Part shown: positions 1 through 37,740 of the stretch, one piece after another
Layout of the letters: every line of letters begins with the position of its first letter
Numbering within the stretch: position 1 is the stretch's first letter
DNA from: an uncultured Bacteroidota bacterium
GTDB taxonomy: Bacteria > Bacteroidota > Bacteroidia > B-17B0 > Aurantibacillaceae
Length of the DNA stretch: 37,740 nucleotides
NCBI GenBank assembly: GCA_937868545.1
Contig: CALMMX010000056.1
Span: 1 to 37,740 of the forward strand
Direction of reading: 5' to 3'
Notes under the pieces: model-generated
What the model was told of the DNA's origin: nothing
Databases searched by the model: none
The model's input: the letters and a program-made list of their open reading frames with translations, nothing else
Made by a program: the position numbers and the translations under genes

Positions 1-1720
1 TAGTAACGGTTAAAGCCGCTGTAAATGTTCCTGATGAAGGATAAGTAAATGTTGGGTTTTGAGTTAAATTATCAGCAGAACCATTGTTTGTAAAATCCCA
101 ACTCCAAGCATTAATAACTCCTGCAGGTGTAGTAGATAAATCTGTAAAAGCAGTTGCTGTTGATTGACACACGGATGTTGCACTAAAATTGGCAACTGGC
201 AAAACGGTTAAATTAAATGTTTTTGAAATTACGTCTGAGCAACCTTCAGTTGAAACAACCGTCAACTCAATTGTTTTAGTGCCAGAGGAAGCATAAGCAT
301 GTGTGCCTGATGTGCCACCCCCTAAAGGTGTTGCGTCGCCCCAATCCCAAGAGTAAGTGGCTATAGGGTCAGTTGGTGCTGCGGATGAGGTACTTATAAC
401 AGGGATAGAAACTGATGGAGAACAAGGTGTTACGCTATAATTAAAATTAGCTGTTGGAGAAGGCACTGCTACTAAAGCAGTATCTAAACTTACACTACAC
501 CCACTAGTCGGATTTATAATTGTAACTGAATATGTACCTCCTAACAAGGGTGCAATAGAATAAGATGTTGAAGTAAATCCTGTTGAGCTAGTCCAAGCAT
601 AATCAAATCCGGGTAAAAAAGGTGCATAAACATCTACTGCTCTTCCGCTACAAATAGTACTACCTGTTGCTAATAATCCAATTGGATTACAGCTTGATTC
701 GATGTAGGCTCTTATTCCATGACCACCGCCACCACCGCATCTTGTAACTCTCATTGATATGGTTACATTTTGACCAATGTAAGCGCTTAAAGGAACAACA
801 ACTGGCGACCAATCCAAATATTCAAACCCTCCTGAAGTTGCCCAACCTGTATATGCACTGCAGGGCGAACCGCCTGCACCTGAGCTAATTAAATCAATAC
901 TAGAACATGGAATTGTTGCCCCTAAAGAATTACGAATATCTACTTCAAATCTTGGATTAATGCCACATGCATGACCTCCTTGATTCATAACTAATGCCAC
1001 ATAAAAAATAAATTTTTCATTAGCACTTGTAACCGTAAAATTCTGTTCCATTTGTAACCATTCACTATTACCACCAGCCATTGCGTCTAACACTGCAGAA
1101 AATCCTACGTTAGTTAAACCTGGAGGAACTACCCCCATAGAAAAAGTAGTATTAATAGCTGGTACAGAGGGGTCAGTTCCTGGAATTGAAACTGCTGCAA
1201 CTTTTCCAGCAGAACTAGTTGACGTCCAACCACTTGTGTTACCTGCTTCAAAATCCATATTTGTACAGCCTGCTGTTGTTGAAGGACCTGAGCCACCTCT
1301 TGATAATGAACCAGCAGTAGGTAAACTAGAATTTTTTCTTCTTTGAAACTCATTTCTAAATACAGACTCACTACTTGAAAAAACACTTAATTCGTTCTTA
1401 TATTTTTTTAAATAATCAGTATATATTGAAGCATACGTTTCTGGAGAAGCAGCATGTTGATAGGCTTCAAATATTTCGTAAAACATTTTTCCTTGTAAAA
1501 CTTGATAAAAATTTTGCAAACATTCATCTGTTTTGTAATTAAATCCAGATTCTAATAGCTTAACTTGAACATCATTTATAAAACGATTATAGTTAAACTT
1601 ATTAAGAGCTAGTTGGTCATCCAAAACCACGGTATGCTCCTTATCGTGGCTATGCGAAACTGTTTGTCCAAACACTTTAAAAAGTGAGATAACAAATAAA
1701 ATGAGTAAAAAGTTCTTCAT
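1..1720 (-). CDS. Secreted PKD-domain protein, 3' end outside the window
   Basis: The reading frame is open from an ATG at 1720 to the window edge (573 codons seen), so the C-terminus is missing. Residues 1-20 are a signal peptide (MKNFLLILFVISLFKVFGQ). Residues about 25-110 form a hydrophilic helical head. From about residue 125 comes a Cys-containing lectin-like module of the kind that precedes PKD repeats in Bacteroidota surface proteins (motif MDFEAGNTSGW). An Ig-like stretch follows at about 347-405. At least two PKD-type repeats follow at about 443-492 (YSWDWGDATP) and 533-573 (AWSWDFTNNG). In this phylum such proteins are typically T9SS cargo, many ending in a gliding-motility-associated C-terminal domain. 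That ending is not visible here and is only expected. The gene is divergent from icmF. The secreted repeat-protein call is firm; the exact role (adhesin, surface filament) is unknown. Confidence 0.85.
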   Translation of the reverse strand, partial: MKNFLLILFVISLFKVFGQTVSHSHDKEHTVVLDDQLALNKFNYNRFINDVQVKLLESGFNYKTDECLQNFYQVLQGKMFYEIFEAYQHAASPETYASIYTDYLKKYKNELSVFSSSESVFRNEFQRRKNSSLPTAGSLSRGGSGPSTTAGCTNMDFEAGNTSGWTSTSSAGKVAAVSIPGTDPSVPAINTTFSMGVVPPGLTNVGFSAVLDAMAGGNSEWLQMEQNFTVTSANEKFIFYVALVMNQGGHACGINPRFEVDIRNSLGATIPCSSIDLISSGAGGSPCSAYTGWATSGGFEYLDWSPVVVPLSAYIGQNVTISMRVTRCGGGGGHGIRAYIESSCNPIGLLATGSTICSGRAVDVYAPFLPGFDYAWTSSTGFTSTSYSIAPLLGGTYSVTIINPTSGCSVSLDTALVAVPSPTANFNYSVTPCSPSVSIPVISTSSAAPTDPIATYSWDWGDATPLGGGTSGTHAYASSGTKTIELTVVSTEGCSDVISKTFNLTVLPVANFSATSVCQSTATAFTDLSTTPAGVINAWSWDFTNNGSADNLTQNPTFTYPSSGTFTAALTVT

Positions 1721-2081
1721 GGCAATATATATTAATTGGTTAGTAGAGTTTTAAATTGCCAAATCCTAAAATAATTTATAGAATTTGATTAGTGTTGTTT
1801 AAAGTTAATTAAAAAAAACAACAATTAAAACTCAACTTATTAAACACAAAATGTGCAAAAGGGTATTTTTAATAAAATTTGTAGATATACATTTGCAAAT
1901 AGTATAAAATACATTATAAATAGTTTTTTTATGAAATTTGAAAAAATGCTTTTTATTGAGTAAACAATTTTTTCAGAACTATTAAAATGAGTTCTTTTAT
2001 AAAGAAACTTCATTAATTTTTATACTATTTAAAGCATAAAAACCATTATATTAGTCTCTTCAATTTTAAATCAATTTTCCT
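1721..2081. promoter_or_regulatory. 361-bp divergent intergenic region
   Basis: This very AT-rich spacer separates the divergent PKD-protein gene from icmF. It holds no convincing gene. On the plus strand TACATTTG at 1888-1895 fits the Bacteroidota sigma-A -7 consensus TAnnTTTG, but no good -33 TTG sits at the usual distance. It would leave a leader of about 185 nt before icmF. No riboswitch-like fold, in particular no cobalamin riboswitch, was recognised despite the B12-dependent enzyme downstream. No clear promoter was found for the minus-strand gene. Confidence 0.4.
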
Positions 2082-5000
2082 ATGGAAACTACACCATATC
2101 AATCAACACACAAAATTCGAATTGTAACAGCAGCAGCATTATTTGATGGACACGATGCCGCCATCAACATCATGCGTCGTATCATTCAATCAAGTGGAGC
2201 AGAAGTAATTCATTTAGGGCATGATAGAAGTGCACAAGAAGTTGTAAACTGTGCTATTCAAGAAGATGCAAACGCTATTGCAGTAACTAGCTACCAAGGC
2301 GGACATGTAGAATACTTTAAATACATGTACGATTTATTAAAAGAAAAGGGCTGTGAGCACATTAAATTATTTGGCGGTGGTGGCGGTGTAATTCTCCCAA
2401 CAGAAATTGAAGAATTACATAATTATGGTATTGCACGTATCTATTCTCCAGATGATGGACGTTCTTTAGGTTTACAAGGAATGATTAATGATTTACTTCG
2501 TCAATGTGATTATGCTACTGGTACTAATATTAAAAATGATGTGGCTAAAATTGCAGAGAGAGATTATAAATCAATTGCCCGTATTATTTCTGCTGCCGAA
2601 AATTTTAATGATGAAAATATTGGTTTATTAAATGAATTAAAAGCAAAAGCAGAAAAATCAGCAACACCTGTGTTAGGTATTACGGGTACAGGCGGAGCTG
2701 GAAAATCGAGTTTAGTAGATGAATTGGTTCGTCGTTTTTTAATTGATTTTAAAGACAAACAAATCGCTATCATTTCTGTTGACCCATCTAAACGTAAAAC
2801 AGGGGGTGCTTTATTAGGAGATCGTATTCGTATGAATGCAATTAAGAACGACCGCGTGTATATGCGTTCATTAGCTACTCGTCAAAGTAACTTAGCATTA
2901 AGTAAATACGTGCAAGATGCAGTTAACATTTGTAAAGCTGCTAATTTCGATTTAATCATTTTAGAAACTTCTGGTATTGGACAATCTGATACAGAAATTA
3001 TTGAACACTCTAACATGAGCTTGTACGTAATGACTCCAGAATACGGAGCAGCTACACAATTAGAGAAAATTGATATGTTAGATTTTGCTGACATTATTGC
3101 TTTAAACAAATTTGACAAACGTGGGGCATTAGATGCGATACGTGATGTAAAAAAACAATACAAACGAAACCACAACTTATGGGAAATTGCAGATGAAGAT
3201 ATTCCAGTATTTGGAACAATTGCTTCTCAATTTAATGACCCAGGTATGAATCGCTTATACAAAGCGGTAATGAATAAAATGGTTGAGAAAACAAGCAATA
3301 CAGCTTTAGCTTCTCAATTTCATATTACAGAAGAGATGAGTGAAAAAATTTACATTATTCCTCCTTCAAAAACACGTTATTTATCTGAGATTTCTGAAAA
3401 CAACCGTAATTACGATAAGAGAGCTAACGCACAAGCTGAAGTTGCTCAAAAATTATATGGCATTCAAAAAACCATTGAAACGATTACGGAATCTAAAATG
3501 GAGGACAAAGATCGTTTGATTAAAGGGTTACAAGAAGCATTTGAAAAAACAAAACTAGATTTAGATCCTCATCATTTATTGGTAATAGAAGGATGGGAAG
3601 CAAAAAAGAAATTATATAGTAGTGAGTTTTATGAATTTAAAGTGCGTGATAAAGTATTGAAAATTGAAACGCATTACGAATCTTTATCTCATTCAAAAAT
3701 CCCAAAAATTTCGTCACCAAAATATACATCGTGGGGAGATATTTTAAAATGGACCTTGCAAGAAAATTTCCCTGGAGATTTTCCTTACACTGCTGGTATC
3801 TATCCATTTAAACGCGAAGGTGAAGATCCAACTCGTATGTTTGCTGGAGAAGGTGGGCCAGAGAGAACTAACAAGCGTTTTCATTATGTAAGTAAAGGAT
3901 TACCGGCAGCACGTTTAAGTACAGCTTTTGATAGCGTGACGTTATATGGTAATGATCCTGATTACCGTCCAGATATTTATGGTAAAATTGGTAATAGCGG
4001 TGTGAGTATTTGTTGTTTAGATGATGCTAAGAAATTATATTCAGGCTTCAATTTAGCAGATCCTAAAACATCTGTGTCAATGACTATTAATGGCCCAGCA
4101 CCAACTATGGCGGCGTTTTTTATGAATGCAGCCATTGACCAACAGTGCGAAATTTACATTAAGGCAAATGGTTTAGAAAAAGAAGTAGAAGAAAAAATTG
4201 CAGCCATTTATAAAGCAAAAGGGACTGTTCGTCCAACCTACCAAGGCGAATTGCCAGAAGGCAATAATGGCCTAGGTTTAATGTTATTAGGCGTTACAGG
4301 AGACCAAGTATTACCTAAAGATGTTTACGAAAAAATTAAAGCAACCACTTTATCACAAGTACGAGGTACAGTACAAGCAGATATTTTAAAAGAAGACCAA
4401 GCACAAAACACATGTATTTTTAGTACAGAGTTTAGTTTACGTGTAATGGGAGATGTGCAACAATACTTCATCGATCAAAAAGTACGTAACTTTTATTCAG
4501 TTTCTATTTCTGGCTATCACATTGCTGAAGCAGGCGCTAATCCTATCTCCCAGCTTGCCTTCACTTTAGCAAATGGATTTACGTTTGTAGAATATTACTT
4601 AAGCCGTGGTATGCACATTGATGATTTTGCGCCAAACTTATCTTTCTTCTTTAGTAATGGCATTGATCCTGAGTACAGTGTTATAGGACGTGTAAGTCGC
4701 CGTATTTGGGCTAAAGCTATGAAATTGCGTTACGGTGGAAACGAACGTAGCCAAATGTTGAAATACCATATACAAACTTCTGGTCGTTCGTTACATGCGC
4801 AAGAAATTGATTTTAATGATATTCGTACAACGTTACAAGCCTTATATGCTATTTACGATAACTGTAATTCATTGCACACCAACGCATACGACGAAGCTAT
4901 AACAACACCAACAGAAGAATCGGTTCGTAGAGCAATGGCAATTCAATTAATTATTAATCGTGAATTAGGTTTAGCAAAAAATGAAAATCCATTACAAGGA

Positions 5001-5462
5001 TCTTTCATTATTGAAGAATTAACAGATTTAGTTGAAGAGGCAGTGTTAACTGAGTTCGACCGTATTTCTGAACGTGGTGGTGTATTAGGAGCAATGGAAA
5101 CCATGTATCAACGTGGACAAATACAAGAAGAAAGTTTATACTACGAAACATTAAAACATACGGGCGAATATCCAATTATTGGCGTAAATACTTTCTTATC
5201 AAGCAAAGGAAGTCCAACGGTGTTGCCACGTGAAGTAATTCGTTCTACAACCGAAGAAAAAGAATACCAAATTACTATGTTAGCTGAGTTGCATAAAACT
5301 CATGCTGATAAGCACAACGAAATGGTAAAACGCTTACAAAGCGCAGCAATTCATAACAAAAACATTTTTGCTGAATTAATGGATGCAGCTAAATTTATGA
5401 GTTTAGGTGAAGTAACAAAATGCTTATTTGAAGTTGGTGGGCAGTATAGAAGGAATATGTAA
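2082..5462 (+). CDS. icmF: Fused isobutyryl-CoA mutase (IcmF), B12-dependent
   Basis: A 1126-residue cytoplasmic enzyme that should interconvert isobutyryl-CoA and n-butyryl-CoA using adenosylcobalamin. Domain order is diagnostic: an N-terminal B12-binding domain (DGHD with the axial His at residue 24, then a GGGGG turn), a MeaB-like G-protein chaperone (P-loop GTGGAGKSS at 202-210, NKFD base-specificity motif at 342-345), and a C-terminal mutase barrel from about residue 560. Methylmalonyl-CoA mutase has a substrate-contacting Tyr and Arg. Here the aligned-looking positions read YPFKR (Phe 576) and QAQNT (Gln 775), as expected for the isobutyryl-CoA form. The length is normal for the fused family, and all three parts look intact. 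It is a stand-alone gene with a long leader and a 71-bp gap to the next gene. Confidence in the fused mutase is very high; substrate preference rests on my manual alignment. Confidence 0.96.
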
Positions 5463-5533
5463 TTTTATAAAAATTATTGTATCCATTAATTTAAAATAAT
5501 ATCAAAGAAATAAAAACTACAAAAATTAAAAAC

Positions 5534-6550
5534 ATGAAAAATATTATGAAAAAATTCCTTTATGTAATAATTGGCATTTGTTGCCTGTATTTAATCCTAT
5601 GTATATTTGGACCTTCAAAAGTTAAAGTTGAGCGTTCAATAGATATTAAAACCTCTTCTGTTGAAGATTTACAACATCATTTAGCTGATTTAAAATTCTT
5701 TCATGATAAATATAGTCCTTGGACTAGAAGAGACCCAAGCATGAAAACAACTTATACAGGTGTTTGTTGTGAACCAGGTAGTACTTACAGATGGGAAAGT
5801 GAAAAAGATAGCGTAGGAAAAGGAACTATGACATTTAATAAATTTACTAAAGATAGTGTTTTGCTTACTTTAAATTTTGACGGCATGGGCGATAATGATC
5901 TTTATTTTATTACTAAACCCAATAATAATGGAAACATTACTGTTACTTGGGGTGTAGTTTTTGATATTGGTTTTTTTGGACGTGCACCAATGTTATTTAT
6001 TAATATGGATAAAATTATTGGTACTGATTACCAAAATGGTTTAGCAAAATTAAAAACAGAAATTGAATCTATTGCTGCCGAGACGACCACAACGTATGAT
6101 ATAAAAGAACTTAATTGGGATGCAAAAACTTTTTATGGTGTAAAAGATAAATTATCACTTGATAAACTTGCTGCCTTTTTTGGTAACTCATATGGCAAAG
6201 TTGGGGCAGCACTAAGCAAAGCAAAAGCACAGCCAGTAGGAATGCCTAAGGCAATATACTTTACGTTTGATGAAAAAACAATGGTTACAGATGTGGCTGC
6301 AGTAATAGAAGTTGCTAATGGAACTAAGTTAGATGGTGTAGAGAAATTTGAAACGCCAGCAAGTAAGGTTTTGTTGGTTGAATATTTTGGAGCTTATGAT
6401 AAATCGGCAAACGCGCATTATGCAATGGACGCATACATAAAGGAAAAAGGCCTTACACAAAGTTTTGTAATTGAAGAATATGCAAACGATCCAATGGTAG
6501 AAAAAGACACTGCTAAATGGCAAACAAACATTTATTATTTGGTAAAATAA
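5534..6550 (+). CDS. Membrane-anchored SRPBCC / GyrI-like ligand-binding protein
   Basis: A 338-residue protein. One N-terminal hydrophobic segment (about 6-25, FLYVIIGICCLYLILCIFG) anchors or exports it. Residues about 30-175 look like a START/SRPBCC polyketide-cyclase-type domain (YSPWTRRDPSMKTTYTG, TYRWES, GKGTMTF). Residues about 190-338 look like a GyrI/AraC effector-binding domain, seen in the YFTFDE, VLLVEYFGAYDK and YANDP patches and the WQTNIYYLV end. Both folds bind small hydrophobic or cationic ligands, so a sensor or carrier role outside the cytoplasm is plausible but inferred. An alternative start is the second Met at 5546. It stands alone, and a hairpin 78 bp after its stop (6628-6661) may be its terminator. 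Confidence 0.82.
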   Translation: MKNIMKKFLYVIIGICCLYLILCIFGPSKVKVERSIDIKTSSVEDLQHHLADLKFFHDKYSPWTRRDPSMKTTYTGVCCEPGSTYRWESEKDSVGKGTMTFNKFTKDSVLLTLNFDGMGDNDLYFITKPNNNGNITVTWGVVFDIGFFGRAPMLFINMDKIIGTDYQNGLAKLKTEIESIAAETTTTYDIKELNWDAKTFYGVKDKLSLDKLAAFFGNSYGKVGAALSKAKAQPVGMPKAIYFTFDEKTMVTDVAAVIEVANGTKLDGVEKFETPASKVLLVEYFGAYDKSANAHYAMDAYIKEKGLTQSFVIEEYANDPMVEKDTAKWQTNIYYLVK

Positions 6551-6586
6551 TTTTTTAATTAAAATACAGTACTTCATTAATACACT

Positions 6587-8644
6587 TTGAACTCAAACTC
6601 TCACATTAGTACAAAATATTTTAAAACAAAACACTACCAATTATTTTTGGTAGTGTTTTTTAATATTATAGGTTGGAGTTTAAACGCACAAAACATAAAT
6701 TCTCTTCTTAAACAATACCAAGAAAAATCTTATGATGATAGCAGCAAATTAAACTTAGCCATAAAAATTAGTGATTACTATAAAACTAAAAATCCCGACT
6801 CTAGTTTTCTTTTTAATTTACAAGCTTATCATTTAGCAAATGCTAATAATTACAAAGAGCAAGAAATTAAATTGGGATTTAAACTATCTTATTATTATTT
6901 CAATTATGGTAACAATCAAAAAGCTTTAAACTATGCAATTAACAGTCTTAAATTAATTGAACAAACAAATGAAGTTAAAAACAGAATAAATATATACAAT
7001 CACATAGGGACTATTTATAGTTCTATGGAAAACCACACAAAATCCTATTATTATTTTTCAAAATTTTTAAACTTAGCTCGAAGCAATAAAGATACTACTT
7101 CAATTGTGGCTGGACTTAACAATACGGGAGCTACACTTACCTCACTTTACAATTATTCGGATGCGAAACAATATTTTATAGAAGCATTAACTATTGATTC
7201 AATCAGAAATGAAACAGAATATTTTGATTATTACTACAGTAACCTAGCTAATATTTGTTTTGAAAACAATGAAATAAATAATGCTGAATTATATTTTTTA
7301 AAAAGCAACCACTATAGCAAACTATTACAAGACACTAATAAAATTATTTTAAACTACATAGCCATCTCTGATTTTTATTTTGATTTACATAACAATGATT
7401 TAGGTTTAAAATATATAGATACAGCTTATACTTTTACGAAAATTAAAAGTGATGTTACTACTAAGATAGGGTTATACGAGCGCTTAGCAAATGCCTATAA
7501 AACAACTGGTGATTATACTAATGCCTATAACTTTCACATTAAACACACTTATTTAAAAGATAGTGTTTCTAATACAGAAAATCAGATTCGGCTAAACAAT
7601 ATAGCTAATGATTATACTATAGAACAAAAAGAATTTGAACTAAACAATAAAGCAAAAATTGAAAGTCAAAAACAAAGGTTAATAACTTGGTCAATTATAA
7701 TTATACTTTTAATTGTTGCTGCATTTACATTTTTATTATACAAACGCTTCAAATTAATAAGTAAACAAAAAATAGTTATAGAACAAAAAGAGCAAGAAAC
7801 ACAATTGCAAAATACTATAATTAAAAAACAAAAATTATTAGTCGAAGAAAAACATAAAGAGATTACTGATAGTATAAATTATGCCAAAAGAATTCAATTT
7901 GCTTTATTGCCAAACGAAAACACTTTGAAGAATCATTTCCAAAATCATTTTGTTTATTTCAATCCAAAGGATGTTGTTAGTGGAGATTTTTATGCACTTG
8001 CAAAGCTCAATGGCGCAAACAATCAAGAAAAGATTTTGCTTTGTGTAGCAGATAGCACAGGTCATGGTGTGCCAGGCTCTATTATGAGTATGCTAAATAT
8101 GAGTTGTTTAAATTCGGCCATTAATGCAGATAAACACACGCAACCTGCTGATATTTTAAACGCAACTCGAAGTAGGATTATTCATTACCTAGCTACAGAT
8201 GGAAGTGAAGATGGGGGCAAAGATGGTATGGATTGCAGTTTAATTAGCTTTGATTTTAATGAAAAAAAACTTATTTATTCGGCTGCAAATAATCCTATTT
8301 TAATAGTGAGGGCCTCAAAAGGAACTGAAAATCCTAGTTTAGAAAATTATCCTGCCGATAGAATGCCAGTTGGAAAACATCTTAAGGACAATATACCGTT
8401 TATTCAAAAAGAAATTGATTTAAATGAAGGTGATATGGTGTATATGTTTACGGACGGATATGCAGATCAATTTGGTGGTGAAAAAGGTAAAAAATTTAAA
8501 TACAAACAGCTTGAGGAATTACTTATTTCTATTTCTGATAAGCCAATGGACACACAAAAACAAATACTATCTCAAACTTTTGATAATTGGAAAGGTAATC
8601 TAGAACAAGTAGATGATGTTTGTTTAATTGGGGTAAGAATTTAA
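6587..8644 (+). CDS. TPR - transmembrane - SpoIIE/PP2C phosphatase
   Basis: A 685-residue signalling protein. It has a signal peptide (cleavage expected after SLNA, residue about 34), a TPR-rich sensor region (about 40-340) outside the cytoplasm, and one membrane helix (about 365-386, WSIIIILLIVAAFTFLLY). A coiled coil (about 390-430) ends in DSINYAKRIQ, and a cytoplasmic SpoIIE-type Ser/Thr phosphatase follows (about 450-685). Metal-ligand patches are all present: VVSGDFY, ADSTGHGVPG (Asp at about 489), DGMDCS and FTDGYADQFGG. In this family such phosphatases usually dephosphorylate anti-sigma-factor antagonists or other regulators; no partner is encoded nearby. No ATG exists upstream of the signal peptide, and an in-frame stop at 6578-6580 limits the options, so TTG at 6587 is the only sensible start. 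It is the first gene of a five-gene same-strand cluster. Confidence 0.88.
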   Translation: MNSNSHISTKYFKTKHYQLFLVVFFNIIGWSLNAQNINSLLKQYQEKSYDDSSKLNLAIKISDYYKTKNPDSSFLFNLQAYHLANANNYKEQEIKLGFKLSYYYFNYGNNQKALNYAINSLKLIEQTNEVKNRINIYNHIGTIYSSMENHTKSYYYFSKFLNLARSNKDTTSIVAGLNNTGATLTSLYNYSDAKQYFIEALTIDSIRNETEYFDYYYSNLANICFENNEINNAELYFLKSNHYSKLLQDTNKIILNYIAISDFYFDLHNNDLGLKYIDTAYTFTKIKSDVTTKIGLYERLANAYKTTGDYTNAYNFHIKHTYLKDSVSNTENQIRLNNIANDYTIEQKEFELNNKAKIESQKQRLITWSIIIILLIVAAFTFLLYKRFKLISKQKIVIEQKEQETQLQNTIIKKQKLLVEEKHKEITDSINYAKRIQFALLPNENTLKNHFQNHFVYFNPKDVVSGDFYALAKLNGANNQEKILLCVADSTGHGVPGSIMSMLNMSCLNSAINADKHTQPADILNATRSRIIHYLATDGSEDGGKDGMDCSLISFDFNEKKLIYSAANNPILIVRASKGTENPSLENYPADRMPVGKHLKDNIPFIQKEIDLNEGDMVYMFTDGYADQFGGEKGKKFKYKQLEELLISISDKPMDTQKQILSQTFDNWKGNLEQVDDVCLIGVRI
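6628..6661 (+). terminator. Terminator-like hairpin inside the next gene's signal-peptide codons
   Basis: AAAACACTACCAA (6628-6640) pairs perfectly with TTGGTAGTGTTTT (6647-6659) across a 6-nt loop. The descending arm runs into TTTTTT, the shape of an intrinsic terminator. It lies 78 bp downstream of the SRPBCC/GyrI stop, but also 41 bp inside the gene that starts at 6587, where it encodes the hydrophobic core of the signal peptide. It may therefore act as an attenuator of the downstream cluster rather than a plain terminator. Confidence 0.6.
8574..8644 (+). repeat. 71-bp 3'-end repeat, copy 1
   Basis: The last 71 bp of this phosphatase gene match 9645-9715, the end of the next gene, with a single difference (C at 8600, T at 9671). 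The encoded tail is TFDNWKGNLEQVDDVCLIGVRI less its ends. The identity stops exactly at the stop codons. Confidence 0.9.
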
Positions 8645-8656
8645 AAACTATTAATT

Positions 8657-9715
8657 ATGACAAAATTATTAAACCTCACAACTTTTCTTATCTTACTATT
8701 TTTACCAAGTTGTTTAGCTGCTCAGTTAGATTCAATAACAACTAATCCAAAATACACAAAACATTTAACTTGGCGCGATACTTTTTTTGGCAATGAAGAA
8801 ATGTATCAGGTTTGCTACCCTAAAGATCATCGCTCCATGTTTTATTCCATTATCGTGTTTTCTGTTACAACAGTTTTGTTTGGTATATTGATTATATACA
8901 TTAAAAATCATAGTGCTAAACGCCTAAAAGAAAAAAAAGAAATTATAGCTGAACAAAACAAAGATTTGATAGATAGTATAAATTATTCACAAAGAATACA
9001 ACAAGCTATTTTGCCAGACAATATTATTGAAAACGTTGTCCTAAAAACAGGATTTGTGTTATATAAACCAAAAAATATTGTAAGTGGTGACTTTTATTGG
9101 CTTCACAAGCGTGACGAATATTTATACTTTGCAGTGATAGACTGCACTGGACACGGCGTGCCTGGAGCATTACTAACTATGTTGGCACATAACGCAATTA
9201 ATAAAGCAGTCATTGAAAAAGAACTTATAGATCCAACTACAATTTTAGATAGCATGAATTTAGATGTAAAGACTGCTCTAAAACAAGATAAAGATAATCC
9301 GATACAAGACAGTATGGAGGTTGGGCTCGTTTGTTTAAATACAATTACAAACGAATTATTATTTGCTGGAGCTAATATATCACTTACATATATTCAAAAC
9401 AATGTAATGAAATTTGCTATTGCTGGTAAATGCTCTGTTGGCTCAGTGCAAGATAAAAGTGTTTCATTACCTAAAACTCATTCCATATCTCTAAATAAAG
9501 AAGATAGCTTTTATTTATATTCAGACGGTTTATCCGATCAATTTGGTGGACCAAAAGGTAAAAAATTCAAATACAAACAATTAGAAGATTTACTGTTGTC
9601 TAATTCACAAAAACCGCTTGATGTGCAAAAACAAATTATCAATAAAACTTTTGATAATTGGAAAGGTAATTTAGAACAAGTAGATGATGTTTGTTTAATT
9701 GGGGTAAGAATTTAA
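8657..9715 (+). CDS. Single-pass SpoIIE/PP2C phosphatase without sensor domain
   Basis: A 352-residue protein starting 12 bp after the previous stop. It has a signal peptide (hydrophobic LLNLTTFLILLFLPSCLAAQ; the LPSC is a poor lipobox), a short extracytoplasmic stub, a membrane helix (about 60-80), a short coiled coil ending DSINYSQRIQ (105-114), and the phosphatase domain to the end. The metal-binding patches VSGDFYW, DCTGHGVPG (Asp 162) and YSDGLSDQFGG are intact. The DGMD patch of its neighbours is altered to DSMEV, which may change activity. It lacks the TPR region of the flanking phosphatases, so it may work as a trimmed partner or take signals through another membrane protein. Its last 71 bp nearly duplicate the end of the preceding gene. 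Confidence 0.86.
   Translation: MTKLLNLTTFLILLFLPSCLAAQLDSITTNPKYTKHLTWRDTFFGNEEMYQVCYPKDHRSMFYSIIVFSVTTVLFGILIIYIKNHSAKRLKEKKEIIAEQNKDLIDSINYSQRIQQAILPDNIIENVVLKTGFVLYKPKNIVSGDFYWLHKRDEYLYFAVIDCTGHGVPGALLTMLAHNAINKAVIEKELIDPTTILDSMNLDVKTALKQDKDNPIQDSMEVGLVCLNTITNELLFAGANISLTYIQNNVMKFAIAGKCSVGSVQDKSVSLPKTHSISLNKEDSFYLYSDGLSDQFGGPKGKKFKYKQLEDLLLSNSQKPLDVQKQIINKTFDNWKGNLEQVDDVCLIGVRI
9645..9715 (+). repeat. 71-bp 3'-end repeat, copy 2
   Basis: Second copy of the 8574-8644 sequence with one substitution, ending at the stop codon. The corresponding tail of the third phosphatase (ending 15062) is similar in protein but clearly diverged in DNA. Confidence 0.9.
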
Positions 9716-9780
9716 TTTTATTTAAGTATGATTTAAAACTTAAATTTAATATATTTATTTACTGTTAAAAACAAGAAATA

Positions 9781-11070
9781 ATGTCTGAAATAAACAAAGA
9801 CCAACAAATTGAAAGCCTAGAAGAAAAAGTATCGCATTTGAGTAGAATGCTTGTTAAATCGTTTGGATATGCAGATCAAGATCCGGATACTTTTTTACAA
9901 AATGCAAGAAGAACTACCGAAGCAATTTGTCGTTTTATTTATACAAAAGAACTTGGTGAACCTAAAAGCAAAATGATGCTTAATGATTATGGAAGAGAAC
10001 TCTTACATAAAAAATTAATTCCAGATAAAATAGGAATACTCATTGGTACCATTCAAACCTATGGAAACTATGCCGCACATGCTCAAGATGATTTAAGTGA
10101 AGCAACCCGCGAATGGATTGCTCCATGCCAAACTGCTTTAGCAAGTTTAACAAATTGGTTTTTTTTAGAATACTTAAAAGGACATGTACCTAACGAATTG
10201 GTAACTCCAGTGCAGAGTTATGCCGAAAGCAGCACAACAAAAAATTATTCGCAAACAATTGCACCAACTTCTAAAAAATCTTCGTTACCCAAAATTGTAA
10301 TTGCAGTATTAGCTCTATTAATTGTTGCTTTTGGAACCTATTATTTTGCAACAAAAAACACTACTAATAATTTAGAAGTAAAAGATGAAGTGAAAACAGC
10401 TAACGAAGATGTAGTTAAACAACAAGAGAATATTGTTTCGGATTTAAACGCTGTAACACCAAATGCCAATGCTAAGCGCATTGCAGTTTTATATTTTGAT
10501 AGTGGTTCTGATAATGCTGAATTAACAAGGCTTAAAAAAGGATTAGCAGATATGATCATTTCCGATTTATCAAAAATAAATATGCTTAATGTAATTGAGC
10601 GAGCTCGTTTAGAAGAAATTTTAAAAGAACAAAAATTAAATAATTCAAAAGAATTTGACCCTGCTACAGCCAGTAAAGTTGGTAAACTATTAGGCGTGCA
10701 ATACATTTTAACCGGTTCGTTTTTTGATTTAATGGGTAGCATGAGAATGGATGCAAGGATTATAGATGTAGAAACAGGAAAAATAATAAAAAGTGAAGGG
10801 ATAGATGGCGCAACAAATACATTTTTTGATTTAGAAAAAAAATTGGTTGTAAAAATTGCCAGTGGATTAAATGTAGAATTAGCAGATGATAAAAACACAA
10901 AGGTTAATTCTTTAACTTACGAAACATCATTAATGTACTCTGACGCACTTGATAAAATGGACAAAGGAGAAAAAGACAAAGCTATAGATTTGCTAAAAAA
11001 AGTTTTACAAAAAAATCCTGATTTTACACCTGCACAAAATGCTCTTAATAAATTAACTGCTAAAGTATAA
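9781..11070 (+). CDS. DUF4145/HEPN-like - TM - CsgG-like - TPR protein
   Basis: A 429-residue protein with no signal peptide. Residues about 10-140 are helical and resemble the DUF4145/HEPN-like region (NARRTTEAICRFIY, LIPDKIGILIGTIQTYGN, then AAHAQDD with the conserved-looking N and H). This part should be cytoplasmic. A linker leads to one membrane helix at about 170-190. Residues about 234-365 resemble the CsgG/FlgO-type fold (RIAVLYFDSGSDN, LSKINMLNVIERARLEEIL, YILTGSFFDL, MDARIIDVETGKI), placed outside the inner membrane. The C-terminus has one TPR-like repeat (about 378-425). The next gene begins on the last base of this stop codon, so the two are probably co-translated. Such a domain fusion suggests transmembrane signalling, but no biochemical role can be assigned. 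Confidence 0.8.
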   Translation: MSEINKDQQIESLEEKVSHLSRMLVKSFGYADQDPDTFLQNARRTTEAICRFIYTKELGEPKSKMMLNDYGRELLHKKLIPDKIGILIGTIQTYGNYAAHAQDDLSEATREWIAPCQTALASLTNWFFLEYLKGHVPNELVTPVQSYAESSTTKNYSQTIAPTSKKSSLPKIVIAVLALLIVAFGTYYFATKNTTNNLEVKDEVKTANEDVVKQQENIVSDLNAVTPNANAKRIAVLYFDSGSDNAELTRLKKGLADMIISDLSKINMLNVIERARLEEILKEQKLNNSKEFDPATASKVGKLLGVQYILTGSFFDLMGSMRMDARIIDVETGKIIKSEGIDGATNTFFDLEKKLVVKIASGLNVELADDKNTKVNSLTYETSLMYSDALDKMDKGEKDKAIDLLKKVLQKNPDFTPAQNALNKLTAKV

Positions 11071-13154
11071 TGAAATCTAAACTGTTTTTAATTGTTTGTT
11101 TGCTTTGGGCTTTTATTTCTCAAGCTAAAACAATTGCTATTTCATATTTTGATAATTCTTCGGGAGACGCGAAGTACAACGCCTTGTCAAAGGGTATATC
11201 AGATATGCTAATAACAGATTTATCAAAAGTAAAAGGTGTAACTATTGTTGAAAGAGAAAAACTAGAAAAATTATTGCAAGAAATTAAATTAGGGCAGTCT
11301 AAATATTTCGACCAAACAACTGCGGTAAAACTAGGAAAAGGCTTAGGTGCTCAAAATATTTTAACCGGTTCGTTTTATATTTTAGATAATATTATTCGAT
11401 TAGATGCCCGTTTAATAGATGTACAAACAGGAGGTGTAATTTTTGCTGAACAAGTTAGTGGCAATAAAAACAATTTTTTTTCCTTACATCAGCAACTTGC
11501 CAATTTACTAGCTAAAAGTATAAACATACCATATAGTCCAGATTTAAGTGGGCTCTACAAAACTAATGAACAAGTGTCTATAAACGAAGTTGTAAATTAC
11601 TCAAATGCTATTGAACTTCAGGATGTAGGTATGGATCTTGAAGCAAAATTGTTACTTGAAAAAACGGTTAAATCAAATCCAAAATTTCAATTTGCAAAAT
11701 ATAAATTAGATGAGATTAAAGATTTAATTAAAAAAATTGAAGCTGAACGTGAAAAATTAATTTTAGAAGAACTCAAAAATACTATTAATACCATTGATGC
11801 ATCTAACGAAAAATTTGGAATGCAACTTACAAATGTTTGGACAACTTTGGTTTCTTCCTATAAATTTAATCAATTACTTTCTTTTAATAATTCAATTAGG
11901 AAAATGAAAGTTGATGATAAAAAGAAAATTTATGGAGAAGCATCGCCCTATACACTTGGAGAAATGCTTTCCTTTTATGATTGCTATGCATTTGATGCTT
12001 TAAAAAAATACGATTTAGTAATTGATGAAGGTAAATCATTTATTACTAAATATCCTACAAGCATGTATTTTCAAAGTGTAAAAATGTATCTAGAAAAAGC
12101 AATTAAAGAAATAGAATGGCGAGAAAATGCTAAAAAAGGATTAGATAATAAGCTTGCGGCAGAATCACTGGATGCATATGTTAATTACTTAAATAATTTA
12201 GAATGGAAAACGAACCTTCAATTTGTAAACACTAAAGAATATCAAAATTATGCTCAAATTTATAAAACTCAAGTTTTAAATACAAACAAAGAAACTATTG
12301 CTACATGGGATGAAAGTAGCAAGTTTAATGAGTTTACTAATTTTTTTGAAATTGCTCAAAACTATAACGACATTAAAATGATGGAGGATATCGTTTCAAC
12401 TTCCAAAAATTTATTTACCGATCCCGACGACCAAGAAAAAGTTTATTCATTAGAAAACAAACTAGAAGATTTTAAAACAAAAACCATTGAAAATGAAACT
12501 AAAATAAAAGAACTAGAATCTATAGCAAAAAAAGGTTCAAAGCATGAAATGGAAAATGTAATACATTGGTTATTTAGCAATGAACAATACAATAGACCTG
12601 ATTTGCTTTTAGAGATTTGTGATAAATACTTGAAAACAGGTAAACCTACCACCGAAAAAGAAGTTGATGAAAACCTTCATGCTTGGGATGGATTTATTAT
12701 GTATACTGGCAAATTAAAAAATATTGAAGACGCTAACAAAGCCTTTGAAAACTTAAAAAGCAAAGCCGATGATTATAAAGCTTTTCAAAAAGATTATGAT
12801 AAAAAAGTAAGAGAAATTAATAAAGATTTCAGAAGCCTGCAAAATGACTATACGAGTTATTTAAAGAATTTAAAACACAAAGATCCAATGTGCAATGTGC
12901 TAGAAAATTATGCATCAACGTACAACGAAAATCATCAATATATAGACGAAGTTTATACTCGGAAACAAATTTTAGAATTATATAAATTAGATGATGACAA
13001 AAAATCGTTACAACTATTTTTATTAATGATGAGTTATTACAACCTAGGAAACTTTGATAATGTAAGAAAAACGGCCACACTTTATAACGAATTATATCCA
13101 ACTGGTTCTTATGCTGAATCCGTAAAATCTATTGTTGATTTTTTACCAAAATAA
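11070..13154 (+). CDS. Exported CsgG-like protein with long helical C-terminus
   Basis: A 694-residue protein with a signal peptide (KLFLIVCLLWAFISQAK). A CsgG-like domain at about 20-160 closely parallels that of the preceding gene (IAISYFDNSSGD, DLSKVKGVTIVEREKLEKLL, NILTGSFYILDNIIRLDARLIDV less its ends). The remaining 530 residues are largely charged helices with TPR-like and coiled-coil character (for example 215-240 and 440-480). There is no lipobox, so it should be soluble in the periplasm or surface-associated rather than a classical CsgG pore lipoprotein. It shares the A of TAATG with the upstream stop, and the next gene starts 3 bp after its own stop. The likely role is partner of the upstream membrane protein; function unknown. 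Confidence 0.8.
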   Translation: MKSKLFLIVCLLWAFISQAKTIAISYFDNSSGDAKYNALSKGISDMLITDLSKVKGVTIVEREKLEKLLQEIKLGQSKYFDQTTAVKLGKGLGAQNILTGSFYILDNIIRLDARLIDVQTGGVIFAEQVSGNKNNFFSLHQQLANLLAKSINIPYSPDLSGLYKTNEQVSINEVVNYSNAIELQDVGMDLEAKLLLEKTVKSNPKFQFAKYKLDEIKDLIKKIEAEREKLILEELKNTINTIDASNEKFGMQLTNVWTTLVSSYKFNQLLSFNNSIRKMKVDDKKKIYGEASPYTLGEMLSFYDCYAFDALKKYDLVIDEGKSFITKYPTSMYFQSVKMYLEKAIKEIEWRENAKKGLDNKLAAESLDAYVNYLNNLEWKTNLQFVNTKEYQNYAQIYKTQVLNTNKETIATWDESSKFNEFTNFFEIAQNYNDIKMMEDIVSTSKNLFTDPDDQEKVYSLENKLEDFKTKTIENETKIKELESIAKKGSKHEMENVIHWLFSNEQYNRPDLLLEICDKYLKTGKPTTEKEVDENLHAWDGFIMYTGKLKNIEDANKAFENLKSKADDYKAFQKDYDKKVREINKDFRSLQNDYTSYLKNLKHKDPMCNVLENYASTYNENHQYIDEVYTRKQILELYKLDDDKKSLQLFLLMMSYYNLGNFDNVRKTATLYNELYPTGSYAESVKSIVDFLPK

Positions 13155-13157
13155 TTT

Positions 13158-15062
13158 ATGGACACTAGTACTCATAACCATTCATTAAACACACAAAACA
13201 GTAAAGCATGGAGCCTACGTTATTCTGATTCCTCAACAGCTCTAAAAATTGCCGAAGAAGTTAAAAACGCAGCTATTGAAACCAATTTGTTAGAATATCA
13301 TTTTGCGCAATTAACTATAGCGCAATTAATTTTTTGGAAATCAAGTTCAAGCGAACAATTTATTACAGTTTCAGAAGCATTACATTTTTTTACAACAGAA
13401 AATAATGCCTTAGGAATATCAAGGGCTAATTTAATAAGTGCATCCATGCACGACCAATTTGGACAATATGAAAAAGCAATGGCTCATGCTTTAAACGCTG
13501 TAAAAACAGGCGAATTAGCAGGGGATGAATTAAATAAATCTGATTGTTACACATTATTAGGCCAAGTTTATTCACGCATTAATGATTACCAAAAGGCAAT
13601 TTTAAATTTAGAAAAAGGGTTAGTAATTCGTAACCTATTAAATGATAATAAAGCTTCTGCATCTTCTTTAAATTTAATTGCAAGAAACTATGTATTAAGC
13701 AAAAAATATGAAGAAGCTTTTTCGTTCTATAATCAAAGCCTTGAACTGAGAGAGAAAACCAATGATGTTGATGGTATTCCTTGGACCTATTTGGGATTAG
13801 CCAGTTTGTTTCTAGAAAAAAAAGAGTTTCACAAATCATTAGAATATTATAAAAAAGCCGAAAGTTCTAATTTAAAAAGCGAAAAACGTTTTGAATTAGT
13901 TTGTTTAATAGGAATTAGTAAAGTTCTTCTGTTTTTAAGTGAGTATAATAACGCCATAGCTTGTTTAACCGAAGCACTGTTAATTGCAGAAACTCTTCAC
14001 ATAGTTTCACTAAAAAGCGAGGCGCATGAATTACTATCTGAATGTTATGAAAAAACTAATGATTTATCAAAATCGCTTTTTCATTTTAAACAATATAATT
14101 TACTTCGCCAAGAAATATTAAGTAATGATAAGGTAAACACATTAAAAAATCAGCAAATTGCTTTTTCGGTTGAACACGCTGAAAAGGAAGCAGAAATTAA
14201 TCGCCTTAAAAATGTAGAGTTAAAAAATGCATTTGACAAAATAGAACTACAACATCATGAACTAGAAGAAAAAAATAAAGAAATTACAGATAGTATCAAT
14301 TATGCCAAACGTATTCAGTCATCATACATGGCAAGCGAAAACGAATTAAGTAATTATTTATCGGACTATTTTGTAATTTTTAAACCCAAAGATATTGTTA
14401 GTGGTGATTTTTATTGGGCAAATTACCACAATGACAGTTTCTATTTATGCACGGCTGATAGCACGGGTCATGGTATTCCTGGTGCTTTTATGAGTTTGCT
14501 AAACATTTCACTTTTAAACGAGGCTTTGTTTAGCAGAAATTTTCATAATCCAAGCGACATATTAAATTTTGTTCGAAAAATACTCATTCAAGGATTAAAA
14601 TCTGATGACTGTGGTCAAGGAGGAAAAGATGGAATGGATTGTAGTTTAATTAGATTTGATTTTACTAAAAACATATTGAGCTATTCTGCAGCAAATAATC
14701 CAATATGGATTTTAAGGAAAACAAGTGTTGAAGAACTCAATACTCATGATTACGAATTAATAGAACTTAAGCCAGATAAAATGCCTGTTGGGAAACATGA
14801 TAAACAAGATGTATCTTTCTCTCAACATGAGTTTAAATTACAAAAAGGCGATAGAGTTTATACAATTACCGATGGATTTGCCGACCAATTTGGAGGACCA
14901 AATGGCAAAAAATTTATGAGTAAATACTTAAAAGAGTTACTCCAAAATAATACCCATTTACCAATGCTAGAGCAAAAACAAATTGTAGATACTGCTTTTG
15001 AAAAATGGAAAGGCAACTTAGAGCAAGTAGATGATGTGTGTGTAATTGGATTGGCGATTTAA
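13158..15062 (+). CDS. Cytosolic TPR - SpoIIE/PP2C phosphatase
   Basis: A 634-residue soluble protein: no signal peptide and no membrane helix. Residues about 15-325 are TPR repeats (for example GQVYSRINDYQKAILNLEKG and YLGLASLFLEKKEFHKSLEY). A coiled coil (about 335-380) ends in the shared DSINYAKRIQ, and the SpoIIE-type phosphatase fills about 390-634. Metal-ligand patches are present: VSGDFYW, ADSTGHGIPG (Asp 434), DGMDCS and ITDGFADQFGG. It starts 3 bp after the CsgG-like gene and is the last of the cluster. With the first phosphatase it forms an inside/outside pair of TPR-regulated phosphatases. The C-terminus WKGNLEQVDDVCVIG matches its two paralogues. Confidence 0.88.
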   Translation: MDTSTHNHSLNTQNSKAWSLRYSDSSTALKIAEEVKNAAIETNLLEYHFAQLTIAQLIFWKSSSSEQFITVSEALHFFTTENNALGISRANLISASMHDQFGQYEKAMAHALNAVKTGELAGDELNKSDCYTLLGQVYSRINDYQKAILNLEKGLVIRNLLNDNKASASSLNLIARNYVLSKKYEEAFSFYNQSLELREKTNDVDGIPWTYLGLASLFLEKKEFHKSLEYYKKAESSNLKSEKRFELVCLIGISKVLLFLSEYNNAIACLTEALLIAETLHIVSLKSEAHELLSECYEKTNDLSKSLFHFKQYNLLRQEILSNDKVNTLKNQQIAFSVEHAEKEAEINRLKNVELKNAFDKIELQHHELEEKNKEITDSINYAKRIQSSYMASENELSNYLSDYFVIFKPKDIVSGDFYWANYHNDSFYLCTADSTGHGIPGAFMSLLNISLLNEALFSRNFHNPSDILNFVRKILIQGLKSDDCGQGGKDGMDCSLIRFDFTKNILSYSAANNPIWILRKTSVEELNTHDYELIELKPDKMPVGKHDKQDVSFSQHEFKLQKGDRVYTITDGFADQFGGPNGKKFMSKYLKELLQNNTHLPMLEQKQIVDTAFEKWKGNLEQVDDVCVIGLAI

Positions 15063-15094
15063 AAATTTAGATTAAGTTTTATATAAATTTAAAA

Positions 15095-16609
15095 ATGATT
15101 AAAGTTAAACTTCACTATAAATTAATAATCTTTGGGGTTTTGTTTATATCAAACTTGTATGCTCAAAAACCTCTGATTCAAAACATAACTGTAGCTCATA
15201 CCGACTCATCCTTATATCTATTAAATACTATTAGTGATTCATTGGGGTGGGATATGGAAATTGAAAAAAGAAATTTATTTAATAAAGCAAGTGATTTTAG
15301 TGTTAAACTTAACATAAATAAACTTTATAATGGGAAGTTCAACCCTCATGAATTTAATTATCAGATTCATCAATGCAAAAATAATATTGTTTTAATATTT
15401 TACAGTAACATTGGAAATAACAAAATAGCTATTGGTAAATTAATCTCATATAGTGGAAACGTATCAGAGGCTTTTGTTCTTGATAAAACAGAAAATATAA
15501 ACAACACTATTTCAAAATCTTTATACTATAGTACTTTAACGTCAATGGGTGACATCTTATTAACAGTAAGAAAAACTTTTTTTAGTGGTTTTCAGCGAGA
15601 TAAATGCATTTTATATGATGATATTTTTAATAAAATATGGGGTTACGACTTTCCAAAAATAAATACTCAAACAGATTTAAACATTATTTCTGATGTTGAC
15701 TTAAATAAAAATTTAATTTATTTTATTGCAAACTATGAAAAAGACTTGTTTTTCGAAACATCTCCAAATATGGATAGTATTACAAAAATAAAAATAGGAT
15801 TTTCTAAATACGATATAAAAGTTAGAAGAGATAGCCTAGAAATATTTTTAGTTTCTCCTACTTTAAATAAAATTAATAGAACAAAAGTGTACTATCCATT
15901 TGGCCCTCTACCTATATTAAAAGGTTTAACAAATAGTAACATCTTACTTTATAACATTGTAGACATTGATGACGAAAAATTTATTTTACCTGCAAAAAAA
16001 GGATATTACTTAAAAAGAATCGATTTAAATATAAACTCAGTTGAATTAGATACATTTGTAGTTTTATCCGAAGAAATACAAAAAGCACTAACCTACACTT
16101 TTGAAGGACAAACAAATAGACCAACAAATAAATACTTTAGGCTAATTTTTGAAAAAATATTTGACGGAAATCTTTATACCACATATGAACATGGTTTTAT
16201 AGATTTAAAGTTTGAGATTATAATTACAAAATATAACATTAACGACAACAAGTTAAATTGGGTAAAGTTTATTCCAAAAAAAACAGATTTCAGCTCAATT
16301 AATACAAACGCTTTAACATTTAGTTATTACAACAAAAAATTCAACATTACTTATTTTGAAAATAAAAAAAATCAAAATAAAGAGTATGAATTTAGAAACT
16401 ATAAAACCTGTAATAATATTGAAAACTCAAACTACATATACTACACAATCGACAACAACGGCAACGAAAATAAATCCATTATAAACCTTAATGATTTAAA
16501 TTATCTATTTCCTTGGCATTCGGATAAAAATCTAAACAACACTAAATCATTTGGTTTCTTCGGCAGAAATTATTTTAATTACTCAATAATAAATAGAACT
16601 AATAAATAA
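15095..16609 (+). CDS. Exported protein of unknown function
   Basis: A 504-residue protein with a clear signal peptide (LIIFGVLFISNLYAQ, cleavage near residue 24). The rest is a long, Asn/Lys/Ile-rich, beta-strand-like chain with no membrane helix, no recognisable domain and no T9SS sorting tail. The spacing of short aromatic-rich strands could fit a beta-propeller, but this is a guess. It follows the phosphatase cluster by 32 bp and may be co-transcribed, which would make it a candidate extracytoplasmic output or sensor. The family is not recognised. Confidence 0.7.
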   Translation: MIKVKLHYKLIIFGVLFISNLYAQKPLIQNITVAHTDSSLYLLNTISDSLGWDMEIEKRNLFNKASDFSVKLNINKLYNGKFNPHEFNYQIHQCKNNIVLIFYSNIGNNKIAIGKLISYSGNVSEAFVLDKTENINNTISKSLYYSTLTSMGDILLTVRKTFFSGFQRDKCILYDDIFNKIWGYDFPKINTQTDLNIISDVDLNKNLIYFIANYEKDLFFETSPNMDSITKIKIGFSKYDIKVRRDSLEIFLVSPTLNKINRTKVYYPFGPLPILKGLTNSNILLYNIVDIDDEKFILPAKKGYYLKRIDLNINSVELDTFVVLSEEIQKALTYTFEGQTNRPTNKYFRLIFEKIFDGNLYTTYEHGFIDLKFEIIITKYNINDNKLNWVKFIPKKTDFSSINTNALTFSYYNKKFNITYFENKKNQNKEYEFRNYKTCNNIENSNYIYYTIDNNGNENKSIINLNDLNYLFPWHSDKNLNNTKSFGFFGRNYFNYSIINRTNK

Positions 16610-16743
16610 ATACCTGATATAAAAAAAACACCTTACATTTATTTTACCTCCATAAAATCTTTTTCTTAGCACTACAATTTTCTGAAAAAGAAAGCGAACA
16701 ATTCTGTAATTTTTTTGTAAATTAGTGCTTTGATTTTAATCAT

Positions 16744-18600
16744 ATGAAATTATTTGCATGTATTATTTTTTTATTTGTAGCGAATTTTTGTAATTCTCAA
16801 ATTACATTAAACGCATATGCAAAAGTAACAGCTATCAATTCAGGTGCTATTACGCTTACTATAACCAATGTAAATGAGGCAAGTCATACTTTTACAGTAG
16901 GTGGAGAGGTAATAGTAATGCAAATGCAAGATGATTGTATAGGCACAAACACAACAAGTACCTCTTCTTTTGGAAATCTTGCAACTATTGCTAATGCAGG
17001 AAATTACGAACTTCGAAAAATAGCTTCTCGTTTGCCAGCTACTGGAACTCCTACATCAATCACTTTAGATTTTGCATTAACAAGTGGTTATTCGTTTGGA
17101 TCAAACTCTTCGGTGCAATTAATAAGCTTTAGAGATTTAGGAATTAATTATACAACCACTTCAAATATTACTGGTTTGGCATGGGATGGCAATGTAGGTG
17201 GTATAATTGCTTTACAAGTAACAAACACTTTAACTTTAAATCATAGTATTTCGGCAGATGGTATTGGTTTTAGAGGCGGCGCGGTTTCATCAAATGCAGA
17301 TGAAGCTTGTAATAATACGTTTTACACAGGTAATGATGCAAACAAAGGCTTTAAGGGTGAAGGTATTTATAAATCTACCAACTCTACATTTCTTAATGGA
17401 TTGGCAAAAATAATAACTGGAGGAGGAGGCGGAAGCCAAAACAACGCTGGTGGCGGTGGCGGTGGCAATTACACAAGTGGCGGAAATGGTGGTCTTGGTT
17501 GGACGTGTAGTGCTGCAAACTCAGGTAAAGGTTTTGGTGGTATTTCCCTTTCTAGTTTTATGCCAAGCCGACTATTTATGGGCTCAGGAGGCGGCGGTGG
17601 TCAACAAAACAATGGTGTTGGAACCAGTGGTGGTAGAGGTGGTGGAATTATTTTTATAAAAGCAAATACTCTTCGAACGAATACTGTTTGTACATCTGCA
17701 ATTAATATAACTGCAAACGGACAAAGTATTGCTTGGGCAGGAAACGACGGCGGTGGCGGTGGCGGTGCGGCAGGTTGTATTCAAATGCAAATAGTAAACT
17801 TTTCAATATCATCCACTTGTACTTTAGCTGTAAATGCTAATGGTGGAACTGGCGGATCTGTTAATTCGGCTGCTCATGGCGGCGGCGGTGGTGGTGGCCA
17901 AGGTGTTATTGTTTATTCGGCATCACAACCAACAACTAATGTATTGAGCACAACTACTAATGGTTTAGCAGGTTGGGATAATACTGATGGATCGGTTATT
18001 ACAGGTACATCAGGGGGTGGATCAAATAATTCAGGAATTTTTTCATCAACGCCATCTCCGCTTCCAGTAGAATTAGTTAATTTCTATGGAGACTGTGATA
18101 ATAATTTTCATTTATTTACTTTAAAATGGGAAACTCTCTCAGAAACAAACAACGACCTTTTTATTTTAGAAAAAAGTAAAGATGGCCTTAAATGGAGTCA
18201 ACTAACTCAAATCAAAGGCTCTGGTAACTCAAGCTCCTTAAAAATGTACCAATTTACTGATACGGAAATTTCTGAATCAATTGTTTATTACAGACTAAAA
18301 CAAGTGGATTTTGATAAAACTGTAAAAACGTATAATTCTGTTGTTTATAATGATAAATGTTTACTAAAAGTAAACAGTCTTAATTTTTTTCCTAACCCTA
18401 GTGGTTCTGAAATAACAGTTTCAAATTACTTAAATTATACTGCTTATTCAATTTATAACAACCTTGGTCAGTTGGTAAAACAAGATACAAGTGTGCCAGA
18501 AAAAATTCAAATTAATGAATTATCCAATGGGTCATATTACATTCAGTTTACCGATAAACAATCTGTAATATACTCCAAACAGCTTATTATCGAAAGATAA
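16744..18600 (+). CDS. Glycine-rich secreted protein with T9SS sorting domain
   Basis: A 618-residue protein with a signal peptide (LFACIIFLFVANFCNSQ). Residues about 20-215 form a beta-rich N-terminal region. Residues about 220-430 are glycine-rich with runs such as GGGGG and repeated GG-N-GG turns, like other bacterial surface glycine-rich domains. A linker PLPVELVNF (about 440) leads to a beta-sandwich often found before sorting tails. Residues about 547-618 are a type A T9SS sorting domain (FFPNPSGSEITVSN, IYNNLGQLV, LSNGSYYIQF, ending KQLIIER). It should be exported to the cell surface or medium by type IX secretion. The exact role is unknown, likely adhesion or matrix. It stands alone, with a possible terminator at 18603-18655. 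Confidence 0.88.
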   Translation: MKLFACIIFLFVANFCNSQITLNAYAKVTAINSGAITLTITNVNEASHTFTVGGEVIVMQMQDDCIGTNTTSTSSFGNLATIANAGNYELRKIASRLPATGTPTSITLDFALTSGYSFGSNSSVQLISFRDLGINYTTTSNITGLAWDGNVGGIIALQVTNTLTLNHSISADGIGFRGGAVSSNADEACNNTFYTGNDANKGFKGEGIYKSTNSTFLNGLAKIITGGGGGSQNNAGGGGGGNYTSGGNGGLGWTCSAANSGKGFGGISLSSFMPSRLFMGSGGGGGQQNNGVGTSGGRGGGIIFIKANTLRTNTVCTSAINITANGQSIAWAGNDGGGGGGAAGCIQMQIVNFSISSTCTLAVNANGGTGGSVNSAAHGGGGGGGQGVIVYSASQPTTNVLSTTTNGLAGWDNTDGSVITGTSGGGSNNSGIFSSTPSPLPVELVNFYGDCDNNFHLFTLKWETLSETNNDLFILEKSKDGLKWSQLTQIKGSGNSSSLKMYQFTDTEISESIVYYRLKQVDFDKTVKTYNSVVYNDKCLLKVNSLNFFPNPSGSEITVSNYLNYTAYSIYNNLGQLVKQDTSVPEKIQINELSNGSYYIQFTDKQSVIYSKQLIIER

Positions 18601-18602
18601 TT

Positions 18603-18655
18603 ACTGTATATTAATCGTAGCCCTTTAAATCAATTTGTATTATTAATACAGTTTT
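18603..18655 (+). terminator. Possible terminator after the glycine-rich T9SS gene
   Basis: ACTGTATATTAAT (18603-18615) can pair with ATTAATACAGT (18642-18652), leaving a 2-nt bulge and a 26-nt loop, followed by TTTT. The stem is AT-rich and the loop is long, so the assignment is weak. Confidence 0.35.
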
Positions 18656-18700
18656 AAAAGTGTAACTATTTCACTAAATTCGTTATGTTTAAAAACAAGT

Positions 18701-19303
18701 ATGAAAACAATTCTACTATCATTATTTTTTATATATTTTGCCTTTAATGGTATTTCTCAAACAATTAACTATAAAAAAGCAGATAGCATTGCTTTGAATT
18801 TTCAAAAAAACAAATAATATTTTTATCAAGAAACTGCTCAAGAACTTACTGAATCATTAACAACTGAAACAGAAAAATGCAGGGCAATTTTTAGATGGAT
18901 AACAAATAATATAAAATACGACTTTGATGTTTTAAAAGACTACAAAAAAGATTGTGAAGATCCCATGATAGTTTATAAAAGAAAAAAAGCTGTGTGTGGC
19001 GGATTTTCATCTTTGTTTAAAGCCATGTGTGATGAAGCAAAAATTAAATGCATATACATTACAGGGCAAGCTGGCTGTACAGATAACTGTTGGCATGCTT
19101 GGAATATTGTTAAACTTGATGGTGTTTGGTATTCAATGGACATTACATGGGCTTCGAGCCAAATTAGTGGCCTAGTAAGAAACACAAAATACACAAAGCA
19201 ATTTGATGAATCTTATTGGATGGCAGATTATAAACTCATGGCGAAAGACCATTGGACAGATGATAGTTATTGGCAAGAATACATTGTTCCAAGCTCAAAA
19301 TAA
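18701..19303 (+). pseudogene. Transglutaminase-like exported protein, interrupted by an in-frame stop
   Basis: An ATG at 18701 opens a frame with a signal peptide (TILLSLFFIYFAFNGISQ) that continues for 38 codons to TAA at 18815-18817. It then resumes in the same frame to the stop at 19303. After the stop, the frame encodes the first helix of a transglutaminase-like fold (CRAIFRWITNNIKYDF), then the catalytic-type Cys (AVCGGFSSL, codon 99), His (CWHAWNIV) and Asp (YSMDITWAS). A protein begun at the next ATG (18965) would lack both export signal and first helix. The intact triad suggests recent inactivation, a sequencing error, or readthrough. The expected product would be a secreted cysteine-protease-like or cross-linking enzyme of about 200 residues. 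Confidence 0.8.
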
Positions 19304-19335
19304 TCATTATTTAATCCATTAAAAAGTAGCATTTT

Positions 19336-19359
19336 AAGGCATTTTTTGCCCTTTTTTTT
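19336..19359 (+). terminator. Probable terminator upstream of gmd
   Basis: AAGGCA (19336-19341) pairs with TGCC-TT (19347-19353, one bulged C), followed by a T-run to 19359. It separates the broken transglutaminase gene from gmd. The stem is short, so confidence is moderate. Confidence 0.45.
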
Positions 19360-19386
19360 GTAATATTGCTAATCTATAACAATATT

Positions 19387-20475
19387 ATGAGTAAAGTAGC
19401 TTTAATTACAGGTGTAACCGGACAAGATGGCGCCTATTTATCAGAATTATTATTAAGTAAAGGGTACGTTGTACACGGTGTAAAACGTCGTAGTTCTCTT
19501 TTTAATACTGATAGAATAGATCATTTATATCAAGACCAACACGAAAAACATGTAAATTTTAAATTGCACTATGGCGATTTAACTGATAGTACCAACTTAA
19601 TTAGAATTATTCAGGAAGTAAAACCTGACGAAATTTATAACCTTGCGGCTATGTCTCATGTAAAAGTGAGTTTTGATACGCCAGAATATACTGCTAATGC
19701 TGATGGAATTGGAACTCTTCGTATTTTGGAAGCAATTCGCATTTTAGGATTAGAAAAGAAAACACGTTTTTACCAAGCCTCTACTTCTGAGCTTTATGGC
19801 TTAGTTCAAGAAATTCCTCAAAAAGAAACTACTCCGTTCTATCCTCGCAGCCCTTATGGCGTTGCTAAACTCTACGCATTCTGGATTACTAAAAATTACC
19901 GCGAAGCTTACGGTATGTTTGCTTGTAACGGTATTTTATTTAATCACGAAAGTCCTTTACGTGGCGAAACCTTTGTTACTCGTAAAATTACACGTGCAGT
20001 AGCTAAAATAAGTTTAGGATTACAGGATAAATTATTTATGGGGAACATTGATTCTGAAAGGGATTGGGGGCATGCAAAAGATTATGTTGAAGGTATGTGG
20101 CGCATGTTACAACAAGATGAACCAGAAGATTTTGTTTTAGCTACTGGCATTAAAATTACAGTTAGAGAATTTATTAATATGGCATTTGCAGAAGTTGGTA
20201 TTACATTAAAATGGGAAGGAAAAGCTGAAAACGAAAAAGGTATAGATGCTTCTACAGGCAAAATTTTAGTTGAAATCGATCCAAAATATTACCGCCCTGC
20301 AGAAGTTGATTTATTAGTTGGGGATGCCACAAAAGCAAAAACAAAAATGGGCTGGACACCAACATACACAGTAGCTTCGTTGTGTAAAGAAATGGTTGCC
20401 TCTGATGTTGAAATATTTAAACGCGATAAATATTTAATTGAAGGTGGTCATAAAGTATTAAATTATAAAGAGTAA
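19387..20475 (+). CDS. gmd: GDP-mannose 4,6-dehydratase
   Basis: A 362-residue cytoplasmic short-chain dehydrogenase/reductase-family enzyme. It converts GDP-D-mannose to GDP-4-keto-6-deoxy-D-mannose, the first step to GDP-L-fucose. The N-terminal nucleotide-binding motif [11 protein letters not shown], the catalytic STSELYG segment, and the YGVAK Tyr/Lys pair (in PRSPYGVAK) are all present, with family signatures [16 protein letters not shown] and [11 protein letters not shown]. The start is the ATG at 19387, giving [10 protein letters not shown]; a TTG 21 bp upstream would add only a non-homologous stub. The next gene (fcl) takes the product, and the two are separated by a 75-bp spacer with a short repeat. 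Confidence 0.97.
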
Positions 20476-20523
20476 TTAATTTGATGGTGCTTCAATATAA
20501 AACGTTAATGTTTTTCATATTGT

Positions 20524-20552
20524 CACATTATTACATTACCACATTATTACAT
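20524..20552 (+). repeat. Short 16-bp tandem repeat before fcl
   Basis: CACATTATTACATTAC at 20524-20539 is followed directly by a second, partial unit, CACATTATTACAT, at 20540-20552. It runs up to and into the fcl start codon. It is a low-complexity tandem unit with no known function; it may place the ribosome-binding region inside a variable repeat. Confidence 0.6.
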
Positions 20553-21492
20553 GGAATTAAATTCTAAAATATACATTGCAGGCCACCGCGGAATGGTGGG
20601 TTCGGCAATAATGCGTAACCTACAAAAAAAAGGATACACTACTATTATTACACGCACTTCAGCCCAATTAGATTTACGTAATCAACAACAAGTAAGTGAA
20701 TTTTTTGAAGCAGAAAAACCTGAATATGTTTTTTTAGCTGCCGCTAAAGTGGGAGGTATACAAGCAAACAATGTATACCGTGCCGATTTTATTTATGAAA
20801 ACTTGATGATTCAAAATAATGTTATTCATAATTCGTATCTATCAGGGGTTAAAAAATTAATGTTTCTGGGGAGTTCTTGTATCTATCCAAAACTAGCACC
20901 TCAACCCTTAAAAGAAGAATCACTGCTAACAGGCTTATTAGAAGAAACAAACGAACCATATGCAATAGCAAAAATTGCTGGTATAAAAATGTGCGAGTCA
21001 TACAAAAAACAATATGGTTGCAATTTTATTTCTGTTATGCCAACAAATATGTATGGTCCAAATGATAATTATAACTTAAATAATTCACATGTATTGCCAG
21101 CATTAATAAGAAAGTTTCATGATGCAAAAGAAAACAATACACCGTTTGTTGAAATGTGGGGAACAGGCAAACCAATGCGCGAATTTTTACATGCAGATGA
21201 TTTAGGTGATGCGTGCGTGTATTTAATGAACACATACACTGGCGAAAAGTTTGTAAACATTGGTTCTGGCAAAGATTTAACAATAAAAGACTTAGCTTTA
21301 CTAATTAAAAAAATTGTAGGCTACACAGGCGAAATACAACACGATTTATCTAAACCCGATGGAACACCCCGTAAATTAATGGATGTGTCTTATCTTCACT
21401 CATTAGGTTGGAAACATAAAATTGAATTAGAAGAAGGCATAACACAAGTTTACGATGATTTTAAAAAGAAAGAAGGCGTTAAGGCTTGGTAG
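20551..21492 (+). CDS. fcl: GDP-L-fucose synthase
   Basis: A 313-residue NADPH-dependent epimerase/reductase that turns GDP-4-keto-6-deoxy-mannose into GDP-L-fucose. Visible motifs are [11 protein letters not shown] (Rossmann), [16 protein letters not shown] with the catalytic Ser/Cys region, YAIAKIAG with the Tyr/Lys pair, and [12 protein letters not shown]. The length is standard. It follows gmd and precedes envelope-polysaccharide genes, so fucose or a derivative probably ends up in an exopolysaccharide or O-antigen-like glycan. Confidence 0.97.
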
Positions 21493-21540
21493 TTGCAATG
21501 TATTAAGTATACAGTAATAAGATATAAGATTATAAAAAGA

Positions 21541-23124
21541 GTGTTTATTTGTAAAAAAACCACATATTTATCTGCCAAAAAAATTAAATATCTTAATACT
21601 TATGTCTTAATACTTATTACATGTTCTTTAAAAGCACAGTTCTACAACTTACCAAACGACTATTTTTATAACACTCTTACTCAAAAAGAATTATCAAAAA
21701 TAGATAGTGTTCAAACCCACATCAGTATACAGCCCTACATTCCATTTTTTAATAAGCGTTACGAATTTGTTCCTGATACTTTTAAACTGTTTAAGTACAT
21801 TACTGATGATATAGCCTTAGATAAAGTTTTTATTGATCATTTAATTCATATTAAGTCAAAAGAAAATAAATATGAATTTAAAGTAGACCCACTACTAAAT
21901 GTTGAACTAGGTAGGGCTTACAGCGACACAACAAATTATTTAAACACGTCAACAAACACACGTGGTTTTATTGCAAGTGGTAGTGTAGGAAAAGACTTTT
22001 ATTTTGAAACTATGTTTTCAGAAAACCAAAGTTTTTTTCCTTACTATATTTCAAATTTCAATAATCAAACTAAAATAGTGCCAGGCCAAGGGCGTTATAA
22101 AGTGTTTAAAAAATCAGGTTATGATTATGCTTTTTCATCAGGCTTTATTTCCTATCAACCAACAAAAAATTTAAACATTCAACTAGGGCATGGCAAACAA
22201 AAAATTGGTAATGGATACCGCTCTTTATTATTAAGTGATAATAGCTTTAATTATCCTTATTTAAGAATAACATCGCAATGGTTAAAAGGAAAAATACAAT
22301 ATACCAATATTTATGCGGTATTAATGAATTTAGAAACAGGTGGCGCCAAAACTCCTCCAAACACAGAACCACTGTTTCAAAAGAAAGCAATGTCTATTCA
22401 GTATTTAAGCTTTAATGTCAGCAAACGAATTAACTTAGGTTTATTTCAAAGCCTTATTTGGGGCTCAGCAGATAGCATGAATAGGCAGCATATTGATTGG
22501 CAATATGTAAATCCAATTATTTATACAAACCTAGGCTATTATGGCTTAACTAATAAAAACAATATTATGATTGGTGCAAATGCCAATATAAAAATTACTA
22601 ATAAAATAAGTGCTTATGGTCAATTTATGGCTGATGATTTAAGTAACCAAACTACCTTTGGAAACTCAGTTGGATACCAATTTGGTGTAAAATATTTTGA
22701 GCCATTTTCTATTAAAAATTTAATGTTACAAATAGAATACAATGATGTTAATGAAGGCTCGTATAATAGCCCTTTGGGAACCTATAGCAATCAAAGTTAC
22801 TCTCACTACAATCAAAACTTGGCTTACACTTTAGGATACGGTAAGGAATTTATTGTACTTGCTGATTATAAATACAAACGGTTTTTCTTAAATGCTAAAT
22901 ACAATTTTCAAACACTTACATTAAAAAAGTTTGCGTTATATAACAATTCTGTTTTTAAGGCACAACTTGGTTATACCGTTAACTACGCATATAATTTTAA
23001 TGTATCTTTAAGCTATAATTATAGGCAACAATTATTTACTGATTTTAATGCATCAAATAACACAACACATTTTTATACATTAAGTTTTAAATCAAATTTA
23101 TTTAATACCTATTACGATTTTTAA
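21541..23124 (+). CDS. Wzi/RemB-like outer-membrane beta-barrel protein, copy 1
   Basis: About 528 residues, with a hydrophobic export segment (YLNTYVLILITCSLKAQ) then a beta-barrel chain ending in Phe (NTYYDF), typical of outer-membrane insertion. The stretch QLGHGKQKIGNGYRSLLLSD is characteristic of the capsule-assembly Wzi-like and gliding RemB-like barrels of Bacteroidota. Such proteins are linked to surface polysaccharide in related bacteria; the direct role here is inferred from the neighbouring gmd, fcl and sugar-phosphate transferase genes. The start is uncertain: there is no ATG near the signal peptide. I chose GTG at 21541; TTG at 21493, directly after the fcl stop, is the alternative. 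Its paralogue is at 24227-25834. Confidence 0.82.
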   Translation: MFICKKTTYLSAKKIKYLNTYVLILITCSLKAQFYNLPNDYFYNTLTQKELSKIDSVQTHISIQPYIPFFNKRYEFVPDTFKLFKYITDDIALDKVFIDHLIHIKSKENKYEFKVDPLLNVELGRAYSDTTNYLNTSTNTRGFIASGSVGKDFYFETMFSENQSFFPYYISNFNNQTKIVPGQGRYKVFKKSGYDYAFSSGFISYQPTKNLNIQLGHGKQKIGNGYRSLLLSDNSFNYPYLRITSQWLKGKIQYTNIYAVLMNLETGGAKTPPNTEPLFQKKAMSIQYLSFNVSKRINLGLFQSLIWGSADSMNRQHIDWQYVNPIIYTNLGYYGLTNKNNIMIGANANIKITNKISAYGQFMADDLSNQTTFGNSVGYQFGVKYFEPFSIKNLMLQIEYNDVNEGSYNSPLGTYSNQSYSHYNQNLAYTLGYGKEFIVLADYKYKRFFLNAKYNFQTLTLKKFALYNNSVFKAQLGYTVNYAYNFNVSLSYNYRQQLFTDFNASNNTTHFYTLSFKSNLFNTYYDF

Positions 23125-23133
23125 ACATATAAT

Positions 23134-24234
23134 ATGGCAGTATTAGTTTTAGTTTTTTTAACCGCATTTGCAGTTGTTTTATACGCCACTCCCGCCTTAA
23201 TAAAGGTGGCAGTGTTAAAACGACTTATTGATTTACCTACTGAAGATAGAAAGATACACAAAAGAGCAGTGCCAACCATTGGTGGTATTATTATATATGC
23301 AGCTACTCTTTTCTCTTTTTCATTATGGTATAATATTGATGAGTTAAAAGAATGGAGCCAAATTTATGAATCAGTAAAAGAATTTAAAATACTTGTAGCA
23401 ACTAGCTTGGTATTATTTTTTGTTGGTGTAAAGGATGATATTATTGGAACTTCGCCAGTAAAAAAATTATTTGCCAATATTTTAGTTGGTTTGATTTTAG
23501 TGTTAATGGGCGACATTAGAATAACTGGCTTACATGGCATATTTGGCGTGGAAGACATTCCTGTTTGGGGCAGCGTATTTTTATCTTTGTTTACTTATAT
23601 AGTAGTAGTTAATGCAATGAATTTGATAGACGGAGTTGACGGGCTAGCCGCAGGTGTTGGTTTTATAGCATCTTCTGTATTTGGAATTTGGTTTGTTTTT
23701 GCAAACGATTATACTTTAGCATCATTGTCATTTTCTCTATCTGGTGCTTTACTTGGTTTTTTAATATTTAATTTTTCTCCAGCCAAAATATTCATGGGCG
23801 ATAGTGGTTCATTAATAATTGGAATGTTTATTTGCGTTTTAAGCATAAAACTAATTGAGTTTCCTCTTGATAGATTAGATAATTTTTGGGTTCATATTTC
23901 AAAACCAGTATTTGTTGTAGCTGCTCTATCATACCCATTAACAGACACGCTCAGGATATTTATTATTAGAGCCGCCAAAGGACAATCACCTTTTGCAGCG
24001 GATAGAAACCACTTACACCATAAACTATTAGACTGCGGGTATTCTCATATAAAAACGGTTATTATTATTTATATATCAAGTATGTTAACTATTGCTGCAT
24101 CACTACTAAGTTATTTCTTAAATCCAAGTTTAGCATTGTTTGCTGTTATAGGATGTGGAGTGTTGTTTATTTTGTTTGTTCACTTATCTTATAAAAACAG
24201 TTTAAAAAACAAGCAAGAATCTTCTAATGCCTAA
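23134..24234 (+). CDS. WecA/MraY-family undecaprenyl-phosphate sugar-1-phosphate transferase
   Basis: A 366-residue polytopic inner-membrane enzyme with about ten or eleven membrane helices. It should transfer a sugar-1-phosphate, probably an N-acetylhexosamine phosphate, to undecaprenyl phosphate and start lipid-linked glycan synthesis. Family motifs are in order: VKDDIIGTSP (Asp-Asp), NLIDGVDGLAAG, NFSPAKIFMGDSGSL, and the RNHLHHKLL His cluster typical of the WecA branch and absent from MraY. It starts 9 bp after the first Wzi/RemB-like gene and overlaps the second by 8 bp, so these three genes are one transcription unit. The exact sugar cannot be told from sequence. Confidence 0.93.
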   Translation: MAVLVLVFLTAFAVVLYATPALIKVAVLKRLIDLPTEDRKIHKRAVPTIGGIIIYAATLFSFSLWYNIDELKEWSQIYESVKEFKILVATSLVLFFVGVKDDIIGTSPVKKLFANILVGLILVLMGDIRITGLHGIFGVEDIPVWGSVFLSLFTYIVVVNAMNLIDGVDGLAAGVGFIASSVFGIWFVFANDYTLASLSFSLSGALLGFLIFNFSPAKIFMGDSGSLIIGMFICVLSIKLIEFPLDRLDNFWVHISKPVFVVAALSYPLTDTLRIFIIRAAKGQSPFAADRNHLHHKLLDCGYSHIKTVIIIYISSMLTIAASLLSYFLNPSLALFAVIGCGVLFILFVHLSYKNSLKNKQESSNA

Positions 24235-25834
24235 GTTTTTAAAAATATTAATTTATGTTTTTATAGTATCCTATTTAGGGAAAAATCATGTGTTTGCTCA
24301 AGATAATCCTCAGGCCCAAAACATTTTTATTAATACAGATGCTCAACAAATTATTGATGCATGGCATGTTAAAAATCCAAATTTAACTTTTCACTCATCA
24401 TTTAAACCCTATTTAAGTTCAACCTTAAATGAGTTTGATGATACGTGTGTAAGCTATTTGCATTTTCCTATTAAAAATAAATTTTTAAGTAAAACCTTTA
24501 ATGAAGGTCCAAACAAACATAATCAATACAATTTTCAAGCATTACCTCTACTCCATTTACAAACCGGACTTGATATGATTAACTCCAAAGTGGTTTCGGA
24601 AACCTATGGTGGAGCGCATGTTAAATTAAACATTAACAACGACTTTACTTTTGCTTTAACTGCTTTGGGTGGAAGAGTTTCCTTACCTGAAATTAATGAT
24701 ACTACTATTAAAGCATCTGGAGTGATTCCTGGTTTAGGAAGAGCCTATAAAAACGCGGATGGCTCTTACAACTTTTCTAACCTAACAGGTTATTTTTCAT
24801 ACAGCCCTAGTAAAGCATTTAATGTTCAACTTGGTAAAGACAAACATTTTATAGGAGATGGTTATCGATCATTGTTACTCTCTGATTTATCTAATAACAA
24901 TCCATACTTCGGCATTAATGCAAATGTATGGAGAATTCAATATAATGTATGGTATAGTTGGATGCAAGATTTTTCGCAACACAACGGATTACAAAAATCT
25001 TTACAAAATAAATTTGGAACATTTCACTACCTAAGTTTTAATGCTTTTAAAGAATTAAATATTTCATTTTTTGAAAATGTAGTATGGCAAGGTACTGATA
25101 CTAATCGTGTAAGAACTTTTGATGTAAATTACTTAAACCCAATTGTTTTTTATCGTCCACAAGAATACTCTGTTGGATCGCCTGATAACTCTATGATGGG
25201 ATTAAATATATCAGGTAATTTATTTGGTTGCCTAAAAATATACACTCAAGCGGTTGCAGATGAGTTTTTTTTGAAAGAAATACGGGCTCGTAAAGGTTGG
25301 TGGGCAAACAAACAAGGTGTACAAATTGGGGCCAAATACATTAATGCTTTTAATGTAAAAGGGCTTTCTCTTCAAGTAGAATATAATGAAGTTAGACCCT
25401 ACACATACACCCATGGTAGCGTGCAACAAAACTATGCGCATTACAATCAACCATTAGCACACCCTTTAGGTGCAAATTTTAAAGAAGCCTTAGCATTTAT
25501 TAATTACCGTGCTAATAGATGGATGATAAGTGTAAATGGAATGACTGCCATTATTGGAACTGATACGATGGGATCAAATTTAGGGCAAAATATTTTTTTG
25601 AGTTATACTAGTCGTCCTTATGAATACGGACATAAAACAACTCAAGGAAACAAGGTACATTTAATGCAAAGCGATATTAAGTTTACCTATTATTTAATTC
25701 CACAGCTTAATTTACGCGCAGAAATTGGATATATTCAACGAAGCATAAAAGATGATTTCAATTATCAATTTCAATCGCCTTACATTTATCTTGGCTTAAA
25801 AACTAGTATTCATAATTTCTACCGCGATTTTTAG
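24227..25834 (+). CDS. Wzi/RemB-like outer-membrane beta-barrel protein, copy 2
   Basis: A 535-residue protein with a signal peptide (FLKILIYVFIVSYLGKNHVFAQ less its ends) and a barrel chain ending SIHNFYRDF. It shares with the 21541 gene the core QLGKDKHFIGDGYRSLLLSD and the pattern of strands around it, for example YNEV then HYNQPLAHPLG against YNDV then HYNQNLAYTLG. The two are clearly paralogues, yet well diverged. The ATG overlaps the end of the transferase gene by 8 bp, which indicates translational coupling. The expected place is the outer membrane, assisting capsule or slime attachment or gliding-related surface polysaccharide; this is inferred from context. Confidence 0.84.
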   Translation: MPKFLKILIYVFIVSYLGKNHVFAQDNPQAQNIFINTDAQQIIDAWHVKNPNLTFHSSFKPYLSSTLNEFDDTCVSYLHFPIKNKFLSKTFNEGPNKHNQYNFQALPLLHLQTGLDMINSKVVSETYGGAHVKLNINNDFTFALTALGGRVSLPEINDTTIKASGVIPGLGRAYKNADGSYNFSNLTGYFSYSPSKAFNVQLGKDKHFIGDGYRSLLLSDLSNNNPYFGINANVWRIQYNVWYSWMQDFSQHNGLQKSLQNKFGTFHYLSFNAFKELNISFFENVVWQGTDTNRVRTFDVNYLNPIVFYRPQEYSVGSPDNSMMGLNISGNLFGCLKIYTQAVADEFFLKEIRARKGWWANKQGVQIGAKYINAFNVKGLSLQVEYNEVRPYTYTHGSVQQNYAHYNQPLAHPLGANFKEALAFINYRANRWMISVNGMTAIIGTDTMGSNLGQNIFLSYTSRPYEYGHKTTQGNKVHLMQSDIKFTYYLIPQLNLRAEIGYIQRSIKDDFNYQFQSPYIYLGLKTSIHNFYRDF

Positions 25835-25835
25835 T

Positions 25836-26177
25836 TTGCAAAGTTTAACCGATAACTATTTTTTAACCTTACCTGAACCAAGCCAATCGGCTCTGTTGTA
25901 CTTGCGCAGTTTTTTAATTGAGGAAATGCAATTATCAGAAACCTGGAAGTTTAACACCCCATTTTATTATTATAAAAACAAATGGTTTTGTTATTTAAGC
26001 TACAGCAAGAAAAAAGATGAAACTTACATTGGGTTTGTGCAAGGTTATAAAATAGAATTCCCAAATTTAGTGAGCGAGGGGCGAAAACAAATAAAAATTT
26101 ACAAGATAAATCCCCATAAAAACATTAATCAAAAGGATTTGAAGAAAATTATTGCACTTTTAAAGAAATTATACTAA
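25836..26177 (+). CDS. Small DUF1801-like (YdhG-type) protein
   Basis: A 113-residue soluble protein resembling DUF1801 family members: SLTDNYFLTLPEPSQSALLY at the start, then WKFNTPFYYYKNKWFCYL and YIGFVQGYKIEFP. The fold is small and alpha/beta; members have no agreed function. The frame begins with TTG one base after the stop of the barrel gene. No ATG occurs before residue 32, which would remove the conserved N-terminus, so TTG is preferred. It is probably the last gene of the polysaccharide transcript by position only, not by function. Confidence 0.75.
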   Translation: MQSLTDNYFLTLPEPSQSALLYLRSFLIEEMQLSETWKFNTPFYYYKNKWFCYLSYSKKKDETYIGFVQGYKIEFPNLVSEGRKQIKIYKINPHKNINQKDLKKIIALLKKLY

Positions 26178-26201
26178 TTGTTTATGGAATAATATATACT
26201 C

Positions 26202-26810
26202 ATGCATCTAAATATAAATTTAGAAAACATGAATATTTCAATTAAAAAACCTTGCCACGAAAACTGGAATGAAATGACTCCTAACGAACAAGGTGCATTT
26301 TGCGGTAAATGCGTAAAAACAGTTGTAGATTTTAGCACAAAAACTATTGATGAAATCAAAGATTTCTTTAATTCAACAACAGAAGAAAAAGTTTGTGGTC
26401 GCTTTGAAACCACACAATTAACAAGCTTAAGCTTCGATGATTTTTATTCAAAATTCAACAGATTTCAGTTTTCTAAAAGGGTGGCGCTTATTATTTGCTT
26501 AACTTTTGGCGCTTGGCTTTTTGGAACTGAAAGTGCGCTGGCACAAACAAAACCACACAAACAACCCACCGAAATACACATGAAGGGTGATGTTGCTTAT
26601 GAGCCAGAAAAAAAAGATACTGCTAAAAAATGTGTAAAGTCTCCACCAGAAAAACACATGATTATGGGAAAAGTGTTACCACCAAAAAAACCCATACATG
26701 ACAGCACTAAAGTAGTTCCTAAAGAAAAACACTATACTATGGGAGAACCTGCTGTAGAACCAGTTAAAACAACTGAAAAACCAAAAAAAGTAGTTCCCAA
26801 GAAAAAATAA
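26202..26810 (+). CDS. Cys-rich, single-pass membrane protein with Lys/Pro-rich tail
   Basis: A 202-residue protein. The N-terminal domain (about 10-85) has the Bacteroidota pattern KPCHENWNEMTPNEQGAFC, GKCVKTVVDFSTKTIDEIKDF and a last CGRF, giving four cysteines suited to binding a metal or Fe-S centre. One membrane helix or signal-like segment follows (about 92-114, ending AQ). The rest is a Lys/Pro-rich tail with loosely repeated EKHxxMG and KKVVPKKK units, probably outside the cytoplasm. I recall similar N-terminal domains in other Bacteroidota proteins but no established function. The start could instead be the ATG at 26229, which begins MNISIKKPC and fits homologues better by memory. 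Confidence 0.72.
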   Translation: MHLNINLENMNISIKKPCHENWNEMTPNEQGAFCGKCVKTVVDFSTKTIDEIKDFFNSTTEEKVCGRFETTQLTSLSFDDFYSKFNRFQFSKRVALIICLTFGAWLFGTESALAQTKPHKQPTEIHMKGDVAYEPEKKDTAKKCVKSPPEKHMIMGKVLPPKKPIHDSTKVVPKEKHYTMGEPAVEPVKTTEKPKKVVPKKK

Positions 26811-26814
26811 CTAT

Positions 26815-26851
26815 AAAGCAATCAGATATAGTATTATCTGATTGCTTTTTT
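26815..26851. terminator. Strong bidirectional terminator between convergent genes
   Basis: AAAGCAATCAGATA (26815-26828) pairs perfectly with TATCTGATTGCTTT (26835-26848) over a 6-nt loop, and a T-run reaches 26851. It lies between the converging Cys-rich and Nudix genes. The stop codon of the minus-strand Nudix gene sits at the loop/stem border. Confidence 0.85.
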
Positions 26852-27460
26852 AAGTATCCATCTCAATTCATTTAATATCATAGCCGTGGCACCCCAAAGT
26901 ATTTTATTTTCTACTAAAAAATAATTTGCTACTACAGGTGTATCTCTTACATAAATAGTTGTTTTTTGGTTAATATCTTGATTTATTAAATCTTGTATTT
27001 CCCATTCTATTAATTTATTCACCTCAGCATCGCTCTTACTAAAAAGGGGTTTAGTGTTTGCAAATGCCACAACAGGTTGAACCATAAACTTACTTAGAGG
27101 AATATGTACATGAGTTAATTTTCCTATTACTTCTGGGGTTACATTAGAGCCAGTTTCTTCAAAAAATTCTCTCAAGGCAGTGGCTTCTAAATCAACATCA
27201 TCCTTTTCTTTTTTGCCGCCTGGTAAAGCAATTTGTCCGCTATGATGCCCATTATAAGAAGTTCTTTCAATTAACAACACACACATTTTATCCTCTTCAT
27301 TTGGATAAAATAAAACCAATACAGCACTTGGTTTATAATTATCTAATTTTTCATCTAACAAAAACTTACGGTTAGAATGCATCATCTCTAAATGTGCCAA
27401 TTCTCCCGGTAATTCATTACTTAACTCAGCAGTTATTTTTTGAATGTAATTTTGAAACAT
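26834..27460 (-). CDS. Nudix hydrolase, CoA-pyrophosphatase type
   Basis: A 208-residue cytoplasmic hydrolase. The Nudix box reads PGGKKEKDDVDLEATALREF followed by FEETG. It is preceded by ERTSYNGHHSGQIALPGG, the extended motif seen in CoA-directed Nudix enzymes (NUDT7/8 and YeaB-like). The likely reaction is cleavage of CoA or CoA derivatives to phosphopantetheine and 3',5'-ADP; the exact substrate is unproven. The length is standard. The gene is convergent with the Cys-rich membrane gene and divergent from the SRPBCC gene at 27502. Confidence 0.9.
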   Translation of the reverse strand: MFQNYIQKITAELSNELPGELAHLEMMHSNRKFLLDEKLDNYKPSAVLVLFYPNEEDKMCVLLIERTSYNGHHSGQIALPGGKKEKDDVDLEATALREFFEETGSNVTPEVIGKLTHVHIPLSKFMVQPVVAFANTKPLFSKSDAEVNKLIEWEIQDLINQDINQKTTIYVRDTPVVANYFLVENKILWGATAMILNELRWILKKAIR

Positions 27461-27501
27461 TAATGGTGTAAGGTTGTTATATATTAAACAAATATATCAA
27501 T

Positions 27502-27966
27502 ATGTACTTTCACTCCATAAAAAATGTTCAGCAATTACCAATGAACCTTGAAGAAGCTTGGCACTTTTTTTCATCTCCAAAAAATCTTCCAAAAATTACG
27601 CCACCAGATATGGGATTTATTATAACATCAGACAAAACAGATGTGGAGACCATGTATGCTGGGCAAATAATAACTTACATTCTTAAACCAATGTTTAATA
27701 TTCCTATAAAATGGATGACAGAAATTTCACATGTAAAAGATAAAGAGTATTTTATTGATGAACAGCGCTTTGGACCTTATAAATTGTGGCACCATAAACA
27801 CTCATTTGTAAAAACTCCTACTGGTGTTGAAATGACCGATGTTGTGAACTATGTAATTCCATTTGGTTTTATAGGTGAAATTGCACATCGTTTGTTTTTA
27901 AAAAAACGTATTGAATATATTTTTACTTATAGAACTAAGGTGTTGAATGAAATGTTTAGACAATAA
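27502..27966 (+). CDS. SRPBCC-family ligand-binding protein
   Basis: A 154-residue soluble protein with the START/SRPBCC (cyclase/dehydrase-like) pattern: LPMNLEEAWHFFSSPKNLPK at the start, ITPPDMGF, IKWMTEISHVKDKEYFIDEQ, FGPYKLWHHKHSF and GVEMTDVVNYVIPFG. It resembles the family members often found beside TIGR01777-type epimerases. It should bind a hydrophobic small molecule; the ligand is unknown. Its ATG is 41 bp from the divergent Nudix gene start. Confidence 0.86.
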   Translation: MYFHSIKNVQQLPMNLEEAWHFFSSPKNLPKITPPDMGFIITSDKTDVETMYAGQIITYILKPMFNIPIKWMTEISHVKDKEYFIDEQRFGPYKLWHHKHSFVKTPTGVEMTDVVNYVIPFGFIGEIAHRLFLKKRIEYIFTYRTKVLNEMFRQ

Positions 27967-27996
27967 AAAAGCCATACTAAAAACTTAGCATGGCTT
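27965..27996 (-). terminator. Terminator of the GIN/barrel gene
   Basis: AAGCCATACTAA (27969-27980) pairs with TTAGCATGGCTT (27985-27996) with one A-C mismatch and a 4-nt loop. On the minus strand the stem is followed by TTTTTT, so it chiefly ends the 28016-29449 gene. The plus-strand SRPBCC stop lies inside the T/A tract. Confidence 0.75.
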
Positions 27997-28015
27997 AAAC
28001 TTAAAATCTAAATAA

Positions 28016-29449
28016 TTAAAAAGATACTAGTTTTACTCCAACTGTAAATGGGTATAACTCTGGTCCTTTTGATTTTTCGAACAAAGGAGTTAAAGCATAA
28101 TCTGCAAACACTGTAAAGTTTTTATATCCAACACTTGCATGAGCGTTAACTCTAAAAGCATTGATATTATAACCATCTTTACGTATTACCTTATAGTCAA
28201 CATTATCTTTTTCTAAAATTTGACGAGTACGTGAACCCAATTTATAACCACCAATAACACCTAGTGCTACGTGAAATGATTTTTCGGGATTTTTATTTGT
28301 ATTAAACTCAACTAATAATGGAATATTTACAAACGTTGTTTTTAATCTGTTTTTATGATAAATAAACGTGTTTGTAGAATCAATTTTTCCAAAGGTATAA
28401 CTAGAATCAGCATTAAGTTTTGTTTTATTACTAAATTCATATTGATTCCATTCAAAACCTAAACCTATAACTAAATTCACATAATTTTTATAAATATGAA
28501 TGTTTTTTTCGAATGGATTTAATTGAAAATTAAGGGATTTACCGTAATTCAAATCCATATAATTTTGATTTTTAGGTAATGAAATGTTTCCATTTGACAA
28601 CCAACCATTAACGCCCATTGCAAAACCTCCCCAATGATGAAAATCATCGTTCTGATTTATTTTAATATCGCTATCAGAATCTTTCTCTTTATTAATGATT
28701 ACAAATTTCTTCTTTCTAAAATTAAAAGTTGTTGAATCTCTATTTTCGTTACTAGATTGCTTATAAACGTCATCACCTACAACCTTTGCAATTGAAGATG
28801 AACTCGAAGCTTCAGCACTTACATCTTTAGGTTCACCTTTAAACTTTATAGTACTAGAACCTGTAGCATTTGCATTAATTTTTTCAGTAGCAAACACTTT
28901 AGCGCTAGATGCCCCAGAAGCTGTAATGTTTGAATTTGCTGTTATGAATTTATATGATTTTAAACTTGACGCTCCACTTACTTGTCCTTGTAACGAATTA
29001 GAATTTCCAATTAAAGTAATTTCAGATGCTCCACTTAACACTACATCAACTTTTTTTGTTGTGGTTTTAATCTCCATATCACTTGCACCAGAAGCATCTA
29101 ATGAAAGGCTATCCGATAATAATACATTTGAACAGGCGATTTTTGAAGCACCACTCGTAGTTATTTGATTAATGTGATTAGCACTTACATAAATTTTATA
29201 ATCTTGTTTAAATGAGCCCTTTGCTTTTACAGATAATACACCATCAACAATTGTTGTATAAATGTTTGCTATTTCAGATTCAGCAGCTACTACTTTTAAA
29301 GCAAGTGTATCTGATTGTGTAAAATAAACTGTTGCAGCGCCTCCAACTTCAATTTTATTAATTGGAGTAATTTCTCTGGTTTGGGTTGTTTGTGCTTTTG
29401 TTACTAATCCTATAGATAAAAATAAAGCTGAGTATATTAAATGTTTCAT
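28016..29449 (-). CDS. Head-GIN (DUF2807) domain fused to an outer-membrane barrel
   Basis: A 477-residue protein. It has a signal peptide (LIYSALFLSIGLVTKAQ) and a DUF2807/GIN right-handed beta-helix-like domain (about 20-215). The GIN region carries repeated SGAS turns (TTSGASKI, DASGASDM, VLSGASEI, QVSGASSL, TASGASSA). A Ser-rich and charged linker (about 215-265) follows, then an outer-membrane barrel (about 270-477; WGGFAMGVNGWL, LVIGLGFEWNQYEF, VASVGYKNFTVFADYA-like strands, terminal Phe). Most GIN proteins lack the barrel, so this may present or bind a surface structure through an outer-membrane anchor. The promoter at 29504-29535 is of the ECF sigma type, pointing to envelope-stress or similar control; a terminator follows the gene. 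Confidence 0.85.
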   Translation of the reverse strand: MKHLIYSALFLSIGLVTKAQTTQTREITPINKIEVGGAATVYFTQSDTLALKVVAAESEIANIYTTIVDGVLSVKAKGSFKQDYKIYVSANHINQITTSGASKIACSNVLLSDSLSLDASGASDMEIKTTTKKVDVVLSGASEITLIGNSNSLQGQVSGASSLKSYKFITANSNITASGASSAKVFATEKINANATGSSTIKFKGEPKDVSAEASSSSSIAKVVGDDVYKQSSNENRDSTTFNFRKKKFVIINKEKDSDSDIKINQNDDFHHWGGFAMGVNGWLSNGNISLPKNQNYMDLNYGKSLNFQLNPFEKNIHIYKNYVNLVIGLGFEWNQYEFSNKTKLNADSSYTFGKIDSTNTFIYHKNRLKTTFVNIPLLVEFNTNKNPEKSFHVALGVIGGYKLGSRTRQILEKDNVDYKVIRKDGYNINAFRVNAHASVGYKNFTVFADYALTPLFEKSKGPELYPFTVGVKLVSF

Positions 29450-29503
29450 ATGTTATTTGTTTTTTAGTTTCTTGTTTGTTTAATCAGTTCTGCAGATTTT
29501 ATA

Positions 29504-29535
29504 CATAGGACGCACCCAACTTAATAAAAGTTACA
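29504..29535 (-). promoter_or_regulatory. Candidate ECF-sigma promoter
   Basis: On the minus strand TGTAAC (29535-29530) is followed after 17 nt by CGTC (29512-29509) and CTATG. This matches the -35 TGTAAC and -10 CGTCTAT-like arrangement I associate with ECF sigma factors in Bacteroidota. Transcription would start about 50 nt before the GIN/barrel gene ATG at 29449. No ECF sigma gene is in the window. Confidence 0.6.
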
Positions 29536-29594
29536 GCAAACAATAAAATAATTATAAAGCGCTGTTTTTCAATGGGTTAAAATCACAAAATCAA

Positions 29595-30677
29595 CTACAA
29601 AATATTTGTCCAATTGAATTTATCGACCTTTATTTTCCAAATAAAACCATCAATTACATAATGAAATAATTGCGGTAAAGCCAATAGAGGAACAATAATA
29701 TTTAATACATTTTTTGACAAAGAAACATTAAAACTATCAAATATTATAAATGATGTATTGTGCTCATGCCAAACAAATGCATCCCAAAAGCTTTCTTCTA
29801 TATATGCAAAAAAAACTATTGGCAAAAGAAATAACAGCATACTAAACTTTCCATAAATTAAATTTAATACATTGGTTTCATTAGACACAACATGCGTCTT
29901 TTTTCCATGTATCCAAACCAAAGTCATATAAGGAACACCATGGCACACAACGTTTAAAAGTGTAAATACAAAATCACTATTATAATATACAATTCCAATA
30001 AACCAAGATAGAGCCGTTCCGATAACAATAGCATTCTTTTGATAATTAATCTGTTGTGATTTAAATACTTCAAAACCCTCAGAAATAAAATATATAATCA
30101 ATACTAAAAAAATCAAAAGGATTGTGCTATTTAAAATCCATTCATTAGTAGAAAACTGAAAAAAATCATTCTTTAAAAACCAATTAAATTTTCTATTTCC
30201 CGAAAAATGCCAATAAATTATTGGTAAAATTGTTACCCCGTAAATAGTAACACTATCAATGTAATGTTTAAACTTACTATATGTGTTTTTCCGAGAATAG
30301 ATTCTCAAAAACCCATATTGCTGTCTGATGAAATGGTAAACTGCAAAGTATGCCAAACAGCGCCAAAACAAAATGCTGCTAATACTATGCAATAACACGC
30401 TTAATGCAAATAATAATACTGGAAGTCCAAAAAACAAATTTTGATGTTTTGAAACCAATTGCTTATCAATATAAGTTCTATAAATTGTACTATAAACATG
30501 TCCAACATCAACAAAAACAACCAAAAACAACCAAATTTGTTCTGGAAAAAAATCAGTTTCAAAAAAATAATTGGGCAAAAAAAACAAAGCCAAACAGCAC
30601 AAAAAAGAAACACTTAAAATTCCTATTACCTCAACCTTTGAATTTCCAATCCAATTATGCTCCTGTGGTCTTATCAT
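29595..30677 (-). CDS. Polytopic membrane protein with intramembrane histidines
   Basis: A 360-residue protein with about eight or nine membrane helices. His residues sit in or next to helices at 60 (DVGHVYST), 115 (YHFIRQQYGF), 246 (VCHGVPYM), 257 (WIHGKK) and 339 (LFHYVIDGF). Such a set could bind metal, as in membrane-bound di-iron enzymes or the Brp/Blh carotenoid-cleavage family, but no family was firmly recognised. It is the last gene of the minus-strand operon, and its start overlaps the oxidoreductase stop by 23 bp. A role in the same pathway as the SpeE-like and flavin enzymes is inferred from this coupling. Confidence 0.75.
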   Translation of the reverse strand: MIRPQEHNWIGNSKVEVIGILSVSFLCCLALFFLPNYFFETDFFPEQIWLFLVVFVDVGHVYSTIYRTYIDKQLVSKHQNLFFGLPVLLFALSVLLHSISSILFWRCLAYFAVYHFIRQQYGFLRIYSRKNTYSKFKHYIDSVTIYGVTILPIIYWHFSGNRKFNWFLKNDFFQFSTNEWILNSTILLIFLVLIIYFISEGFEVFKSQQINYQKNAIVIGTALSWFIGIVYYNSDFVFTLLNVVCHGVPYMTLVWIHGKKTHVVSNETNVLNLIYGKFSMLLFLLPIVFFAYIEESFWDAFVWHEHNTSFIIFDSFNVSLSKNVLNIIVPLLALPQLFHYVIDGFIWKIKVDKFNWTNIL

Positions 30678-32322
30678 TAATTTTTACTATTTGTTTTGCA
30701 ACCTCTATGCCCTGCGAAAATGCCTCTTCAAAAATAGAAACGCCCGATAAATCAGTATGGGCAAAAAATATTTTATTTTCAATTGGTTCTTTACACTTAT
30801 CTTTTTCCATATTAAAAATAAAATTCATTTTAGGTTTAATCATTGCATGCCCCCAAATTTTAATATCAATATTGGTAATATGTTCTTCTATATTGTAATG
30901 TGCCAAGTTTAAATCTTTAACAATATCTTTAATCCACTCTGCATGAGTTCTTTCTCTAGCCAGTTTTCTTGCTTCTTTAATAGGCAAATCAACCAATGGT
31001 AAATAGTAAGTTAACACATAACTACTCTCATCTTTATTTAGGTGTTGGTGGCAAGCATTAACATAGCCCAAAGATTTACTATGATACATTACATTATCCC
31101 ATGATAGTGGTTCACCATTATACTCATTTAAATAAGATGTAGTAATATTTGCCACCATCCATGGAGTATATTCAAATAACCCATCAGTCTTTCTGTTCTT
31201 GGCTAAGTCATTTGGTAATAAATAATTATTAATGTACTGGGGTGTAGCCAAAACTACTTGATCACACAAATAACGTATACACTCATTTGTAGTAACATTA
31301 AGTGTTATTACTTCAGCTTTACCATCTTTTAAACTTACTGATAATGTTAAATGACTTGTTTTTAATTTTTCCTTAATAGGTTGAGCTAATTTATTTGCTA
31401 GAAAACTATTTCCTTCGGGCCATGTTAATATAGCTGAAGAATCGGCATTAGATGCTTTTGCCCGTCGCGCACAAAAATAATGAAGGCCAGCATAAGCACT
31501 CGTGTCTGTAATTGTAGAACCATAATCATCTTTACAACAATAATTTAAATACCAAAATAAATAGGAAGATGTAAACTTGTTTTGTTTTAAAAAAGTTTCG
31601 AAACTAATCTTATCTAAAGCCCTATATTCCTCATCTTTTGACGATTGACATAAAGGAATGTCAAAAACGAATTTACCATCAGAACCTAATTTGTTCTTAA
31701 AATCATTTACAATTTTAAAAAATCTATCAATTTCCTTTCTTTCGGAAATAGGAACACCAACGTTAGGAATCAATCCATCTTGCCATTGACCATTAATAAA
31801 TAATCTTTCCTCTGGATCAAAACACAAGTAATATTCATTATAAATAGGTAAGCCAGCCGTATCAAAACCATTAATTACATTTTGCTCTTTTAAGAAATCA
31901 ATTAAATCGGTGTTAGAATTATTTACAATTGGTAAATAATGTGCGGCCCAAGGATAGGCGCTGACCAAGTTTGAATCTGAAATTGAATTTCCGCCATGTT
32001 TTGAAGCTAAATCAAATATAAGAAAATCAGACACATTGTTTTTTTCCAAATAATAAGCAGTAGTTAAGCCCGAAATTCCAGCACCCACAATTGCTATAGG
32101 AATTTTTACTGTTTGTGTAGGCCTAGGATTAAATCCATCTCTTATTAAGTGGCCTGCTTTAGCATTATCATTTAAGATTGAACCTGTTATGTGATTTTTT
32201 TTTTCACAAGATGTGTTTATTAGTGAAGGCAAAAAAGCAAGCGAAGAAACCGTTAGCAACGATTTTTTCACAAACTCTCTTCGCGACAAACTATTGTACG
32301 TGCGCATATTTTGCCCATTCAT
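30655..32322 (-). CDS. Tat-exported flavin-dependent amine-oxidase-like protein
   Basis: About 555 residues. It begins with a twin-arginine signal (SRREFVKKSLLTVSSLAFLP, Arg 14-15). A Cys at about 39 could be a weak lipobox. A Rossmann FAD-binding motif (AIVGAGISGLTTAYYL, from about residue 77) and the downstream acidic/GG patch (DLASKHGGNS) place it in the flavin amine-oxidase/phytoene-desaturase-like superfamily. The C-terminus has the expected second FAD contact (FFAHTDLSGVSIFEEAFSQG). Export by Tat means it folds with its cofactor and works outside the cytoplasm. The substrate is unknown; beside SpeD and a SpeE-like protein a polyamine-like compound is possible. ATG at 32322 is used; the ATG at 32307 is also good, and a TTG at 32328 is less likely. 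Its 5' end overlaps the SpeE-like gene. Confidence 0.85.
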   Translation of the reverse strand: MNGQNMRTYNSLSRREFVKKSLLTVSSLAFLPSLINTSCEKKNHITGSILNDNAKAGHLIRDGFNPRPTQTVKIPIAIVGAGISGLTTAYYLEKNNVSDFLIFDLASKHGGNSISDSNLVSAYPWAAHYLPIVNNSNTDLIDFLKEQNVINGFDTAGLPIYNEYYLCFDPEERLFINGQWQDGLIPNVGVPISERKEIDRFFKIVNDFKNKLGSDGKFVFDIPLCQSSKDEEYRALDKISFETFLKQNKFTSSYLFWYLNYCCKDDYGSTITDTSAYAGLHYFCARRAKASNADSSAILTWPEGNSFLANKLAQPIKEKLKTSHLTLSVSLKDGKAEVITLNVTTNECIRYLCDQVVLATPQYINNYLLPNDLAKNRKTDGLFEYTPWMVANITTSYLNEYNGEPLSWDNVMYHSKSLGYVNACHQHLNKDESSYVLTYYLPLVDLPIKEARKLARERTHAEWIKDIVKDLNLAHYNIEEHITNIDIKIWGHAMIKPKMNFIFNMEKDKCKEPIENKIFFAHTDLSGVSIFEEAFSQGIEVAKQIVKINDKTTGA

Positions 32323-33790
32323 GTTCAAACAAATTAACCAATACTTGATTATTTAACTTATTAATATCTGTGTTATAAGCCATCATATCAGTTGGAAAAC
32401 TTTGCATACTTACCCAAGTAGTAGCATTAAAGAATTTTGTATCCAACTGGAGTTCTTTAATACTAGTTTTTTCTTTTTCGCATAAAACATAGCCCCATTC
32501 GCCAAATGATGGAACATAGCTATGATAAGGTGTTGTTTGAAATCCTACACTTTTGATAGTATTGTTGATACACCAAAAAGACTTGCTTGCAAAATACGGA
32601 GATGTTGATTGAACAACTACTATGCCCTTGTTGGTTAATGAACTATATAATAATCTATAAAATGTATTTGTATAAAGTTTTCCAACTGAATAGTTTGATG
32701 GATCAGGAAAATCTACAATTGCTAAATCAAATTTACTACTGTTTTGTTTTAACCAAATAAAAGCATCTTTATTTATAATAGTAAGTTTTGGATTACTCAA
32801 AGAGCTGTTGTTTAAATCTTTCAAAAGAACGTTTTCTTTAAAAAGTTGAATCATTTGTTCATCCAAATCAACTAAAGTCACCTTTTCAATATGTTTAAGT
32901 TTAAAAAGTTCTTTAAGTGCTAAACCATCTCCACCACCCAATATTAAAATTGATTTTGCCTCGGGGTTTTTTAATACGGCAGGGTAAACTAATGATTCAT
33001 GATAACGGTATTCATCTCTTGAACTAAATTGCAAATTACCATTTAAATAAAGCCTTATATCATCGCTATTTCGTGTAACAATAATTCTTTGGTATTTAGA
33101 ACTTTTAGAAATGATAATTTTTTCTTGATATGCTAGTGATTCTGACCAACTTAAAATTGATTCACTAAAGGCAAAACAAGCACAAAGAGCAACTATAACT
33201 AAAATTGAGGAGGTCTTTAGCATTACCTTAACTTTTGACGCAGCATTTAAATAATCTACCAAAAAATAAGCGATGGTTGCATTAAACATTCCAAATAAAT
33301 AGGAGGTTTTTAATAGTCCTAGAAAAGGAACAAACACCAATGGAAACAATAACGATGCGAATAAGGCCCCAACATAATCAAAAGAAAATATTTTGGCAAC
33401 CAAATCATCAAAAGAAAATTTGTCTTTTAAAATTCTAAGCATTAAAGGTATTTCTAAACCAACTAATGAGCCAATAATAAAAACAATTAGGTAAAGGAAA
33501 AACTGAAAAGAAGAAATAAAATTAAAACCAATAAATAGCATTGTAGAACTTAAGCCGCCAAAAATGCCTACTAATAATTCAACAATTATAAATGTTTTTA
33601 AAAGATTACTTCTAAAGTACTTTGAAACATAGGAGCCAACTCCCATTGCAAACAAATAAACCCCAATTACTGTAGAAAACTGAGTTATAGAATCGCCAAG
33701 TAAATAGCTAGCGGCAGTAGATGCAACTAACTCATAAATTAAACCACAGGTAGCTACTACAAAAACAGAGAATAAAAATACAAAACGCAT
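32291..33790 (-). CDS. Membrane-embedded spermidine-synthase-like aminopropyltransferase
   Basis: A 499-residue protein. Residues about 1-210 hold seven or so membrane helices; residues about 220-460 form a SpeE-type methyltransferase-fold domain. It has LILGGGDGLALKEL (cofactor loop, about 282-293), TLVDLDEQM (acidic ribose contact) and AIVDFPDPSNYSVGKLYT, where both catalytic-type Asp residues of the classical DxxDP loop remain. In classical SpeE the cofactor is decarboxylated S-adenosylmethionine, made here by the co-operonic SpeD, which supports true aminopropyl transfer. The acceptor is unknown and might be membrane-bound or delivered by a partner. It starts 3 bp downstream of the DUF350 stop. 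Confidence 0.88.
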   Translation of the reverse strand: MRFVFLFSVFVVATCGLIYELVASTAASYLLGDSITQFSTVIGVYLFAMGVGSYVSKYFRSNLLKTFIIVELLVGIFGGLSSTMLFIGFNFISSFQFFLYLIVFIIGSLVGLEIPLMLRILKDKFSFDDLVAKIFSFDYVGALFASLLFPLVFVPFLGLLKTSYLFGMFNATIAYFLVDYLNAASKVKVMLKTSSILVIVALCACFAFSESILSWSESLAYQEKIIISKSSKYQRIIVTRNSDDIRLYLNGNLQFSSRDEYRYHESLVYPAVLKNPEAKSILILGGGDGLALKELFKLKHIEKVTLVDLDEQMIQLFKENVLLKDLNNSSLSNPKLTIINKDAFIWLKQNSSKFDLAIVDFPDPSNYSVGKLYTNTFYRLLYSSLTNKGIVVVQSTSPYFASKSFWCINNTIKSVGFQTTPYHSYVPSFGEWGYVLCEKEKTSIKELQLDTKFFNATTWVSMQSFPTDMMAYNTDINKLNNQVLVNLFEHEWAKYAHVQ

Positions 33791-33793
33791 TTG

Positions 33794-34000
33794 TTAGTGA
33801 ATAGCAGAACTAATAATTATTGCAATACCTAACATAAACGAAGCTACTACAATAGCTAAAGATGTGTTTTTTTTCTCAATAATTTCACTCCATAAATTAT
33901 ACGGTGTGAGCTTATCAATAATAATAAATGATAATACTAAAACTACTATTCCTATTGAAGCAAATAGTAAAGAATTTAAAACTAGGTGAAAATTAATCAT
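33794..34000 (-). CDS. DUF350 small membrane protein (YjfL-like)
   Basis: A 68-residue protein with two membrane helices. The pattern FASIGIVVLVLSFIIIDKLT then PYNLWSEI, then the second helix VASFMLGIAIIISSAI, is the DUF350 signature. One copy of the two-helix unit is present; many members have two. DUF350 proteins occur beside polyamine-related and envelope-stress genes in other bacteria, by my recollection. It lies between the 76-codon protein gene and the SpeE-like gene with gaps of 21 and 3 bp. It may be a channel or scaffold for the operon's membrane complex, which is inference. Confidence 0.85.
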   Translation of the reverse strand: MINFHLVLNSLLFASIGIVVLVLSFIIIDKLTPYNLWSEIIEKKNTSLAIVVASFMLGIAIIISSAIH

Positions 34001-34021
34001 GGTGTTTTGGTTTTTAAAATG

Positions 34022-34237
34022 TTATTTATGATAATAATTTCGGTGCCCCTTGCTGTGCCCGTTTGAAGAGTTGTTTAACCTGCTATTTCCTTCATGTTCT
34101 GTTTCGGTTTGGTTATATAGTATTACACCATTAAATTGCACATACATATATCCAATAAAAACTAAAGTAATAAATACTATATATACTTTTAATCCTTTTA
34201 CAGAAATGAAACTTGTGTTTTCGTTATTACTATTCAT
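34022..34237 (-). CDS. Small single-pass membrane protein, His-rich tail
   Basis: A 71-residue protein from the ATG at 34237, with one membrane helix (VYIVFITLVFIGYMYVQF) and a hydrophilic tail ending GHSKGHRNYYHK. The ATG at 34237 overlaps the stop of the upstream DUF4178 gene by 8 bp, a usual coupled arrangement. An upstream ATG at 34252 would add five residues. The family is not recognised. Its tight place in the operon suggests a subunit of the same membrane assembly; the His-rich end could bind metal. Confidence 0.65.
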   Translation of the reverse strand: MNSNNENTSFISVKGLKVYIVFITLVFIGYMYVQFNGVILYNQTETEHEGNSRLNNSSNGHSKGHRNYYHK

Positions 34238-35522
34238 CGTCGCCGTAATCATAAGGTGAATAATCGCTATTTTGCCATTGTTTTTTGTTAAAGCTTTGGC
34301 GGTTAAAATAAGTATAGACAGGGAAAATTAACAGTAATACTAATGCTATTAAAAAGTTTAGCATTAAACTTACATTAGCCTTTACTCTTACAACCAAATA
34401 CCCAAATTGTTTATAGGGATCATTAGCAATTGAAACATTATAATGGTATTTACCTTTTGTTAATTGCCCCACTGATAACTCAGCATCATTAGATCCTTCG
34501 CTCCAACTTTCTCCATCCTCATAACCTGAATAATGTTCAACTACGCCTCCAAAATAATATTGGTCGCCAGTTGTTTCATTTACTAAAGTAAAATCAGCCT
34601 CAAGCCAGTTGTTAGATAAGTTGCTAGATAATAAAAAATCAGCTGCACACCCATTGTTTTTAATTTCGAACGACTCCGAAACAAAGGTTCTTTGTGACGA
34701 TGTATCATTTTGATAAAAATTCTGCTTCGACACTTCCTCTGTATTATTAATCATAAAAGAAAAAAGGATCTGCAAAAAAATTAAAACCATAACAGAAATC
34801 ACAGAAATTCGAATTAAACTTTTTTGATCAAATTTTAAACCATATGGTTGATTAGGAGCAATGCCATCTTTTACTGGTAAGTTTATATCATCCTTTACCC
34901 AAGACATCAGTTTACTATGATCTATATACTCTCCTTGAAACCAGAGTATTTCATCTTTAGTTCTTTCGTAAGAAAGGATATACGGTGGTTTAACAAAATC
35001 TGCACAACTAGGCATATCATTATTTAAAACATCGTAGGTAAACTCCCCTTCGGCCATCTTAATTTTGTATTTATATTTATTATATAAATCAAAGTTCCTA
35101 ATATCAAAAACAAATACACTTTTTGTAATGCCAGGTTGTTTTAAGTAAAATTTTGAAGGTTTAATTAAAGAAAAATGTCCGTCGCTTTCGCTTATAGTCC
35201 AATATCCTTTAATAGGATTAAATAAGCAGTATTCAAACCAAATTGTTTTATAGGTAGTTTCTTCTTTTGCTAAAAAATTTATTAATACAAATTCATCATT
35301 ATCAATTTTAAAAACTGTTCCTATTTCAAAAGTTTTCTCTTTTACTTTTGATAATGTATAATTCGTTTTTACGCTCTTTTGCTTACTTAATACTGTATAA
35401 GTTCCACAATTACTGCAACTATAACCAACAACTCTTTGATGCGAGTAGAGTTTTATTTCCTTGCTACACTTTGTACAAGAAACAACTAATGGTGAAGGAT
35501 ATGCACTACTTATACCATCCAT
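34230..35522 (-). CDS. Zinc-ribbon DUF4178 membrane protein
   Basis: A 430-residue protein. It has an N-terminal zinc ribbon (C16-x2-C19 and C36-x2-C39), a DUF4178 domain (about 60-205, with FEYCLFNPIKGYWTISESDG typical of it), one membrane helix (about 262-284), a beta-rich extracytoplasmic segment (about 290-390), and a second helix (about 393-412). DUF4178 proteins have no agreed function but recur with DUF350 and AdoMet decarboxylase or spermidine-synthase homologues. It overlaps both neighbouring genes (17 bp upstream, 8 bp downstream). The topology places the DUF4178 part in the cytoplasm beside the neighbouring soluble DUF4178 protein. Confidence 0.82.
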   Translation of the reverse strand: MDGISSAYPSPLVVSCTKCSKEIKLYSHQRVVGYSCSNCGTYTVLSKQKSVKTNYTLSKVKEKTFEIGTVFKIDNDEFVLINFLAKEETTYKTIWFEYCLFNPIKGYWTISESDGHFSLIKPSKFYLKQPGITKSVFVFDIRNFDLYNKYKYKIKMAEGEFTYDVLNNDMPSCADFVKPPYILSYERTKDEILWFQGEYIDHSKLMSWVKDDINLPVKDGIAPNQPYGLKFDQKSLIRISVISVMVLIFLQILFSFMINNTEEVSKQNFYQNDTSSQRTFVSESFEIKNNGCAADFLLSSNLSNNWLEADFTLVNETTGDQYYFGGVVEHYSGYEDGESWSEGSNDAELSVGQLTKGKYHYNVSIANDPYKQFGYLVVRVKANVSLMLNFLIALVLLLIFPVYTYFNRQSFNKKQWQNSDYSPYDYGDDE

Positions 35523-36165
35523 TTATAGTTCTTGTTTGGTTTAAATTTAACTCATTAAATTCATAAGAAATTCCAGTTAATAAACTACAACTTGATTTGC
35601 TTATAAAACTGTACGCCTCTTTTCCCTTTTCAGAAAAATAGGCACAGAAAACAGAATTAGTGTATTTTTCGAATGCTGCTTTTCCAGATCCTTTAATAGC
35701 AATGCTTTCAATTTTATCAATAAAATAACAATATGCCATTCCAAACTCCGGTATATCAATTTCACCATCAAGTTTTGTTCTTTTAAGCAAATCATCCAAA
35801 TTAACCGTTTTATTCAAAATTTGTTGGGATTTAGATAGAATGGCATAATCACCATCCCAATCTATTAAATATCCTTCGCTCCCATTGTTCCAGAGTATTG
35901 AAAATAAATTTAATGATGTACGTAGTTGATACAATGTAATACAACCTATTACTTCAAAAGTATCACCATTTACTTTACCTTTACTACCAATAATAATTGG
36001 TGATAAGGTTTCCGCATCTTCAACTATTGCCTCATTATTTCTTGATGATGAACCATCCTTAACACTTGATTTATGACATGTGTTACATTCAACAAAATGC
36101 CCTTCACCAAGATCTGATGCAATTACAACATTACAATATGGACAAGTAAATTCTCCGAATGCCAT
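35506..36165 (-). CDS. Soluble zinc-ribbon DUF4178 protein
   Basis: A 219-residue protein with a zinc ribbon (C8-x2-C11 and C27-x2-C30) and a DUF4178 domain (about 55-210; IIGSKGKVNGDTFEVIGCIT, then YLIDWDGDYAIL). There is no membrane helix. Its ATG uses the last A of the speD stop (TAATG), and its own end overlaps the next gene by 17 bp, so it should be co-translated with both. The paired soluble and membrane DUF4178 proteins suggest heteromeric assembly; that is inference. Function is unknown. Confidence 0.82.
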   Translation of the reverse strand: MAFGEFTCPYCNVVIASDLGEGHFVECNTCHKSSVKDGSSSRNNEAIVEDAETLSPIIIGSKGKVNGDTFEVIGCITLYQLRTSLNLFSILWNNGSEGYLIDWDGDYAILSKSQQILNKTVNLDDLLKRTKLDGEIDIPEFGMAYCYFIDKIESIAIKGSGKAAFEKYTNSVFCAYFSEKGKEAYSFISKSSCSLLTGISYEFNELNLNQTRTINGWYK

Positions 36166-36512
36166 TATCTACTAATTATTTGTTCTTTGATTTCGTAACT
36201 ACTAAAATACTCTTTTATTTTATTTGATAATAAAATAGTTAGGTCATAATTATTTCTGGTATAATCACATAAATAAACATCAGCTGTATAATAACTAAAC
36301 TCGGGCCACGTGTGTATAGCCAAATGCGACTCTGTTAAACACACTACACATGTAAAACCTCCCTCATCAAAACCATGAAATACGGCTCCAACCTGAACTA
36401 ACTCCAAATCATTTATTGTTTTTAAAATAAACTCTTCAAACAAAAGTTTACTTTGCAATAAATCTAAAGATGAAGATTTTGCATTTAAAAGTATATGTGT
36501 TCCAACTACCAA
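36165..36512 (-). CDS. speD: S-adenosylmethionine decarboxylase proenzyme
   Basis: A 115-residue bacterial-type proenzyme that self-cleaves to make its pyruvoyl cofactor and then decarboxylates S-adenosylmethionine for aminopropyl transfer. The cleavage site is ESHLAIHTWPE (Glu 61/Ser 62); the catalytic-type His 67 and Cys 82 (DVYLC) are in place. The length is near the family norm. No ATG is available at the right position, so the start is TTG at 36512, giving a protein that begins VVGTHILL; an in-frame stop lies just upstream. It follows leuS by 5 bp and is coupled to the DUF4178 gene behind it. Confidence 0.93.
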   Translation of the reverse strand: MVVGTHILLNAKSSSLDLLQSKLLFEEFILKTINDLELVQVGAVFHGFDEGGFTCVVCLTESHLAIHTWPEFSYYTADVYLCDYTRNNYDLTILLSNKIKEYFSSYEIKEQIISR

Positions 36513-36517
36513 CTTGA

Positions 36518-37740
36518 TTAAACAACCATATTAACAATTTTCTTATGAACCACAATAACCTTTTTAGGTTGTTGGCCTGCCAATAACTTAATGGTTTGCT
36601 CATTCTTCATAACCTCAACTTCAACTTCTTCTTTAGATAATGTAGCGGGTAATTCTAGAGTAAACTTTAACTTACCATTTACAGAAACCGGATAGTTAAT
36701 GCTATCATCTACTAAATATGATTCGTTAAACAGTGGAAATGGTTCACAGGCAATACTTTCGGTATGACCTAATTGCTTCCAAAGTTCTTCGGTAATGTGT
36801 GGTGCATAGGGTGATAAACAAATTAATAATGGCTCTAAAACAGCCTTTTTATTGCACTTTGCATCGGTAAGTTCATTTACACAAATCATAAAATTACTAA
36901 CTGAAGTGTTAAACGAAAAACGCTCAATATCTTCGGTAATTTTTTTGATGGTTTTATGTAAGGTTTTTAATTCTCCTTTTGTTGGTTCTGCATCTGTCAC
37001 GCTGAGCGGAGACGAAGCGTCGCCCTGACTTGCTGGATAAAACAAACGCCATAGTTTTTTTAAGAAGCCGTGTACACCCGTAATACCATTGGTATTCCAA
37101 GGTTTACTTTGTTCTAATGGCCCTAAAAACATTTCGTATAAACGCAAGGTGTCTGAACCAAATTTTTCAGCAATGTCATCGGGTGTAACAACATTGTATT
37201 TAGATTTAGACATTTTTTCTACCTCGTGTCCGCAGATATAATCTCTGTTTTCTTCAGTTATAAATTTTGCATCTTTATATTCTTCTCTCCATTTTCTGAA
37301 TTCATTTTGATCTAAAATGTCATTATTGACAATGTTTACATCTACGTTTAATTGTGTGAAACGACCTTCTACTTCTCCTTTAAAATTTATTTCCTCTTTG
37401 ATTATTGAAACTATCGACGCTATAAAATCGTTGATTTCTTTATCACTATTATTGTGTGTCCAATCAAATTTATTCCAATCTACAGATATTTTTTCACATC
37501 GTTTTCTGCTAACAAATACTGGAAGAGAATTAAGTCTCTGCATAACTTTATGTAATGTTCCATCAGAAAATTCAGTTTTATCGCTGTTTTTGATGGAGTA
37601 TGATAGTCTATAAACAAAGTTACTTCTGCCTTGTATCATTCCTTGATTAATTAACTTCTTAGCAGGTTCATCAATCGCAATATAACCAAGATCTTTTAAA
37701 AATTTAGTCCAAAAACGTACGTATAATAAATGGCCTGTAG
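36518..37740 (-). CDS. leuS: Leucyl-tRNA synthetase, C-terminal part
   Basis: The frame stays open to the window edge, so the N-terminal part and editing domain lie outside. The visible 407 residues begin [18 protein letters not shown] and run through [17 protein letters not shown], the KMSKSKYN catalytic loop and [17 protein letters not shown], then the anticodon-binding and C-terminal domains ([16 protein letters not shown]). It charges tRNA-Leu. Two oddities appear. The segment between FVYR and VDVNIV is longer than I remember for the phylum by some tens of residues, and the variable loop before EPTK is encoded by a GC-rich REP-like element at 36996-37029. It heads the polyamine-related operon with only 5 bp to speD. 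Confidence 0.96.
36996..37029. repeat. GC-rich REP-like palindromic element inside leuS
   Basis: The 34 bp beginning GTCACGCTGAGCGGAGACGA stand out as GC-rich in an AT-rich gene. ACGCT can pair with AGCGT across GAGCGGAGACGA, and outer GTCA pairs with TGAC. The core resembles a dispersed element of the form GTCAC-CTGAGCGGAGTCGAAG that I recall as frequent between genes in many Bacteroidota. Read on the minus strand it adds in-frame codons ([13 protein letters not shown]) to a variable loop. Confidence 0.65.

Follow-up and report, generated by a model that had tools for sequence, protein, structure and literature searches.

The HEPN superfamily is best known for RNases and toxins. In one group of membrane HEPN/DUF4145 proteins a predicted cytoplasmic HEPN domain is tethered to one TM helix, and a stimulus-controlled RNase role has been proposed for such proteins (PMC3710099). 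A single TM helix is also present in CadC, a transmembrane one-component regulator, where it is combined with a TolB-N-like fold and subsequent helices in the periplasm (PDB 3ly7/3ly9). RsbU/SpoIIE-type phosphatases carry a PPM domain and exchangeable inputs, which act via a helical linker (PMC12143880, PMC11418112), and the SiaABC system of Pseudomonas aeruginosa comprises a SiaA-type PPM phosphatase, a SiaB-family kinase and SiaC with its NTSS phosphosite motif (PMC7647112). We describe here a locus that shares features with each of these systems; our search found no literature on SpoIIE proteins together with CsgG proteins, or on partner switching in Bacteroidetes. The locus lies in a stretch of 37,740 nucleotides from an uncultured Bacteroidota bacterium (the window), and has the following features:

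6587..8644, + strand: ORF A, outside TPR, TM and SiaA-type phosphatase; local addition, absent upstream of C in relatives
6628..6659, + strand: terminator-like hairpin within the 5' end of ORF A, 13 bp and then a T-run; folding z -5.4
8585..8644, + strand: 3' end of A, final 60 nt, 59/60 identical to the final 60 nt of B (9656-9715)
8657..9715, + strand: ORF B, short membrane SiaA-type phosphatase; local addition, absent upstream of C in relatives
9781..11070, + strand: ORF C, HEPN (DUF4145), TM, TolB-N-like domain and short TPR tail; putative CadC-like membrane receptor; Pfam DUF4145/CsgG/LpoB
9781..10212, + strand: HEPN domain of C, cytoplasmic; motif YGNYAAH, R replaced by G95; most conserved region
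10294..10350, + strand: the one TM helix of C (residues 172-190), seen by hydropathy in the window sequence and in four orthologues
10465..10875, + strand: TolB-N/LpoB/CsgG-like domain of C, periplasmic; Pfam CsgG
11070..13154, + strand: ORF D, signal peptide, TolB-N-like domain and TPR-like helical solenoid of about 500 residues; predicted soluble partner, exported
13158..15062, + strand: ORF E, in two halves
13158..14324, + strand: input half of E, cytoplasmic TPR and linker; ancestral to the cassette
14349..15062, + strand: output half of E, SiaA-type PPM phosphatase; swapped for the domain of a paralogue in the window genome

The original prediction described five closely spaced genes, three SpoIIE phosphatases of different topology interleaved with two CsgG-like proteins, and ORF calls, Pfam and hydropathy bear out the genes, their spacings and their topologies. 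The gaps A-B, B-C, C-D and D-E are 12, 65, -1 and 3 bp, and Pfam places SpoIIE domains in A, B and E and CsgG domains in C and D; C also matches DUF4145 (23.5 bits, cut-off 23.1). A has an outside TPR part, a TM and then the phosphatase, its N-terminal hydrophobic stretch staying below a simple hydropathy threshold; B consists of a signal peptide, a short outside part, a TM and the phosphatase, and E has no TM helix (cytoplasmic). The N-terminal half of C is cytoplasmic and its C-terminal half periplasmic. Three SpoIIE proteins among five genes are unremarkable in this organism, because SpoIIE domains number 38 in the window genome, and members of the genus often carry SpoIIE genes in tandem.

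Orthologues of C were found in 11 loci, and the order C-D-E is identical in every relative contig long enough to show all three genes, while the flanking genes differ. None of the relatives compared has A or B upstream of C. The five-gene arrangement is private to the window genome and its conserved part is C-D-E only, A and B being lineage-specific neighbours outside the conserved cassette. The proposal of a single functional unit made up of all five genes, its three phosphatases differing in topology, can draw on their tight same-strand packing and on the loss of C's usual promoter element in the window, but it has to face the absence of A and B from this locus in every relative and the distant best match of A among the four cassette genomes (41%), and we rejected it as very unlikely. 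Scattering of the genes in relatives, named beforehand as the observation that would speak against the unit, is thus seen for A and B and not for C-D-E, which stays together. The shared 3' ends of A and B point to recent gene conversion or duplication.

Outside these loci, a search of 395 genomes of the phylum with a profile of C matched the HEPN part in the window genome only; the other matches were to the TolB-like/TPR part, with one marginal match in the linker region (G061), and the neighbourhoods of 20 TolB-like/TPR-part matches held no C-D-E-like cassette. A plasmid search with C gave partial matches over the periplasmic half only, e.g. to cyclase-type proteins.

In 9 of 11 relatives a TAnnTTTG promoter element is present at -25/-26 of C (expected by chance in about 2-7% each), therefore C begins its own transcript in relatives. 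This element is missing in the window. The reading frames of C and D share 1 nt in the window as well as in L016, L017 and L021, and a sigma-70 promoter scan, using a model ill-suited to this phylum, stayed at chance level. The hairpin at the 5' end of ORF A is a feature absent from the original prediction; there is no in-frame ATG near the start of A. Because C's usual promoter element is gone and a terminator-like hairpin is present in A, the local transcript in the window is uncertain.

The HEPN-like domain predicted in C was confirmed as a fold: for residues 5-138 HEPN structures hold most of the top ranks, the best match having Z 12.9 across 122 residues, and the DUF4145 score is just above the cut-off. 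Invariant positions make up 72% of the HEPN domain, 58% of the TolB-like domain, 22% of the tail and 1% of the linker/TM region. The Rx4-6H RNase motif is replaced by GNY(A/G)(A/S)H, in which glycine stands at the arginine position in 11/11 sequences, so the domain may well be catalytically dead. One could argue that C is nevertheless a stimulus-controlled membrane HEPN RNase to which the phosphatase is secondary, since the HEPN fold is present, membrane DUF4145 proteins are known and there is weak similarity to the N-terminus of type I restriction endonucleases. The motif arginine, lost from every C sequence, is however retained in a related membrane HEPN protein (L020:8550-9668), and no relative offers a defence context, thus we disfavour an active RNase and regard it as highly improbable.

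The model of C is weak outside the HEPN part (mean pLDDT 49.8), and its TolB-like domain was judged from sequence homology to D, the two TolB-N-like domains being about 42% identical. On this basis C has the CadC-like architecture of a TM helix and a periplasmic TolB-N-like/TPR part. The winged-helix DNA-binding domain of CadC is absent from C and HEPN takes its place. C is anchored via the TM helix, not as a lipoprotein. The model of D (pLDDT 80.7) matched TolB (Z 12.9), FlgT (12.1) and, over 186 residues, the periplasmic domain of CadC (11.0), followed by PelC (10.0) and LpoB (9.5). The Pfam CsgG-profile matches span only positions 8-98 of 210, and the model of D contains no pore-forming transmembrane hairpins, a short sheet leading directly into the helical solenoid. 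Curli-type secretion through a CsgG pore was rejected on account of this partial profile, the lack of hairpins and the TolB-N/CadC-type fold; of the CsgG-like pair as first described, the topology stands and the pore-like nature does not.

TolB-N-like domains also occur in the assembly proteins PelC, LpoB and FlgT, and other classes of the phylum have tandem TolB-N-like lipoprotein pairs beside large proteins, without SpoIIE. C and D might accordingly be a structural or envelope-assembly pair, with E a co-transcribed regulator or a mere traveller that receives no signal from C. D, however, has no conserved lipobox cysteine and hence no lipid anchor, the relatives show no constant structural neighbour, and constraint within C is strongest in the cytoplasmic HEPN domain, which one would not expect if C worked solely through its periplasmic part. 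We consider this explanation unlikely.

By sequence, the phosphatases of A, B and E are all SiaA-type, nearer to SiaA than to RsbU/SpoIIE. SiaA is the best NCBIfam model for all three (172 bits for A, 196 for B and 146 for E), the full-length equivalog cut-off of 700 being unmet because the N-terminal halves differ. SiaA (6k4e) is also the only PDB sequence match for the phosphatase domains of E and B, and the metal-site aspartate motifs DxxGHG, DGxxDQ and DD are kept in these alignments. Among 41 genomes, E-type phosphatases are present in 36/36 with a SiaC-family phosphoprotein and absent or marginal in 5/5 without it, a co-occurrence drawn from related MAGs that are not fully independent. 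The window genome (G000) has 13 SiaC genes. SiaC alignments cover the NTSS phosphosite motif, a SiaB-family kinase (164.5 bits, cut-off 85) adjoins SiaC, and the SiaB-SiaC pair is kept across the genus. That the target would be encoded elsewhere was correctly foreseen: SiaB-SiaC pairs are found on other contigs, and so, apart from them, are a single RsbW-like kinase and a single STAS protein.

The latter two could themselves be the partners of E and its relatives in a classical anti-sigma partner switch. Of 20 genus genomes, 19 have one RsbW-like kinase and 18 have one STAS orthologue, and SpoIIE is entirely missing from the two genomes lacking either. On the other hand, G025, G037 and G040 keep RsbW and STAS, lack SiaC and have essentially no E-type phosphatase, their SpoIIE domains numbering only 1-3 and being strongly Pfam-like, so phosphatase type does not track RsbW/STAS rather than SiaC; the sole PDB match of E, too, is SiaA. 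This alternative seems to us distinctly unlikely, and the SiaC co-occurrence test led us to give up, for A, B and E, the idea that all SpoIIE proteins converge on the single RsbW/STAS pair. The likelier substrate of E would be a SiaC-family phosphoprotein, and A and B probably act on the same SiaC switch.

The input half of E is 63% identical to E of L016/L017, the same level as the orthologues among themselves. Its phosphatase half is only 44% identical to the orthologues, while these share 72-73%, and in a tree it groups with G000:C75 (support 100/99), apart from the E orthologues. E of the window is thus a chimera, which kept the ancestral input half and took the phosphatase half from a paralogue. 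Replacement of the catalytic half with retention of the input half fits a modular design in which cassette specificity lies in the TPR half; modular linker control of such phosphatases has been described (PMC12143880).

We propose that C is a single-pass CadC-like receptor, with a periplasmic TolB-N-like domain and TPR tail, a TM helix and a cytoplasmic dead HEPN domain, and that D is its exported soluble partner, in which the same TolB-N-like domain is joined to a long TPR-like solenoid. The two proteins would probably assemble via their TolB-N-like domains and read an envelope state. The HEPN domain of C would be a protein-binding, probably dimerising output module controlling E through its TPR/linker half, and E would dephosphorylate a SiaC-family phosphoprotein, itself a target of SiaB-family kinases, by which the signal would enter a shared partner switch. 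To this reading, in which C-D sense the envelope and control E acting on SiaC, we give a probability of about 0.5. It builds on what was computed here, namely the linkage of the genes, the identity of their domains, the missing RNase motif, the type of phosphatase, the SiaC co-occurrence and the domain swap of E, and proposes from these results the C-D assembly, the contact of C with E, the substrate and every activity; the link from C/D to E is suggested by genomic linkage. The earlier idea that an envelope pair informs the phosphatases finds support in this conserved linkage for E but not for A and B, which are not linked in relatives. That the dead HEPN domain is the output of a CadC-like TM receptor with D as periplasmic co-receptor, binding and controlling a phosphatase that feeds a many-to-one SiaC switch, is a tentative view.

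If true, this would be a non-nuclease signalling role for a HEPN domain, drawn from a nuclease family into envelope-to-cytoplasm signal transduction, and would show a route from a periplasmic receptor to a soluble phosphatase. In the chimeric E, nature has in effect carried out a domain-swap experiment, with a constant input half and a changed catalytic half. The many SiaA-type phosphatases with varied inputs and the few SiaC proteins, at the extreme 34 phosphatases for one SiaC in G007, make signal integration by phosphatase number testable.

It is instructive to compare the cassette with the described systems. Relative to SiaABC, each genome has tens of phosphatases, whose inputs are of TPR or propeller type and replace the SiaA sensor, and E has no membrane part and is accompanied by the C-D pair. 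CadC differs from C in carrying a winged-helix DNA-binding domain where C has HEPN, and the present cassette adds a separate soluble partner, D, and a phosphatase in the operon. Unlike the membrane HEPN/DUF4145 proteins, C lacks the RNase motif, has HEPN at the N-terminus and a periplasmic TolB-like/TPR part at the C-terminus, and is phosphatase-linked. As compared with RsbU/SpoIIE-type phosphatases, the sequence type of E and its co-occurrence favour SiaC over RsbV/SpoIIAA as substrate.

The five + strand ORFs of the window, which belong to a Bacteroidota MAG of 3.85 Mb (384 contigs, 83% complete), have the positions and spacing originally predicted, and hydropathy agrees with the topologies claimed for their products. 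Pfam likewise confirmed the domain assignments, DUF4145 scoring just above its cut-off:

A, 6587-8644, + strand, SpoIIE
B, 8657-9715, + strand, SpoIIE
C, 9781-11070, + strand, CsgG and DUF4145
D, 11070-13154, + strand, CsgG
E, 13158-15062, + strand, SpoIIE

The original prediction also took the five genes for one unit, in which the phosphatases read the state of a CsgG-like envelope pair. Although the observation itself holds, its reading as a single five-gene unit does not. In the neighbourhoods of C orthologues from eleven loci in public genomes the order C, D, E was found wherever the contig extends far enough (in one genome, G001, the cassette is split across two contigs), the flanking genes varied among lineages, and upstream of C there was no A, no B and no SpoIIE gene resembling either. 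A promoter-like element, TAnnTTTG, is located at -25 or -26 of C in nine of these eleven relatives (chance about 2-7% each) and is absent before C in the window. The element and the linkage without A and B show that C-D-E is a free-standing operon in relatives, which in the window stands behind two foreign phosphatase genes. C is present in just 4 of 20 genomes of the genus. We find that the conserved object is this three-gene cassette, composed of known parts in an apparently undescribed combination; no paper uniting these parts was found in the library searched.

A and B are unremarkable as neighbours: SpoIIE domains number 38 in this genome, and in the genus such genes often stand in tandem. 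The final 60 nt of A (8585-8644) and B (9656-9715) are identical at 59 positions, the remainder of the genes having diverged, which points to recent conversion or duplication. No in-frame ATG is present close to the start of ORF A. Within its 5' end, in the part predicted to encode the signal peptide, lies a strong terminator-like structure, which may either terminate the preceding gene or work as an attenuator:

6628-6659, perfect 13 bp hairpin followed by a T-run (z -5.4)

Further upstream the window encodes a fused B12-binding/MeaB GTPase/methylmalonyl-CoA mutase protein of IcmF-like architecture (2082-5462) and a membrane-anchored polyketide-cyclase-like domain fused with a GyrI-like domain (5534-6550).

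The CsgG label did not survive as an indication of a pore: the profile match is limited to positions 8-98 of 210, and neither C nor D is pore-like. In the model of D (pLDDT 80.7, better than that of C) the first domain matched the TolB N-terminal domain (Z 12.9), FlgT (12.1), the CadC periplasmic domain (11.0 over 186 residues), PelC (10.0) and LpoB (9.5), and the rest is a TPR-like solenoid. The model of C, built from 11 sequences, was weak overall (pLDDT 49.8), HEPN structures nevertheless took nearly all top ranks for its N-terminal part (best Z 12.9, rmsd 2.8, 122 residues), thus the predicted HEPN assignment holds. HEPN is the most constrained region of C, with 72% invariant positions (TolB-like domain 58%, tail 22%, linker/TM 1%). 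Its RNase motif is, judged by sequence, lost: all 11 sequences have GNYAAH or GNYGSH, with glycine replacing arginine, at a position where a related membrane HEPN protein of another genome, G003 (L020:8550-9668), has WRNLSAH. The latter gene (L020:8550-9671), with a site-specific recombinase-like gene about 570 bp downstream, is possibly a defence or mobile element gene. Since the shared domain is of TolB-N/CadC type and HEPN is N-terminal, C has the plan of CadC, with HEPN in the place of the DNA-binding domain. Elsewhere in the phylum the TolB-like/TPR unit stands behind protein kinase domains (L114) or a cyclase domain (L115), a precedent for an exchanged output domain in this architecture.

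The phosphatase of the cassette has a mixed origin in the window. The TPR-plus-linker half of E is 63% identical to its orthologues at L016 and L017, as close as orthologues are among themselves, whereas the phosphatase half is only 44% identical to orthologues that share 72-73% mutually (L016, L017, L019, L021). In a tree of 68 phosphatase domains E grouped with one from another contig of the same genome, C75 (100/99), in a clade also containing A, and the E orthologues fell in a different clade (98/96). Identities and tree indicate that the cassette retained the input half and swapped the catalytic half; by these comparisons E is a chimera, with its breakpoint near the conserved KNKEITDSINYAKRIQ linker.

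The target first suspected was an RsbW-like kinase with a STAS protein. Each occurs about once per genome, the kinase beside a YbeY-like gene (L149:4209-4619), the STAS protein behind a Fur-like regulator (L150:2220-2564), and both are missing in G028 and G034, the two genomes without SpoIIE. This candidate was dropped on the SiaA-type matches and the co-occurrence with SiaC. In NCBIfam all three phosphatase domains (A, B and E) matched SiaA best, and in the PDB SiaA was the only sequence match for those of B and E. In a set of 41 genomes, the 36 that encode SiaC-family proteins all strongly matched the E phosphatase domain, and the five without SiaC did not, save a marginal match in G025 (8e-4); Fisher's test gave 1.3e-6 with relatedness ignored, the five SiaC-less genomes representing five families. 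Three of these five retain RsbW and STAS, with one to three other SpoIIE genes only. Four genomes from the genus, and also the distant G038, have a SiaB-family kinase adjoining SiaC, and SiaC aligned with Pseudomonas aeruginosa SiaC through NTSS, which there contains phospho-threonine 68 (PMC7647112). Matches, co-occurrence and SiaB-SiaC neighbours suggest that E is an input to a SiaB-SiaC switch, which A and B probably feed likewise. In one genome, G007, a single SiaC is accompanied by 34 phosphatases. The window genome has 13 SiaC-family genes in 13 places, several adjoining SiaB-like or SpoIIE genes, compared with 1-6 in most relatives. A conserved locus (L164:575-5791; also L162, L163 and L165) has a SiaA-type phosphatase, which in L164 bears a propeller/Y_Y_Y sensor, followed by a SiaB-family kinase and SiaC; in the genus a small exported protein stands between phosphatase and kinase. 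This locus probably represents the genus's core partner switch.

Most likely, the signal would pass from the envelope state through C and D to HEPN, then to the TPR/linker of E, its phosphatase and SiaC. Sequence and co-occurrence support the last step; the step from C to E rests on the conserved linkage and on the cassette-specific input half retained by E. HEPN domains frequently dimerise, so HEPN-driven dimerisation of E would be a reasonable guess. Published work offers a template, in which a helical linker lets input domains control such phosphatases by dimerising the catalytic domains (PMC12143880). At another locus (L113:1537-16616, G294) a SpoIIE-like gene lies directly upstream of five kinase-TolB-like genes, a possible parallel link between a phosphatase and a TolB-like sensor. 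We regard the cassette as a SiaA-type partner-switching variant whose receptor resembles CadC and carries a HEPN domain.

Follow-up and report, generated by a model that had tools for sequence, protein, structure and literature searches.

The gene at the centre of this analysis lies in a 37,740-nucleotide stretch of DNA from an uncultured Bacteroidota bacterium (the window) and encodes a 429-aa protein in which a DUF4145 domain with a predicted HEPN fold, a single membrane helix and a CsgG/LpoB-like domain are joined on one chain. It is the first gene of a conserved three-gene block that continues with a second, paralogous CsgG-like protein (CsgG694) and a phosphatase of the SpoIIE type. The DUF4145 domain lacks the arginine of the HEPN RNase motif, and our preferred, still tentative, reading is that the protein may be a one-pass inner-membrane receptor whose pseudo-HEPN domain would relay a periplasmic signal to the SpoIIE phosphatase. 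The features of the block, in window coordinates, are as follows.

9781..11070, + strand: DUF4145-TM-CsgG-like-TPR-like protein, 429 aa (ATG-start ORF, Pfam)
9805..10212, + strand: HEPN-fold domain, residues 9-144, predicted cytosolic (Pfam, profile-profile comparison, AlphaFold, structure searches)
10054..10080, + strand: QTYGNYAAH motif, residues 92-100, with conserved Asn and His and without the motif Arg
10288..10356, + strand: membrane helix, residues ~170-192, positive charge on its N-side
10471..10875, + strand: CsgG/LpoB-like domain, residues 231-365, predicted periplasmic (Pfam)
10918..11055, + strand: TPR-like helical hairpin, residues 380-425 (Pfam, below cut-off)
11070..13154, + strand: CsgG694, paralogous CsgG-like protein with putative signal peptide and long helical tail, 694 aa
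13158..15062, + strand: TPR-coiled-coil-SpoIIE (PP2C-type) phosphatase, 634 aa, no signal peptide by eye

Domain architecture and predicted fold

A Pfam scan of the 429-aa protein placed DUF4145 (PF13643) on residues 31-112 at 23.5 bits, just above the cut-off of 23.1, and in the whole-genome search the match scored 22.3 bits, under the cut-off, so that the call is borderline by single sequence. The CsgG model (PF03783) scored 58 bits on residues 231-313 and the LpoB model (PF13036) 23.8 bits on residues 255-335, over its cut-off of 22.3. Every TPR model on residues 393-415 stayed below threshold (the best, TPR_1, with 15.2 of 27.8 bits); we therefore describe this part, with reserve, as one helical hairpin and reject a multi-repeat TPR domain. 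Residues 11-224 gave a weak match to a type I restriction endonuclease model (27.5 bits, cut-off 729). As separate records show the same architecture in 11 full-length genes, we rejected a chance fusion or an assembly error. The fusion of DUF4145, membrane helix, CsgG-like fold and TPR that the preliminary description had proposed thus stands for its first three parts, and the TPR part is sub-threshold.

The relationship to DUF4145 becomes clear when profiles are compared. A domain profile built on eight orthologues plus one paralogue was compared by hhalign with a profile representing 18 DUF4145 domains of other Bacteroidota; the alignment spans 103 columns with a probability of 95.3% and an E-value of 2e-8, and by this profile relationship the domain belongs to DUF4145. 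An AlphaFold model of residues 9-144, made from 12 alignment rows, is all helical (pLDDT 79.3, pTM 0.79). When this model was compared with the PDB by Foldseek, no E-value fell below 0.001 (values of 0.07-0.5), and the first 26 rows were nearly all HEPN-type chains (Csm6, MNT-HEPN toxins, HEPN proteins and the sacsin HEPN domain), many of them with a probability of 0.94-1.00. VIA-align, in which Z is inflated for helical bundles, ranked the HEPN protein 2hsb first (Z 13.8, rmsd 2.4, 121 residues); the next 30 rows are almost all HEPN or related nucleotidyltransferase helical domains, some of them unlabelled chains that we presume to be HEPN, and clearly unrelated bundles start at about Z 8.8. 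The HEPN four-helix fold of residues 9-144 is therefore well supported by prediction, which bears out the HEPN/DUF4145 identity first proposed for the N-terminus. The AlphaFold model of the full-length protein is poor (pLDDT 52), and for this reason the fold of the CsgG region rests on sequence profiles.

Searches of PDB sequences with the 429-aa protein and with profile A1 returned chance-level rows only. With the DUF4145 set A3 as query, by contrast, HEPN toxins and a DUF4145 protein of known structure were matched. One entry that this profile reaches, with an E-value of 4.6e-14, is PDB 9y9c, a solved assembly in which 24 chains are a DUF4145 protein.

Membrane topology and selection

All 11 full-length orthologues carry a single hydrophobic stretch near residue 170, with no second hydrophobic window, and in all 11 K/R exceed D/E in the 15 residues preceding it. 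The sequence of the stretch is only ~30% identical between pairs, and its position is kept nonetheless. Applying the positive-inside rule to this charge bias places the DUF4145 domain in the cytosol and the CsgG-like domain in the periplasm, so that the predicted arrangement agrees with the one first put forward for this gene.

Conservation along the protein is highest in the DUF4145 part, with a mean pairwise identity of 88.6% and 75/105 positions invariant, compared with 82.9% and 79/135 positions for the CsgG part. Over residues 31-135 the orthologues share 78-96% amino-acid identity with the window protein and only 48-59% of third codon positions, which indicates that the conservation reflects constraint and not recency; the DUF4145 part is under strong purifying selection. 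An antisense ORF of 185 aa (window 10341-10898, - strand) overlaps the CsgG region, and a similar frame is open in 13/17 compared sources; this frame probably arises simply from the codon usage of the conserved sense gene.

The protein shares with the CsgG, LpoB and FlgO-type domains (PF03783, PF13036, PF17680) above-cut-off matches to the first two, but it differs in covering only CsgG profile positions 9-97 of 210 and in being a one-pass membrane carrier. The CsgG curli secretion pore has an N-terminal lipoprotein signal; here DUF4145 occupies the N-terminus, and the only hydrophobic stretch lies at residues ~170-192. A working curli pore was rejected on account of the partial profile match. 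CadC-type one-component regulators combine a cytosolic output, a transmembrane segment and periplasmic TPR/TolB-like domains, and the 429-aa protein is alike in general layout, although its output would be a pseudo-HEPN domain and not a DNA-binding or cyclase domain.

A conserved three-gene block

The orthologue set comprises 11 loci in MAG records of Bacteroidota; L003, L004 and L005 duplicate the genomes of L029, L030 and L032 and do not enter the counts separately. A CsgG694 orthologue lies directly downstream in 11/11 contigs that continue, window included (the copy in L029 is split into two ORFs), and the TPR-SpoIIE phosphatase is the third gene in 9/9 contigs that reach that far. The three-gene order is also kept in G001 on contig C335. 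The outer flanks are common mainly to close relatives and mostly differ between genera. The genome of the window holds just two CsgG matches, the 429-aa protein and CsgG694.

The phosphatase matches the SpoIIE profile with 61.5 bits against a cut-off of 25 and carries SGDF, DSTGHG and TDGFADQFGG, which we take to be the Asp-bearing motifs of SpoIIE/PP2C enzymes. Proximity is weaker evidence here than it would be elsewhere, because SpoIIE genes abound in this genome, with 38 matches, and we therefore compared the module copies with the other SpoIIE proteins. With the Flavobacteriales module phosphatase of L027 as query, only 39.6% identical to that of the window, the module copy ranks first in 5/5 genomes, scoring 429-519 bits against 292 bits or less for the next protein of the same genome, among 32-78 matches per genome. 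With the window phosphatase as query, the five module genomes score 610-732 bits and 27 others 415 bits or less, so that matches above 600 bits occur in 5/32 genomes, exactly those with the module. A related phosphatase can also exist alone, which tempers the linkage claim: G023 has no DUF4145 gene, yet it encodes a 41% identical relative (415 bits) without CsgG neighbours.

The 38 SpoIIE matches of the 3.85 Mb genome (G000) include window 6587-8644, 8657-9715 and 13158-15062. They form part of a large expansion of TPR/coiled-coil SpoIIE phosphatases with a common 'KEITDSINYAKRIQ'-like linker; in each relative, one such phosphatase used as query finds 32-78 matches.

The DUF4145 form is rare and patchy, occurring in 4/20 genomes of the genus, own included. 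A single-sequence search of the phylum with the N-terminal domain found the own genome only (1/395). The domain profile matched 4/395 genomes, own included, and the matches in the others lie in reading frames that, at 1080-1140 aa, are much too long to be the 429-aa gene. No match to the N-terminal domain was found in plasmids and phages, and of the 68 stretches that profile A1 gave in viral contigs none was confirmed. Beside the window copy no defence genes were recognised, and PADLOC gave domain-level matches only and no named defence system; as the neighbours are ordinary metabolic and polysaccharide genes, a mobile or defence-island gene was rejected. One neighbouring gene, at window 2082-5462, encodes a 1126-aa protein that joins a B12-binding domain to MeaB GTPase and methylmalonyl-CoA mutase domains and resembles fused acyl-CoA mutases.

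These data bear on an alternative in which the DUF4145 domain would be a cytosolic RNA- or nucleotide-binding sensor that, when bound to its ligand, signals outward to an envelope function via the CsgG/LpoB-like domain. Ligand binding is a proposed role of inactive HEPN domains, and the above-cut-off match to LpoB, a peptidoglycan-synthase activator family, agrees with such a role, as do the weak type I restriction match and the finding that the best profile matches outside the own genome are the 1080-1140 aa frames. By itself this alternative leaves unexplained why a cytosolic SpoIIE phosphatase is constantly linked to the gene, and we consider the alternative unlikely.

Among the open PMC papers that our searches found, none names a DUF4145-CsgG or HEPN-CsgG fusion in its title or abstract. 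The table excerpt of the 2013 HEPN survey (PMC3710099) includes TM among the DUF4145 fusions and has no CsgG, so that DUF4145 with a membrane segment is already known from it and the CsgG fusion appears as a new variation. The conserved three-gene block is newly observed here, as is a caspase-for-DUF4145 alternative on the same CsgG-like pair.

The missing arginine

According to section 6 of the 2013 survey, the HEPN RNase motif is Rx4-6H, in which the Arg is followed by a polar residue, and an Ex3[KR] element is often present as well; the Arg is necessary in the KEN domain and in PrrC, and some HEPN families that keep the His without the Arg may use other basic residues (PMC3710099). The motif of the 429-aa protein reads Q92-T-Y-G95-N96-Y-A-A-H100, and Gln92, Gly95, Asn96 and His100 are invariant in 12/12 orthologue rows (11 distinct). 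The conservation of the Asn and the His, proposed from the single sequence, is thereby confirmed. Their reading as part of an RNase active site in the YGN...AAH patch is not supported by the comparison, because the Arg position of Rx4H is occupied by Gly95 and the invariant Gln92 stands where 21/22 readable Bacteroidota DUF4145 relatives have a basic residue (Arg in 18, Lys in 3); the sole exception, L037, has neither a basic residue nor the Asn. This count covers the 23 DUF4145 matches outside the own genome except L057, which is cut before the motif; 18 were aligned, and L043, L044 and L052 were read separately, all with Arg. The strict Rx4H position is Gly in most of these relatives too and Arg in 3 of the 18 aligned. 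The protein thus resembles the DUF4145/HEPN superfamily in profile, predicted fold and the G-N-x-x-x-H core of the motif, but differs in having Gln for the motif Arg and in being membrane-anchored beside a CsgG-like domain.

Since the family of the window lacks Arg at either position, a pseudo-enzyme is expected, and RNase activity of the DUF4145 domain is doubtful from its motif. An active membrane-tethered HEPN RNase, in which an envelope signal triggers RNA cleavage with His100 and Asn96 as catalytic residues, would need R43 or R/K51 to replace the motif Arg. R43 is conserved in 11/11 orthologues, as are E47 and R/K51, which fit Ex3[KR], and other Arg-less families that keep the His may offer a precedent; set against the absence of Arg from both positions and its necessity in KEN and PrrC, these features leave the alternative improbable.

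A distant paralogue in the same genus (L033:6495-8671, G003; 17.6 bits) has Arg at the Rx4H position, in the motif WRNLSAH. It is a DUF4145-TM protein with a different C-terminal part, located after a regulator-like gene and before one that looks like a recombinase, with type I restriction genes nearby (neighbours named by eye).

A caspase-bearing form of the CsgG-like pair

A search with CsgG694 among 295 genomes of the class gave a match in 12, own included. The DUF4145 form occurs in families f1 and f21, and families f16 and f24 carry a caspase form, in which the first gene has a putative signal peptide, the CsgG-TPR part and a C-terminal caspase, without DUF4145 and the membrane helix. The CsgG-TPR part is 52-56% identical between the two forms. 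Peptidase_C14 was matched in L034 (74.9 bits) and L087 (68.6 bits); L085, L086 and L089 run on into the same caspase region by eye, and L088 is cut at the caspase start. No C14 match was found in 6/6 DUF4145-form genomes. A CsgG694 orthologue adjoins the caspase-form gene in 4/6 contigs (L034, L085, L086 and L087); in G537 the two genes are on separate contigs, and in G616 no partner gene turned up. The caspase-form pair has no linked SpoIIE gene.

In a midpoint-rooted tree, from which the first gene of L025 and L026 and the second gene of L086 were left out, first and second genes are split with full support, the DUF4145 form is one group (98/94), and the caspase form lies beside it (83/72). 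This pattern suggests that the CsgG-like genes were duplicated before the outputs were swapped. Two adjacent CsgG-like genes in G697 (L113:4037-7101), the first with an N-terminal membrane helix and the second with numerous short repeats behind it, as judged by eye, are possibly another form of the pair.

The swap of a caspase for DUF4145 on the same pair, together with the patchy occurrence in the genus and the frequency of HEPN domains in conflict systems (PMC3710099), could point to a defence or cell-death unit, in which an attack on the envelope would be sensed by the CsgG-like pair and answered through an effector that differs by lineage, but the lack of recognised defence genes beside the window copy, the purely domain-level PADLOC matches, the empty plasmid and phage searches and the missing effector Arg make this improbable as well.

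Proposed mechanism and implications

In the receptor reading that we tentatively prefer, the CsgG/LpoB-like domain outside the inner membrane would pair, probably, with secreted CsgG694 and read some envelope state. Inside the cell, the Arg-less pseudo-HEPN domain would act as a binding module and not as an RNase, controlling the phosphatase encoded two genes downstream. The signal would pass to the CsgG pair, through the membrane helix to the pseudo-HEPN domain, and on via the TPR part to the phosphatase, a chain of which we infer every step. The relay to the phosphatase is proposed because the TPR-SpoIIE phosphatase is the only cytosolic partner with a fixed linkage. The preliminary description had suggested that an envelope signal might control an RNase-like or a scaffold activity, and of these the scaffold is the better supported, through the linked phosphatase.

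Because the part fused to the duplicated CsgG/LpoB-like pair differs between lineages, the pair suggests a sensor with a replaceable output. It is possible, though we regard this wider claim as rather unlikely, that in some Bacteroidota the pair is a general periplasmic receptor with exchangeable outputs, either a secreted caspase or a membrane-anchored pseudo-HEPN domain with a dedicated phosphatase, depending on the family. The two forms offer a clean natural comparison of the same probable sensor with different outputs. HEPN domains have mostly been studied as RNA-cutting toxins and defence enzymes, and here one is probably a non-catalytic part of a membrane protein, as judged from its motif and model. 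One SpoIIE phosphatase is singled out from the dozens in each genome, and its upstream input can be guessed and tested. If the proposal is true, the CsgG-like pair with exchangeable outputs would amount to a new class of system for envelope signalling or cell death.
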